NCBI GenBank assembly: GCA_947471505.1
Contig: CANIWM010000057.1
Location: forward strand, 1 to 41,493
Reading direction: 5' to 3'
Length of the DNA: 41,493 nt
From: Chthoniobacteraceae bacterium
GTDB lineage: Bacteria; Verrucomicrobiota; Verrucomicrobiia; Chthoniobacterales; Chthoniobacteraceae
Position 1 is the stretch's first letter; each line of letters begins with the position of its first letter. The position numbers and the translations under genes are program-made. Below, one piece after another: positions 1 to 41,493 of this stretch. The notes below the pieces were generated by a model. The model did not search any database. It was not told the DNA's origin and saw nothing but the letters and a program-made list of their open reading frames with translations.

Positions 1-79
1 CACCATCGCGCAACTCACGCGGCGTCCACACTCGCCCCGCTTCATCGACCTTCAGCACTCGCTCATTTTTCGGTTCCAT
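1..79 (-). CDS. Partial IS66 accessory protein (TnpA-like), runs off the window
   Basis: The frame opens at an ATG at position 79 and stays open to the window edge, giving 26 residues that begin MEPKNERVLKVDEAG and continue with a TPRELRDG stretch. Short IS66 accessory (TnpA) proteins often start with a similar charged segment followed by a TPxExR motif and then a helix-turn-helix; this is from memory of the family. The GTAAGCG terminus 70 bases upstream supports the assignment. The remainder lies outside the window, so the length and the helix-turn-helix cannot be checked. Confidence 0.45.
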   Translation of the reverse strand, partial: MEPKNERVLKVDEAGRVWTPRELRDG

Positions 80-149
80 AGATTGCGTAATGTATGACCT
101 ACGCAATTTACGACCACCGAACTCACACGGCGCTATGCGTGACGCTTAC
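1..149 (-). mobile_element. IS66-type insertion sequence, terminal part
   Basis: On the minus strand the element begins at position 149 with GTAAGCGTCACGCATAGCG, which matches the GTAAGCG-type terminal inverted repeat known for IS66-family elements. About 70 bases inside this end starts an open frame that runs off the window. Only one end is visible, so the second inverted repeat and the 8-bp target duplication (expected to be tcgccaaa, 150-157) cannot be confirmed. The insertion lies just beyond the 3' end of the polysaccharide locus. Confidence 0.6.
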
Positions 150-277
150 TCGCCAAAAGCGCATGGAGTAGCGGCTCTCTGGCGGCGGCTTTAGCTCGGT
201 GTGTGGTGCTTTGTAGGGATCGTCCATCGTGTGTGGTGTTCGCGGAGCCTTTTCCCCTGCGCTTCCGGAGAAATAGT

Positions 278-1252
278 TTAGCGAGCTCTTGCAGGGAGGG
301 TTTGCTTGAGCTGCTGGCCGAGCATGTCGGTGAATAGTTCCGCGCCTTGGGCGTTGAGGTGGGCGTAGTCTTTGAAGTTCACGGGGGGAAAGACAGCGCT
401 GTGGGGCATGAGGAGGGTGACGCCGTAGTGCTCTGCGTTGGCTTTGAGGAATCGCTGATAGTCGTCCTCAAAGTGGAAGGGTGCGCGGGTTTCGTTGATG
501 ACTTCCAAGACGGGCATGGAAACCCAATAGACGGGGATGTCGCGCGCGCGGGCTTCGCCGAGGAATTTCTGCGAGAAGTGAAGGTTGAATGGGTTGGTCG
601 TGAAGCTCTTGCGATACATGGGATGCACGCGGGAGAGGGGGAAGGCGGTTTCTTTTCCCTGAGCGGTGGGGTTTTTCCCGACGGCGACGGCGCGCTCGGC
701 ATCGGCTGCGGTGCTACGGCCTTTGAGGACCTCGGCGAGTTGCTCGCGGTGGCGGAGGGAGTGGGAGAGTTTGCACAGGACGCCGTAGAGGACTTCAAAG
801 GGCTCGATGCCGCTGGCGGCGATTTCGCCAATCTCCGGCCAGGTGGCGAATGCGCCGACGAGGAGCGCGACGCGCCGCGTGCCGAAGGTGTGCGGGGAGG
901 GTGCGTAGAGGATGGCCCGTGGCGCGACTCCGGCGGCGAGTTGGCGCTGGAGGAGGAAGTAGGGGAGCTCGGGGCCGGATGCGGAGACGGCGACGTTGGC
1001 GACGCTTGTCTCCGGCGAGAGGCTGGCTGCGAGCTGCTCGGCGCGGATGCCGCCTTCCGCGACGGAGTCTCCCATGACTTGCCAATCCGCCGATTTCTCC
1101 GGGACGTGGATGCTGCCGAGGGCGGTGATGAGGGTGTTCTGCGGCAGGAAGGCGAGCGCCGTCTCGATGGCCAACACGGCGAGCGCAAAGAGCAGTAGGC
1201 CCGCGAGTGGATTGCTCCGCTTAAAACTGAAAATAGATGAAGGACTGGGCAT
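278..1252 (-). CDS. AlgX/DltD-like SGNH-fold protein, partner of the MBOAT acyltransferase
   Basis: A protein of 324 residues with one N-terminal hydrophobic segment (about 13-38) followed by a periplasmic domain. SGNH/GDSL hydrolase landmarks are visible: block I as GDS at 61-63, with Ser63 the candidate nucleophile, and a C-terminal DxxH as Asp295 and His298. Its start lies inside the 3' end of the MBOAT gene (32-bp overlap), so the two are almost certainly co-translated. In alginate- and cellulose-type acetylation systems an MBOAT protein passes acetyl groups across the membrane and an SGNH protein places them on the glycan. That role is inferred here; an esterase role is the alternative. 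It is the last gene of the polysaccharide run, before the IS66 end. Confidence 0.8.
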   Translation of the reverse strand: MPSPSSIFSFKRSNPLAGLLLFALAVLAIETALAFLPQNTLITALGSIHVPEKSADWQVMGDSVAEGGIRAEQLAASLSPETSVANVAVSASGPELPYFLLQRQLAAGVAPRAILYAPSPHTFGTRRVALLVGAFATWPEIGEIAASGIEPFEVLYGVLCKLSHSLRHREQLAEVLKGRSTAADAERAVAVGKNPTAQGKETAFPLSRVHPMYRKSFTTNPFNLHFSQKFLGEARARDIPVYWVSMPVLEVINETRAPFHFEDDYQRFLKANAEHYGVTLLMPHSAVFPPVNFKDYAHLNAQGAELFTDMLGQQLKQTLPARAR

Positions 1253-2609
1253 CGAAGACTCCGAAGATGATGATGTAGTAAAAGCAGACGAGGTAGAAAA
1301 GCGCCTGCACGACGACGGGCGATTTGCGCACGACCATGAGGTCGCCCGCGCGATATTGGAAGAGCTGAACGAGCAGGAGCGGCCAACAGTAGAAGAGTAG
1401 TTTCGCCACGCCGCGCAGGAGGTCAGCGTCGGGACGGACGTGGAGGAATGCTTTCGTCATGGCCCAAAGCTGGTGCGTATCGGTCGCGCGGAAAATCAGC
1501 CAGCCATACAGAGTGAAAAAGAACATGATGGCGATGCTGGGCCATTTCCAAAAGGGCTTGGGGAAGAGCCGCGTGGCGAGTCGGTGGAGGCAGAGGAGGG
1601 TGCCGTGATAGAAGCCCCAGATGACGAAGGTCCACGAGGCCCCGTGCCAGAGCCCACCTAGGACCATGGTGAGCAGGAGGTTCAGGTAAGTCCGCGCTTC
1701 GCCGTGACGGTTGCCACCCAGGGAAAAATAAAGGTAGTCGCGCAGCCAAGTAGAGAGACTGATGTGCCAGCGCCGCCAGAAGTCCTGCGGGTTTTTGGCG
1801 AAGTAGGGGAGGTTGAAATTGAGCATCAACTCAAAGCCCATGAGCCGCGCCGCGCCGCGCGCGATGTCGGTATAGCCGGAGAAGTCGCCGTAGATTTGCA
1901 GCGCGAAGCTGAGTGCGCCGATGAAGGCTTCGGCGGGGCTGTAGGTGCTGCTGTGGAATATCTTGTCCACGGTCAGCCCGAGATTGTCGGCGACGACCAT
2001 CTTTTTGAAGAGCCCCCAAAGGATGAGATGGCAGCCCTCCGCGATGTTGTCGCAGGTGACGCGGCGTGGCCGCTCGACTTGGTCAATGAGCGAGCGTGCG
2101 CGCTGGATGGGACCGGCGACCATGTGGGGGAAAAATGCGACGCTGAGAGCGAAGTCGCTGAAGCTCGGAGTGGGCTCGACTTCTCTCCGGTAAATATCGA
2201 GCGCGTAGCTCATGGACTGGAAGGTGTAGAAGGAAATGCCGACGGGGAGGACGATGTTCAGCGTGGCGATGTGCGCCTCGATGCCCGCTGAGTGGAGGAG
2301 GCTTTGAAGGCTGCTGGCGAAGAAATTGAAGTATTTGAAAAAGCCGAGAAACCCGAGGTTGAAGATGACACTCCACACGACGATCCCTTTCCGCCGTCGG
2401 GCATCGGTACAGCGGTGGAGCCACGCGCCGACGTAGAAGTCCACGGCGGTGGAGATGAAGATGAGGGAAAGGAAACGCCAGTCCCAGCAGGCGTAGAAAA
2501 AGTAGCTGGCGACCAAGAGCATCGCGTTCTGCTTCTTGTGGGAGAGGAAGTGATAGACGCCGAGGATGAGGGCAAAAAAGACGGCAAATTGTAGCGTGTT
2601 GAAGAGCAT
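1221..2609 (-). CDS. MBOAT family O-acyltransferase (AlgI-like)
   Basis: A polytopic membrane protein of 462 residues, close to the usual AlgI length. It contains the conserved GDFSGYTDIARG (241-252), WRRWHISLSTWLRDYLY (278-294) and GLWHGASW segments. His322 in the last is the expected catalytic histidine of the MBOAT family. Ten or more hydrophobic segments span the rest. The family moves acyl (usually acetyl) groups from a cytoplasmic donor across the inner membrane onto a polysaccharide or a carrier. The overlap with the SGNH gene downstream and the glycosyltransferases upstream point to O-acylation of the polymer made by this locus. A gap of 185 bp separates it from the exostosin-like gene, so it may have its own promoter. 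Confidence 0.93.
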   Translation of the reverse strand: MLFNTLQFAVFFALILGVYHFLSHKKQNAMLLVASYFFYACWDWRFLSLIFISTAVDFYVGAWLHRCTDARRRKGIVVWSVIFNLGFLGFFKYFNFFASSLQSLLHSAGIEAHIATLNIVLPVGISFYTFQSMSYALDIYRREVEPTPSFSDFALSVAFFPHMVAGPIQRARSLIDQVERPRRVTCDNIAEGCHLILWGLFKKMVVADNLGLTVDKIFHSSTYSPAEAFIGALSFALQIYGDFSGYTDIARGAARLMGFELMLNFNLPYFAKNPQDFWRRWHISLSTWLRDYLYFSLGGNRHGEARTYLNLLLTMVLGGLWHGASWTFVIWGFYHGTLLCLHRLATRLFPKPFWKWPSIAIMFFFTLYGWLIFRATDTHQLWAMTKAFLHVRPDADLLRGVAKLLFYCWPLLLVQLFQYRAGDLMVVRKSPVVVQALFYLVCFYYIIIFGVFDAQSFIYFQF

Positions 2610-2794
2610 CTATCGGGGCGCTTCAGAGTTGCCAGCTCGCTGCTGCAAAGTAGAACCAGAGCCTACATTCACTAAAATGCGGATGGATAACGAATTCAGG
2701 ATTTTTGAGCTGAGTAGAACGGTCATCCAGATACCGTCGGAGCGAATAGCATGTGGCACAAATATGTAAAGTGGTGAACCAATGGATTGCGCGA

Positions 2795-3781
2795 CTACCG
2801 CGCGACGAGTGTTACGAGCCGCCGTTTGAGATGTGAAAGTCTTCTTCTTACATAAAGTTTCAGCAGGATGATCGGCCGCAATAGTCTCATGATTCTTTCA
2901 TCAATCCATCGGTTGTTTTTAATCTCGACTAAGCGATCCACGAGGTAGTCAAATTCGTCCTCGAGTTGAAACCACTCCTCCCAGTTTTTACGTGCCAACC
3001 CCCCCATCTCTCGCCAGCGATCTTCGTATCTCGCGAGAATATCCGGCAGTTGATGTATCTGATTTTCTTTTACTCGGATCGAAAAACTTTCCCAGTCGGG
3101 CCCGACCGGTCGAATCCACTGGTCTGAAATGATGACCGGAACCAGCCCCATCTGCATGATCTCGAAGAGACGGATGCTGGATGTTCCTTGCCCCCGGGGG
3201 CAAAGCACGAAGCGGGACTTCATACAGGTATCAAGATACCTGTTTGTAAAATCCTCTCGATCCGGCTGGCAGGGCTTGAAATAATTAAAATCGGATGTGT
3301 TTTCGATTAACACGTCGGAGCGCCGGAAATCATGCCGGAACAATTGCCCTCGCATCTTGTGACTTTCCCGGCCCAAAAATGAAAAGAACAGCTCTCCCGT
3401 TCTGGGCTTGGCAGACATCCGCTCCACCGGATTTCCGCAGCGACTATGGCAATACGAATAGGTGCCTGGGCGAAAGCGGCCAAGATTTAACCAGGAATCG
3501 GGCATCGAAGTATAAATGCCCGGCACAAACCGAAGGGGGTAATCTGCCTCGAAGATCGTAAAGGTTTTGTTGGGGTATTGCCGCAGCAAAGGATGGATGC
3601 GCAAAGCTCGAAAATCGTCGTCGTCCCTGGAGTCAGTTATCAGAATGAAGTCGGCTTTCTCCGGGTCATCGATCAGGCGGTGTCTTTTGTTTCGGCTGAT
3701 TTTCTCTAGTTTGAGGAGATGCTGATAGAACCCTGTCCAAGCCTTGGGGCCTGTTTCGGCTGGAGTTAAGAAAATGTCCAT
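2795..3781 (-). CDS. Exostosin-like glycosyltransferase (GT47 type)
   Basis: A protein of 328 residues without a signal peptide. The segment at 189-222 (SRFVLCPRGQGTSSIRLFE, then MGLVPVIISDQW) is the hallmark C-terminal part of exostosin/GT47-like proteins: nucleotide-sugar binding with an arginine, a glutamate and the GxVPV turn. A basic, Arg-rich tail (about 295-328) could sit against the membrane. The family transfers glucuronic acid, xylose, galactose or related sugars in eukaryotes; bacterial members occur in capsule and lipopolysaccharide loci. The donor cannot be read from sequence. Base composition looks less GC-rich than in flanking genes, as often seen for genes in surface-polysaccharide loci. 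Confidence 0.8.
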   Translation of the reverse strand: MDIFLTPAETGPKAWTGFYQHLLKLEKISRNKRHRLIDDPEKADFILITDSRDDDDFRALRIHPLLRQYPNKTFTIFEADYPLRFVPGIYTSMPDSWLNLGRFRPGTYSYCHSRCGNPVERMSAKPRTGELFFSFLGRESHKMRGQLFRHDFRRSDVLIENTSDFNYFKPCQPDREDFTNRYLDTCMKSRFVLCPRGQGTSSIRLFEIMQMGLVPVIISDQWIRPVGPDWESFSIRVKENQIHQLPDILARYEDRWREMGGLARKNWEEWFQLEDEFDYLVDRLVEIKNNRWIDERIMRLLRPIILLKLYVRRRLSHLKRRLVTLVAR

Positions 3782-4017
3782 TTCCTATTAGGCTGGCTTA
3801 GAATCGATATGGCATCAATTCGATAAACATATTGCCAACCCGCCTCCGCTTTTTCATCGTTGAAACAAAATATTGCACTATCGAGATGTGGTAAATGAAT
3901 CCGCTATCTCGGGCGCCTCGCGTGGACCACTATAAATGAATAAATGGCCTGTATCCAAGAGGCGCGAGAAATCGGAAAACCTGCCAATGGCATGATAGTA
4001 ATTTTTTCGATTGGTCA
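3782..4017. other. AT-rich intergenic stretch
   Basis: 236 bp between the methyltransferase stop and the exostosin-like start, clearly more AT-rich than the neighbouring genes. On the minus strand TTGGCA at about 3829-3834 could act as a -35 element for the exostosin-like gene, but no convincing -10 at the right distance was found. No open frame, hairpin or RNA gene is evident. Confidence 0.3.
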
Positions 4018-4830
4018 TCAGGAATTGTTTGCGAGAGGAGAGGTGCCGTTGTCGATGGTGATTGGGCGGTCCGCAAGTATGACGGTGGTCGCCGCGAAAT
4101 GACTCATGCCGGGGATGGAAAGGAGCATGGCATCTAGTTGAAGGAGAAGTGGAATGAGGAAGCGCGGAAAGACGCGGTCGAGGCGCCCGAAGAGGCGGAA
4201 GTGTTTGCGTGAGCGGATGGTGAAGTATTCGCCGATGATTTTGAGATCAGCGTGGGTAAGCTGCCGCTCGTTGGGGCTGATGTCTTTTTCCACGGGTATG
4301 CGGTCACGAAGCCAGCGGAGGGTCGCAGAATAGGCGACGGGCTCGATGATGATGACACGTCCGCCGGGCTTGACGTGTTTGCGGATATTCTCAAGGCAGG
4401 GGCGCAGGTCGACGTGGTGGAGGACGAGTTGCACGAGGACGAGGTCGAATGTCTGTTCTTCGATGGATACGTTGGATCCGTCGGCTACGAAAAATTTGGC
4501 TTTGCCTTCGACTCCATCAATGCGGGCGCGCTCTTGGGCGAGTTGAATGTATTCGGGGGAAACGTCGAAGCCTGTGGTCTGGTAGCCAATCAAGGCGAGT
4601 TGGACACAGACTTCGCCGTCGCCGCAGCCAAAATCGAGGACGGTGGCCGGCTTAAGCTGGTGTATGAGGCTGAAGGTGTATTCCTTTCTGACAGCGCGAT
4701 GGCTTTTGCAGTCGCGATAGCGTGCGATCTTTTCCGGTGAATTCTTTTCGATCGGGCTGGCGGCTGCTGCATGGCGGGCCTGATAGTCGAGTTCGGCGGA
4801 AATGTCTTTTGCGGGCTGCTGTGATGACAT
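4018..4830 (-). CDS. Class I SAM-dependent methyltransferase
   Basis: A soluble protein of 270 residues with the Rossmann motif I VLDFGCGDG at 64-72, an acidic residue at the end of the next strand (GFDVSPEY, about 87-94), a motif near FVADGSN, and a motif IV-like LVLVQLVLHHVD. This is the Methyltransf_11/25 arrangement. The C-terminal third is a separate helical region. The stop of the upstream gene is 8 bp away, so it is co-transcribed with the glycosyltransferases. It probably methylates a sugar or the non-reducing end of the glycan; methylation can cap chain growth in O-antigen systems. Substrate is inference from context only. Confidence 0.85.
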   Translation of the reverse strand: MSSQQPAKDISAELDYQARHAAAASPIEKNSPEKIARYRDCKSHRAVRKEYTFSLIHQLKPATVLDFGCGDGEVCVQLALIGYQTTGFDVSPEYIQLAQERARIDGVEGKAKFFVADGSNVSIEEQTFDLVLVQLVLHHVDLRPCLENIRKHVKPGGRVIIIEPVAYSATLRWLRDRIPVEKDISPNERQLTHADLKIIGEYFTIRSRKHFRLFGRLDRVFPRFLIPLLLQLDAMLLSIPGMSHFAATTVILADRPITIDNGTSPLANNS

Positions 4831-4838
4831 TGGTGTGA

Positions 4839-6008
4839 TTAGTTAGTGGCGAGCGATTGCTCGCATTGTGAGACGAAATATCGTGCAAAGGCGGGGGGGG
4901 ACCATTTTCTTTCGTATGCATCGGCTCTTGCGCGAGCATCCTGCGGAGCGGGGTGTGTGGTGGCGTAGATTTCTTCGAGCACGGAAGTGATGGCCGGCCA
5001 GTCCACATCTGCTTCCAACTCGTAGCCCATGTCGCCGATTTCTCGGACTTCAAAAGGCTCGAAAGGCTCATGCCATCGAATCGCGAGTGTGTCGGTGGCC
5101 ATCATGCCCCCGATGAGCAGTGTATCGCAGAGGCGATAGGGGATGCTTCGGCGAAAACCGGAAATGTTGACCACCGCCGAGGAACTGGCGATGTGCTGTG
5201 AGTATTCGGTTTCTGAAAGTGGGGGCGCGTAGAGCGCAGGGTCCTTGGTGCGCCAAAGCCGGGCGTCTATGTCAGGCTTTTTCATGTCCCGCAGTATTTT
5301 TACGATTTTGGAGCGTTTTTGATTCGGGTGGTGGATTCGCCCTGGATAGCGCGCGAGAAGCGTGGGTTCGCTGAAGTAGTTATATTGGGCAGGCAGGGGG
5401 GTGTGCGCTGTCCTTGGGGCAGGGTAGTCTATCGTTCCAAAGGAGGCGAAGATGCTGCACGTCTTGGGGGTCTGCGCCAATGCTTCCCACTGGCGCAGGA
5501 CTCGAAGGTTTCTGCGGAGGTTTAAGCTATGACCGAGTGGACGTCCGAGCATTCCGGGGCGGATTTTGTTTTGAAAAGTAAAGACATCCGGGTGGTAGGG
5601 AGCGCGGATGTGTTTGTTGATGGGAAATCCGGCGGGGTCAAAAGTTTTTGGGCACTGATATTTGAAGTAGAGGTCCACCGATTCGAGCAACGCAGTCGCA
5701 AACACGAAGGGGGAATCCGTGATGTCCACGGCAAAATTCATGGCCGCTCCTTTGTATTCAAAACGACCTGTGATGCAGATCGCATCCACGGGCGAACAGA
5801 AATCCACGAATGCAGGCGAGAGGCGGTGTGCGATGCGCATGACCTTGGGATGGTAGCGCAGGAGGCGATCCCACCAGTGTCCGCTGTATTCGATCTCGAT
5901 GGTGCCGGATTCCTTCAGCAATTCCAACCCGGTAATCAGCCAGTCGTAATAGGCAAGCGTCCTCGGCGGGAGGCTGTAGATGGTGATTTTCGGGACGCTG
6001 GACGGCAT
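4839..6008 (-). CDS. Unrecognised protein of the polysaccharide locus, possible GT-B type glycosyltransferase
   Basis: The ATG at 6008 gives 389 residues; a TTG five codons earlier is also possible. No signal peptide or membrane segment is visible. The family is not recognised with certainty. A C-terminal stretch (about 275-303: SSSAVVNISGFRRSIPYRL followed by CDTLLIGGMM) resembles the end of the nucleotide-sugar site of GT47/GT-B enzymes, where a small-residue strand leads to an arginine and then a Gly-Gly turn. It sits 8 bp before the methyltransferase and about 20 bp after the STELLO-like gene, so it is part of the same transcript. A glycosyltransferase is the best guess; a glycan-modifying enzyme of another fold cannot be excluded. 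Confidence 0.6.
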   Translation of the reverse strand: MPSSVPKITIYSLPPRTLAYYDWLITGLELLKESGTIEIEYSGHWWDRLLRYHPKVMRIAHRLSPAFVDFCSPVDAICITGRFEYKGAAMNFAVDITDSPFVFATALLESVDLYFKYQCPKTFDPAGFPINKHIRAPYHPDVFTFQNKIRPGMLGRPLGHSLNLRRNLRVLRQWEALAQTPKTCSIFASFGTIDYPAPRTAHTPLPAQYNYFSEPTLLARYPGRIHHPNQKRSKIVKILRDMKKPDIDARLWRTKDPALYAPPLSETEYSQHIASSSAVVNISGFRRSIPYRLCDTLLIGGMMATDTLAIRWHEPFEPFEVREIGDMGYELEADVDWPAITSVLEEIYATTHPAPQDARARADAYERKWSPPAFARYFVSQCEQSLATN

Positions 6009-6030
6009 ATTTCTTAGGAGCAAGCGTCAG

Positions 6031-7038
6031 TTAATCGGACAGGTCGGCAAGCCAAGAGCGAACCAGCGGCAATTCTTGTGAGGGGAAAATCCCGTTGGCA
6101 ACTAGGCATTCGTAGCACGCCAGAAGATTGGTACCAACTGCCTCCGGGTTTTTATCCAAATCCAATTGATTGAGCAGGGTGGCGATTTTGTCGTTCTGTA
6201 AATATCCTGAGACTTCGTCCTCAAAATCGCGCATCAGGTCATGCACATTTCGCTCTTGGAATACCTCGGCGTTGTGAAATGCGACGTTGGAGCCAAAGGC
6301 CCAGAGGCAGCGCTGTGCGATGAAGCTCCGCCAGATGTCCGTCATCCGAAATGAGCAAAAGCTTGGGAGATAAAGCAAGGGAAAAACGGAACTGTACCAC
6401 CACGTGCTCTGGCTGTTGAACGGGCACCATTGCCCGGCAGAAAGAATCACGCTGCCCGAATTTTGAAATGTGATGTTGGAATCAAGGATCAATCTCCAGA
6501 TCGCATCCACATCCGGCGAGCCGTTGGCGAGGCCTTGTTGGATGGGGGAGACAACCGTGCGCACGGAGCCGACCGGTTCTAATTGCGGAGTGGTCCGTGT
6601 GTGGGACAAGGGAAGCCCGCGAGGCCAGATGAGTTCGGATGAAAAGAGGTTGTAAACGTTCATCCACCCGGAGCCTGCGAGCTGCCGGACTTCGACTTGT
6701 GGCTTGCGCCAAGACCATGAATCTAATGGAGCATTGTCGTCGTCGGTTTCGTAGAGCATCCCGGCCTTACGGGTGTTTGCGATGAGGTATCCCAGATTTT
6801 TGCGGCTGTAGTGGCCTGTGGGAAGCTGGGCTGCGAGGCGATACGGGAGTTTTAGTTGCGCTTCGTAGGAGAAAAACTCCGAGTCGGGCAATGGATAGTC
6901 TTGCGGGCCTTTTTTGTCCCCGATCACCAGCAAGGGGCAGCTTGCTTCCCGCAGTTTTTCAACCAGTCGCAGCATGGAGGGGGTGGGCTGCTGGATAGTG
7001 GTGATAACGGCAAAACGGTGAGTTGAGGACTCGGGCAT
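6031..7038 (-). CDS. STELLO/DUF288-like glycosyltransferase
   Basis: A protein of 335 residues without an N-terminal membrane anchor. The N-terminus (FAVITTIQQPTPSMLRL), followed by a LLVIGDKKGP strand and then RKNLGYLIAN with YETDDDN, is the pattern of the STELLO (DUF288) family. The TDDDN cluster is the likely DxD-type metal and nucleotide-sugar site. In plants STELLO proteins are Golgi proteins that assist cellulose synthase assembly; bacterial homologues lie in polysaccharide loci and are presumed glycosyltransferases. A second conserved part covers WCPFNSQSTWW and FRMTDIWRSF in the middle. The gap of 62 bp to the upstream membrane GT2 is short enough for one transcript. The sugar donor is unknown. 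Confidence 0.75.
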   Translation of the reverse strand: MPESSTHRFAVITTIQQPTPSMLRLVEKLREASCPLLVIGDKKGPQDYPLPDSEFFSYEAQLKLPYRLAAQLPTGHYSRKNLGYLIANTRKAGMLYETDDDNAPLDSWSWRKPQVEVRQLAGSGWMNVYNLFSSELIWPRGLPLSHTRTTPQLEPVGSVRTVVSPIQQGLANGSPDVDAIWRLILDSNITFQNSGSVILSAGQWCPFNSQSTWWYSSVFPLLYLPSFCSFRMTDIWRSFIAQRCLWAFGSNVAFHNAEVFQERNVHDLMRDFEDEVSGYLQNDKIATLLNQLDLDKNPEAVGTNLLACYECLVANGIFPSQELPLVRSWLADLSD

Positions 7039-7100
7039 TACGGAAAGTGGCAGTTAAAGGAGCAATAAGATTTTTTGGATGGACCGAATGCTCAAACTCA

Positions 7101-8303
7101 CTATCGCTCGCGTTCTGTGGAGTCGAGCACGGAGTTTTTTTCGGCAGATTTCCCCCCGATATTTTTGTGCATGGCCCATTTTTGAGAGGTGCGGCCGGTG
7201 ATGTAATCAAAGAACGCTAAGACGACCATCGTGTTCAGGAATAGAAAACCAGCGGGCCAACTGAAGATTTTCGCATGGATTCTGGTGATGAGTCCCGCCA
7301 CGGCGAGCAGGTAGCAAAGTGCCTGCAAACAAAGGGCGGCGCTATAGAATGGCGACGGACAGAGTGCGATGGAAGTCGCAGCGGTGCCGAGGAGCATGAG
7401 TGGCGCGATGATGCGCAGGTATTTATGGGCGATGATTCGCCACCAGAGGCGATGCCCCGTCGGGAGGAGCCACGTTGGGTAGCGGAAGAGCATCTGGAAG
7501 TTGCCAGCAAGTGTGCGGCGTTTTCGCCTGCCTTCAAATTCGGGGTCCTGAGGTTGCTCGTCATAGGCGAGCGCCGCTCTGTCGTGCAGAATGCGATACC
7601 CGTCGGCAGCGATGCGGAGGGGAATCACGACGTCGTCGAGGAGGGTATCCTCCGGCACGGGGGAGAACAGGCTGCGGCGAATCGCGTAGCACGCGCCCGT
7701 GCAGCCGATGCAGGAATCGTGGGCGGATTCATCGGCTCGAAGCCGCCTTTCGTGCTCCCAATACGAGCGGATGCCGCCACCGATTGTGGAAGCGCCCGGT
7801 GCGATTTCCAATTCGCCGCTGACTGCACCCACCCTCGGGTCGGAAAATGCAGCGGCGAGCCGCCGGACAGTGTCGCTGGCGAAGGTCTGCCGTGCGTCGC
7901 CGAAAATGCAAATCTCACCCGTGCTGGCGGCGATTCCGGCATTGAGCGCGGCTGGTTTTCCTTTGCGCTCGGCAAGATGCAGGCGACGGACTTGAGGATT
8001 TTTCAGGGAATCGAGCACTGCCTGCGTGTCGTCCGTGGAGCCATCATCCATGATCACGATTTGGAGTTTTTCCGGCGGATAGTCTGAACTGAGCAGATTA
8101 GCGATGCGCCTGGGAAGCCGTGCTGCTTCGTTGTGCGCCACGATGATGACGGTGACGGACGGCAGAGGGGCACCATCGTGCCGCACCGGCGGATGGGAAA
8201 GGACGCGGGCAAAGCATCGGCAAACCCACGGATAGAGTACGTAGGTGATGGCGAGGCAGAGGGCGCTTGTCCAAAAGATTACATGAGGCCAGACGGTGAA
8301 CAT
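7101..8303 (-). CDS. Membrane-bound GT2 glycosyltransferase (CESA-like)
   Basis: A protein of 400 residues: one N-terminal membrane segment (about 8-30), a cytoplasmic GT-A domain (about 48-280), then three or more C-terminal membrane segments. GT2 landmarks are VIIVAHNE, MDDGSTDDT, FGDARQTF (the DxD-equivalent, of the DARQ kind common in the CESA_like_1 group), a TLLDDVVIPLR acidic motif and an RKRRTLAGN block in the place of the QxxRW motif. Such proteins elongate or add sugars at the cytoplasmic face and may extrude the polymer. Eight bp separate it from the polymerase-like gene upstream. It could be a processive synthase rather than an accessory transferase. Confidence 0.85.
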   Translation of the reverse strand: MFTVWPHVIFWTSALCLAITYVLYPWVCRCFARVLSHPPVRHDGAPLPSVTVIIVAHNEAARLPRRIANLLSSDYPPEKLQIVIMDDGSTDDTQAVLDSLKNPQVRRLHLAERKGKPAALNAGIAASTGEICIFGDARQTFASDTVRRLAAAFSDPRVGAVSGELEIAPGASTIGGGIRSYWEHERRLRADESAHDSCIGCTGACYAIRRSLFSPVPEDTLLDDVVIPLRIAADGYRILHDRAALAYDEQPQDPEFEGRRKRRTLAGNFQMLFRYPTWLLPTGHRLWWRIIAHKYLRIIAPLMLLGTAATSIALCPSPFYSAALCLQALCYLLAVAGLITRIHAKIFSWPAGFLFLNTMVVLAFFDYITGRTSQKWAMHKNIGGKSAEKNSVLDSTERER

Positions 8304-8311
8304 GCGCGCCG

Positions 8312-9778
8312 TTACATATTATTGATGCAATAAACCCACATCATTTCCACGAGCTTTTGCAGCACTATGACGATGCCTATGTCCAGCCAGCCTATGCCTT
8401 GGCTGAATTTCTTTTTTAGTTCATGGATGACTCCCTCACCCTGTTCGTCTGGCGGCAGGGGCGGATTCTCCGTCCGCATGAATGCGAGTCGAGGAAGCGC
8501 GGCAGTGGTTAAAGGAACAGCGTGCTCCAAGGATGGGCCTGGCGTGGCAAGAACGGGCACCGTGGAGGGCCGTCTCCAAGTCCCAATTTTGTTCTTGGTG
8601 TCGGCCTCTTCCGGCTCCGTCTGATCGAGCAATACGAGGCGGTGCATCACCGAGATCGCCGCAGTGAAAAGGTAAAAACTCACACGATGGGCAAAATCCA
8701 CCATCCAGCCCGAAACCGCGTAGCTGAGCACGAGCACAAATAATATTCTCCGCGCTCGCTCCTGCTCGACATTTTGCGTCTTCATGAAAATCAACGTGCG
8801 AAAATTTGACCATAGGATCATTAGAAACAGAAACATTCCGACCTTTCCCAGCTCCGATCCGATGCAGTTATAGACAGAATGCGGCGCTTTGCTCAGTTTA
8901 AACTCGGCGAGCTGCCGTTTCATAAATTGACCATGCCCGACACCAGCGATGCTGTTTTGGTAGTAGTGGTAGCCGTGTGTGAATGAAGCCACGCGTCCTT
9001 GAATAGCCTCATCGGTCTTTGAACGATTGAGTTCAGTCATTCGCGGCAACGAATAGAGAATTGACGACCCGGCTAGAATGATAGCCCCAGCGATCACGAT
9101 CTGCGCTGATTTTGGACGGCCAAATGTGAGCATCCCCAAAATAGTGATTCCTGCGGCCAAAAACCCACCTTTCGATTCGGTCAGCCATATTGTAAAAGTG
9201 ACGAGCGCGAGGGCCACCACACCAAAGACTTTCAAGAAAACCGACCGCTTCCAATAAGTACAGTAATAGAGCATGGCCAGTGCCGGCGCGAGGGCATGCG
9301 CCAGGGCATTGGGATTGTTCACCATCGAAAGATTCAACACCAAGCGGCCCTTCATAACCCCATGAGTAATATCATAACTCCCCAGTGGGTCCCAAAAATA
9401 TTCTCCAGCAATAGCAAGAAATGCTGTGATGACCAGAAAGCCAGTCCACCACCCGAGAAATTTGTTTAACCTTGCGATCGAAAAAAGTGTCTGAACCGTG
9501 ACGGTATAAAAAATAATCCGGCTTACGACCTCGGCTTTGAATATGTCTAACGGTGCGGTGCTGCTGGCGAACAGCCAGAAAAGAAATGCGAAAACGGCCC
9601 AGTCATGCGGAGTGCGGAAGAAGTCCCGCGCTTTCAGGCTGCGCTCACGGAAAAATAGCGTCGCGAGTGACGCGTACATGACGAGTTGGACGAAGCGAAT
9701 CGTCGCGAAGAGCGAGGTCCACTCTTGCGGCTTTAGGTAGTAAAGCGCCAGAAATAAAACGATACAAACAAAGTCCAT
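8312..9778 (-). CDS. O-antigen ligase / Wzy-type polymerase family membrane protein
   Basis: A protein of 488 residues with about ten membrane segments. A periplasmic loop region after TESKGGFLA (about residue 210) carries the long charged stretch typical of the O-antigen ligase/polymerase family (Wzy_C type), with GRVASFTHGYHYY, then a GVGHGQF motif and a conserved HSVYNCIGSELGKVG. These enzymes join undecaprenyl-linked repeat units, or ligate chains to an acceptor. An unusual C-terminal extension (about 390-488) is polar and proline-rich and ends in another hydrophobic stretch. In this locus a polymerase role is most likely; ligase is the alternative. Confidence 0.82.
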   Translation of the reverse strand: MDFVCIVLFLALYYLKPQEWTSLFATIRFVQLVMYASLATLFFRERSLKARDFFRTPHDWAVFAFLFWLFASSTAPLDIFKAEVVSRIIFYTVTVQTLFSIARLNKFLGWWTGFLVITAFLAIAGEYFWDPLGSYDITHGVMKGRLVLNLSMVNNPNALAHALAPALAMLYYCTYWKRSVFLKVFGVVALALVTFTIWLTESKGGFLAAGITILGMLTFGRPKSAQIVIAGAIILAGSSILYSLPRMTELNRSKTDEAIQGRVASFTHGYHYYQNSIAGVGHGQFMKRQLAEFKLSKAPHSVYNCIGSELGKVGMFLFLMILWSNFRTLIFMKTQNVEQERARRILFVLVLSYAVSGWMVDFAHRVSFYLFTAAISVMHRLVLLDQTEPEEADTKNKIGTWRRPSTVPVLATPGPSLEHAVPLTTAALPRLAFMRTENPPLPPDEQGEGVIHELKKKFSQGIGWLDIGIVIVLQKLVEMMWVYCINNM

Positions 9779-9791
9779 ACTTCAAGGTGAA

Positions 9792-9869
9792 TTACTGCAT
9801 ATCGGCGCACATTTTATCAAGCAGGAGGAAGCCGTGGCGCAGATATAGGATGCCTTCATGAGTTGCCAT
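9792..9869 (-). CDS. Candidate 25-residue small ORF between the GT4 and polymerase genes
   Basis: An ATG at 9869 inside the last codons of the GT4 gene opens a frame of 25 residues (MATHEGILYLRHGF, then a hydrophobic LLLDKM stretch and CADMQ) that ends at a TAA 13 bp before the polymerase start. The composition is protein-like, and it fills most of the otherwise empty 77-bp gap. It could be a real small protein, a leader coupling translation to the polymerase gene, or the tail of a lost gene. No Shine-Dalgarno sequence is evident, and chance is possible at this length. Confidence 0.2.
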   Translation of the reverse strand: MATHEGILYLRHGFLLLDKMCADMQ

Positions 9870-10929
9870 CGCGCGCGGGGCGGTAAAGTTGTTCGTATGC
9901 GTCGAGCATTGCGGTGATAGAGAAACGAGTCTCCACAGTCGTGCGTGCCCGCCTCCCTATGTCAACGAGCTCACTAGGCTTTGCGAGTAGTGCGGAGATT
10001 TCCCGCGCAAGTTCGGCAGGCTGTGTGAGGTCGGCGATAACTCCATTCTTCCCGCTAGTGATGATTTCCTCGAGGCCGCAGCCAAGATTTCCGAGTGCCG
10101 CAACTCCGCAGGACATGGCCTCCAGCGCGGCGTTCGACATCCCTTCGTTGCTTGATGGAATCGCCAGCAAATCCATAGCGCGGTAGCACGTTTCTGGGTC
10201 ACGGCGAAAGCCTGTGAAATGTACTCGCGCATTGCCCTCCGCGAGTTGTCGGATGCGCGCCTCTTCACTGCCGCCACTGCCGACGAAAAGGAGCTGCGCG
10301 TCTGGTCGTGCGGCGATCAGCGCATCGTGCCGTTTGTACGGACCAAAGCGGGCAACAAGGCCGACGACAGGCTCATTCTCAGGAAGTCCGAGTTCGCGCT
10401 TCGCCTCTGAGCGGTCGCCGGGAGTGAAGCGCACCGTATCCACGCCGTTCGGGATGGAGCGAATCTTTTCATGCGCAAATCCGTGTCGAACCAGATCATC
10501 CACCTGCCCTCGCGAGACGGTGTGGATCGCGCAGCACCCGCGATACAAGCGATGCCGCTGTCGGATGCGGCGCGGCTCGATCTCCCATGGAGCAAGTTGC
10601 GCGTGCTCCCCGTGGATGATGCGACAGGTCCTTCCGCCCAGCGTCGCGAGGTTGGCGTATATGAGCGGGCCGAGGTTGTGCGTGTGCAACACCGCCGGTC
10701 GCAGGCGGAACAAAAGACGCGCAAGATTGAACACCGCCCTTGGACTGAAACCGCGGCTTTTCCCCAGGACATGCACCGATCCCGACAGTCTCTCCGCAAA
10801 AGAACCGCGCCGCTCTAGGCACGCGACATGTGTGTCGAACTTTCGGGAGGCGAGCCCATTAACAATATTACATACGCCATTTTCCATGCCGCCGGGCTCC
10901 AGCGAATTGACGACGTGGACGATCCTCAC
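9856..10929 (-). CDS. GT4 family glycosyltransferase
   Basis: The frame is open further upstream, but homology begins at VRIVHVVNSLEPGGMENGV, so the GTG at 10929 is the start, giving 357 residues. This GTG overlaps the TGA of the GT2 gene (GTGA, 10926-10929), a translational-coupling arrangement. GT-B features: the N-terminal GGMENGV glycine turn, HTHNLGPLIY, SIPNGVDTVRF, GLVARFGPYKR, and the ExxxxxxxE motif within SSNEGMSNAALEAMSCG. The GPYKRHDALIA to ARPDAQLLFVG stretch looks a few residues shorter than usual. It is a retaining transferase that adds a hexose-type sugar to the lipid-linked repeat unit in the cytoplasm. Donor and linkage are unknown. Confidence 0.9.
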   Translation of the reverse strand: MRIVHVVNSLEPGGMENGVCNIVNGLASRKFDTHVACLERRGSFAERLSGSVHVLGKSRGFSPRAVFNLARLLFRLRPAVLHTHNLGPLIYANLATLGGRTCRIIHGEHAQLAPWEIEPRRIRQRHRLYRGCCAIHTVSRGQVDDLVRHGFAHEKIRSIPNGVDTVRFTPGDRSEAKRELGLPENEPVVGLVARFGPYKRHDALIAARPDAQLLFVGSGGSEEARIRQLAEGNARVHFTGFRRDPETCYRAMDLLAIPSSNEGMSNAALEAMSCGVAALGNLGCGLEEIITSGKNGVIADLTQPAELAREISALLAKPSELVDIGRRARTTVETRFSITAMLDAYEQLYRPARDGNS

Positions 10930-11912
10930 TTGGGCGATGCGATGGGTGTGAGTGTTGGCGGGGAAGCCTTGGAGATGAGAAAGTTCCTCAGAGCCCTCAG
11001 CCGGAACAGAGAACACTCGCCCAGTGCCGAAGGTCGAAAAAACCACGGACACAGTAAAACGGAATACGCGAGATACCGGAGCGCCGTGCCTCGCAGTCCG
11101 GCGCTGAAGTGAGTCCACGCACTGGAATACTCAAACACCGCTCGGGCGCGCGCCCAAAACAACAAATTCAACCGACTGACAACCCCAGATCTCCATGCTT
11201 TTCCGAGTGTCCGGCCCGTGTTGTGCCGCATCCGAGCAGCATTTTTGCTCATGTTGTCTCCATGCCTACGTATATGGACAAGAGGCTTATCTACATAGGC
11301 AGCCCGATAGCGTGCTGTGATGCGAATCCACATATCGCGGTCCTCCGAGCTCCGTAACGTGATGTCAAAGTCCCCACAAACCGAAAATACTGATTTTCGC
11401 ACGATGACTGCCGACGGAAACACCCGATTGCGGATGATGAAATCGCGCGCGGTAAGAACGGGGGCGGGTGACCGAACTCGATTCGGCGCCACAACCAGGA
11501 ATCCATCGTGCGTCATCATCCTCGATCCACTCGCTGAAATAGCAAATTCTTCCGAAAGCTCTACAAATCTCCCAGCTACAATCCGCAGAAAGTCAGCGTC
11601 CCATCGGTCATCCGCATCAAGAAAGGCGATTAACCCGTACTGCGCCTCGCGAATGCCGGTATTCCTCGCAGCAGAAAGGCCCGCGTTTTCCTGCCGGATG
11701 ATACGCAGTCGCGGGTCCGTGATGCTACGAAGAACGCTGGGGGTTTCGTCTGTGGAGCCATCGTCCACGACGATGATTTCGAGTGGCGAGTAATTTTGGG
11801 CTAGCGCCGATTTAAGTGCCTCCGGGAGAAAACGAGCGTAATTATACGCCGGAACAATAACTGTTACCCCGTCTTCCGAAGTTCGGGGATTGGCTGTTTC
11901 AGCGAAGGCCAT
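10926..11912 (-). CDS. GT2 family glycosyltransferase
   Basis: A protein of 328 residues with a classic GT-A domain: VIVPAYNYARFL, VVDDGSTDET, QENAGLSAARNTGI and the DxD motif in LDADDRWD, followed by an SEDRDMWIR segment that carries the catalytic-base region. The C-terminal part (about 235-328) has basic and weakly hydrophobic stretches that may touch the membrane. It is an inverting transferase that adds one sugar to the lipid-linked repeat unit. The start lies 12 bp after the Wzc-like gene, and its stop overlaps the GT4 start. Donor cannot be read from the sequence. Confidence 0.9.
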   Translation of the reverse strand: MAFAETANPRTSEDGVTVIVPAYNYARFLPEALKSALAQNYSPLEIIVVDDGSTDETPSVLRSITDPRLRIIRQENAGLSAARNTGIREAQYGLIAFLDADDRWDADFLRIVAGRFVELSEEFAISASGSRMMTHDGFLVVAPNRVRSPAPVLTARDFIIRNRVFPSAVIVRKSVFSVCGDFDITLRSSEDRDMWIRITARYRAAYVDKPLVHIRRHGDNMSKNAARMRHNTGRTLGKAWRSGVVSRLNLLFWARARAVFEYSSAWTHFSAGLRGTALRYLAYSVLLCPWFFRPSALGECSLFRLRALRNFLISKASPPTLTPIASPK

Positions 11913-11924
11913 TCTCCAGCTCCT

Positions 11925-14228
11925 CTAAGTGCCAGAATTGGACGGAGGGGATAAACTATTCTCGACCCGGCCTGATGGTTGATACTGATAATAGTAGTCG
12001 TGGGAGTAGTAGTAGTACTGATAGTAATTCGCGGTCGCACTCAAATCTAGGCGATTGAGCACGAATCCATAAAAGTTCGCGCCGTTCGATTGAAGGATTT
12101 CAATCGCAGCTTTAACGCTTTTAATCGGCGTTTGCCCGCTCCAAATCACAAACAGAACCCCATCGACATGGCTTTGAAGAATTGAGGTCTCAGATAGCCC
12201 CAAAACTGGAGGCGTATCCATTACGATACGGTCAAAACGCTTTTTCAACTCGGCGAGAATATCGATAAACTTCTGCGACCCCAATAACTCGGTCCCAGTC
12301 TCTAGATGCTGTCCAGCGGAAAGCATAAAAAGATTCTCATTCGATGTGGGGCGAATCGCCTCATCCAGTGGAACTTGATCCATAAGAACACCGCTCAGAC
12401 CAGGCTGCTTGCGATAGCCAAAAAGACGATGCAATCGCCCACGACGAAGATCCGTGTCCATCAATAAGGTTCGGGCACCCGTCTGGGCGAACGATAGTGC
12501 CAAGTTTGAGGAGACAAACGTCTTCCCTTCTTTCGGCATCGCGCTCGTCACAATGACAACCTGAGGCGGCTTAGTGACGGCTCCCATGCTCAGGAGATTT
12601 GTTCTAATGACACGAAAGTTCTCAAGTAAGTTCGTCTCCTTGGGGGAATGGCGATCAAGCAACCCGGTCTGCTCATCGGATGTAGTCAACTTCGGGATAA
12701 TACCGAGGCCTCGCAATTGGAAAGTCGCCTCGACTTCTTCCATGTTCGACAGGGTGTGATCCAGATATTCGATAAGAAACGGAACACCAATAGCAAGCAT
12801 CAACCCTAATGCGGTTGCATAAATGATTAATGAAAGCCGGTTTGGAGACACTGGGTTTTCATTAATCTGAGTAATACCGTGAAAGAAAAGTTTAATTTTA
12901 TCTCGGTCAAACGCATATGCGTCGTTCTCATACTCCAGTTCGATCCTTCGAAGTTGCGCCAACCACTGATGCAAACTCCCTCCAGCAAGACCTTGCTCCT
13001 CGGTGGCCTTCCGTAACGACTGCTTTGCCTTCTCCAGTTCAGGAAGCTTTTTTTCCAAGTCAACAATCCGCTCCGTAAGCTCCCGATAGTTGAGATCCAG
13101 TCTCTCAAGCTCTGTCGTCAATTCACCTTCGAGCTTTATTTTTAAAGCGTTAATCTGCTCATCCAAATCGACCACCGACTTATGACCGGGCTGTTTTGTT
13201 TGGAGCAACTCAGACCTCTGTGCCTGAAGAAGGTTGATTTGGCGGACTTCGCTTTTCCAGGTGCTCTCGCTCGCTAAATCAGGAGTGACCACAGATAAAG
13301 GCTCATGCCGAGCCTGGGGAGGTTCTAAGCTGGGCGTGTTCTGCCCTTCGGGAGTGGGTTGAGGCTGAGTCCCTGGAGTGGCTTGGGGAGAAGTAGGGAA
13401 TGAGTTTTGGAGGATAATCGTATTTGATGGGGTTGCTGGTGGCGTCGCATTCGGGGTTTGTGGGACCGATGTCCCGATTTCTAGGTTCGCTGTCGCAGAG
13501 GAAATGAGCGACAATCTTCCTATCGTATCCAGCTCCGGGCTAGTTACTTGAATTCTGACAGTTCGAATCGTATCCACCTTTCGTCTGGCATTGGCAAGGG
13601 CTACGGGTGTATTTGCAAGAACCGAATACGCAATGCCCGCCTTAGTCACCTCGTCATTCACTTCGGATTTCGCTATCGTCAAGCGATAATCCTCGATCAT
13701 TTTGAGCAGCTTTTTCCGATCCGAATCGCGGGTCTCTGTCCTTTGATCCATCTCGTCCTTCCTTCGCTGCGCACGATAGTCAAGGTATGTCTTTGTTAGC
13801 GTCTCAGGCCAGCGTTTCGCCCAGTCGTAAGAATATAGATAAACTTCGATCTCGATATTGTCTTCTGCGTCTCTTCTCGCAACGAGTTTCTTCACATAGT
13901 ACTTTTGAATGTCGCGTGCACCCGCCCTCACTCCGAGGCGGGCGGCTGTGCGCTCAATAATATGGGGAAGTGTCATCTCGCCAGCTAATCCAGAAACCCG
14001 AGAGCGTTCGCCGAATGCCCGTTCTGCGGATTTATTTAGGTCGATTGTGTCCGTCTTGATCAACGCGCGCGACATGTAAATAGGGCGTGAATAGACGTAA
14101 AAAACAAGTGCACCAAGCCAACAAAAAGAAAGCAGCAACACCATCAACCGGATGTGCCTCCGGGCGATTGCGACGTACATTATTACGTCATGTAAATTGA
14201 CGACGCGTTTCTTTAGTCCGGGCAGCAT
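11925..14228 (-). CDS. Wzc-like polysaccharide co-polymerase / tyrosine autokinase with a Pro/Thr-rich insert
   Basis: A protein of 767 residues. Membrane segments lie at about 25-47 and 464-487, enclosing a periplasmic Wzz-like domain with coiled-coil stretches (about 150-230 and 325-440). The cytoplasmic BY-kinase domain has Walker A SAMPKEGKT (562-570), Walker A' LLMDTDLRRGR (588-598) and Walker B RIVMDTPP (667-674). A tyrosine-rich tail (735-749, ten tyrosines) supplies the autophosphorylation sites that control polymer length and export in this family. Odd: residues 255-310 form a Pro/Thr/Gln/Ser-rich low-complexity linker inside the periplasmic domain, which ordinary Wzc proteins lack. 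It lies next to the Wza-like gene, as usual for Wzx/Wzy-type loci. Confidence 0.93.
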   Translation of the reverse strand: MLPGLKKRVVNLHDVIMYVAIARRHIRLMVLLLSFCWLGALVFYVYSRPIYMSRALIKTDTIDLNKSAERAFGERSRVSGLAGEMTLPHIIERTAARLGVRAGARDIQKYYVKKLVARRDAEDNIEIEVYLYSYDWAKRWPETLTKTYLDYRAQRRKDEMDQRTETRDSDRKKLLKMIEDYRLTIAKSEVNDEVTKAGIAYSVLANTPVALANARRKVDTIRTVRIQVTSPELDTIGRLSLISSATANLEIGTSVPQTPNATPPATPSNTIILQNSFPTSPQATPGTQPQPTPEGQNTPSLEPPQARHEPLSVVTPDLASESTWKSEVRQINLLQAQRSELLQTKQPGHKSVVDLDEQINALKIKLEGELTTELERLDLNYRELTERIVDLEKKLPELEKAKQSLRKATEEQGLAGGSLHQWLAQLRRIELEYENDAYAFDRDKIKLFFHGITQINENPVSPNRLSLIIYATALGLMLAIGVPFLIEYLDHTLSNMEEVEATFQLRGLGIIPKLTTSDEQTGLLDRHSPKETNLLENFRVIRTNLLSMGAVTKPPQVVIVTSAMPKEGKTFVSSNLALSFAQTGARTLLMDTDLRRGRLHRLFGYRKQPGLSGVLMDQVPLDEAIRPTSNENLFMLSAGQHLETGTELLGSQKFIDILAELKKRFDRIVMDTPPVLGLSETSILQSHVDGVLFVIWSGQTPIKSVKAAIEILQSNGANFYGFVLNRLDLSATANYYQYYYYSHDYYYQYQPSGRVENSLSPPSNSGT

Positions 14229-14330
14229 TGATTGATCTTGAGTTAAATATCGACGAGGTGAGATGCCACCTTACTGAAAGGCATACACTTCACAATCGAA
14301 AGTTGGGGAAAATAACAACTGTTTCGGAGC

Positions 14331-15611
14331 TTACCAGCTAAACCACTTCTCTGGAACGACGATGATATCACTTGGCTGCAGGATTACATCGGGCTTACGC
14401 CCCTTTTGCACTTCATCAAGATCAACGGGAATTTTTGCTTTTGTACCGTCAGGCATTGCGCGGAGGATGTGGGTGCGCGACTTGCTGGCAAAGTGATCAA
14501 AACCACCACTTTGGAGGATGGCACCATATACAGTGAGTTTTTCACCTTCCGTAATTCGATAGCTGCCGGGACTCTTCACGCGACCCGTGACATAGACGAG
14601 GTTCAATGAACCAGAAGGGAGCACGATGACATCTCCTTCGGTCAACGTGATGTCTGCACCAAGCCCTGCGCCCCCGATATTTCCATCGAGAATACGCTTC
14701 ACGTTCACCTCGTCGGCGACCTGCTTGTTGCGCGCCATACGCATGATTCTAACGCGTGTGAGGTCCGCACGGTCTGTCCAACCGCCGGAACTTAGCAAAA
14801 CTGAAATGAGCGTCGGGGCGGTGCCTGCCGGGATACGGTAAGGGCGGGGATTTCGGAATTCGCCTGAAAGGTAAACAACGCTCCCAGTTTCGACATCAAT
14901 ACCCTGAAAGCGCTCGACCGTGACGGTTGCTTTTTTTAATTGAGTCTGCCTCAGGGAATGACTGATGTCTTGCTCGGCTTGAGTGACGGATTTTCCGGCA
15001 ACGGCCACGCGCCCAATTCCAGGCATGATGATATAGCCACCTCGGCGCACGACGTAACGCCCATTAAAAGCGCCGTCTTCGTTGACAATGACATCGAGGT
15101 TTTCACCGGGAAGAATCACTTCTTCACCTACGATTTCTGGACCAGAACTACTGGCGTGGCGCTGAAGTTTCTCGATTTCTTCCTCCACTTGCGCGAGTTG
15201 TGTTCGGCTATTCCGTATCCGCGCCTCGGCGTCGCGAATCTGGAGAATTAGCCGATCGGATTCTTCCGCTTGACCGAGGTTTTGTAACACACGAACTCGG
15301 CTCCGATCTGCTTCGATGCGCTTCCTATTGTAATCGATTTCACCAGAAAGACTGTCCCGGCGGTCAATTAATGCTTCCAAGTCGCTCGTTTTATCGTTCT
15401 GCACACCACCCGGCTCGAGAGCTGTTTCATTTGGCTTTAGATCGGCATTCGGAGCGCGGAAATTCACTTGTTTTGCACCGTCTTTCGACGTCGTCAATGT
15501 GGTCCCAGTCGGCTCGACCGCCACCGTCTGGGCGCAGATGACTGCAGGCAAGGAAACGACAAACAGAAGTGAAATAAAGAGTAGTCTTTTGATAGAATGT
15601 TGCTGGTTCAT
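14331..15611 (-). CDS. Wza-like polysaccharide export protein with SLBB domains and an N-terminal coiled coil
   Basis: The start at 15611 gives 426 residues with a clean signal peptide (MNQQHSIKRLLFISLLFVVS, then LPAVICAQ). An in-frame ATG at 15725, directly after the stop of the upstream gene, would add 38 residues before the signal peptide and is less likely. No canonical lipobox is present, unlike E. coli Wza. Residues about 75-152 form a charged coiled coil. A poly-export domain follows (about 168-233), then two SLBB units (about 245-290 and 338-383) starting VYLSGEFRNP and VYVTGRVKSPG. It would form the periplasmic and outer-membrane channel for the polymer. The coiled coil before the export domain is unusual and may contact the beta-barrel protein encoded next to it. 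Confidence 0.9.
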   Translation of the reverse strand: MNQQHSIKRLLFISLLFVVSLPAVICAQTVAVEPTGTTLTTSKDGAKQVNFRAPNADLKPNETALEPGGVQNDKTSDLEALIDRRDSLSGEIDYNRKRIEADRSRVRVLQNLGQAEESDRLILQIRDAEARIRNSRTQLAQVEEEIEKLQRHASSSGPEIVGEEVILPGENLDVIVNEDGAFNGRYVVRRGGYIIMPGIGRVAVAGKSVTQAEQDISHSLRQTQLKKATVTVERFQGIDVETGSVVYLSGEFRNPRPYRIPAGTAPTLISVLLSSGGWTDRADLTRVRIMRMARNKQVADEVNVKRILDGNIGGAGLGADITLTEGDVIVLPSGSLNLVYVTGRVKSPGSYRITEGEKLTVYGAILQSGGFDHFASKSRTHILRAMPDGTKAKIPVDLDEVQKGRKPDVILQPSDIIVVPEKWFSW

Positions 15612-15725
15612 GTGAGCTGGTAACGAGGTCGTGAAATGTTTTCTTGGAGCCCGGCGGACGGTATAGGGAGCGCCTTCGGAGCGGTCAATGGTTTGTTGGA
15701 GTTTATTAAGCAAAATCGGAGACAT

Positions 15726-17387
15726 TTATTCGAAGATATACGACATCGAAAAATACAAGAGGTTTTCGTCATATTCGGCGGCCCCGTTACCCGATTCCTG
15801 CTTGGTGTGTTGGTAGATGATCCGAGTGTTGATGCGGTCGCCAAATCGGTGACTGAGCTCAAGGCGGCCCCTCAACACTTGGGTATCGAACGAACCGCTA
15901 CTGAAAACCGTATCGGCGTATTGCCCCAAAAAGCGGGCTGTCGTCTTCGGGCTAACGCGCCAACTCAAGCGAAGTCCGGAGTTGAGTTCCTCCCGATCCG
16001 CGAATACACCGTCGAGGTCCTCAACCCAGTTGTAGCCGCCGTAAACATCGCCGCTCAATCCAGGGCCGAGAACGTGATGAAATTGGTAGCGCACGTGTTG
16101 GACGAGTTGGTCGGAAAGGTCTTCAAGGTCCCGCGACCACTCGATCATGTGGCGCGTGAGGGGATTGATGATGTGATCGAAGTGGGCGCGCCAAAGAAAA
16201 CTCTCACGACCACTTTGTTCCTCCCAAAAATGTCCAACATTTCCGTCAAAATTGATTAAATCAGTGACGGGACCACGGGCACCAACTCGAACGGCTTGAT
16301 AGAGCCGTTCCGGGTCCGGGTGTTGGCTCAGATTATATCTCAAATACGGCTTGAAACGAAGCGATTCCCGGTAGGACTCAAGCTCAGAGAATACGGTATT
16401 GCGTTCTGGCGGCAAGTTCCTGTCATTGTTGTCGATATACCAAATATTCTCATGCGCAGCGCGAAAGTGAAGATTGAAGTCTCCCGGAACCTTAGCGGTG
16501 GTCGTAGCACTGACAATGTTGCTGAAAAGCAGCACCTCGTTGTTGCTATTATTGGTTTGCTGCCGGAAACCTCGCGATTTGCGTTCTTTGGGCGATCGGA
16601 ATGAGTAGTTGCCGCCGCTCTGCCCGTCACTGTTATCAATCGAGAATCCTTCGAAAATTTCAGTGTCGTCGCGAACGCCGTTAGTATAGCGGCCCACGGC
16701 TGTGTGTAACTCGTCTGCAATAACCCACGGAACCCCCAAGATTGTCGGCTCCCAAGACGCCTGAACTTGGGCATCGGGTGCCGAAGCAAGGCCAAACGAC
16801 ACTGGCGACCGAAGCGCAAACCCCGACACGCCCCCTTGACCTTCGAAAGGAAACCAGACAAAATTGCCGGATGCCGAAAGCCTAGACGCCTCGGAGATTT
16901 GCCAAATCACCTGCGCACCGATACTCGCAAATCCCCTAGTTTCGGATTCTCGATTTTGGCCATCCCTCCGGGCATTGTCCGTCCACTGCACCCCGACCGA
17001 GAATTGGCGAAGATTGAAGTATAAAGGCCCAATCTTCAGATCAGCATCTTCCGGAGCAAATCCCCGTTGAAATAACGGGAATCGACCGCGCAAATCGGGA
17101 AGATCAAGATTCCCCTTCACGCGAAAGTTATCCGCAGGACGTATCGTGGGCGTGAGCCGAGGGTCGCTCGTGGTCAACCCGCGGATTACCCCCGTATTTC
17201 GAAACAAGTTACGGTAGGGAATATCCTTCGTCGGCGCGGCTCCATATGCATCAACGGGAATCCCGATCACTTCGTCCGTTGGGAGCGAAGGATTCGCCTG
17301 ATTGGGCATTGAGGAATCCAGTGGTGTCGCCCCATGTGCGGAAAAAGCGATCGCGGCTAAAAACGGTAAGGCTGCTTTCTGAGTCAT
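15726..17387 (-). CDS. Outer-membrane beta-barrel protein of the polysaccharide locus
   Basis: A protein of 553 residues with a signal peptide (about 1-19, ending AHGA) and no other hydrophobic helix. The region from about 120 to the end is full of alternating polar/aromatic strands (for example FNLRQFSVGVQWTDNARR, RFKPYLRYNLS, and LRGRLELSHRFGDRINTRI). The last strand, LLYFSMSYIFE, has the aromatic-rich end expected of a barrel, although the final residue is Glu rather than Phe. No named family is recognised with certainty. Immediate linkage to the Wza-like gene suggests a role in passing polymer through, or anchoring it to, the outer membrane, as Wzi or BcsC/AlgE-type barrels do. That role is inference. 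Confidence 0.75.
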   Translation of the reverse strand: MTQKAALPFLAAIAFSAHGATPLDSSMPNQANPSLPTDEVIGIPVDAYGAAPTKDIPYRNLFRNTGVIRGLTTSDPRLTPTIRPADNFRVKGNLDLPDLRGRFPLFQRGFAPEDADLKIGPLYFNLRQFSVGVQWTDNARRDGQNRESETRGFASIGAQVIWQISEASRLSASGNFVWFPFEGQGGVSGFALRSPVSFGLASAPDAQVQASWEPTILGVPWVIADELHTAVGRYTNGVRDDTEIFEGFSIDNSDGQSGGNYSFRSPKERKSRGFRQQTNNSNNEVLLFSNIVSATTTAKVPGDFNLHFRAAHENIWYIDNNDRNLPPERNTVFSELESYRESLRFKPYLRYNLSQHPDPERLYQAVRVGARGPVTDLINFDGNVGHFWEEQSGRESFLWRAHFDHIINPLTRHMIEWSRDLEDLSDQLVQHVRYQFHHVLGPGLSGDVYGGYNWVEDLDGVFADREELNSGLRLSWRVSPKTTARFLGQYADTVFSSGSFDTQVLRGRLELSHRFGDRINTRIIYQHTKQESGNGAAEYDENLLYFSMSYIFE

Positions 17388-17403
17388 TTAGGCTGTCGAG
17401 TGG

Positions 17404-17721
17404 TTACTTTCCCTGAATCGTAATCGTAGGTGCCGATTTGCGGTTTTTCTTGTCCCGATTTTTACTCTGCCCACGCATCAGGAAAGCAGTGGGCAATTCG
17501 TCGCGTCGAATCGAAAATGGCAGATACGCGAGAAGTCCGAGGAGCGGCACACATACCACGAGCGCAATCCAGACTACTCGTTGGCGCACGCTGAACGGCT
17601 GCGAGACGATGCTCGTGACACAGCAAGCCAGTACAGCAAGCCAGATGACGGCTGCTGCCGCCCATACTTGAAAAGTGAGGCTGGATTCTTGAAAGTTGAA
17701 GCGGCTGAAAAATTCGCTCAT
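17404..17721 (-). CDS. Small membrane protein with PLDc_N-like domain
   Basis: A protein of 105 residues with two hydrophobic helices (about 18-40 and 47-68) separated by a short RQR loop, followed by a very basic tail (KNRDKKNRKSA). The IALVVCVPLLGLLAYLPFSIRR pattern (here in two pieces) resembles the phospholipase D-nuclease N-terminal (PLDc_N) domain, which occurs alone in many small membrane proteins. The function is unknown. It is the first gene of the polysaccharide run, 16 bp before the barrel gene, and the 112-bp gap upstream probably holds the locus promoter, although no clear -35/-10 pair was found. Confidence 0.65.
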   Translation of the reverse strand: MSEFFSRFNFQESSLTFQVWAAAAVIWLAVLACCVTSIVSQPFSVRQRVVWIALVVCVPLLGLLAYLPFSIRRDELPTAFLMRGQSKNRDKKNRKSAPTITIQGK

Positions 17722-17833
17722 GAAAAATGATTTCTCGGAGTGGATCGTGGTTAAGGCCGCAGCGTTTAATCAGGAGTTTTAAGAGTTAGCAACTTCTTTC
17801 CGCAGGATCGGCAGCACGCAAGGCCGGCAAGGG

Positions 17834-18886
17834 TTACGCGCCCAAGCGGTGACACGGGTCGAACGCCAGTTTGAGCGATTTCGCCACGGCGGAATGGTGA
17901 GACTCTCCAAAATACAATCTCCCCCCAAACCCTCTGAGATTCAGCCCGCTCAGCGAGATTCCCACAAGGGCTTCATTGAGAATGTCGGAATAACTGACGT
18001 TCGGATGATACGCGTAGGCCACACTGCCGCCGACCACATGGAACCCCATATTTCTCGCCTGAAGGATCGCTTCGAGAGCCGGAAATTTCCGAAGCGTTAC
18101 GGGAATTTTCACAAGCAAACCATCGGCCCCCACGAACTGCCATTCCCGAATCCCATCCCACACGACGTTGTCGACGCCTTCTGCGGCCGGCCAGCAATCC
18201 AAAACATCCGCAGCCAGTAAATCGAGCGCGGCTTGCGGTCCGCGAAGTCTCGCGAGAATGCGCGAGCCATCATAATCGAGCGCGTCGAACGCCCACCGCC
18301 CGCTCGCGGCTTTCGCAATGTGCGCTGCGGCCTCTGCGGCGTTGGCGCAGGGAATCGCGAAGGTCATCATGGCGGGCGGGCGGGGAAATACTTTAAATGT
18401 CACTTCCGTGAGCACGCCGAAGCTCCCGAGGCTCCCTACGAGGAACTTCGGGATGTCGAAGCCCGCCGCGTTTTTCACCACCTTCGCGCCGCCGCGGAGT
18501 TGTGTTCCGTTCCCGTCGAGAAAGCGGACGGCCAAAATGAAATCGCGCAAACCGCCGTAGCGGAAACGCCCCGGCCCGCTTAGCCCGGCGGCGACGGTGC
18601 CGCCGATGGTTGCGCCGGATTCCACGAGCGGCGGATCGAACGGCAAATATTGTCCCTGCGCTGCGAGCGTGGCGACGATCTCGCGCAGCGGCGTTCCGGC
18701 AAATGCGGTGAATGTGAACTCGCCGGGATCGTATTCCACGATGCCGCTGAGATTGCGCATCGAGATCAGCGTCACCTCGTCCGGCACCTGCGACAAACGC
18801 GGTTTTGTCTGCGCGCCGACGGCGAGCACTTTCTTCGACGAGCGGATAATGTCCGCGACTTCCGCGACAGTGGACGGTGTCTTCAT
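17834..18886 (-). CDS. glcE: Glycolate oxidase FAD-binding subunit GlcE
   Basis: A protein of 350 residues in the FAD_binding_4 family, with the short GlcE layout: the FAD domain occupies the first half ([63 protein letters not shown]), followed by a shorter C-terminal part than in GlcD. GlcE works with GlcD and an iron-sulfur subunit GlcF to oxidise glycolate to glyoxylate at the inner membrane. Its ATG overlaps the glcD stop (ATGA, 18883-18886). No glcF follows: after its stop there is a 112-bp gap and then the polysaccharide locus. Another FAD-linked hydroxyacid dehydrogenase is the alternative. Confidence 0.85.
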
Positions 18887-20319
18887 TCGCGTGAAATGAC
18901 ACCGCTTTTCTCCAGCGGATGCAGGCCGTGTTGCACGAGCGCGGGTGCGTCTCCGCCGGGAAACATCTTGCCGGGATTTGCGATACCGAGCGGGTCGAAC
19001 GCCGCACGGATACGGTGCATCAGCGCGATCTCGTCCGCCGAAAACATGTCAGGCAAATACGCGCGTTTCTCCACGCCGATGCCGTGTTCGCCAGTCAGCG
19101 AGCCGCCCATCGCGACACACATTTTGAGGATGCGTCCGGCGAGCTCCTCGGCCCGCTCCAGCGCGCCGGATTCGCGACCATCGTAGAGGATGAGCGGGTG
19201 CAAATTTCCGTCGCCCGCGTGGAAGACATTTGCCACGCGGATGCCGGCCTCGCGCGACATTTCGCTGATGCGCCGCAGTGCTTCACCGAGACGCTGGCGC
19301 GGGACTACGCCGTCCTGCACGATGAAGTCCGGCGACAGCCGCCCCACAGCGCTGAACGCCGACTTGCGGCCTTTCCAAATCTTCGCGCGCTCCGCCGCAT
19401 TCGCGGCCACGCGACTCTCGATCGGCTTGCTCGCTGCGAGCAGCGCATCCAGCGCGGGACGCTCCGCGGCGACCTTTTCGCGCGGGCCTTCCAGCTCGAC
19501 GATGAGCACAGCCTCGCAGCCTCTCGGATACCCCGATTGCACCGCAGCCTCCGCTGCCTGAATCGCCAGCGCATCCATAATCTCCAACGCGCCCGGCAAG
19601 AGCCCGCTCGCCACCACGGCGCTCACCGCATCTCCCGCCTCCTCCAGCGTGCGATAGCCCGCGAGCACTGTGTGAAAGCACTCCGCGCGCGGCAGAAGTT
19701 GCAGCGTGATTTCCAGCGCGATGCCGAACAGACCTTCGCTCCCGACGAACAGTCCCGTGTAGTCCGGCCCGATCGACTCGCGACTCTCGCCGCCAAATTC
19801 CACGACTTCTCCGGTCGCCAACACCGCCTTGATTCCCAGCACGTGATTGCTCGTCATCCCGTATTTCAGGCAATGCGCACCGCCGCTGTTAAACGCCACA
19901 TTTCCGCCGATTGTGCAGATCGTTTGCGAGGACGGATCGGGAGCGTAATGCAGCCCGAATGGCTGCGCCGCCAGCGTGACCTGCGTATTCACCACGCCCG
20001 GCTCCACCACTGCGATTCGTTCCGTTGCATCGAGCTTCAGAATGCGATTCAGGCGGTTCAGCGCGATGACGATTCCGCCCGCGACCGGCAGCGAACCGCC
20101 GCTCAGGCTCGTCCCCGAACCGCGCGCCACAAACGGCATCCCGAGTTCCCGGCAAAGCCGCACCGCCGCAATCACCTCATCGCCCGACTCCGGCACCACC
20201 ACAGCCACAGGCCGCGAGTGGAACGCCGTCAGCGCGTCACTTTCATACGCGGAGAGATGCGCCGCCGAAGTCAGCAGCCGCTCCGGCGGGAAGATCTGGG
20301 CGAAGCGCGAAAGGCTCAT
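18883..20319 (-). CDS. glcD: Glycolate oxidase FAD-linked subunit GlcD
   Basis: The ATG at 20319 overlaps the moaE stop (ATGA) and gives 478 residues, the usual GlcD length; the open frame upstream is the moaE antisense-free extension and carries no homology. Features: FAD_binding_4 domain with [15 protein letters not shown] (about 65-79), [18 protein letters not shown], and [13 protein letters not shown]. The FAD-oxidase C-terminal domain contains [10 protein letters not shown] and [11 protein letters not shown] (from about 408), whose histidines are conserved in the VAO-type D-lactate/glycolate dehydrogenases. It oxidises glycolate (or a related 2-hydroxyacid) with GlcE and an iron-sulfur partner. 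The partner is not in the window. D-lactate dehydrogenase is a possible alternative substrate assignment. Confidence 0.88.
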
Positions 20320-20687
20320 CGTTTCCAGATCGGCACATCGTCCTTCATCCGGTCGATGAGCGCCCCGCACATCGCCAGCGCCGGTCCGCGATGCTTCGAA
20401 GACACGCGCACATACAGCGAAGCCTCGCCCACTGCGACACGCCCGAGCCGGTGGATCAATGTGACCGCCGAGCATGGATGCAGCGCATTGAGTTCCCACA
20501 GATGCCCCTCCAATTGCCGAACAGCCATCGGCTCATACGCCTCATAGTCCAGCCCCGCGATTGCTTGGGCTCCTTCTGTCTCCCTCACGATTCCGTGAAA
20601 CTCCACCACTGCCCCAATCTCCCGCGACGGCAGAGTCTGCGGCGGGATGACGATCGGCGTGCGGGTAAATGTGATGTCGATGTTCAT
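20316..20687 (-). CDS. moaE: Molybdopterin synthase catalytic subunit MoaE, short C-terminus
   Basis: A protein of 123 residues. The MoaE pattern is clear: [58 protein letters not shown] and VPIWKR at the very end. It takes sulfur from the MoaD thiocarboxylate and inserts it into precursor Z (cPMP) to make molybdopterin. The two lysines near the C-terminus that correspond to the active-site pair in the E. coli protein (from memory Lys119 and Lys126) are kept. The roughly 15-residue tail that follows IWKxE in many homologues is missing: the frame stops right there, inside the ATGA overlap with glcD. Confidence 0.92.
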
Positions 20688-20693
20688 ATCGTC

Positions 20694-20927
20694 CTACCCT
20701 CCGCTCACCGGCGGGATGATTGCAATCTCTTGCGCGAGCGCGCCCACGGCTTCGTCCCACGGGCGGTAGTCGCAGTCCACGGCGACGCGCCACGAGCCGG
20801 GGGAAAAGCCCGGCGCGACCGAGCTCACGATCTCCCTCGGTGTCGAGGATGGCGAGCATTCGGCGAGTGATTCCCGCCAGCCGAGGGCGTCGGCGGCGTG
20901 GGCGAAAGCGAGGACTTTGACTTGCAT
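20694..20927 (-). CDS. moaD: Molybdopterin synthase sulfur-carrier subunit MoaD
   Basis: A protein of 77 residues with the ubiquitin-like MoaD/ThiS layout: a first strand MQVKVLAFAHAADALG, a WRVAVDCDYRPWDE central part, EIAIIPPVSGG at the end. The terminal Gly-Gly is the site that MoeB adenylates and converts to a thiocarboxylate. The partner MoaE follows 6 bp downstream. It lies 7 bp after the stop of the PSD1 gene, so the two are probably on one transcript. No other molybdenum cofactor gene (moaA, moaC, moeA, moeB) is in the window. Confidence 0.92.
   Translation of the reverse strand: MQVKVLAFAHAADALGWRESLAECSPSSTPREIVSSVAPGFSPGSWRVAVDCDYRPWDEAVGALAQEIAIIPPVSGG
20697..20702 (-). promoter_or_regulatory. 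moaE ribosome binding site built from the moaD Gly-Gly codons
   Basis: The last two codons of moaD, GGA and GGG, read GGAGGG on the mRNA and lie nine bases before the moaE ATG at 20687. It is one of the few strong Shine-Dalgarno-like sequences at a gene start in this window. The invariant MoaD tail therefore doubles as the moaE initiation signal. A second weak AGGA lies closer to the ATG. Confidence 0.55.
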
Positions 20928-20934
20928 GGTTCGG

Positions 20935-23622
20935 TTATCGGATGAGCTGGAACTCCGGATGATTCACCACCATCCACACAAAGTCCGCGACATGTTCCGC
21001 ATTGGGCGCAGCGCCGAGGATCTCCTTCGCCACCGCACTCTCTTCCGGTGACGGCACACGGCCCAGCGTGGCGCGGTAAAACTCCGTTGTCCAAGCTCCC
21101 GCGTCCTTTGCCACGGCGGGCAAATGGTGCGTGGCGATGCGCTTCAGCTCGTCGTCGAGCGTCGCGCCGTTGGTCAGCTCCAGCGCTTGGATTGTCGTCG
21201 CGAGCACCGGACGCGATGCGGTCGTCACTTCGCGGTTCGGACGCTCCAGCGCGGTCTGCAGCGGGTCGGCGGCGATCATGGATGCACGAATGTTCGCCGA
21301 GCGCGCGGCCGTGCTGATTCCGGGGCGCAGCGTCGGGGTTAAATCGACCAGGATGTTCGCAAAGTCCTGCCGCTTGATTGGCTCCAGCGAGGGCCCTTCA
21401 TCAACTGGCGATGTTCCATCCGGCAGCACCGTCACCGCAGCCCAAGTCGCATCGGCGACTTCAGCGCCGATCCACGGCCAATCTGCCGCGCGGCGCGATT
21501 TCCATGTCGCGTCGGAGATGATATCCACGCCGTCCGCGATATGCGCGTAGAAAGCCATTCCGGGCGTCTTGTTCTCGTGGTTGATGCTCTGCGGAAACTG
21601 CGCGCGCTCGGTCGAGTTCATCCCTTTTTCCGTATGGCTCGCCACGCTGATGGCCACCACGTTCTTCCCTTTTGCCAATAGGGCCGTGAGGTCGTAGAGC
21701 TTCGCGCGGCCGTTGCGGAAACCATCCGACATCGCCGCCTTCGCCTCCTTGCTGTTCACAAATATCTGCGTTCCTTGCGTTGCCACCAACAGCGCCCGCG
21801 CCTTTGTGGGAGCCGCCGCCAGCTCGAACGTCTTCCGGAAAATCACCTGGTGTCTGTCCGATGCGGGCCGCTCCACAATCTGCCCCGGCGCACCCGTCGC
21901 CTGCTTGTCCTTCACGGCACGGAGCTTCGTCTTCGCGTCATTTAATATGATGACCGCTTCACTCGTGGCCAACACCGCCGCCGCCGCATCCGGTGCCGTG
22001 CGCGCCGCTGCGATCTTCGCCGTCGCCGCGTCGAGTTGCGTCTGAGCGGCTCGGAGTGCATCGCGCTGCGGGCCTGCGTCCGTGGGCTCCGGCGTCCAGA
22101 TCCACTTCGGCATCGCCAGACCGTCCGTGCCGAAATCAAACTCCATCGACCCCGGCAGCGACGGCCAGTCCGCCGCCAGTGAATTGAGGGCATCCGCGAA
22201 CTGCTCACCGCTCAGCCGGCGCGTCAGCGGCCCTGTGAAAGCGAACGTCTTCTCGCCTTCCTTCGGCCCCTCCACACTCGGCAGCGCATACGCCCGCGAA
22301 GTCAGGATCGCCCGCAGCGTCCGCTTCATATCCCACTTGGACGCGATGAGGTCCGTCGCCAGCCAGTCCAGCAGCTCCGGGCTCCACGCCGGCTTGTCCA
22401 TATCATCCAGCGGCTCCACGAGACCGCGCCCGAGCAGCCGCGCCCACAGACGATTCACCAGCGTGCGCGCCAGCCGCCCGTTCTTGTCGGAAGTCAGCAA
22501 CTCCGCCAGCCGCTTCGTCCGCTCCGCCTTGGGCAGGCCCGGCGCGATCGTCCCGATTTCCGGGTAAAGAAAGCGCACCTCCGCCTTTTTCCCCGTCGGC
22601 TTGTCGCAGTGGACCAGCTCCAGCACATCGTCCGCGTAAACCGCCGCCAGCCCGTAGGCATCCGCCAGCGCCCAATCATTGATGAAGCTATCGTGGCAGC
22701 TCGCGCACTTGAGATTAATCCCCATGAACACCTGCGACACCGACTGCGCCGCCTGCATCGGCGGGCGCATCGACGCATTCACATTTCCCCGCCACAGGAT
22801 TCCGCTCGTGAATCCCTCCGTCGCCGGGCTCGGGTTCGTCAGCTCCCGCACAAACTGATCATACGGCATGTTCGACTTCAGCGCCGAATACAGCCAGCCG
22901 CTCACCTGCTTGCGCCCGCCGTCGATGAACCCCGTCCCGCGATAATCATTCCGCAGCAAATCATTCCAGAAGTTCAGCCAATGATCCGCATACCCCCGCG
23001 AGTCCGCCAGCAGACGGTCCACCAGCGCCTCGCGTTTCCCCGGCGTTGCATCCGCATCGAAAGCGACCAGTTGCTCCGCCGAGGGCAGCAGCCCGATCGT
23101 ATCCAGCCACACCCGCCGCGCGAAAACCGCATCCGAAACCACCTCGCGCCCCGCCACTTTTCCGCCCAGCACACGGTCGATCGGATTCCCATCGCCCGCC
23201 GGCGCAGTCACCGCACGCGGCGCAAGATTCTCCGGCACCGGCTTCGCAAAGTTCACCCCGACCGGCCATGACGCCCCCTGGTCGATCCATGCCCGCAAAA
23301 GCCCCACCTGCTCCGGCGTCCAGTGCGAGCCCTTCTTCGGCATCCGCTCATCCGGGTCGTCGCTCGCCACCAGCTTCACGATGAGACTCTCCGCGCTCTT
23401 CCCGAGCACCGCCGCCGCCGAAGTATCCCCGCCCTTTAGGAACACCTCCCGCGTCTCCAGCGAGAATCCCCCCTTCGCCTTCCCCTTCGCATGACACTTG
23501 ATGCAAGCCACCTCCAGCAACGGCTGGATGTCCTTGGAGAAATCGACCGCCCGGCCCGCAGGCGGCGGCAATTCCACCGCCAGCGCGGCAAAAGGAGCGA
23601 GTAAAAAGAGCGCGAACTTCAT
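20935..23622 (-). CDS. PSD1 protein: PSCyt1 / DUF1549 / DUF1553 with an embedded jelly-roll domain
   Basis: The ATG at 23622 gives 895 residues with signal peptide MKFALFLLAPFAALAV; the ATG at 23634 adds four residues. The N-terminal planctomycete-type cytochrome c domain has CIKCH at 40-44 and a later Met (MPKKG, about 94) as possible haem ligand. DUF1549 spans roughly 145-345 with a second CxxCH-like CASCH at 306-310. DUF1553 begins near 365 (RTLVNRLWARLLGRGLVEP) and resumes after about 740. Between them a segment of about 505-735 starts PKWIWTPE, has an Ala-rich helical hairpin, then VIFRKTFEL and QIFVNSKEAK. This resembles the galactose-binding-like jelly roll of bacterial alpha-L-rhamnosidases. 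The PSD1 family's reaction is unknown; genetic links with DUF1501 and sulfatases suggest polysaccharide breakdown. Divergent from the DUF1501 gene next door. Confidence 0.88.
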   Translation of the reverse strand: MKFALFLLAPFAALAVELPPPAGRAVDFSKDIQPLLEVACIKCHAKGKAKGGFSLETREVFLKGGDTSAAAVLGKSAESLIVKLVASDDPDERMPKKGSHWTPEQVGLLRAWIDQGASWPVGVNFAKPVPENLAPRAVTAPAGDGNPIDRVLGGKVAGREVVSDAVFARRVWLDTIGLLPSAEQLVAFDADATPGKREALVDRLLADSRGYADHWLNFWNDLLRNDYRGTGFIDGGRKQVSGWLYSALKSNMPYDQFVRELTNPSPATEGFTSGILWRGNVNASMRPPMQAAQSVSQVFMGINLKCASCHDSFINDWALADAYGLAAVYADDVLELVHCDKPTGKKAEVRFLYPEIGTIAPGLPKAERTKRLAELLTSDKNGRLARTLVNRLWARLLGRGLVEPLDDMDKPAWSPELLDWLATDLIASKWDMKRTLRAILTSRAYALPSVEGPKEGEKTFAFTGPLTRRLSGEQFADALNSLAADWPSLPGSMEFDFGTDGLAMPKWIWTPEPTDAGPQRDALRAAQTQLDAATAKIAAARTAPDAAAAVLATSEAVIILNDAKTKLRAVKDKQATGAPGQIVERPASDRHQVIFRKTFELAAAPTKARALLVATQGTQIFVNSKEAKAAMSDGFRNGRAKLYDLTALLAKGKNVVAISVASHTEKGMNSTERAQFPQSINHENKTPGMAFYAHIADGVDIISDATWKSRRAADWPWIGAEVADATWAAVTVLPDGTSPVDEGPSLEPIKRQDFANILVDLTPTLRPGISTAARSANIRASMIAADPLQTALERPNREVTTASRPVLATTIQALELTNGATLDDELKRIATHHLPAVAKDAGAWTTEFYRATLGRVPSPEESAVAKEILGAAPNAEHVADFVWMVVNHPEFQLIR

Positions 23623-23710
23623 GGCGCGCAGCATTGGGCTGAGGCGGGGGAATTTGCAAGGAGTCTGCTATTCGACTAAGCCGTTCGCGTTCGCTGAGTT
23701 TCTTTGCCGT

Positions 23711-25129
23711 ATGTTCACACGCCGACAAATGTTTCAACGCGCCGGGGCCGGGTTCGGCTGGGTCGCTCTCCAATCCATGCTTGCGCAGGCGGGCTTTGGC
23801 GCATCGGCGGGGAATCCGCTCGCGCCAAAAGCGGGACATTTTCCCGCGAAGGCGAAAGCAATCATCTGGCTCTTTATGAATGGTGGGCCGAGCCATGTGG
23901 ATACGTGGGATTACAAGCCGGAGCTGGAGAAGCGCGACGGGCAACCGATGCCGGGCTTCGACCCAAAGACGGGCTTTTTCCCCGATGCGGTGGGCGGACT
24001 GATGAAGTCGCCGTTCACGTTCGCGCAGCACGGGCAGACGGGCTCGTGGGGGAGCAGCCTTTTTCCAAAACTCTGCGGACAGGTGGACAAGATGGCCTTC
24101 ATCCACTCGTGCTTCACGGAGTCGAACAACCACTCCCCTGCCCTCTTCATGATGAACACCGGCACGACACGCATGGGGCACCCAAGTGTGGGATCTTGGG
24201 TGACATACGGGCTGGGCTCGGAGAGCGAGGATTTGCCGAGCTTCATGGTCATGTCCGACCCGAAAAATCGCGGCCTTCCAAAAGGCAACGCGAGCAACTG
24301 GACGGCTGGCTTTTTGCCCGGCGTGTATCAAGGCACTTGGCTGAAGCCACAGGGTGAGCCCATCGCAAATATGAAGCGACCCGCCGACCTCACGGACGCG
24401 CGGCAGCGGGAGCAGCTCGACTTTCTCGCCACCCTCAACCGCGAGCAAATGGCCGGCTCCGCAGCCGAGAGCGAGCTGGCCGCGCGCATCAATAGCTTCG
24501 AGCTGGCCTACCGGATGCAGACCGCCGCGCCCGAGGCGTTCGACGTAGCGAAAGAGCCAGAAAGCATCCGCAAGCTCTACGGCCTCGACCAGCCGAACTG
24601 TCAGCACATGGCCCTGCAATGTCTCACCGCGCGGCGGCTCGTGGAGCGCGGCGTGCGCTTCGTGCAAATCTACAGCGGCGGCATGGACAACCAGCTCTCG
24701 TGGGACGGACACTCCGACATCGTGGGCAACCACAGCGGCTTCGCCAGCGAGGTGGACCAGCCCTTCGCCGCACTCCTCGCCGACCTCGAACAGCGCGGCC
24801 TTTTGAAAGACACGCTCGTCGTGTGTGCGGGTGAGTTTGGCCGACTCCCCATCTCGCAAAAGGGCGCAAAACCGGGGCGCGACCACAACCCGCACGCGTT
24901 CACCGCATGGCTCGCCGGGGCAGGCGTAAAAGCGGGCGTGCATCACGGAGCGACGGACGAAGTCGGCTTCAAGTCCGTCGTGGACCGCGTGAGCGTGCAC
25001 GATTTCCACGCCACGCTGCTGCACCTCATGGGCATCGACCACGAGAAGCTTACCTTCCGCTACTCCGGCCTCGACCAACGGCTCACGGGCGTCGAGGCGA
25101 GCAAGGTCGTAAAGAGCGTCGTGGCATAA
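23711..25129 (+). CDS. DUF1501 family secreted protein (first of three)
   Basis: The ATG at 23711 gives 472 residues; the open frame upstream overlaps the divergent PSD1 gene and has no homology. The N-terminus MFTRRQMFQRAGAGFGWVAL is Tat-like. DUF1501 belongs to the alkaline phosphatase/sulfatase superfamily. Visible motifs are FMNGGPSHVDTWDYKP (55-70), AGEFGRLP, GRDHNPHAFTAW and VHDFHATLLHLMGIDHEKL, which carry metal-binding Asp/His residues. The C-terminus is less standard (SGLDQRLTGVEASK) than in the other two copies (SGRDYRLTDV, AGRDFRLTDV). The role is unknown, probably a periplasmic metal-dependent hydrolase. It is divergent from its PSD1 partner with about 88 bp between the start codons, so both promoters must fit there. 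It is one of only two clearly intact plus-strand genes in the window. Confidence 0.9.
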   Translation: MFTRRQMFQRAGAGFGWVALQSMLAQAGFGASAGNPLAPKAGHFPAKAKAIIWLFMNGGPSHVDTWDYKPELEKRDGQPMPGFDPKTGFFPDAVGGLMKSPFTFAQHGQTGSWGSSLFPKLCGQVDKMAFIHSCFTESNNHSPALFMMNTGTTRMGHPSVGSWVTYGLGSESEDLPSFMVMSDPKNRGLPKGNASNWTAGFLPGVYQGTWLKPQGEPIANMKRPADLTDARQREQLDFLATLNREQMAGSAAESELAARINSFELAYRMQTAAPEAFDVAKEPESIRKLYGLDQPNCQHMALQCLTARRLVERGVRFVQIYSGGMDNQLSWDGHSDIVGNHSGFASEVDQPFAALLADLEQRGLLKDTLVVCAGEFGRLPISQKGAKPGRDHNPHAFTAWLAGAGVKAGVHHGATDEVGFKSVVDRVSVHDFHATLLHLMGIDHEKLTFRYSGLDQRLTGVEASKVVKSVVA

Positions 25130-25180
25130 CTCGTGTAGCAAAACGCCGTTCCTTTCCTGCGCGACTATTTCTCCCGTTGC

Positions 25181-26563
25181 TCAACGGACGACCATCATCT
25201 CTTTGATCTGCTTCGTCGCGATGCCGACGGGGCGGTCCAACGGAACACCGGCACACGCAAGCAGCGTCGTGAGCAGGTCGCCTTGATTCCCTTTCGTATC
25301 AGCGAGGAAGCGGCCGGTGTTGATGGAGCCGCCGCCTTTTCCTGCGATGATGAACGGCAGGTTTTCGCGGGCGTGCTTGTTTCCGTCTTCGAGGCCGGAG
25401 CCCCACATCATGATGCAGTTGTCGAGCAGCGTGCCGTTGCCTTCGCGCAGGCTGTGCATCTTCTTCACCATGTAGGCAAACTGCGCGATGTTAAACGCGG
25501 TGATCGCTGCGACTTTCCCGACTTGATCGGGCTTGTTGTTGTGATGCGTCTGCGAGTGATGCTCGTCCTTGAATCCGAGTTCGGGATACGAAACGCCGTT
25601 TGGCGTGGAGCCGATGTAGGTGCTCACGCGCGTCGTGTCGGTCTGAAATGCGAGCACGTTCAAGTCGCACATCACCTGCATGTATTCGCTGCGTTTGTCG
25701 CCATCGGGAATCTTGATTTCGATGGGCGGCGAATCGGAAGCATTGCGCTTGCTCACGCTCACTCCGGCAGCCTCCAGCGCCGCCTCTTTTTGGCGGTGCT
25801 CGATTGCGGCGATGCGGCGCTCCACCGAGCGCACGCTGTCGAGGTATTCGTCGAGTTTGTGTTGGTCATCCTGAGGCAACTTGCGGCGCAGGTCTTTCGC
25901 GCCGCCGATGACCAAATCCAACATCTTGCGATCCAGCGGGTCCGCCTTTCCCGCGAGTCCCGCTTTGTCCGATTTCCCAAAGAGCCGCTTCAGCACGCTG
26001 CGCGGATCGATCTCCGCAGGAACGGCCTGCGTGGCCGAGCGAAAGCTACAGTGCGAGTAGTACCCCTCGTTCAGCCCCTCCTGGTTTTCCTTGTGCGTTT
26101 GCGGCATCGTGGCCAGCTCCAGCGACGGCAACGAAGTCGCGACGCCCAAATAGTTTGCAGCGATTTGGTCCGCAGAAATCCCGATGTGGATTTGGTTGCG
26201 TTTAGCGGCATCCGGCAGCATCGCAGTGAGCCACGTCGAAAGCTCCAGCGCGTGAGGCGCGCCATTAAACGGAGCGATTGGAACCCCCGAGATTCCCTTC
26301 ACCAGCAGACAGTGTTCGAGCACGGGACGCAGCGATTCCAAAGCCGGCGGTGGTGCCGACAGGAAAGTCTCCGGCGTTGCGGGCCAGAACTGATCCATGA
26401 TCACCCCGTGCGGCATATACATGAAGCCGAGGCGCACCGGCGGTTTGACAGCCGCGCTCTTCCCCGGCTCCGCCCAGCCCATCGTTTCCAAAAGGGGAAG
26501 CGCGAGCGTGGCTCCGATCCCTTTGATGCACGTGCGGCGATCCATTAAAATGCGTCTTGTCAT
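25181..26563 (-). CDS. DUF1552 family secreted protein
   Basis: The ATG at 26563 gives 460 residues starting [20 protein letters not shown], a Tat-like leader with a double Arg pair; ATGs at 26578 and 26545 are alternatives. Landmarks of DUF1552 are [18 protein letters not shown] near the start and [20 protein letters not shown], then [13 protein letters not shown] at the end. The family is functionally uncharacterised and is found mainly in planctomycetes, verrucomicrobia and myxobacteria, usually beside PSD1-like (DUF1592/DUF1588 or DUF1549) cytochrome proteins. Here the gene follows PSD1 and DUF1501 on the same strand, 108 bp after the latter. It converges on the plus-strand DUF1501 gene; the 51-bp gap between the stops has only a weak 5-bp hairpin (25174-25187). 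Confidence 0.9.
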
Positions 26564-26671
26564 AGCGCCGCGCAGCATGGTTTCGACGACGGGAGGAGGC
26601 AAGCCGGGAAGCGCCCAGCGCAGGCTTGAGGGGGGTGAAATGGGTCGGTGTACATCGTGGTTGAAAATCGA

Positions 26672-28114
26672 TCAGGCGATGACGCCCCGGACGACATTGC
26701 CCGCGACATCGGTGAGGCGATAGTCACGCCCCGAGTAGCGATACGTCAGCTTCTCGTGGTCGAGCCCCATGAGGTGCAAAATAGTCGCGTGCAAGTCGTG
26801 GACGTGGACTCGATCCTCCACCGCCGTGCAGCCAAACTCATCCGTCGCCCCAAAGCTGAACCCCGATTTCACGCCGCCGCCGGCGAGCCACGTCGTGTAG
26901 CCGTAGTGATTGTGGTCGCGCCCCTTCGCTCCCTCCGAAGTCGGCGCGCGACCGAACTCTCCGCCCCAGACGATCAGCGTATCCTCGAAAAGACCGCGCG
27001 CTTTCAGATCATGGATGAGCCCCGCGATTCCTTGATCGCACGCCTTCGCGAGTTTCGCATGGCCGCCCACGATATCGTCGTGCCCCGTGTCCCAAGCGAT
27101 GTCGTATCCGTCGATGGAAAGCGACAGTTGCACCACCCTCACGCCCTGCTCGATGAGCCGGCGCGCAAGCAGGCAGCCCTTCCCGAATTCACTGTCCCCG
27201 TAAAGGTCCCGCGTCGCCTGCGTTTCCTTGCTGATGTCAAAAACCTCCGGCACCGAGAACTGCATCCGAAACGCCATCTCCATCGCCGCGATTCCCGCCT
27301 CCAGTCCCTGGTCGCGTTCCGCGCGGACGAGCTGCTCTTGGTTCAGTTGCGCCAGCAAATCCATCTGCCTGCGCTGCTCCACCGTCGAGAGACGCGCATT
27401 TTTCAAATCGCGCATCACCGCATCCGGCTTCATCTCCGCGATATTCACATAGCTCCCCGCATAAGCGCCCGGGAGAAACGCATTCCCCCAATTTGCCAGC
27501 GTGCATCTCGGCTGCGCACGCGGCGACATCGCGATGAAACCCGGCAAATCCTGATTCTCCGTGCCCAGTCCATACACCAGCCACGACCCCATGCTTGGGC
27601 GATTCGGCTGAAGCGCCCCCACATTCATCATCATCATGGCCCCCGCGTGCTCCGGGATGTCCGTGTACATCGAATGGATGAAACTAATATCGTCCGCGCA
27701 CCCGCCGACGTGAGGAAAGATATCGCTCACCCACTTCCCCGTCTGCCCGTATTGCTTAAAGGCAAACGGCGAAGGCATCAGCCCGTTTTTCGTATTCCGC
27801 AGCGTCTTGCGATTCACCGATTCCGGCCGCTCCCCCGCGTGTTTCGCCAGCTCCGGCTTATAATCGAACGTATCCACCTGCGATGGCCCGCCCGGCATGA
27901 AAAGCTGGATCACCCGTTTCGCCTTCGGCGCAAAATGCGGAGCCTTCACCCCCAGCGGCGACGCCGAAACCGACTCCCCCATCGCCGCATTCTGCCCCAT
28001 TAAAGACGCCAGCCCGATCGACCCCATCCCCGCCCCCAGCCGATTCAAAAAATCCCGACGAGAAAGCTGCGCGGCAGCGCGGCGAAAAGCGGCTTCGTGT
28101 TGTTGAAAAAGCAT
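26672..28114 (-). CDS. DUF1501 family secreted protein (second of three)
   Basis: A protein of 480 residues. The leader is longer than usual, with AAAQLSRRDFLNRLGAGMGS a Tat motif at about 13-32. Catalytic-type motifs: FMPGGPSQVDTFDYKP (about 69-84), GGEFGRAP, GRDHNHYGYTTWLAGGG, VHDLHATILHLMGLDHEKL and YSGRDYRLTDVAG at the end. This is the standard DUF1501 layout seen in thousands of PVC-group proteins. It is co-directional with the PSD1 gene upstream (312-bp gap containing a REPIN) and with the DUF1552 gene downstream. It is likely a periplasmic hydrolase of the sulfatase/phosphatase superfamily with unknown substrate. Confidence 0.92.
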   Translation of the reverse strand: MLFQQHEAAFRRAAAQLSRRDFLNRLGAGMGSIGLASLMGQNAAMGESVSASPLGVKAPHFAPKAKRVIQLFMPGGPSQVDTFDYKPELAKHAGERPESVNRKTLRNTKNGLMPSPFAFKQYGQTGKWVSDIFPHVGGCADDISFIHSMYTDIPEHAGAMMMMNVGALQPNRPSMGSWLVYGLGTENQDLPGFIAMSPRAQPRCTLANWGNAFLPGAYAGSYVNIAEMKPDAVMRDLKNARLSTVEQRRQMDLLAQLNQEQLVRAERDQGLEAGIAAMEMAFRMQFSVPEVFDISKETQATRDLYGDSEFGKGCLLARRLIEQGVRVVQLSLSIDGYDIAWDTGHDDIVGGHAKLAKACDQGIAGLIHDLKARGLFEDTLIVWGGEFGRAPTSEGAKGRDHNHYGYTTWLAGGGVKSGFSFGATDEFGCTAVEDRVHVHDLHATILHLMGLDHEKLTYRYSGRDYRLTDVAGNVVRGVIA

Positions 28115-28324
28115 GGCGGTTAGTTTTGGTGGAGTGTGAGAGCAGATGCCCCGCAGGATAGAGCCCTCAAGAGCCCCGTTCTTTGACCTCGCGAAGGCTC
28201 CGGAGCGAACATGAAATCAGTGCTTCTCATGCATCGCATTGTGCTTCGTGCGGGAATCCACGCAAACATCAGTCACTCATTGCCGGAGATAGTTGTCATG
28301 ACAAAATGGCGAGCTGTAACCGTC

Positions 28325-28422
28325 GTAGCTCGACTTTCCAAAGTGGAGCTTCCACGTCTCCACCACTGAAAACGGTTCACCACTCCAAGCGCCTTGACTC
28401 GACATTGGAATGTCGAGCTACC
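28325..28422. repeat. REPIN-like element: two inverted GTAG-headed palindromes
   Basis: It sits in the 312-bp gap between the PSD1 and DUF1501 genes, which has no other feature. The outer ends are a perfect 10-bp inverted repeat (GTAGCTCGAC at 28325-28334, GTCGAGCTAC at 28413-28422). Each end carries a palindrome: AGCTCGACTTTCC/AAAGTGGAGCT (28327-28350, one mismatch) and CTCGACATTgg/AATGTCGAG (28399-28418, perfect). Compared on the same strand the two arms differ by a T-to-A and a matching A-to-T change that keep the stem paired. The GTAG head plus palindrome is the known signature of REP elements moved by RAYT transposases; none is encoded here. Confidence 0.7.
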
Positions 28423-28426
28423 CGCT

Positions 28427-30718
28427 TTACTGGATCTGCCGGAACTCGTGGGCGGAGAGGAGGACTTGGGCGTAGGATTTCCAGCGGGCTTGGGGGTCGG
28501 GGTCGTTGGCGGCGCCGGCTAGGAAGGCGATGCCGAGGTCGGTTTCGCGCGGGTCGGCGGGGCGGCTGTAGAGGAGGATGTAGGCGCGGCCGATGCGGGC
28601 GCGGTCGTCGTTGGCTTCGCGCGCTAGGCGCTCGGCGAATGCTTTTGCGCGGGCGGTCATGAAGGAGCTGTTCATCATGAAGAGGTATTGCTGCGGGACG
28701 GTGCTGGCGGTGCGGGCTTCGCTCGTGGTCCGGGGCGCGGGGAAGTCGAACATGCGCAGGAATTCGTCGGAAAGGAAGCGGTCGCCGTTGCGGCTGACGG
28801 TGCCGTAGAGGGTGCGGCGGTTGGTTTCCAGGATGCGGTCGGTGGGGGGGCCGCCGAGGGTGAGGTCGAGCTCGCCGGTGACGGAGAGGAGGCTGTCGCG
28901 CCAGGACTCGACTTCGGCGTTGCGCGGGTTCATGCGCCAGAGGAGGCGGTTGTCGCCGTCGGCGGCGAAGGATGCGGCGTTGTAGCGGCTGGTCATTTGC
29001 CAGGTGGCGGAGAGGAGGATGGTGCGGTGGAGCTTTTTGAGCGACCAGCCTTGCTCGACGAATGTGGCGGCGAGCCAGTCGAGCAATTCGGGGTGGGTGG
29101 GCTTGTCGCCGATGACTCCGAAGTTGCTGGGCGTGCGTGCGAGGGCGTTGCCGAAGTGATGTTTCCAAACGCGGTTCACGATGACGCGGGCGGTGAGCGG
29201 ATTGGCAGGGTCGGCGACGGCATCGGCGAGCTGACGGCGTCCGCTGCCCTCGGTGAAAAGCGGGGCGTTTTCTCCGGCGACGATTTGGAGGAAGCGGCGC
29301 GGGGCGTTTTCGCCGGGCTTGCGCAAATCGCCGCGGATGGCGACGGGCATGTCTTTGTTGCCGCTGTCGGCGAGGCCGTGGGCGCGGGGAATGGCGGGCG
29401 GGACGGCTTTGCGGAGACGCTCCAGCTCGGCCTTGAGTTCGGTGGTGTCGAGCTTGTCTTTCTCGGCGGCTTTGAGTTTTTGCTCCTGCTCCTTTACGGC
29501 CTTTTTTGCGCTGTCAAATGCGGCGATGACTTCCGGTGATGCGAGGGGGATATCGTTCGTGGAGGTGTTATTAAAAACGCCGGCGATGGCGTAGTAGTCG
29601 CGGGTGGGGATGGGGTCGAATTTGTGGTCGTGGCAGCGCGCACACGCGACGGTGAGCCCGAGAAAAGCACGGGAAAAAGTGTCCACGCGATCCGCAAGCG
29701 TCTCGGCGCGTGTCTGGGCCGTCGCCTCGGGATCGCCGCCGTCGCCGACATACGTGGGGCCGACGGCAAAGAAGCCTGTGCCGACTTTGGAATCTGCATC
29801 GGCGGAGATAAGATCGCCGGCAATTTGCGCACGCACAAACTGATCGTAAGGCATGTCGCGATTCAGCGCCGCGACCACCCAGTCGCGATACCGCCACGCC
29901 TCGGGAAGCGCGGCGGGGTCGAGCGCCCCGCCGAGGCCGTCGCTATAGCGCGCGACATCCAGCCAGTGACGCCCCCACCGTTCGCCATACTGCGGCGAAG
30001 CGAGCAGCGTATCGACGACTTTTTCAAAGGCATCCAGCGAGGCGTCGGCGAGAAAAGCCTCGGCTTGTCCGGGAGTCGGCGGGAGCCCCGTGATGTCGAG
30101 ATAGGCGCGGCGGATAAGCGCGTGCTTTTCGGCAGGAGGCGAAGGTTTCAGCCCGGCGGCTTCGAGTCGCGCGAGGACGAATGCGTCCACGGGATTGCGA
30201 ATCCATGCGGCGTCGCGCACAGCGGGCGGAGCGTGTTTTTGGACCTTCCGAAAGGCCCAGTGATCGGTGCGCCACTTTGCGAAATCGTATCCCTTTTTCT
30301 CTGCGACCGCCGCCGAAGCGCCCTTCTCCGGCCACGGACTGCCCATGCGCACCCACGCCTCCATATCGGCGATTTGCGCATCCGTGAGCCGCTTGTCGGG
30401 CGGCATCGCGGTGTCCTCGTCTTTGTAGCGCACGGCTTTGATGACGAGACTTTCGTCCGGCTTCCCCGGCACAACGGAAGGCCCACTCTCGCCGCCTTTC
30501 AAAACCGCAGCGTGCGAATCGAGCCGCAGTTCGCCTTTGATCTTCTTTGCCTCCGCGCTGTGGCACTTGAAACACTCGTTCGACAAAATGGGACGGATCT
30601 TGTTTTCGAAAAACTCCGCCTGCTCCGGCGTCGGAGCCTCAGCCATCGCAGCGACGCCCAACGACACAGCCATTAAAAGCGGCGTGGTTCTACGGATCGT
30701 CTGATGGAGTGCGGACAT
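28427..30718 (-). CDS. PSD1 protein: PSCyt1 / DUF1549 / DUF1553
   Basis: The ATG at 30718 gives 763 residues starting MSALHQTIRRTTPLLMAVSL with a signal peptide ending at AMA. The cytochrome domain has CFKCH at 49-53 and an AMPPDKRL Met further on. DUF1549 covers roughly 155-380 and includes AYLDITGLPPTPGQAE, WGRHWLDVARYSD, MPYDQFVRAQIAGD and a second haem-like CARCHDHKFDPI. A charged coiled coil (about 410-445, KAVKEQEQKLKAAEKDK) links to DUF1553 (from about 510: LTARVIVNRVWKHHFG, then QYLFMMNSSFM). It has the canonical layout, without the jelly-roll insert of the other copy. The product is probably a periplasmic haem protein acting with DUF1501. It is first in a PSD1, DUF1501, DUF1552 series. 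Confidence 0.92.
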   Translation of the reverse strand: MSALHQTIRRTTPLLMAVSLGVAAMAEAPTPEQAEFFENKIRPILSNECFKCHSAEAKKIKGELRLDSHAAVLKGGESGPSVVPGKPDESLVIKAVRYKDEDTAMPPDKRLTDAQIADMEAWVRMGSPWPEKGASAAVAEKKGYDFAKWRTDHWAFRKVQKHAPPAVRDAAWIRNPVDAFVLARLEAAGLKPSPPAEKHALIRRAYLDITGLPPTPGQAEAFLADASLDAFEKVVDTLLASPQYGERWGRHWLDVARYSDGLGGALDPAALPEAWRYRDWVVAALNRDMPYDQFVRAQIAGDLISADADSKVGTGFFAVGPTYVGDGGDPEATAQTRAETLADRVDTFSRAFLGLTVACARCHDHKFDPIPTRDYYAIAGVFNNTSTNDIPLASPEVIAAFDSAKKAVKEQEQKLKAAEKDKLDTTELKAELERLRKAVPPAIPRAHGLADSGNKDMPVAIRGDLRKPGENAPRRFLQIVAGENAPLFTEGSGRRQLADAVADPANPLTARVIVNRVWKHHFGNALARTPSNFGVIGDKPTHPELLDWLAATFVEQGWSLKKLHRTILLSATWQMTSRYNAASFAADGDNRLLWRMNPRNAEVESWRDSLLSVTGELDLTLGGPPTDRILETNRRTLYGTVSRNGDRFLSDEFLRMFDFPAPRTTSEARTASTVPQQYLFMMNSSFMTARAKAFAERLAREANDDRARIGRAYILLYSRPADPRETDLGIAFLAGAANDPDPQARWKSYAQVLLSAHEFRQIQ

Positions 30719-30835
30719 ACCTGCGGAATATCTACCGCATCCTCGAACCTTAGCCCAGCGCCAAGCGACACTCGGAAAGTTGACATTACCAATCCTCAAC
30801 CTGTCAGCATTCGTCCCGTGGCGGCGGAGCTTTTA

Positions 30836-31144
30836 TCAGCCCTCGCACTCGTGGTCGCACACCACGACTCGCGCGAGCCTCGGCACGACAAGACCGACGG
30901 CTTCTTGATGCGCAGGGTGTGGCAGATACGCGTCGCGAGCGGCGGCGTTTTCAAAGAGCATCACGAAGCTGTGCGTGAAGCCTTCGCTCAGACCTTCCGT
31001 GCTCGTGTTCACACCCCACGTCAGCCCGAGGATGCCGGGAATTTTACGCGGCAAGTCTTCCATGATGCGCCACACGTCGGCGATGTCGGCGGCGGTGCAG
31101 GTGTCTTTGAATTGGAAAAAGGCGATGTGTTTGACGCGTTTCAT
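30836..31144 (-). CDS. Dabb-domain (stress-responsive alpha/beta barrel) protein
   Basis: The ATG at 31144 gives 102 residues, the usual length of a single Dabb domain; upstream codons lack homology. The pattern MKRVKHIAFFQFKD, DLPRKIPGILGLTWGVNTST, EGFTHSFVMLFENAAARDAYL and HPAHQEAV fits the family closely. Dabb proteins are small ferredoxin-like dimers; some bind haem or act as enzymes in secondary metabolism, most have no known function. PVC bacteria often carry them singly. It stands alone, 117 bp upstream of the PSD1 start, with 120 bp to the IS relic on its 5' side. Confidence 0.85.
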   Translation of the reverse strand: MKRVKHIAFFQFKDTCTAADIADVWRIMEDLPRKIPGILGLTWGVNTSTEGLSEGFTHSFVMLFENAAARDAYLPHPAHQEAVGLVVPRLARVVVCDHECEG

Positions 31145-31283
31145 CCTCGCAGCATCGCACACCACAGCCGGAATAGGAAAGCGCTTCCTGTCCACAATCC
31201 CATCTCAACTATGAACCCTCCGACCCGATCGACCCCAGAGGTGTATTCCGCATAACTTTTTTCCTCAGAGGCTGTGAAAAAAG

Positions 31284-31568
31284 TCAGTCGAGAGAGGACT
31301 TTCCGAGTCTGCGAGCCATGAGGCTGCAGGCAGCACCATAAATGAAGCCGGTTGAGTGGGAAGTTTTGACCTCATAATCTCGGGCAAGGCGGCGGTAGCG
31401 ACTGAGCAAAGCGAAGGTGCGTTCGACGATCCAACGCTTGGGCAAGAGCGTGAAGCCGGGGCCTATTTTGCGGATGATTTGGAGTTTCGCGGAGCGGCCC
31501 AGCTTGAGTTGGCGCACCCATTCGTTGTCTTTTGGTCGATGGTGTATGGTTTGGTTTTTGCCATCCAC
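31284..31568 (-). pseudogene. C-terminal fragment of an IS5-family DDE transposase
   Basis: Residues include DNEWVRQLKLGRSAKLQIIR and LLPKRWIVERTFALLSRYRR, the C-terminal signature of IS5-family transposases. The glutamate in VERTF is the last catalytic residue. The reading frame has a stop nine bases before the GTG at 31568, and nothing upstream in the element encodes the two catalytic aspartates, so the protein cannot be active by itself. The frame runs into the left inverted repeat, as in intact members. Confidence 0.8.
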
Positions 31569-31597
31569 AGCTCTGCATCAGGTCTTCGCCGATCTCA

Positions 31598-31621
31598 CAA
31601 GTGCTGCTTTACGAGCACTTG
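31598..31621. repeat. Hairpin just inside the IS5-type element end
   Basis: CAAGTGCT (31598-31605) and AGCACTTG (31614-31621) form a perfect 8-bp stem with an 8-base loop, next to the right inverted repeat. Sub-terminal stems of this kind can be transposase binding sites or shield the transposase gene from outside transcripts; which applies is unknown. Confidence 0.5.
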
Positions 31622-31775
31622 GACTTTTTTCACAGCCTCCTAGCCCCACCGGATGCACAAGCGCGCAAAAAACGACGACACTCCTGAGGTCGCCAGCCCG
31701 CTTGGTGCAACCAGAGAATAGGATCTGGGCAAAGGGGAGCGGACTGAAATACTCCGAAACAACCCAATGAACACA

Positions 31776-31845
31776 CTCACTTCGTCGAGACTGAAGCCGA
31801 TCCGACTGGGCTCCGAAGATCACACCACCTATTTTCCTGCCATGA
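31776..31845 (+). pseudogene. 3' remnant of a paralogue of the downstream lipoprotein
   Basis: In the frame ending at the TGA 31843-31845 the DNA encodes WAPKITPPIFLP and stop. The intact lipoprotein gene next door ends WVPKITPPVFLP and stop. At DNA level 30 bases (31816-31845 and 32268-32297) match with three differences, and the similarity continues back to about 31776 with a small deletion that breaks the frame. Both tails end in the same CCATGA, where the next gene's ATG overlaps the stop. The rest of the copy is gone, and the IS5-type relic lies about 130 bp upstream. Confidence 0.7.
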
Positions 31846-32297
31846 AACTTCCATCACTCATTACAATCGCAGCAGCCAGCCTGTTGCTCGGCGGCTGCGT
31901 CGGCTACATGCCCCCGCTCTCCAACAAGCCGTACAGCGGAAAGTCGCTCGGAGGGCGCGACGCGGACTTCATCACCATCGGCAGAACGACGCGGGCGGAG
32001 GTAGTCAAAAAGCTCGGCACCGATTACCGGGATTCCATCCGAGTCCAAGCAATCGCGTATCCGTGGGAATTGCCGGGCGGTTATTGGTTCATTTTTGTCG
32101 TCTCGCAGATGGGTGGTGGTGCTGCAAGCGGCCCAGAAAATACCCGCTGGCGCGCGCTTTTTCTCGATTTCGACGGCCATGACATTGTGAAGCGGAAGGA
32201 ATTCGTCCGCCTCAAGCGGCAACTCACCCTCGACGAGCAACTCGAAGCGTGGGCGGGCTGGGTTCCAAAGATCACACCGCCAGTTTTCCTGCCATGA
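31842..32297 (+). CDS. Small lipoprotein with BamE/SmpA-like motif
   Basis: The ATG at 31842 gives 151 residues; the frame is open upstream but only through the remnant of a paralogue. A lipoprotein signal peptide MKLPSLITIAAASLLLGGC places the lipidated Cys at 19. The segment ITIGRTTRAEVVKKLGTDYR resembles the strand-helix signature of the SmpA/OmlA/BamE fold (GxTxxEVxxxLG), but the aromatic-rich middle (YPWELPGGYWFIF) and KRQLTLDEQLEAW end are not typical. It is probably anchored in a membrane facing the periplasm; function unknown. Its TGA overlaps the ATG of the next lipoprotein gene (ATGA). Confidence 0.75.
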   Translation: MKLPSLITIAAASLLLGGCVGYMPPLSNKPYSGKSLGGRDADFITIGRTTRAEVVKKLGTDYRDSIRVQAIAYPWELPGGYWFIFVVSQMGGGAASGPENTRWRALFLDFDGHDIVKRKEFVRLKRQLTLDEQLEAWAGWVPKITPPVFLP

Positions 32298-32556
32298 GGA
32301 ACCGTTTACTCACGATGGTCGTCGCCGCAGGGGTAGCGGTGAACGTTCTCACCAGTTGCACGAACGAACCGCTTGCCTTCCAGGAGTCTTGAAAGTCGGA
32401 AAGCCCGGTCCGCACGTAGTTCATCTGGAGATTCCCACGTTCCAGCCGTACGAGCTCACGCTTTCGGAGACGATTCAGATCCGCATCGGGCAATGGGCGG
32501 CAGTGAATATGCGCTTAAAGTGTTCCAAGCACGGCGTGTCCCTTTTACCTCGCTGA
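32294..32556 (+). pseudogene. Frameshifted small lipoprotein gene
   Basis: The ATG at 32294 overlaps the stop of the previous lipoprotein. It encodes a good lipoprotein signal peptide (MRNRLLTMVVAAGVAVNVLT, then SC with Cys at 22) but meets a TGA at 32390-32392 after 32 residues. In the adjacent frame, from about 32386, a protein-like stretch follows: LKVGKPGPHVVHLEIPTFQP, then YELTLSETIQIRIGQW, to a stop at 32556. One inserted base near 32387 would join them into about 87 residues. A sequencing error or programmed shift would give the same picture. Confidence 0.55.
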
Positions 32557-32659
32557 TCGCACACAACCCATGCGTCTGCGAGGATCAGTTCGCCAACTGC
32601 GGGGGTGTATCGTACACACAGCCACTCTGTGCGAATTCCCCTGCGCAACCTTTTCTATT

Positions 32660-34141
32660 TCATCGCCTGACCGGCGTTCCGGCCACCATCCGCCGCAGGA
32701 CGTTTTCCGTGATTCGCTGCGCCCGCGCGTCCGGGCCCTTCGGCTCGGTGTAAACTTTCGGGCGCACATAGTCGGGCGGCGCACTTAATGAATCCGCCCA
32801 CCAGCAGGTCCCCGCGTTGAACACAATATTCCCGTGCGGACCGGGATAAACCGTCCCTGTGTGCGTCCCGCCGTTCGGGTTGCCCGGCGATGATTGCGTC
32901 GGTGCAGTCGCCACGATTTCCAAGCCGGGGATTGCGGCGGGATCGCCGTGCCATTCCCAGCCGATGAGCCCTGCGATGCCATCGCCCGCTTTCATCCCCG
33001 TGCCCTCGTAGAGCCAATGCTCCGGCTTCGCGCAGACCCAATCCGCGCCGCCTGTCACCGGCCCCGTGCTATGCGCGCCGATGAGTTCGTTCGCGTAAGG
33101 CCGCTCGTGGGCCAGCGTGCTCATCGCTTGGAATTCATGCGTCCCACCCGCCGGGCCAAACACCCCCACGCGCTCAAACGCCCGCAATTTATCGTCGATG
33201 AGGATACGCCCGCACACCGCATTGCCGGAGAAAAAGCCCACGCTCACTCCGCTGGCGATAGCCGCCTGCACATTGCGAAACATCTCGATGCTCCAGTATT
33301 CATCATGCCCAACGCTCAGCAACCCGCGCCCGCGCAAGAGCCCGGCGGCGTCGCGGTGCGTGTCGTCGTTAGAAATATACGAGACATCGTAGCCGTGCTG
33401 CTCCAGCCAAAATGCGAACGGGAACTCCCACAGGAACCACTCACCCGAGCCCGTCGAAAGCGGCGCATCGAAAATCTGACAATACTTCCCGTAAGGCCGG
33501 CGAAAACCCACCTGCACCCCGCCGCCCCAGTACCATTCGTTTGCCCCATCGTCGTAGAGCGAGAACTGCGACGGCCATCGGTTGTAAGCCTGCCAAGTGT
33601 GGTCGCTGCATTGGAAAAGGAAGTCGCACTTCCGATCGTCCCGCACGATGAAAATGAGATAGCTCTGCGTGCCATCCGCCTCCGCCGTGAGCTTTCCGAC
33701 ATAAACCCCGCTCACCGCGTCCGCAGGCACTTTCCACTCCGCGCCGACAGTCCACGCACAGTCGCGCACCCGCTTATCGCCGACAGGCGGCTCCGGCTGC
33801 TCCACGCCATCAAACGCCCCCAAGTCCGCCACCAACCGACCGCCATCTCCGCCGTAAAAGCCCATGCGGAAAATGCGCAGCGTCCACCGCGAACTCGGGC
33901 GCGTACTGACGTGAAAACGAATCGTCTCCCCCGCCCGCACACTCGTCGCCGAGGCATAGCCCTCGACCCACGGACAGCGATATTTCGTCGCCGGATCAAT
34001 GCGCGTCTTAGTGAGCATCCATTCGCGCGTTCCAGGCTTCGCATTCTCCTCCGCGACGATATTCCCCTTCCCCTCCGCCCGAGCAAGCGTCGCGAGGCTG
34101 AGGCTGGCGAGGGTCTGGATGGTTTGGCGGCGTGTGTGCAT
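32660..34141 (-). CDS. Secreted protein with N,N-dimethylformamidase beta-subunit-like domain
   Basis: A protein of 493 residues. The N-terminus MHTRRQTIQTLASLSLATLARA looks like a Tat or Sec leader (here given in part: TRRQTIQTL). Visible landmarks: IRFHVSTRPSSRWTLRIFR with GFYGGDGGR (an Ig-like N-terminal part), CDFLFQCSDHTWQAYNRW, YDVSYISNDDTH, LLSVGHDEYWS and GFFSGNAVCGR. These match the N,N-dimethylformamidase beta-subunit-like C-terminal domain family, where an Asp/His/Tyr set binds iron in the amidase. Most family members are uncharacterised, so formamide hydrolysis is not implied. Its start is 3 bp after the TIGR02604-type gene stop; it is last in that transcript. Confidence 0.82.
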   Translation of the reverse strand: MHTRRQTIQTLASLSLATLARAEGKGNIVAEENAKPGTREWMLTKTRIDPATKYRCPWVEGYASATSVRAGETIRFHVSTRPSSRWTLRIFRMGFYGGDGGRLVADLGAFDGVEQPEPPVGDKRVRDCAWTVGAEWKVPADAVSGVYVGKLTAEADGTQSYLIFIVRDDRKCDFLFQCSDHTWQAYNRWPSQFSLYDDGANEWYWGGGVQVGFRRPYGKYCQIFDAPLSTGSGEWFLWEFPFAFWLEQHGYDVSYISNDDTHRDAAGLLRGRGLLSVGHDEYWSIEMFRNVQAAIASGVSVGFFSGNAVCGRILIDDKLRAFERVGVFGPAGGTHEFQAMSTLAHERPYANELIGAHSTGPVTGGADWVCAKPEHWLYEGTGMKAGDGIAGLIGWEWHGDPAAIPGLEIVATAPTQSSPGNPNGGTHTGTVYPGPHGNIVFNAGTCWWADSLSAPPDYVRPKVYTEPKGPDARAQRITENVLRRMVAGTPVRR

Positions 34142-34144
34142 TGG

Positions 34145-36199
34145 CTACTTTTTGGTTTGGAGGAAGGCAACGATGTCCGCGAGTTCACGCGGGGTGAGGA
34201 TGGTGTCGAGGCCGGGCGGCATGAGCGACACGGGCGCTTCGGCCATCGCGGCGACTTGAGCGGTAGGGATGTTGACTTCCGTTGTCGCGCCTGTGGCGAC
34301 AGTGAGCGCGTCGCGTGTTTGGTTTTTGAGGATGCCGAAGTGCTCGGCTCCGGCGAGGGTCTTGATAATGAGCGGTTCGTAGCTGCGAACGTAGCTGCTG
34401 CTGGGAAAGGCAATCGCTTCCAGTAAATCGCGCCGCGTGCGGATGCCGCCGATCTTCGTAAGATCCGGGCCGAGGGTACCGCCGTCGCGGGCGATGGCGT
34501 GGCAGGTGGAGCACAAGGCTTTCGCACCGCGGAAGACTTCCGCGCCGCGTGCTGCGTCGCCGTCTTTGGTAAGCGCGAGGAGTTCGTCCACACGGGTGGC
34601 CTGGTGCTTGAGTTGTGCAGCGTCGGGCTTTGTAGCGGGAGCGATGAGAGGAAGGGCTTGGGACATTGCGGGCTTTGGCAGCGCGAGCATGGCGCGCACG
34701 GTGTCGGCGAGCTTGCCGCTGGCCTCCGGCGGCTGCCCGATTTCGTAAAGGGCGTACGCGGCGCTATGGAAGCCAAAGCGGTCGCTAAGGTCTGCGCCGA
34801 GCAGCGCGGCGATGTCGGCTTTGTCGCCGATGCGGCCCAGCGCCTCGGCGGCGGCGCGGCGGGCTTGGGCGTCTGGGCTGCGGAGCATCGCGGCGAGTTG
34901 CGGTCGCGCGGCGCGGTCGCGGAAGAGCGAGGCTCCATAGGCAGCGAGGGTTTGGGTCTCAGGGTCGGCAAAGGCGGCGCGGATGGCAGCGCGGCCTTCG
35001 GCGCGGATGCTGGCCCAGAGCGCGTCGAGCTTCGGGGTTGGGGTTGCGTTTGCGGAAAGCGGCTTCGTTTTCCGTACGCGGTAGATCGCGCCGAGGACTT
35101 CGGGTTTTAGCTCTTTCGACGTAGGGCAACACAGCTTGTACCATCCGCCGGTATCCGCGATGAGCACGCTGCCGTCCGCACATTCCAACACGTCCGTCGG
35201 GTGAAAATCCGTCTGGTCGCTGACCACGAAATCCCTGTCCGCCGTGCGGAACGTCGCGCCGTCGGGCGTGAGCACATGCGACGACACGCGGCGCATATTA
35301 AACTGCGTGCAGAGGATCGCCCCACGCAGCCCCATCGCATCGCCACGCAGCATCTCCAGCCCACTCGCCGCCGCCGCGCCGAGGTGCGTCATAATCGGCA
35401 TCAGCTCACCGGTGCGCGGGTGACCTTCGAGCACGCCGTGCTCTTTCCCCCACACGCCGCCATAGACTGCGTGCAGGATGCCGTCGCGTTGGCCATTGCT
35501 TGGATTCACGAAAAACGTGCCGCAGATGAACCGCTCGCCGGTCGGCGAAAAGACGACATCCACCGGATTATCCATGCCGCCCGTCATCACCACCTCACGC
35601 CCGCTGCCATCGGGCCGCGCGCGGAAAAGATGCGACGCCCGCGTGACAAAATCGCGCCCATCCGCGAGCCGGTGCGTCTGCTCGGCGAATGCGCCTTTGC
35701 ACCAATAGATAAAGCCGTCCGGCCCCGCGTAAGGCCCGTGCAAATCATTCGCGCAACCCGTGAGCGTCTTACCGTCGAACCACACCTCGCGCTTGTCGGC
35801 GACGCCATCGGCGTCCGTATCCGTGAGCTTCCAGATGACTGGCGGCGCAGCTACGTAAAGCGAACCCGCGAGCCACATCGCGCCTTCGGGAAAAGACAGC
35901 TTGTCCGCAAAGACCGTGCTTTTGTCGAAGACGCCATCGCCGTCGGAGTCCAACAGTCTCCTCACGCGATGCGTCGGGTTTTTCACCTGCACATCCGGCT
36001 TCTCATTCGAGCCCGAGCTATCCGTCACGTAGAGGGCACCCGCTTCATCGAGCGCCATATTGATAGGCCGGTCCACCAGCGGAGCCGCCGCCACGCTTTC
36101 TATTGTGAAGCCGTCCGGGACGGTGAAGGTGTGCGGTTCAATACGGAACTCGGCGGCCATCGCGGTCGCGGTGATTATTGAGAGAAAGATGAAGCGCAT
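34145..36199 (-). CDS. TIGR02604-type membrane-bound dehydrogenase homologue with HEAT repeats and C-terminal haem domain
   Basis: The ATG at 36199 gives 684 residues with a signal peptide (MRFIFLSIITATAMAAEF). The N-terminal part (about 30-370) is a six-bladed NHL/glucose dehydrogenase-like propeller of the planctomycete-verrucomicrobia kind (PINMALDEAGALYVTDSSG, GAMWLAGSLYVAAPPVIWKL, CANDLHGPYAGPDGFIYW). HEAT-like helices occupy about 400-520. A cytochrome c domain carries CSTCH at 563-567 with a possible Met ligand in LMPPG near 660. This is the common PVC architecture (TIGR02604, HEAT, TIGR02603). The activity is not established; oxidation of sugars or alcohols in the periplasm is a plausible role. 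It follows the PQQ-type gene by 93 bp. Confidence 0.9.
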   Translation of the reverse strand: MRFIFLSIITATAMAAEFRIEPHTFTVPDGFTIESVAAAPLVDRPINMALDEAGALYVTDSSGSNEKPDVQVKNPTHRVRRLLDSDGDGVFDKSTVFADKLSFPEGAMWLAGSLYVAAPPVIWKLTDTDADGVADKREVWFDGKTLTGCANDLHGPYAGPDGFIYWCKGAFAEQTHRLADGRDFVTRASHLFRARPDGSGREVVMTGGMDNPVDVVFSPTGERFICGTFFVNPSNGQRDGILHAVYGGVWGKEHGVLEGHPRTGELMPIMTHLGAAAASGLEMLRGDAMGLRGAILCTQFNMRRVSSHVLTPDGATFRTADRDFVVSDQTDFHPTDVLECADGSVLIADTGGWYKLCCPTSKELKPEVLGAIYRVRKTKPLSANATPTPKLDALWASIRAEGRAAIRAAFADPETQTLAAYGASLFRDRAARPQLAAMLRSPDAQARRAAAEALGRIGDKADIAALLGADLSDRFGFHSAAYALYEIGQPPEASGKLADTVRAMLALPKPAMSQALPLIAPATKPDAAQLKHQATRVDELLALTKDGDAARGAEVFRGAKALCSTCHAIARDGGTLGPDLTKIGGIRTRRDLLEAIAFPSSSYVRSYEPLIIKTLAGAEHFGILKNQTRDALTVATGATTEVNIPTAQVAAMAEAPVSLMPPGLDTILTPRELADIVAFLQTKK

Positions 36200-36292
36200 A
36201 CCGCAGCGTGTGTGCGGCACCCGTAGGTAAATGGCAAGTGCCCGCAAAGTCTCGATCGCCGCTCGGAAGCACTTCCAAATTGAACCACTACC

Positions 36293-37486
36293 TCACTTCA
36301 GCGCGACAAGTTCGCCGAGATTGTTCCGGCAAAATAGGACGCCGTTGGCGAGGACGGGCTGGACCCAGCAGCGTCCGGGGAGGACTTTTTTGCGGGGGAC
36401 GAGTTCTTTGAATGCTGCTGCCGATGCCTCTGCGAGGATGAGTTCGCCGACCTCGGTGAGGATGAGTAGTTGTTCCCCGGCTAGGATGAGCGAGCCGTTT
36501 TTCACGTTGCGAGCGCGCCATTTCTCGTCGCCGGTCTGCACGTCGAGGCAGACGAGGGCGCTGCGTTTGCCGACTTCGCCATCGATGCCAAAGAGCGCGC
36601 CTTTGTGCTGCACGGGCGAGTTGAACTGCGCGTAGAGGTCTTTGGTGAACCACACGCGCTCGGGCTTGCCGCCTTTCACGCGGAGCGCGGCGGCTCCGTG
36701 ATTGTATGCGGAGGAAAATACGATGAGGTCGCCGACGATGAGCGGGGTTACGGCGTTAATTTTATAGGGAGTCTCCCACTCGAAGCGCCACAGCGGCGCA
36801 CCGTCGGCGGCGGCGTTGCCGACGATTGCACCTGCTTTGAAGGTCACGGCGGTCTTCTTTCCATCGACGGCTCCGAGTGCGACGCTGCCGTAGCCCGGTT
36901 CGTCATCGCCTGCTTTCCAAATGGTCGCGCCGGTCTTTCTATCCAGCGCGATGGTGCTCGCGCCGGGCCCGCCGCAGTCGATGAGCACGCGCTCGCCGTC
37001 GATGGTGGGTGAGGCGCTGAAGCCCCAATCCATGTGCTTCCCGCCGAAGTCTTTTACCAAATGTTTCGTCCACAACGGCTTGCCTGTCGCCGTCGCGAGG
37101 CAGGCGACATGCCCATCCGCGCCGACCATGTAGAGGCGCTCACCATCAATCGTCGGCGTCGCCCGTGGCCCGCCCTCGAAGAGATAATCGCCGAGTTTCG
37201 CAGCCCAGCCGTGCGACCAGAGTTCTTTGCCCGTCGCAGTGTCGAGGCATTGCACGACTTCGCGCCCGTCGCGATAGCCTGCGGTGAAGAGGCGGTTGCC
37301 CACGACGGTCATGCTGGCGCAGCCGGTGCCGACTTGCACGCGCCACAGTTCTTTCGGCCCGTCTTCGCTCCACGGGGTTACTTTCTCAGCGGTAGAGCCG
37401 TCCATGTTTGGACCACGATAATGCGGCCAATCAGCGGCCAGTGCGGATGCGGCGAGGATGAGGGAAAGGGCGATTGTTTTCATCAT
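36293..37486 (-). CDS. PQQ-like beta-propeller (quinoprotein-like) secreted protein
   Basis: The ATG at 37486 overlaps the DUF1501 stop (ATGA) and gives 397 residues; the longer open frame upstream is antisense-free DUF1501 sequence in another frame. A signal peptide MMKTIALSLILAASALA is present. The repeated blades have the pattern of PQQ-binding-like repeats: CLDTATGKELWSHGW, CLATATGKPLWTKHL, ALDRKTGATIWKAGD and CLDVQTGDEKWRAR. The HYRGPNMDG opening is typical of the outer-membrane-assembly-like PQQ proteins that PVC bacteria carry in large numbers. Whether PQQ is bound is unknown; the propeller may only be a binding scaffold. Confidence 0.9.
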   Translation of the reverse strand: MMKTIALSLILAASALAADWPHYRGPNMDGSTAEKVTPWSEDGPKELWRVQVGTGCASMTVVGNRLFTAGYRDGREVVQCLDTATGKELWSHGWAAKLGDYLFEGGPRATPTIDGERLYMVGADGHVACLATATGKPLWTKHLVKDFGGKHMDWGFSASPTIDGERVLIDCGGPGASTIALDRKTGATIWKAGDDEPGYGSVALGAVDGKKTAVTFKAGAIVGNAAADGAPLWRFEWETPYKINAVTPLIVGDLIVFSSAYNHGAAALRVKGGKPERVWFTKDLYAQFNSPVQHKGALFGIDGEVGKRSALVCLDVQTGDEKWRARNVKNGSLILAGEQLLILTEVGELILAEASAAAFKELVPRKKVLPGRCWVQPVLANGVLFCRNNLGELVALK

Positions 37487-38949
37487 GCAATGAGCGCGTC
37501 CACGACGTGACCGTGGACATCCGTGAGGCGGAAGTCGCGGCCTGCGTATCGGTAGGTGAACTTCTCGTGGTCGAAGCCCATGAGCCGCAAAATCGTGGCG
37601 TGCAAATCGTGGATGTGGACGGGGTTTTCCGTCGCCTTGAACCCGAACTCGTCCGTCGCGCCATAGACGCTGCCGCCCTTCACTCCGCCGCCCGCCATCC
37701 ACAGCGTGAAGCCGTGGTGGTTGTGGTCGCGGCCATTCACCTTGCCCGCGTTCGAGCCCGGCGTCGGCAGCTCCACCGTCGGCGTGCGGCCAAACTCGCC
37801 GGAGCAAATCACCAGCGTATCTTGAAGCATCCCGCGTTGCTTCAAGTCTGCGAGCAGCGCGGCGATTCCTTGGTCGCATTCGCCCGCGAGTTTGCGGTGC
37901 TGCACTTCGATGTCGTCGTGGCTGTCCCACGGCTGCCCGTCGCCGTGCCAGAGCTGGACGAAGCGCACGCCTTTCTCCAGCAGTCGCCGGGCAATGAGGC
38001 ACTGCCGCGCTTGCGTGCCGGGGCCATACATGTCGCGGATATTCTGCGGCTCGCGCGAAACGTCGAAAGCGTCCGAGGCATCCATCTGCATCCGAAACGC
38101 CAGCTCGAACGACTGCACACGCGCCTCGATCTGCGCATCCTTTTGCCGCTTTTGGAGGTGCTCCGCGTTCAGCTTGCGCAAAAGGTCCAGCTCTCGCACT
38201 TGCTCGGGCGAAGTCATTCGGTCGTTGCGGATGTTTTCGATGAGGTCTTCGATTTTCTGCTTCCGCGTATCAATGTAAGTCCCTTGGAAAATCCCCGGCA
38301 AAAACCCGCTCTGCCAGTTCTGCGATTCCTGGATCGGGTAGCCCGGACACAGCGAGACAAAGCCCGGCAGATTTTGGTTCTCCGTCCCCAGCCCATACGT
38401 GATCCACGAGCCCATGCTCGGGCGCGGTAGGCGGGAGTCGCCGCAATTCATCAAGAGCAGCGACGGCTCGTGATTCGGCACATCCGCGTGCATCGAGCGG
38501 ATGAAGCACATGTCGTCCACATGCGCCGCCGTCTTGGCAAAAAGCTCGCTCACATCCATGCCGCACTTCCCGTATTTCTGGAACTTAAACGGCGAGCGAT
38601 AGGCCGCGCCGGTCTTGCGCTCGGTGGCCAGCTTCACGGGGATTTCTTTGCCGTGCCATTTATCCAGCTCCGGCTTCGGGTCGAACGTATCCACATGCGA
38701 CGAGCCGCCGTTTAGGAAAATATGGATCACCCGTTTTGCCTTCGGCTCGAAGTGCCACGGCTTGCGCGCCGCCAGCGGGTTCGTCCCCGAGATCTGCTCC
38801 GCCGCGGCCTGCGCGCCAGTCGGGCCAAAGATTCCCTTTTCCCCGAAGAGCCCGCCCATCGCCAGCATCCCCATGCCCATGCCCGTCCGCCGCAGCAGTT
38901 CGCGGCGTGAAAGAAAGAGGTGCTCAGGATTCGGTGTGTGATGACTCAT
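37483..38949 (-). CDS. DUF1501 family secreted protein (third of three)
   Basis: The ATG at 38949 gives 488 residues; a TTG nine codons earlier is unlikely. The leader is FLSRRELLRRTGMGMGMLAM, a Tat-type motif at about 17-36. Motifs: FLNGGSSHVDTFDPKP, SGEFGRTP, GRDHNHHGFTLWMAGGG, IHDLHATILRLMGFDHEKF and YAGRDFRLTDVHG. It has a short insert (PTVELPTPGSNAGKVN) between GEFGR and GRDHN compared with the other two copies. There is no PSD1 gene beside it; it is coupled to the PQQ-type gene by a 4-bp overlap instead. It is likely a metal-dependent periplasmic hydrolase; substrate unknown. Confidence 0.92.
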   Translation of the reverse strand: MSHHTPNPEHLFLSRRELLRRTGMGMGMLAMGGLFGEKGIFGPTGAQAAAEQISGTNPLAARKPWHFEPKAKRVIHIFLNGGSSHVDTFDPKPELDKWHGKEIPVKLATERKTGAAYRSPFKFQKYGKCGMDVSELFAKTAAHVDDMCFIRSMHADVPNHEPSLLLMNCGDSRLPRPSMGSWITYGLGTENQNLPGFVSLCPGYPIQESQNWQSGFLPGIFQGTYIDTRKQKIEDLIENIRNDRMTSPEQVRELDLLRKLNAEHLQKRQKDAQIEARVQSFELAFRMQMDASDAFDVSREPQNIRDMYGPGTQARQCLIARRLLEKGVRFVQLWHGDGQPWDSHDDIEVQHRKLAGECDQGIAALLADLKQRGMLQDTLVICSGEFGRTPTVELPTPGSNAGKVNGRDHNHHGFTLWMAGGGVKGGSVYGATDEFGFKATENPVHIHDLHATILRLMGFDHEKFTYRYAGRDFRLTDVHGHVVDALIA

Positions 38950-38996
38950 CGGCGGGACAATCAAACGCTGCGCCAAGTCTTAGCCGGGCTCGACAG

Positions 38997-40376
38997 TCAG
39001 TGCGCTGGCGCGAGGGCGGGTGAGGAGAGGTCGAGACGATACATGAGTTGGTTGTAGTCGTAGCGCGGGGTGGGCGTCGAATTGCCGGAGAACTCCTTCG
39101 TGTAGGTGCCTTCAAACCAGATCGTCTTGCCGTCGTCGGTGTCGAAAAAGTCGTGGTGGACGGGATTGTAAAATGTGTAGCGCGGATGGCTGGCGATTTT
39201 GACGGCGCGGCCCCACGGGCCTTCGGGCGCGGGGCTCTCGGCATACCACACTTCGCCGAGCGCGGAGGGGTCATTCTTGCCGCCGGATTGCACTCCGATG
39301 AAAAGCCAGCGTTTGCGCCAAGCGTTCCATTTTACGCTGCCGGTGTGGAGGCGGATTTCTTTGCCCTCAGGCGTCGTGAGGGGCTCGGTGGTGGGGCCGT
39401 GCTCGCGTTGCCAGCGGAAGGTTTTGGTGGCGGGGTCGAGCCAGTAGGCTTCGTAGCTGGCGGGGTTCGTAATGTCGGCGAGCTTCGCGGGGACTCGGGT
39501 GTGGAGAAAAGGGGCGGCGAAATAGATGTAGCCCTCGTGCTGGATGGCGACGCCGCGCGGGGTGCGCCAAGGCTCATCTTTACCCATTTCGGCGATGACG
39601 GTGAACGTGCCCTTTGCGTCGTCGAATCGCGCGACGCCTTGCTGCGTGCGGTCAGCGAGTGAGCGATGGACGCTGAAGCCCGAGAGCAAAATATCCCGCC
39701 CATCGTCGCCGCGCAGCGTGTGCAGGCCGAACATCCACGCAGCGCCGGGGCCTTGAATAGGGAGCATTTTGCGCAGGCCATCGCCGTCTGTGAAGTAACG
39801 ATAGGCGAGGCTGCGCGAAGGGTGCGCATCGGCGGGCAGCGTGGCTGCCGTCGTGTGGAAATTGCCGAGCGGATAACGAGGGACGTTCGTATCTCCCCAC
39901 AGGAAAAACAGACCGCCGTTGTAGCGGACGCCTTGCACGGAGTCTTGACCGAGGACGGGCGAATCATTCGGCAAAAGCGTCGGTTTCCCCAAAAGCTCCG
40001 AGTCGCGAAAAAGCCCGCCGCCCGTGAGCCGCCCAATGCGTTCTGCGATGTTGATGCGCTTCATTTTCACCATCGCGGACTCGCCCGCTTTCGGCACGAG
40101 TCGCACGCCGCGAAAGCCGAAGCCATCTTTCGGGTACTCGTAGCCGGGGCTGGCGATGTGGAGGAATATCTCGCGCTCCATGAGCCCTGGCTCTTGGAAG
40201 GCGACCCACCCCGCGTTGTCGGTGATGAGGCTAATGTCGTTCACCGTGCGGACCTCCGCCAGCGGGACGCCCTCGCCCGTAGCCTCATCAACGACGCGAA
40301 TGCCAAAGGGCGCAGGCGCGGCGAGAGCGAGGATGGGGCTGAGCAAAACAGCAGCGAGAAAACGAGTAGCGAACAC
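38997..40376 (-). CDS. Secreted protein with CarboxypepD_reg-like N-terminus and putative beta-propeller
   Basis: The GTG at 40376 gives 459 residues with a signal peptide (VFATRFLAAVLLSPILALAA); the longer open frame upstream runs through a palindromic repeat and is not used. Residues about 22-115 look like a carboxypeptidase-regulatory-like sandwich (RVVDEATGEGVPLAEVRTVN, TDNAGWVAFQEPG). The remainder is rich in beta strands with VRYNGGLFFLWGDTNVPRYP, reminiscent of DUF4185 and GH117-like five-bladed propellers in which a GDT turn is conserved; His and Asp residues (HDFFDTDDGKTIWFEG) recur near the end. No catalytic residues can be named. The gene is first in a run of five on the minus strand, 47 bp before DUF1501. 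A sugar-binding or glycosidase role is a guess. Confidence 0.6.
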   Translation of the reverse strand: MFATRFLAAVLLSPILALAAPAPFGIRVVDEATGEGVPLAEVRTVNDISLITDNAGWVAFQEPGLMEREIFLHIASPGYEYPKDGFGFRGVRLVPKAGESAMVKMKRINIAERIGRLTGGGLFRDSELLGKPTLLPNDSPVLGQDSVQGVRYNGGLFFLWGDTNVPRYPLGNFHTTAATLPADAHPSRSLAYRYFTDGDGLRKMLPIQGPGAAWMFGLHTLRGDDGRDILLSGFSVHRSLADRTQQGVARFDDAKGTFTVIAEMGKDEPWRTPRGVAIQHEGYIYFAAPFLHTRVPAKLADITNPASYEAYWLDPATKTFRWQREHGPTTEPLTTPEGKEIRLHTGSVKWNAWRKRWLFIGVQSGGKNDPSALGEVWYAESPAPEGPWGRAVKIASHPRYTFYNPVHHDFFDTDDGKTIWFEGTYTKEFSGNSTPTPRYDYNQLMYRLDLSSPALAPAH

Positions 40377-40474
40377 AGCCGAGAGTGACGCGCCTTTGTG
40401 CAACCACAGCAACTCCGAAATGCCCTCCCAAAGTCGGCGGGCGTGATTTAAAATGGAATGGTCCGAGGCACGGA

Positions 40475-40596
40475 GAAAGTAGCTCGCGAGTCCCTCGCGG
40501 CTGAATCCTACTCGCGAAGCGACCAATCAATTGAAGTGCCGCATCGCGAGAGGTGCAACGTCGCGAATCCCGACTCGTCGGGAGCGAGCTACTTTC
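40475..40596. repeat. REPIN-like element with 13-bp inverted ends
   Basis: It is bounded by GAAAGTAGCTCGC (40475-40487) and its exact complement (40584-40596), with 122 bp in all. It fills most of the 222-bp gap between the secreted propeller gene and the 76-residue gene; the end lies 2 bp from the latter's stop. The right arm holds a perfect TCCCGAC/GTCGGGA stem; the left arm has repeated CTCGCGAG-type inverted segments. The GTAGCTCG core at the ends is the same as in the element at 28325-28422, which suggests one family. Confidence 0.65.
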
Positions 40597-40598
40597 CG

Positions 40599-40829
40599 TC
40601 ACACCCGCGTGAGCTGATTGATCAGCGCATTGAGGACATCGAGGATTGCCTGCACCTCCGGCCGGGTCGGCGGATCGCTCAGCGCGATGGTGAACGGGCC
40701 GAGGCTTGGGTTTTGCGCGGTGCCGGCGATGGCGGTGTTGAGCGCGTCGTTCAGCCCGTTGAGTTGGTCGCGCATCTGCGCTGCGTCGATGGGCGTGTTC
40801 TCCTGCGGAAGGCTTGGGTCGAAAGGCAT
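40599..40829 (-). CDS. Unrecognised small protein, 76 residues
   Basis: It starts MPFDPSLPQENTPIDAAQMR and continues with a helix-rich segment (DQLNGLNDALNTAIAGTA, EVQAILDVLNALINQL). No signal peptide or family is recognised. It begins 10 bp after the stop of the partial gene on the same strand, so the two probably form a unit. The pattern of an opening proline-rich stretch followed by a short amphipathic coiled coil would suit a small structural or scaffold protein, but that is a guess. Confidence 0.6.
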   Translation of the reverse strand: MPFDPSLPQENTPIDAAQMRDQLNGLNDALNTAIAGTAQNPSLGPFTIALSDPPTRPEVQAILDVLNALINQLTRV

Positions 40830-40839
40830 GGGCGTGGGA

Positions 40840-41493
40840 TTAAGGGCCTACGGTCACGCTCTGCGTCGGGGTGAAATCGCCCGTCGGCGCCGAGCCTTCG
40901 TAAAATTGCAGACGATACTCGCGCGTCTCCGGCATCGTGGGCACGAGCAGCGCACGCTCGTCGAGATACGGCGAAGAAAGGTCGATCGCCAGAAGCTCCC
41001 ACGCCCCGCCGTTGCGTCGGCAATAGATCGCCACGCCATCGCGGCCAAATTTTTTGAAGGCCACACGCACGCATTCGCAGCCCGCGCCGCGCTCCACCTT
41101 GAGCGTGAACGTCGGCAAGTCGTGCTCCGCAGAATCCTCCGGGCCCACGATGCCGAGCTGGATGCCGATGGCCTCCGTGTAGTTCGGGCACGCCTTGATC
41201 GTCTGCACAAAAGCCGTAATGCGATCCAGCGCGCCCGCCGCCACCGCCACCACACCCACGGGCAGCGCCGGGGCGGTGAAAACAGGCAGCGAAAACCCAC
41301 CCGCCGAGCCCGAGTAAAGCTCATCCAGAGCCGCCGTCGCCGACGGGCCAAACTCGCGCGTCGCCATCAGCCAATCGCCGCTCGCGTACTGGCAAAAGCG
41401 CGCATCCGCCACGGAAGCGGTGACATCCGGTGCCGGGAGACCCAGCGTGGCATTGGCCAGCGGCAGTTGCGTGGCATAGACGCCGAACCACTC
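40840..41493 (-). CDS. Unrecognised protein, 5' end outside the window
   Basis: The frame is open from the window edge to a TAA at 40840-40842, giving 217 visible residues; the upstream start is outside. It begins inside the protein at EWFGVYATQLPLANATLGLP and shows a helical segment (ALPVGVVAVAAGALDRITAF, then VQTIKACPNYTEAIGIQLGI), then a strand-rich part (FTLKVERGAGCECVRVAF, WELLAIDLSS, YRLQFYEGSAPTGDFTPTQS) that resembles a fibronectin-type or other beta-sandwich. No named family is recognised. It is followed 10 bp later by the 76-residue gene. An internal GTG at 41412 is possible but unnecessary, because the frame continues upstream. Confidence 0.7.
   Translation of the reverse strand, partial: EWFGVYATQLPLANATLGLPAPDVTASVADARFCQYASGDWLMATREFGPSATAALDELYSGSAGGFSLPVFTAPALPVGVVAVAAGALDRITAFVQTIKACPNYTEAIGIQLGIVGPEDSAEHDLPTFTLKVERGAGCECVRVAFKKFGRDGVAIYCRRNGGAWELLAIDLSSPYLDERALLVPTMPETREYRLQFYEGSAPTGDFTPTQSVTVGP

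Follow-up and report, generated by a model that had tools for sequence, protein, structure and literature searches.

The window, by which we mean the whole stretch of 41,493 nucleotides analysed here, carries between two minus-strand open reading frames (ORFs) a pair of inverted palindromes, each headed by GTAG and with the heads pointing outward. The relevant features are:

26672-28114, minus strand: ORF of 480 aa on the other side, its start 210 nt from the REPIN
28325-28421, no strand: REPIN core, a pair of REPs in inverted orientation, GTAG heads outward, separated by 49 nt (repeat finding and pattern search)
28325-28348, plus strand: left REP, T-type (TTTCCAAA), with a T-A pair at 28335/28342 and a broken G.G pair at 28332/28345
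28349-28397, no strand: spacer between the REPs, which differs from copy to copy
28398-28421, minus strand: right REP, A-type (ATTCCAAT), with a perfect 9-bp palindrome after GTAG
28427-30799, minus strand: flanking ORF of 790 aa, its stop codon 5 nt from the REPIN
40479-40592, no strand: member of a second REPIN family (GTAGCYCGCGAGTCCC), separate from the element at 28325-28421

The two inverted arms described in the first-pass annotation are present with the sequences given there, as seen both by repeat finding and by matching to a 20-nt REP pattern, and only the end of the element, placed at 28422, was one base too far. The arms are 24 nt each and 88% complementary, and each REP consists of GTAG and a 9-bp palindrome with a two-base loop; the left arm reads GTAGCTCGAC-T-TTCCAA-A-GTGGAG and the right arm, on the minus strand, GTAGCTCGAC-A-TTCCAA-T-GTCGAG. 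Four matches to the 20-nt pattern, at three mismatches or fewer, lie in the window (0.25 expected from shuffles); two of them are exact and are the two arms, and the other two are in the same palindromes on the opposite strand. Folding of the element as single-stranded DNA gives z-scores, against 200 shuffles, of -4.3 for the plus strand (-18.9 kcal/mol) and -4.2 for the minus strand (-19.8 kcal/mol). The copy is slightly decayed, with its left hairpin decaying at the G.G pair. We take the 790-aa ORF, by eye, to be a planctomycete-type cytochrome/DUF1549-DUF1553 protein and the 480-aa ORF to be of the DUF1501 type; an NCBIfam search gave no match for either. A 94-aa ORF at 31284-31568 (minus strand) presumably represents the end of an IS5-type transposase, which it resembles by eye.

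The location just past the stop codon of the 28427-30799 ORF, together with a fold better than that of 200 shuffles, could point to a hairpin in RNA or DNA that is selected by the host, as a terminator or mRNA stabiliser, and is not a mobile repeat at all. We regard this as extremely improbable. The matching locus of a sister genome (G006), with a neighbouring gene of 98% identity, lacks the REPIN; the hairpin of the left arm is decaying; and there is no Rfam match at the gathering threshold in the whole window. A position downstream of genes is moreover usual for REPs, according to Di Nocera 2013 (PMC3733652).

A family of inverted GTAG doublets

The 6.07-Mb assembly contains 67 sites matching GTAGCTCGACNTT, 34 and 33 on the two strands, and the reversed patterns used as controls gave three and six. 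These sites fall in 40 places: 37 doublets, two REPs that lack a partner inside 140 nt (C2:48887 and C19:8429, each beside a different GTAG palindrome), and a chance match that has no palindrome (C1:145709). In all 37 doublets the GTAG heads point outward, and 33 are 95-97 nt long, the remaining four being 58, 58, 80 and 381 nt. The copies at C31:543 and C94:554 have the same left flank and possibly represent a single locus lying at contig ends. The family consensus is inverted doublets of GTAGCTCGAC[A/T]TTCCAA[T/A]GTCGAG, and the window element is a member of this REPIN family. The first-pass annotation had called it REPIN-like, had proposed a genome-wide search for the repeat, and had named as contrary evidence a total of one or two copies and no RAYT gene; the 67 sites and 37 doublets amount to dozens of copies, and a RAYT with the same flanks is present in another genome (L144, below), so that the REPIN call is borne out.

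At C2:48887, C19:8429 and C31:543 (L002, L015 and L028) the REPIN is interrupted by, or adjoins, a different GTAG palindrome family (GTAGCGGGG and onward), making nested repeats.

Two stem types

Two stem types occur in the family, the A-type (ATTCCAAT) and the T-type (TTTCCAAA), and pairing of an A-type with a T-type arm leaves two mismatches across the arms. Among the 37 doublets, 27 are mixed (16 TA and 11 AT), nine are AA and one is TT. The exchange of T and A between the arms of the window copy had been read as a compensatory mutation that conserves pairing, and as evidence for selection on the hairpin. Each arm is its own palindrome, and the exchange therefore keeps pairing within each of the small hairpins; between the arms it breaks pairing, the swap positions being open in the -18.9 kcal/mol fold of the window heterodimer. 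An A/A doublet, whose spacer is also different, folds at -35 kcal/mol with an unbroken 24-bp stem. Because the swap is family-wide, the window copy alone is no evidence of selection.

The hairpin pair is A-T in 40 of the 67 genome sites, T-A in 26 and something else in one (C1:145709), the search pattern having left the partner base free. With the pair again left free, 175 sites (not de-duplicated) from the 96 stretches listed in a scan of genome contigs (below) have A-T in 154, T-A in 17 and other combinations in four. Two arms with damaged heads, the right arm at C11:27624 and the left arm at C23:55449, have a mispair at the swap position; the pattern misses both, and hence they are outside the 67-site count. 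The swap pair covaries, though few independent events need underlie the covariation. GTAG REP heterodimers, which as here have two stem types per dimer, are described in passages of Di Nocera 2013 (PMC3733652), together with the suggestion that heterodimers escape clearance of long palindromes. An A/T doublet of the present family may persist because each hairpin stays foldable for recognition and the long inter-arm palindrome is weakened.

Outer arms and target duplications

Inspection of the flanks of the copies showed GAYGCGGGCGCAAAAAC ahead of the A-type REP and GCCGCGCCTCCGACTTTTTGCGCCCGCRTC behind the second REP. The arms, of 17 nt and 30 nt, enclose the REPIN and together form terminal inverted repeats (TIRs; GAYGCGGGCGCAAAAA). 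In ungapped comparison the outer arms are present on both sides in 13 of the 37 doublets, on one side in 14 and on neither in ten; with indels allowed, 15 have both. These 15 composites, with GAYGCGGGCGCAAAAA at both ends, are each 142-144 nt long. In ten of them the flanking 6-mers agree at five or six positions in exact register (derangement control: mean 0.57, maximum 4 of 15), the five failures being C25:43338, C46:34485, C85:222, C126:8580 and C137:1301. In free register a match of 5 bp or more is seen in 11 of the 15 (maximum 6 and mean 1.15 in permutations); C25:43338 and C85:222 pass once shifted, and C32:2643 in exact register only. The single G006 composite that was read has no clear duplication.

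The window copy consists of the core only, with outer arms absent on both sides. Since the arms are cut off at various points among the copies, the core-only copies could be eroded composites. One core-only copy, at C96:6305 (L086), lies within an unbroken frame that by eye resembles a Ser/Thr kinase; the REPIN sits between DFGIAKL and VGTPQYMAPEQ and lengthens the activation loop by about 27 residues.

Empty sites in a sister genome

Among members of the genus, G006 matches the window locus most closely, and about 2.0 of its 5.2 Mb were compared. Nine elements have both flanks matched there (C4:65863, C19:8429, C25:58588, C26:3650, C37:35912, C57:28325, which is the window copy, C80:19990, C88:12892 and C96:6305), and in all nine the REPIN is absent from G006; the flanks of C96:6305 are matched at only 75% and the counterpart is perhaps a paralogue. 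Two of the nine (C37:35912 and C88:12892) are clean empty sites, each with a single 6-mer and no palindrome. At C37:35912 the arrangement GCC-TCTTAC-[element]-TCTTAT-GCC here corresponds to GCC-TCTTAT-GCC in G006, and at C88:12892 the arrangement CTC-TTTAAT-[element]-TTTAAT-GGCC corresponds to CTC-CTTAAT-GGCC. The unit that arrived at these two loci runs from TIR to TIR and brought a 6-bp duplication, and the REPINs of the composites arrived inside a TIR/TSD element. An insertion bounded by GTAG and CTAC without duplication is not what the composites present; they are bounded by the TIRs and 6 bp.

The other seven loci are not clean, having diverged flanks or other DNA between them. At the window locus 30 other nucleotides replace the REPIN, and G006 yielded a clean empty site neither for the window copy nor for any core-only copy. 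A core-only element of G006 (L139) was considered as an orthologue of the window copy and rejected, as only the repeat aligns.

Search for a cognate RAYT

The genome has nine Y1_Tnp matches, in an assembly of 153 contigs that is 96.7% complete. A flank scan found this REP near none of the nine, where other repeats lie, and the closest pairs of a Y1_Tnp match and one of the 67 sites on one contig are tens of kb apart. One candidate, a CGAGCTAC in L092, lies in DNA that looks coding and was dismissed as fortuitous. Another RAYT of this genome (L095, C100:1-6500) has a further palindrome (GTGGCACGGGGCTTAGGAAAGCCCCG and variants), with three copies upstream and one downstream.

A pattern scan of genome contigs gave at least 96 stretches that carry the repeat. 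The record titles of 80 among the listed stretches name Verrucomicrobiota in 78, Chlamydiia in one and Proteobacteria in one, and this REPIN family is found in many Verrucomicrobiota. Most of the listed stretches hold bare doublets, commonly of 60-80 nt, with flanks that are apparently unrelated. A RAYT is present in one among the listed stretches, L144, from a MAG record (Akkermansia muciniphila AH-24oct19-276). It is a 249-aa frame at 2433-3179, preceded by four REP units of the family (one doublet and two singles, one single having changes in the loop region) and followed by two doublets. The Y1_Tnp gene with the same palindromes that the first pass had envisaged is thus found in another Verrucomicrobiota genome and at none of the nine matches in this one. 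In NCBIfam the L144 RAYT matches REP_Tyr_transpos best, at 59 bits; the REP_Tyr_transpos matches of the RAYTs, at 59 and 66 bits, fall short of the model's cut-off of 80. Its motifs (P0001) are NHVH, WQ and YIANNP, and by motif only it fits RAYT (TnpA-REP) subclass 2.4, for which passages of PMC6006769 give NH[IFV]H, WQ and YIxNNP.

A search with the L144 RAYT found a match in 19 of 57 genomes, this one included. Doublets of this family flank none of the 30 RAYT loci returned from the 57 genomes, and five of the 30 have isolated heads, at up to one mismatch, elsewhere. The repeat itself occurs in three of the 57 (this genome, G006 and G009).

The core is a REPIN by its structure, its copy pattern and its RAYT linkage elsewhere. 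The TIRs, the 6-bp duplications and the uniform 142-144 nt would also be expected of a plain MITE whose internal hairpins are REP-like by chance and in which a RAYT was never involved. For the origin of the core this explanation is refuted: the same core exists as bare armless doublets in many other Verrucomicrobiota genomes, and it lies on both sides of the RAYT gene in L144. It is left only for the present movement of the composites, and as a whole we find it very improbable.

Search for a transposase acting on the TIRs

A 6-bp target duplication with inverted ends is DDE-like, and since the ~143-nt unit duplicates 6 bp of its target, its behaviour is of DDE type and not of Y1 type. The search for DDE transposases covered the families DDE_Tnp_1 and rve. 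None of the three DDE_Tnp_1 genes of the genome has a TIR beside it, the closest TIR-like site mismatching at 4 of 16 positions, and rve has no match in this genome. At up to two mismatches there are 39 TIR-like sites in the genome, 25 adjoining a REPIN and 14 apart from one, as against ten for the reversed pattern. Inspection of nine of the 14 stray sites for a parent IS showed nothing obvious; for one of them, L127 near a contig start, the stretch inspected missed the site. In ten genomes of the genus, TIR pairs at one mismatch outside this genome were confined to the G006 composite. An autonomous IS with the same ends was found neither in this genome (up to two mismatches) nor in the ten of the genus (one mismatch).

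Origin and movement of the composites

We consider it likely that this is a REPIN family founded by a RAYT and enclosed by TIRs, with many copies having spread as a ~143-nt unit and the window copy being core-only. On balance, and with somewhat less assurance, we favour the view that the family changed engines, from the cargo of a RAYT to a passenger held between transposon ends of DDE type, in a genome that yielded no cognate RAYT. The family would have started as non-autonomous cargo of a RAYT, a Y1 (HUH) single-strand transposase. Within this genus the REPIN would then have been enclosed between the 17-nt and 30-nt arms that form the TIRs (GAYGCGGGCGCAAAAA), and a putative DDE transposase acting on these would have moved the composites, duplicating 6 bp of target. 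For the window copy we suggest either movement as a bare REPIN or a later loss of the arms.

A more conventional explanation has the REPINs driven by a RAYT throughout, with that gene absent from the assembly; the outer arms would then be a preferred palindromic target for REPIN insertion. RAYTs elsewhere do have matching REPIN flanks, and an assembly in 153 contigs at 96.7% completeness leaves room for such a gene. REP dimers within palindromes have also been reported, and read as target palindromes, in passages of PMC3733652. We nevertheless think this explanation unlikely. A target palindrome as the source of the outer arms is weakened by the two clean empty sites, which hold a single 6-mer and no palindrome, and therefore the arms and the REPIN arrived together. 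TIR-like sites free of a REPIN are near the control number (14 and ten), and Y1 transposases are not known to duplicate their target.

The capture of a REPIN family between transposon ends, which we favour, can be compared with several known systems. Like the REPINs of P. fluorescens SBW25 (Bertels and Rainey 2011, PMC3116915, in passages), those described here are foldable inverted REP doublets in dozens of copies, the doublets far outnumber singlets, and the family is tied to RAYT genes. They differ in that no cognate RAYT was found in the genome, and in that many copies lie in a TIR unit with 6-bp duplications, which the passages of PMC3116915 concerned do not mention. The composites resemble bacterial MITEs, as described in part of PMC3733652, in being short and non-coding and in having TIRs, target duplications and empty sites, whereas their interior is a REPIN family that exists alone elsewhere and no autonomous parent was found. 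There is a likeness also to GTAG-15 of Anabaena variabilis and CGTC-1 of Halothiobacillus neapolitanus (Di Nocera 2013, PMC3733652, in passages), in which the dimers are regularly within a longer palindrome and the palindromes are not found REP-free. There the palindromes are taken as targets, and the phrase 'target site' is absent from the text of that paper, whereas here the enclosing arms move with the REPIN, as the duplications and empty sites show. The unexplained palindromes around the REP dimers of A. variabilis and H. neapolitanus may have arisen in this way too.

On the usual view a REPIN depends on a RAYT, and the spread of a REPIN inside a target-duplicating unit with inverted ends amounts to a second dispersal route. 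We found no report of a REPIN inside a TIR/TSD unit in the open-access (CC-licensed) PubMed Central literature, the only precedent found being the palindromes around REP dimers in passages of PMC3733652. REPINs carried in this way could explain why some REP dimers lie within palindromes, and REP copy number is not always readable as RAYT activity.

RAYT domains within housekeeping proteins

Many of the matches from the search with the L144 RAYT sit in long open frames. On translation, RAYT domains are in frame within ClpB in four genomes (among them this one; a contig end truncates one frame), AlaRS in two (among them this one), RecG in two, CarB in two (one truncated where the stretch ends), and ThrRS and ValRS in one each. 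In two genomes a RAYT domain is joined to the start of RecF. The loci are:

L096 4637-7987, minus strand: in-frame RAYT in ClpB, this genome (C42)
L098 3466-7197, plus strand: in-frame RAYT in AlaRS, this genome (C1)
L269-L272, L276-L278 and L282-L286: in-frame RAYTs in relatives

Pfam analysis of six of these proteins confirmed the hosts and placed Y1_Tnp above the cut-off in four; in the L098 AlaRS it is below (20.0 vs 23 bits), and in the L286 RecG it did not reach E 0.001. The RecF host and the restriction/methylase-like hosts of L273, L274 and L279 were named by eye and are presumably as given. A 448-aa piece of AlaRS has a single match in this genome. In ClpB, CarB and RecF, RAYTs that share a site cluster with each other, and in RecG they do not; the AlaRS RAYT of G008 groups with that in ThrRS of the same genome, at 69% identity. 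Over the RAYT part, six of seven pairs have a dN/dS of 0.10-0.25, their dS being close to saturation; for the seventh it was not computable. The in-frame RAYTs are stop-free, occupy the same site in several genera and keep the HUH motif in nearly all cases.

These may represent a new type of long-term residence of a RAYT, and they raise the question of how a single-strand transposase persists for long inside housekeeping proteins. We found no report of RAYTs in frame in housekeeping genes in the open-access (CC-licensed) PubMed Central literature; in a survey of the Y1 enzymes, proteins of unexpected length were excluded and regarded as fusions or errors of annotation (passages of PMC6006769).

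A second REPIN family with its RAYT

The family represented at 40479-40592 has 71 sites for GTAGCYCGCGAGTCCC genome-wide at up to one mismatch, of which 63 are exact, and the two controls gave none. The RAYT at C1:181502-182077 has a doublet of this family on each side. Dozens of copies together with a RAYT in matching flanks, as anticipated in the first pass for the window element, are therefore seen in this genome for the second family and not for the family of the window element. We note that the family-2 RAYT in L097 ends with a stop codon (5124-5126) that is the TAG of the adjoining GTAG head, and that the same arrangement is present in L144, where the stop codon of the RAYT (3180-3182) is likewise the TAG of the adjoining head.
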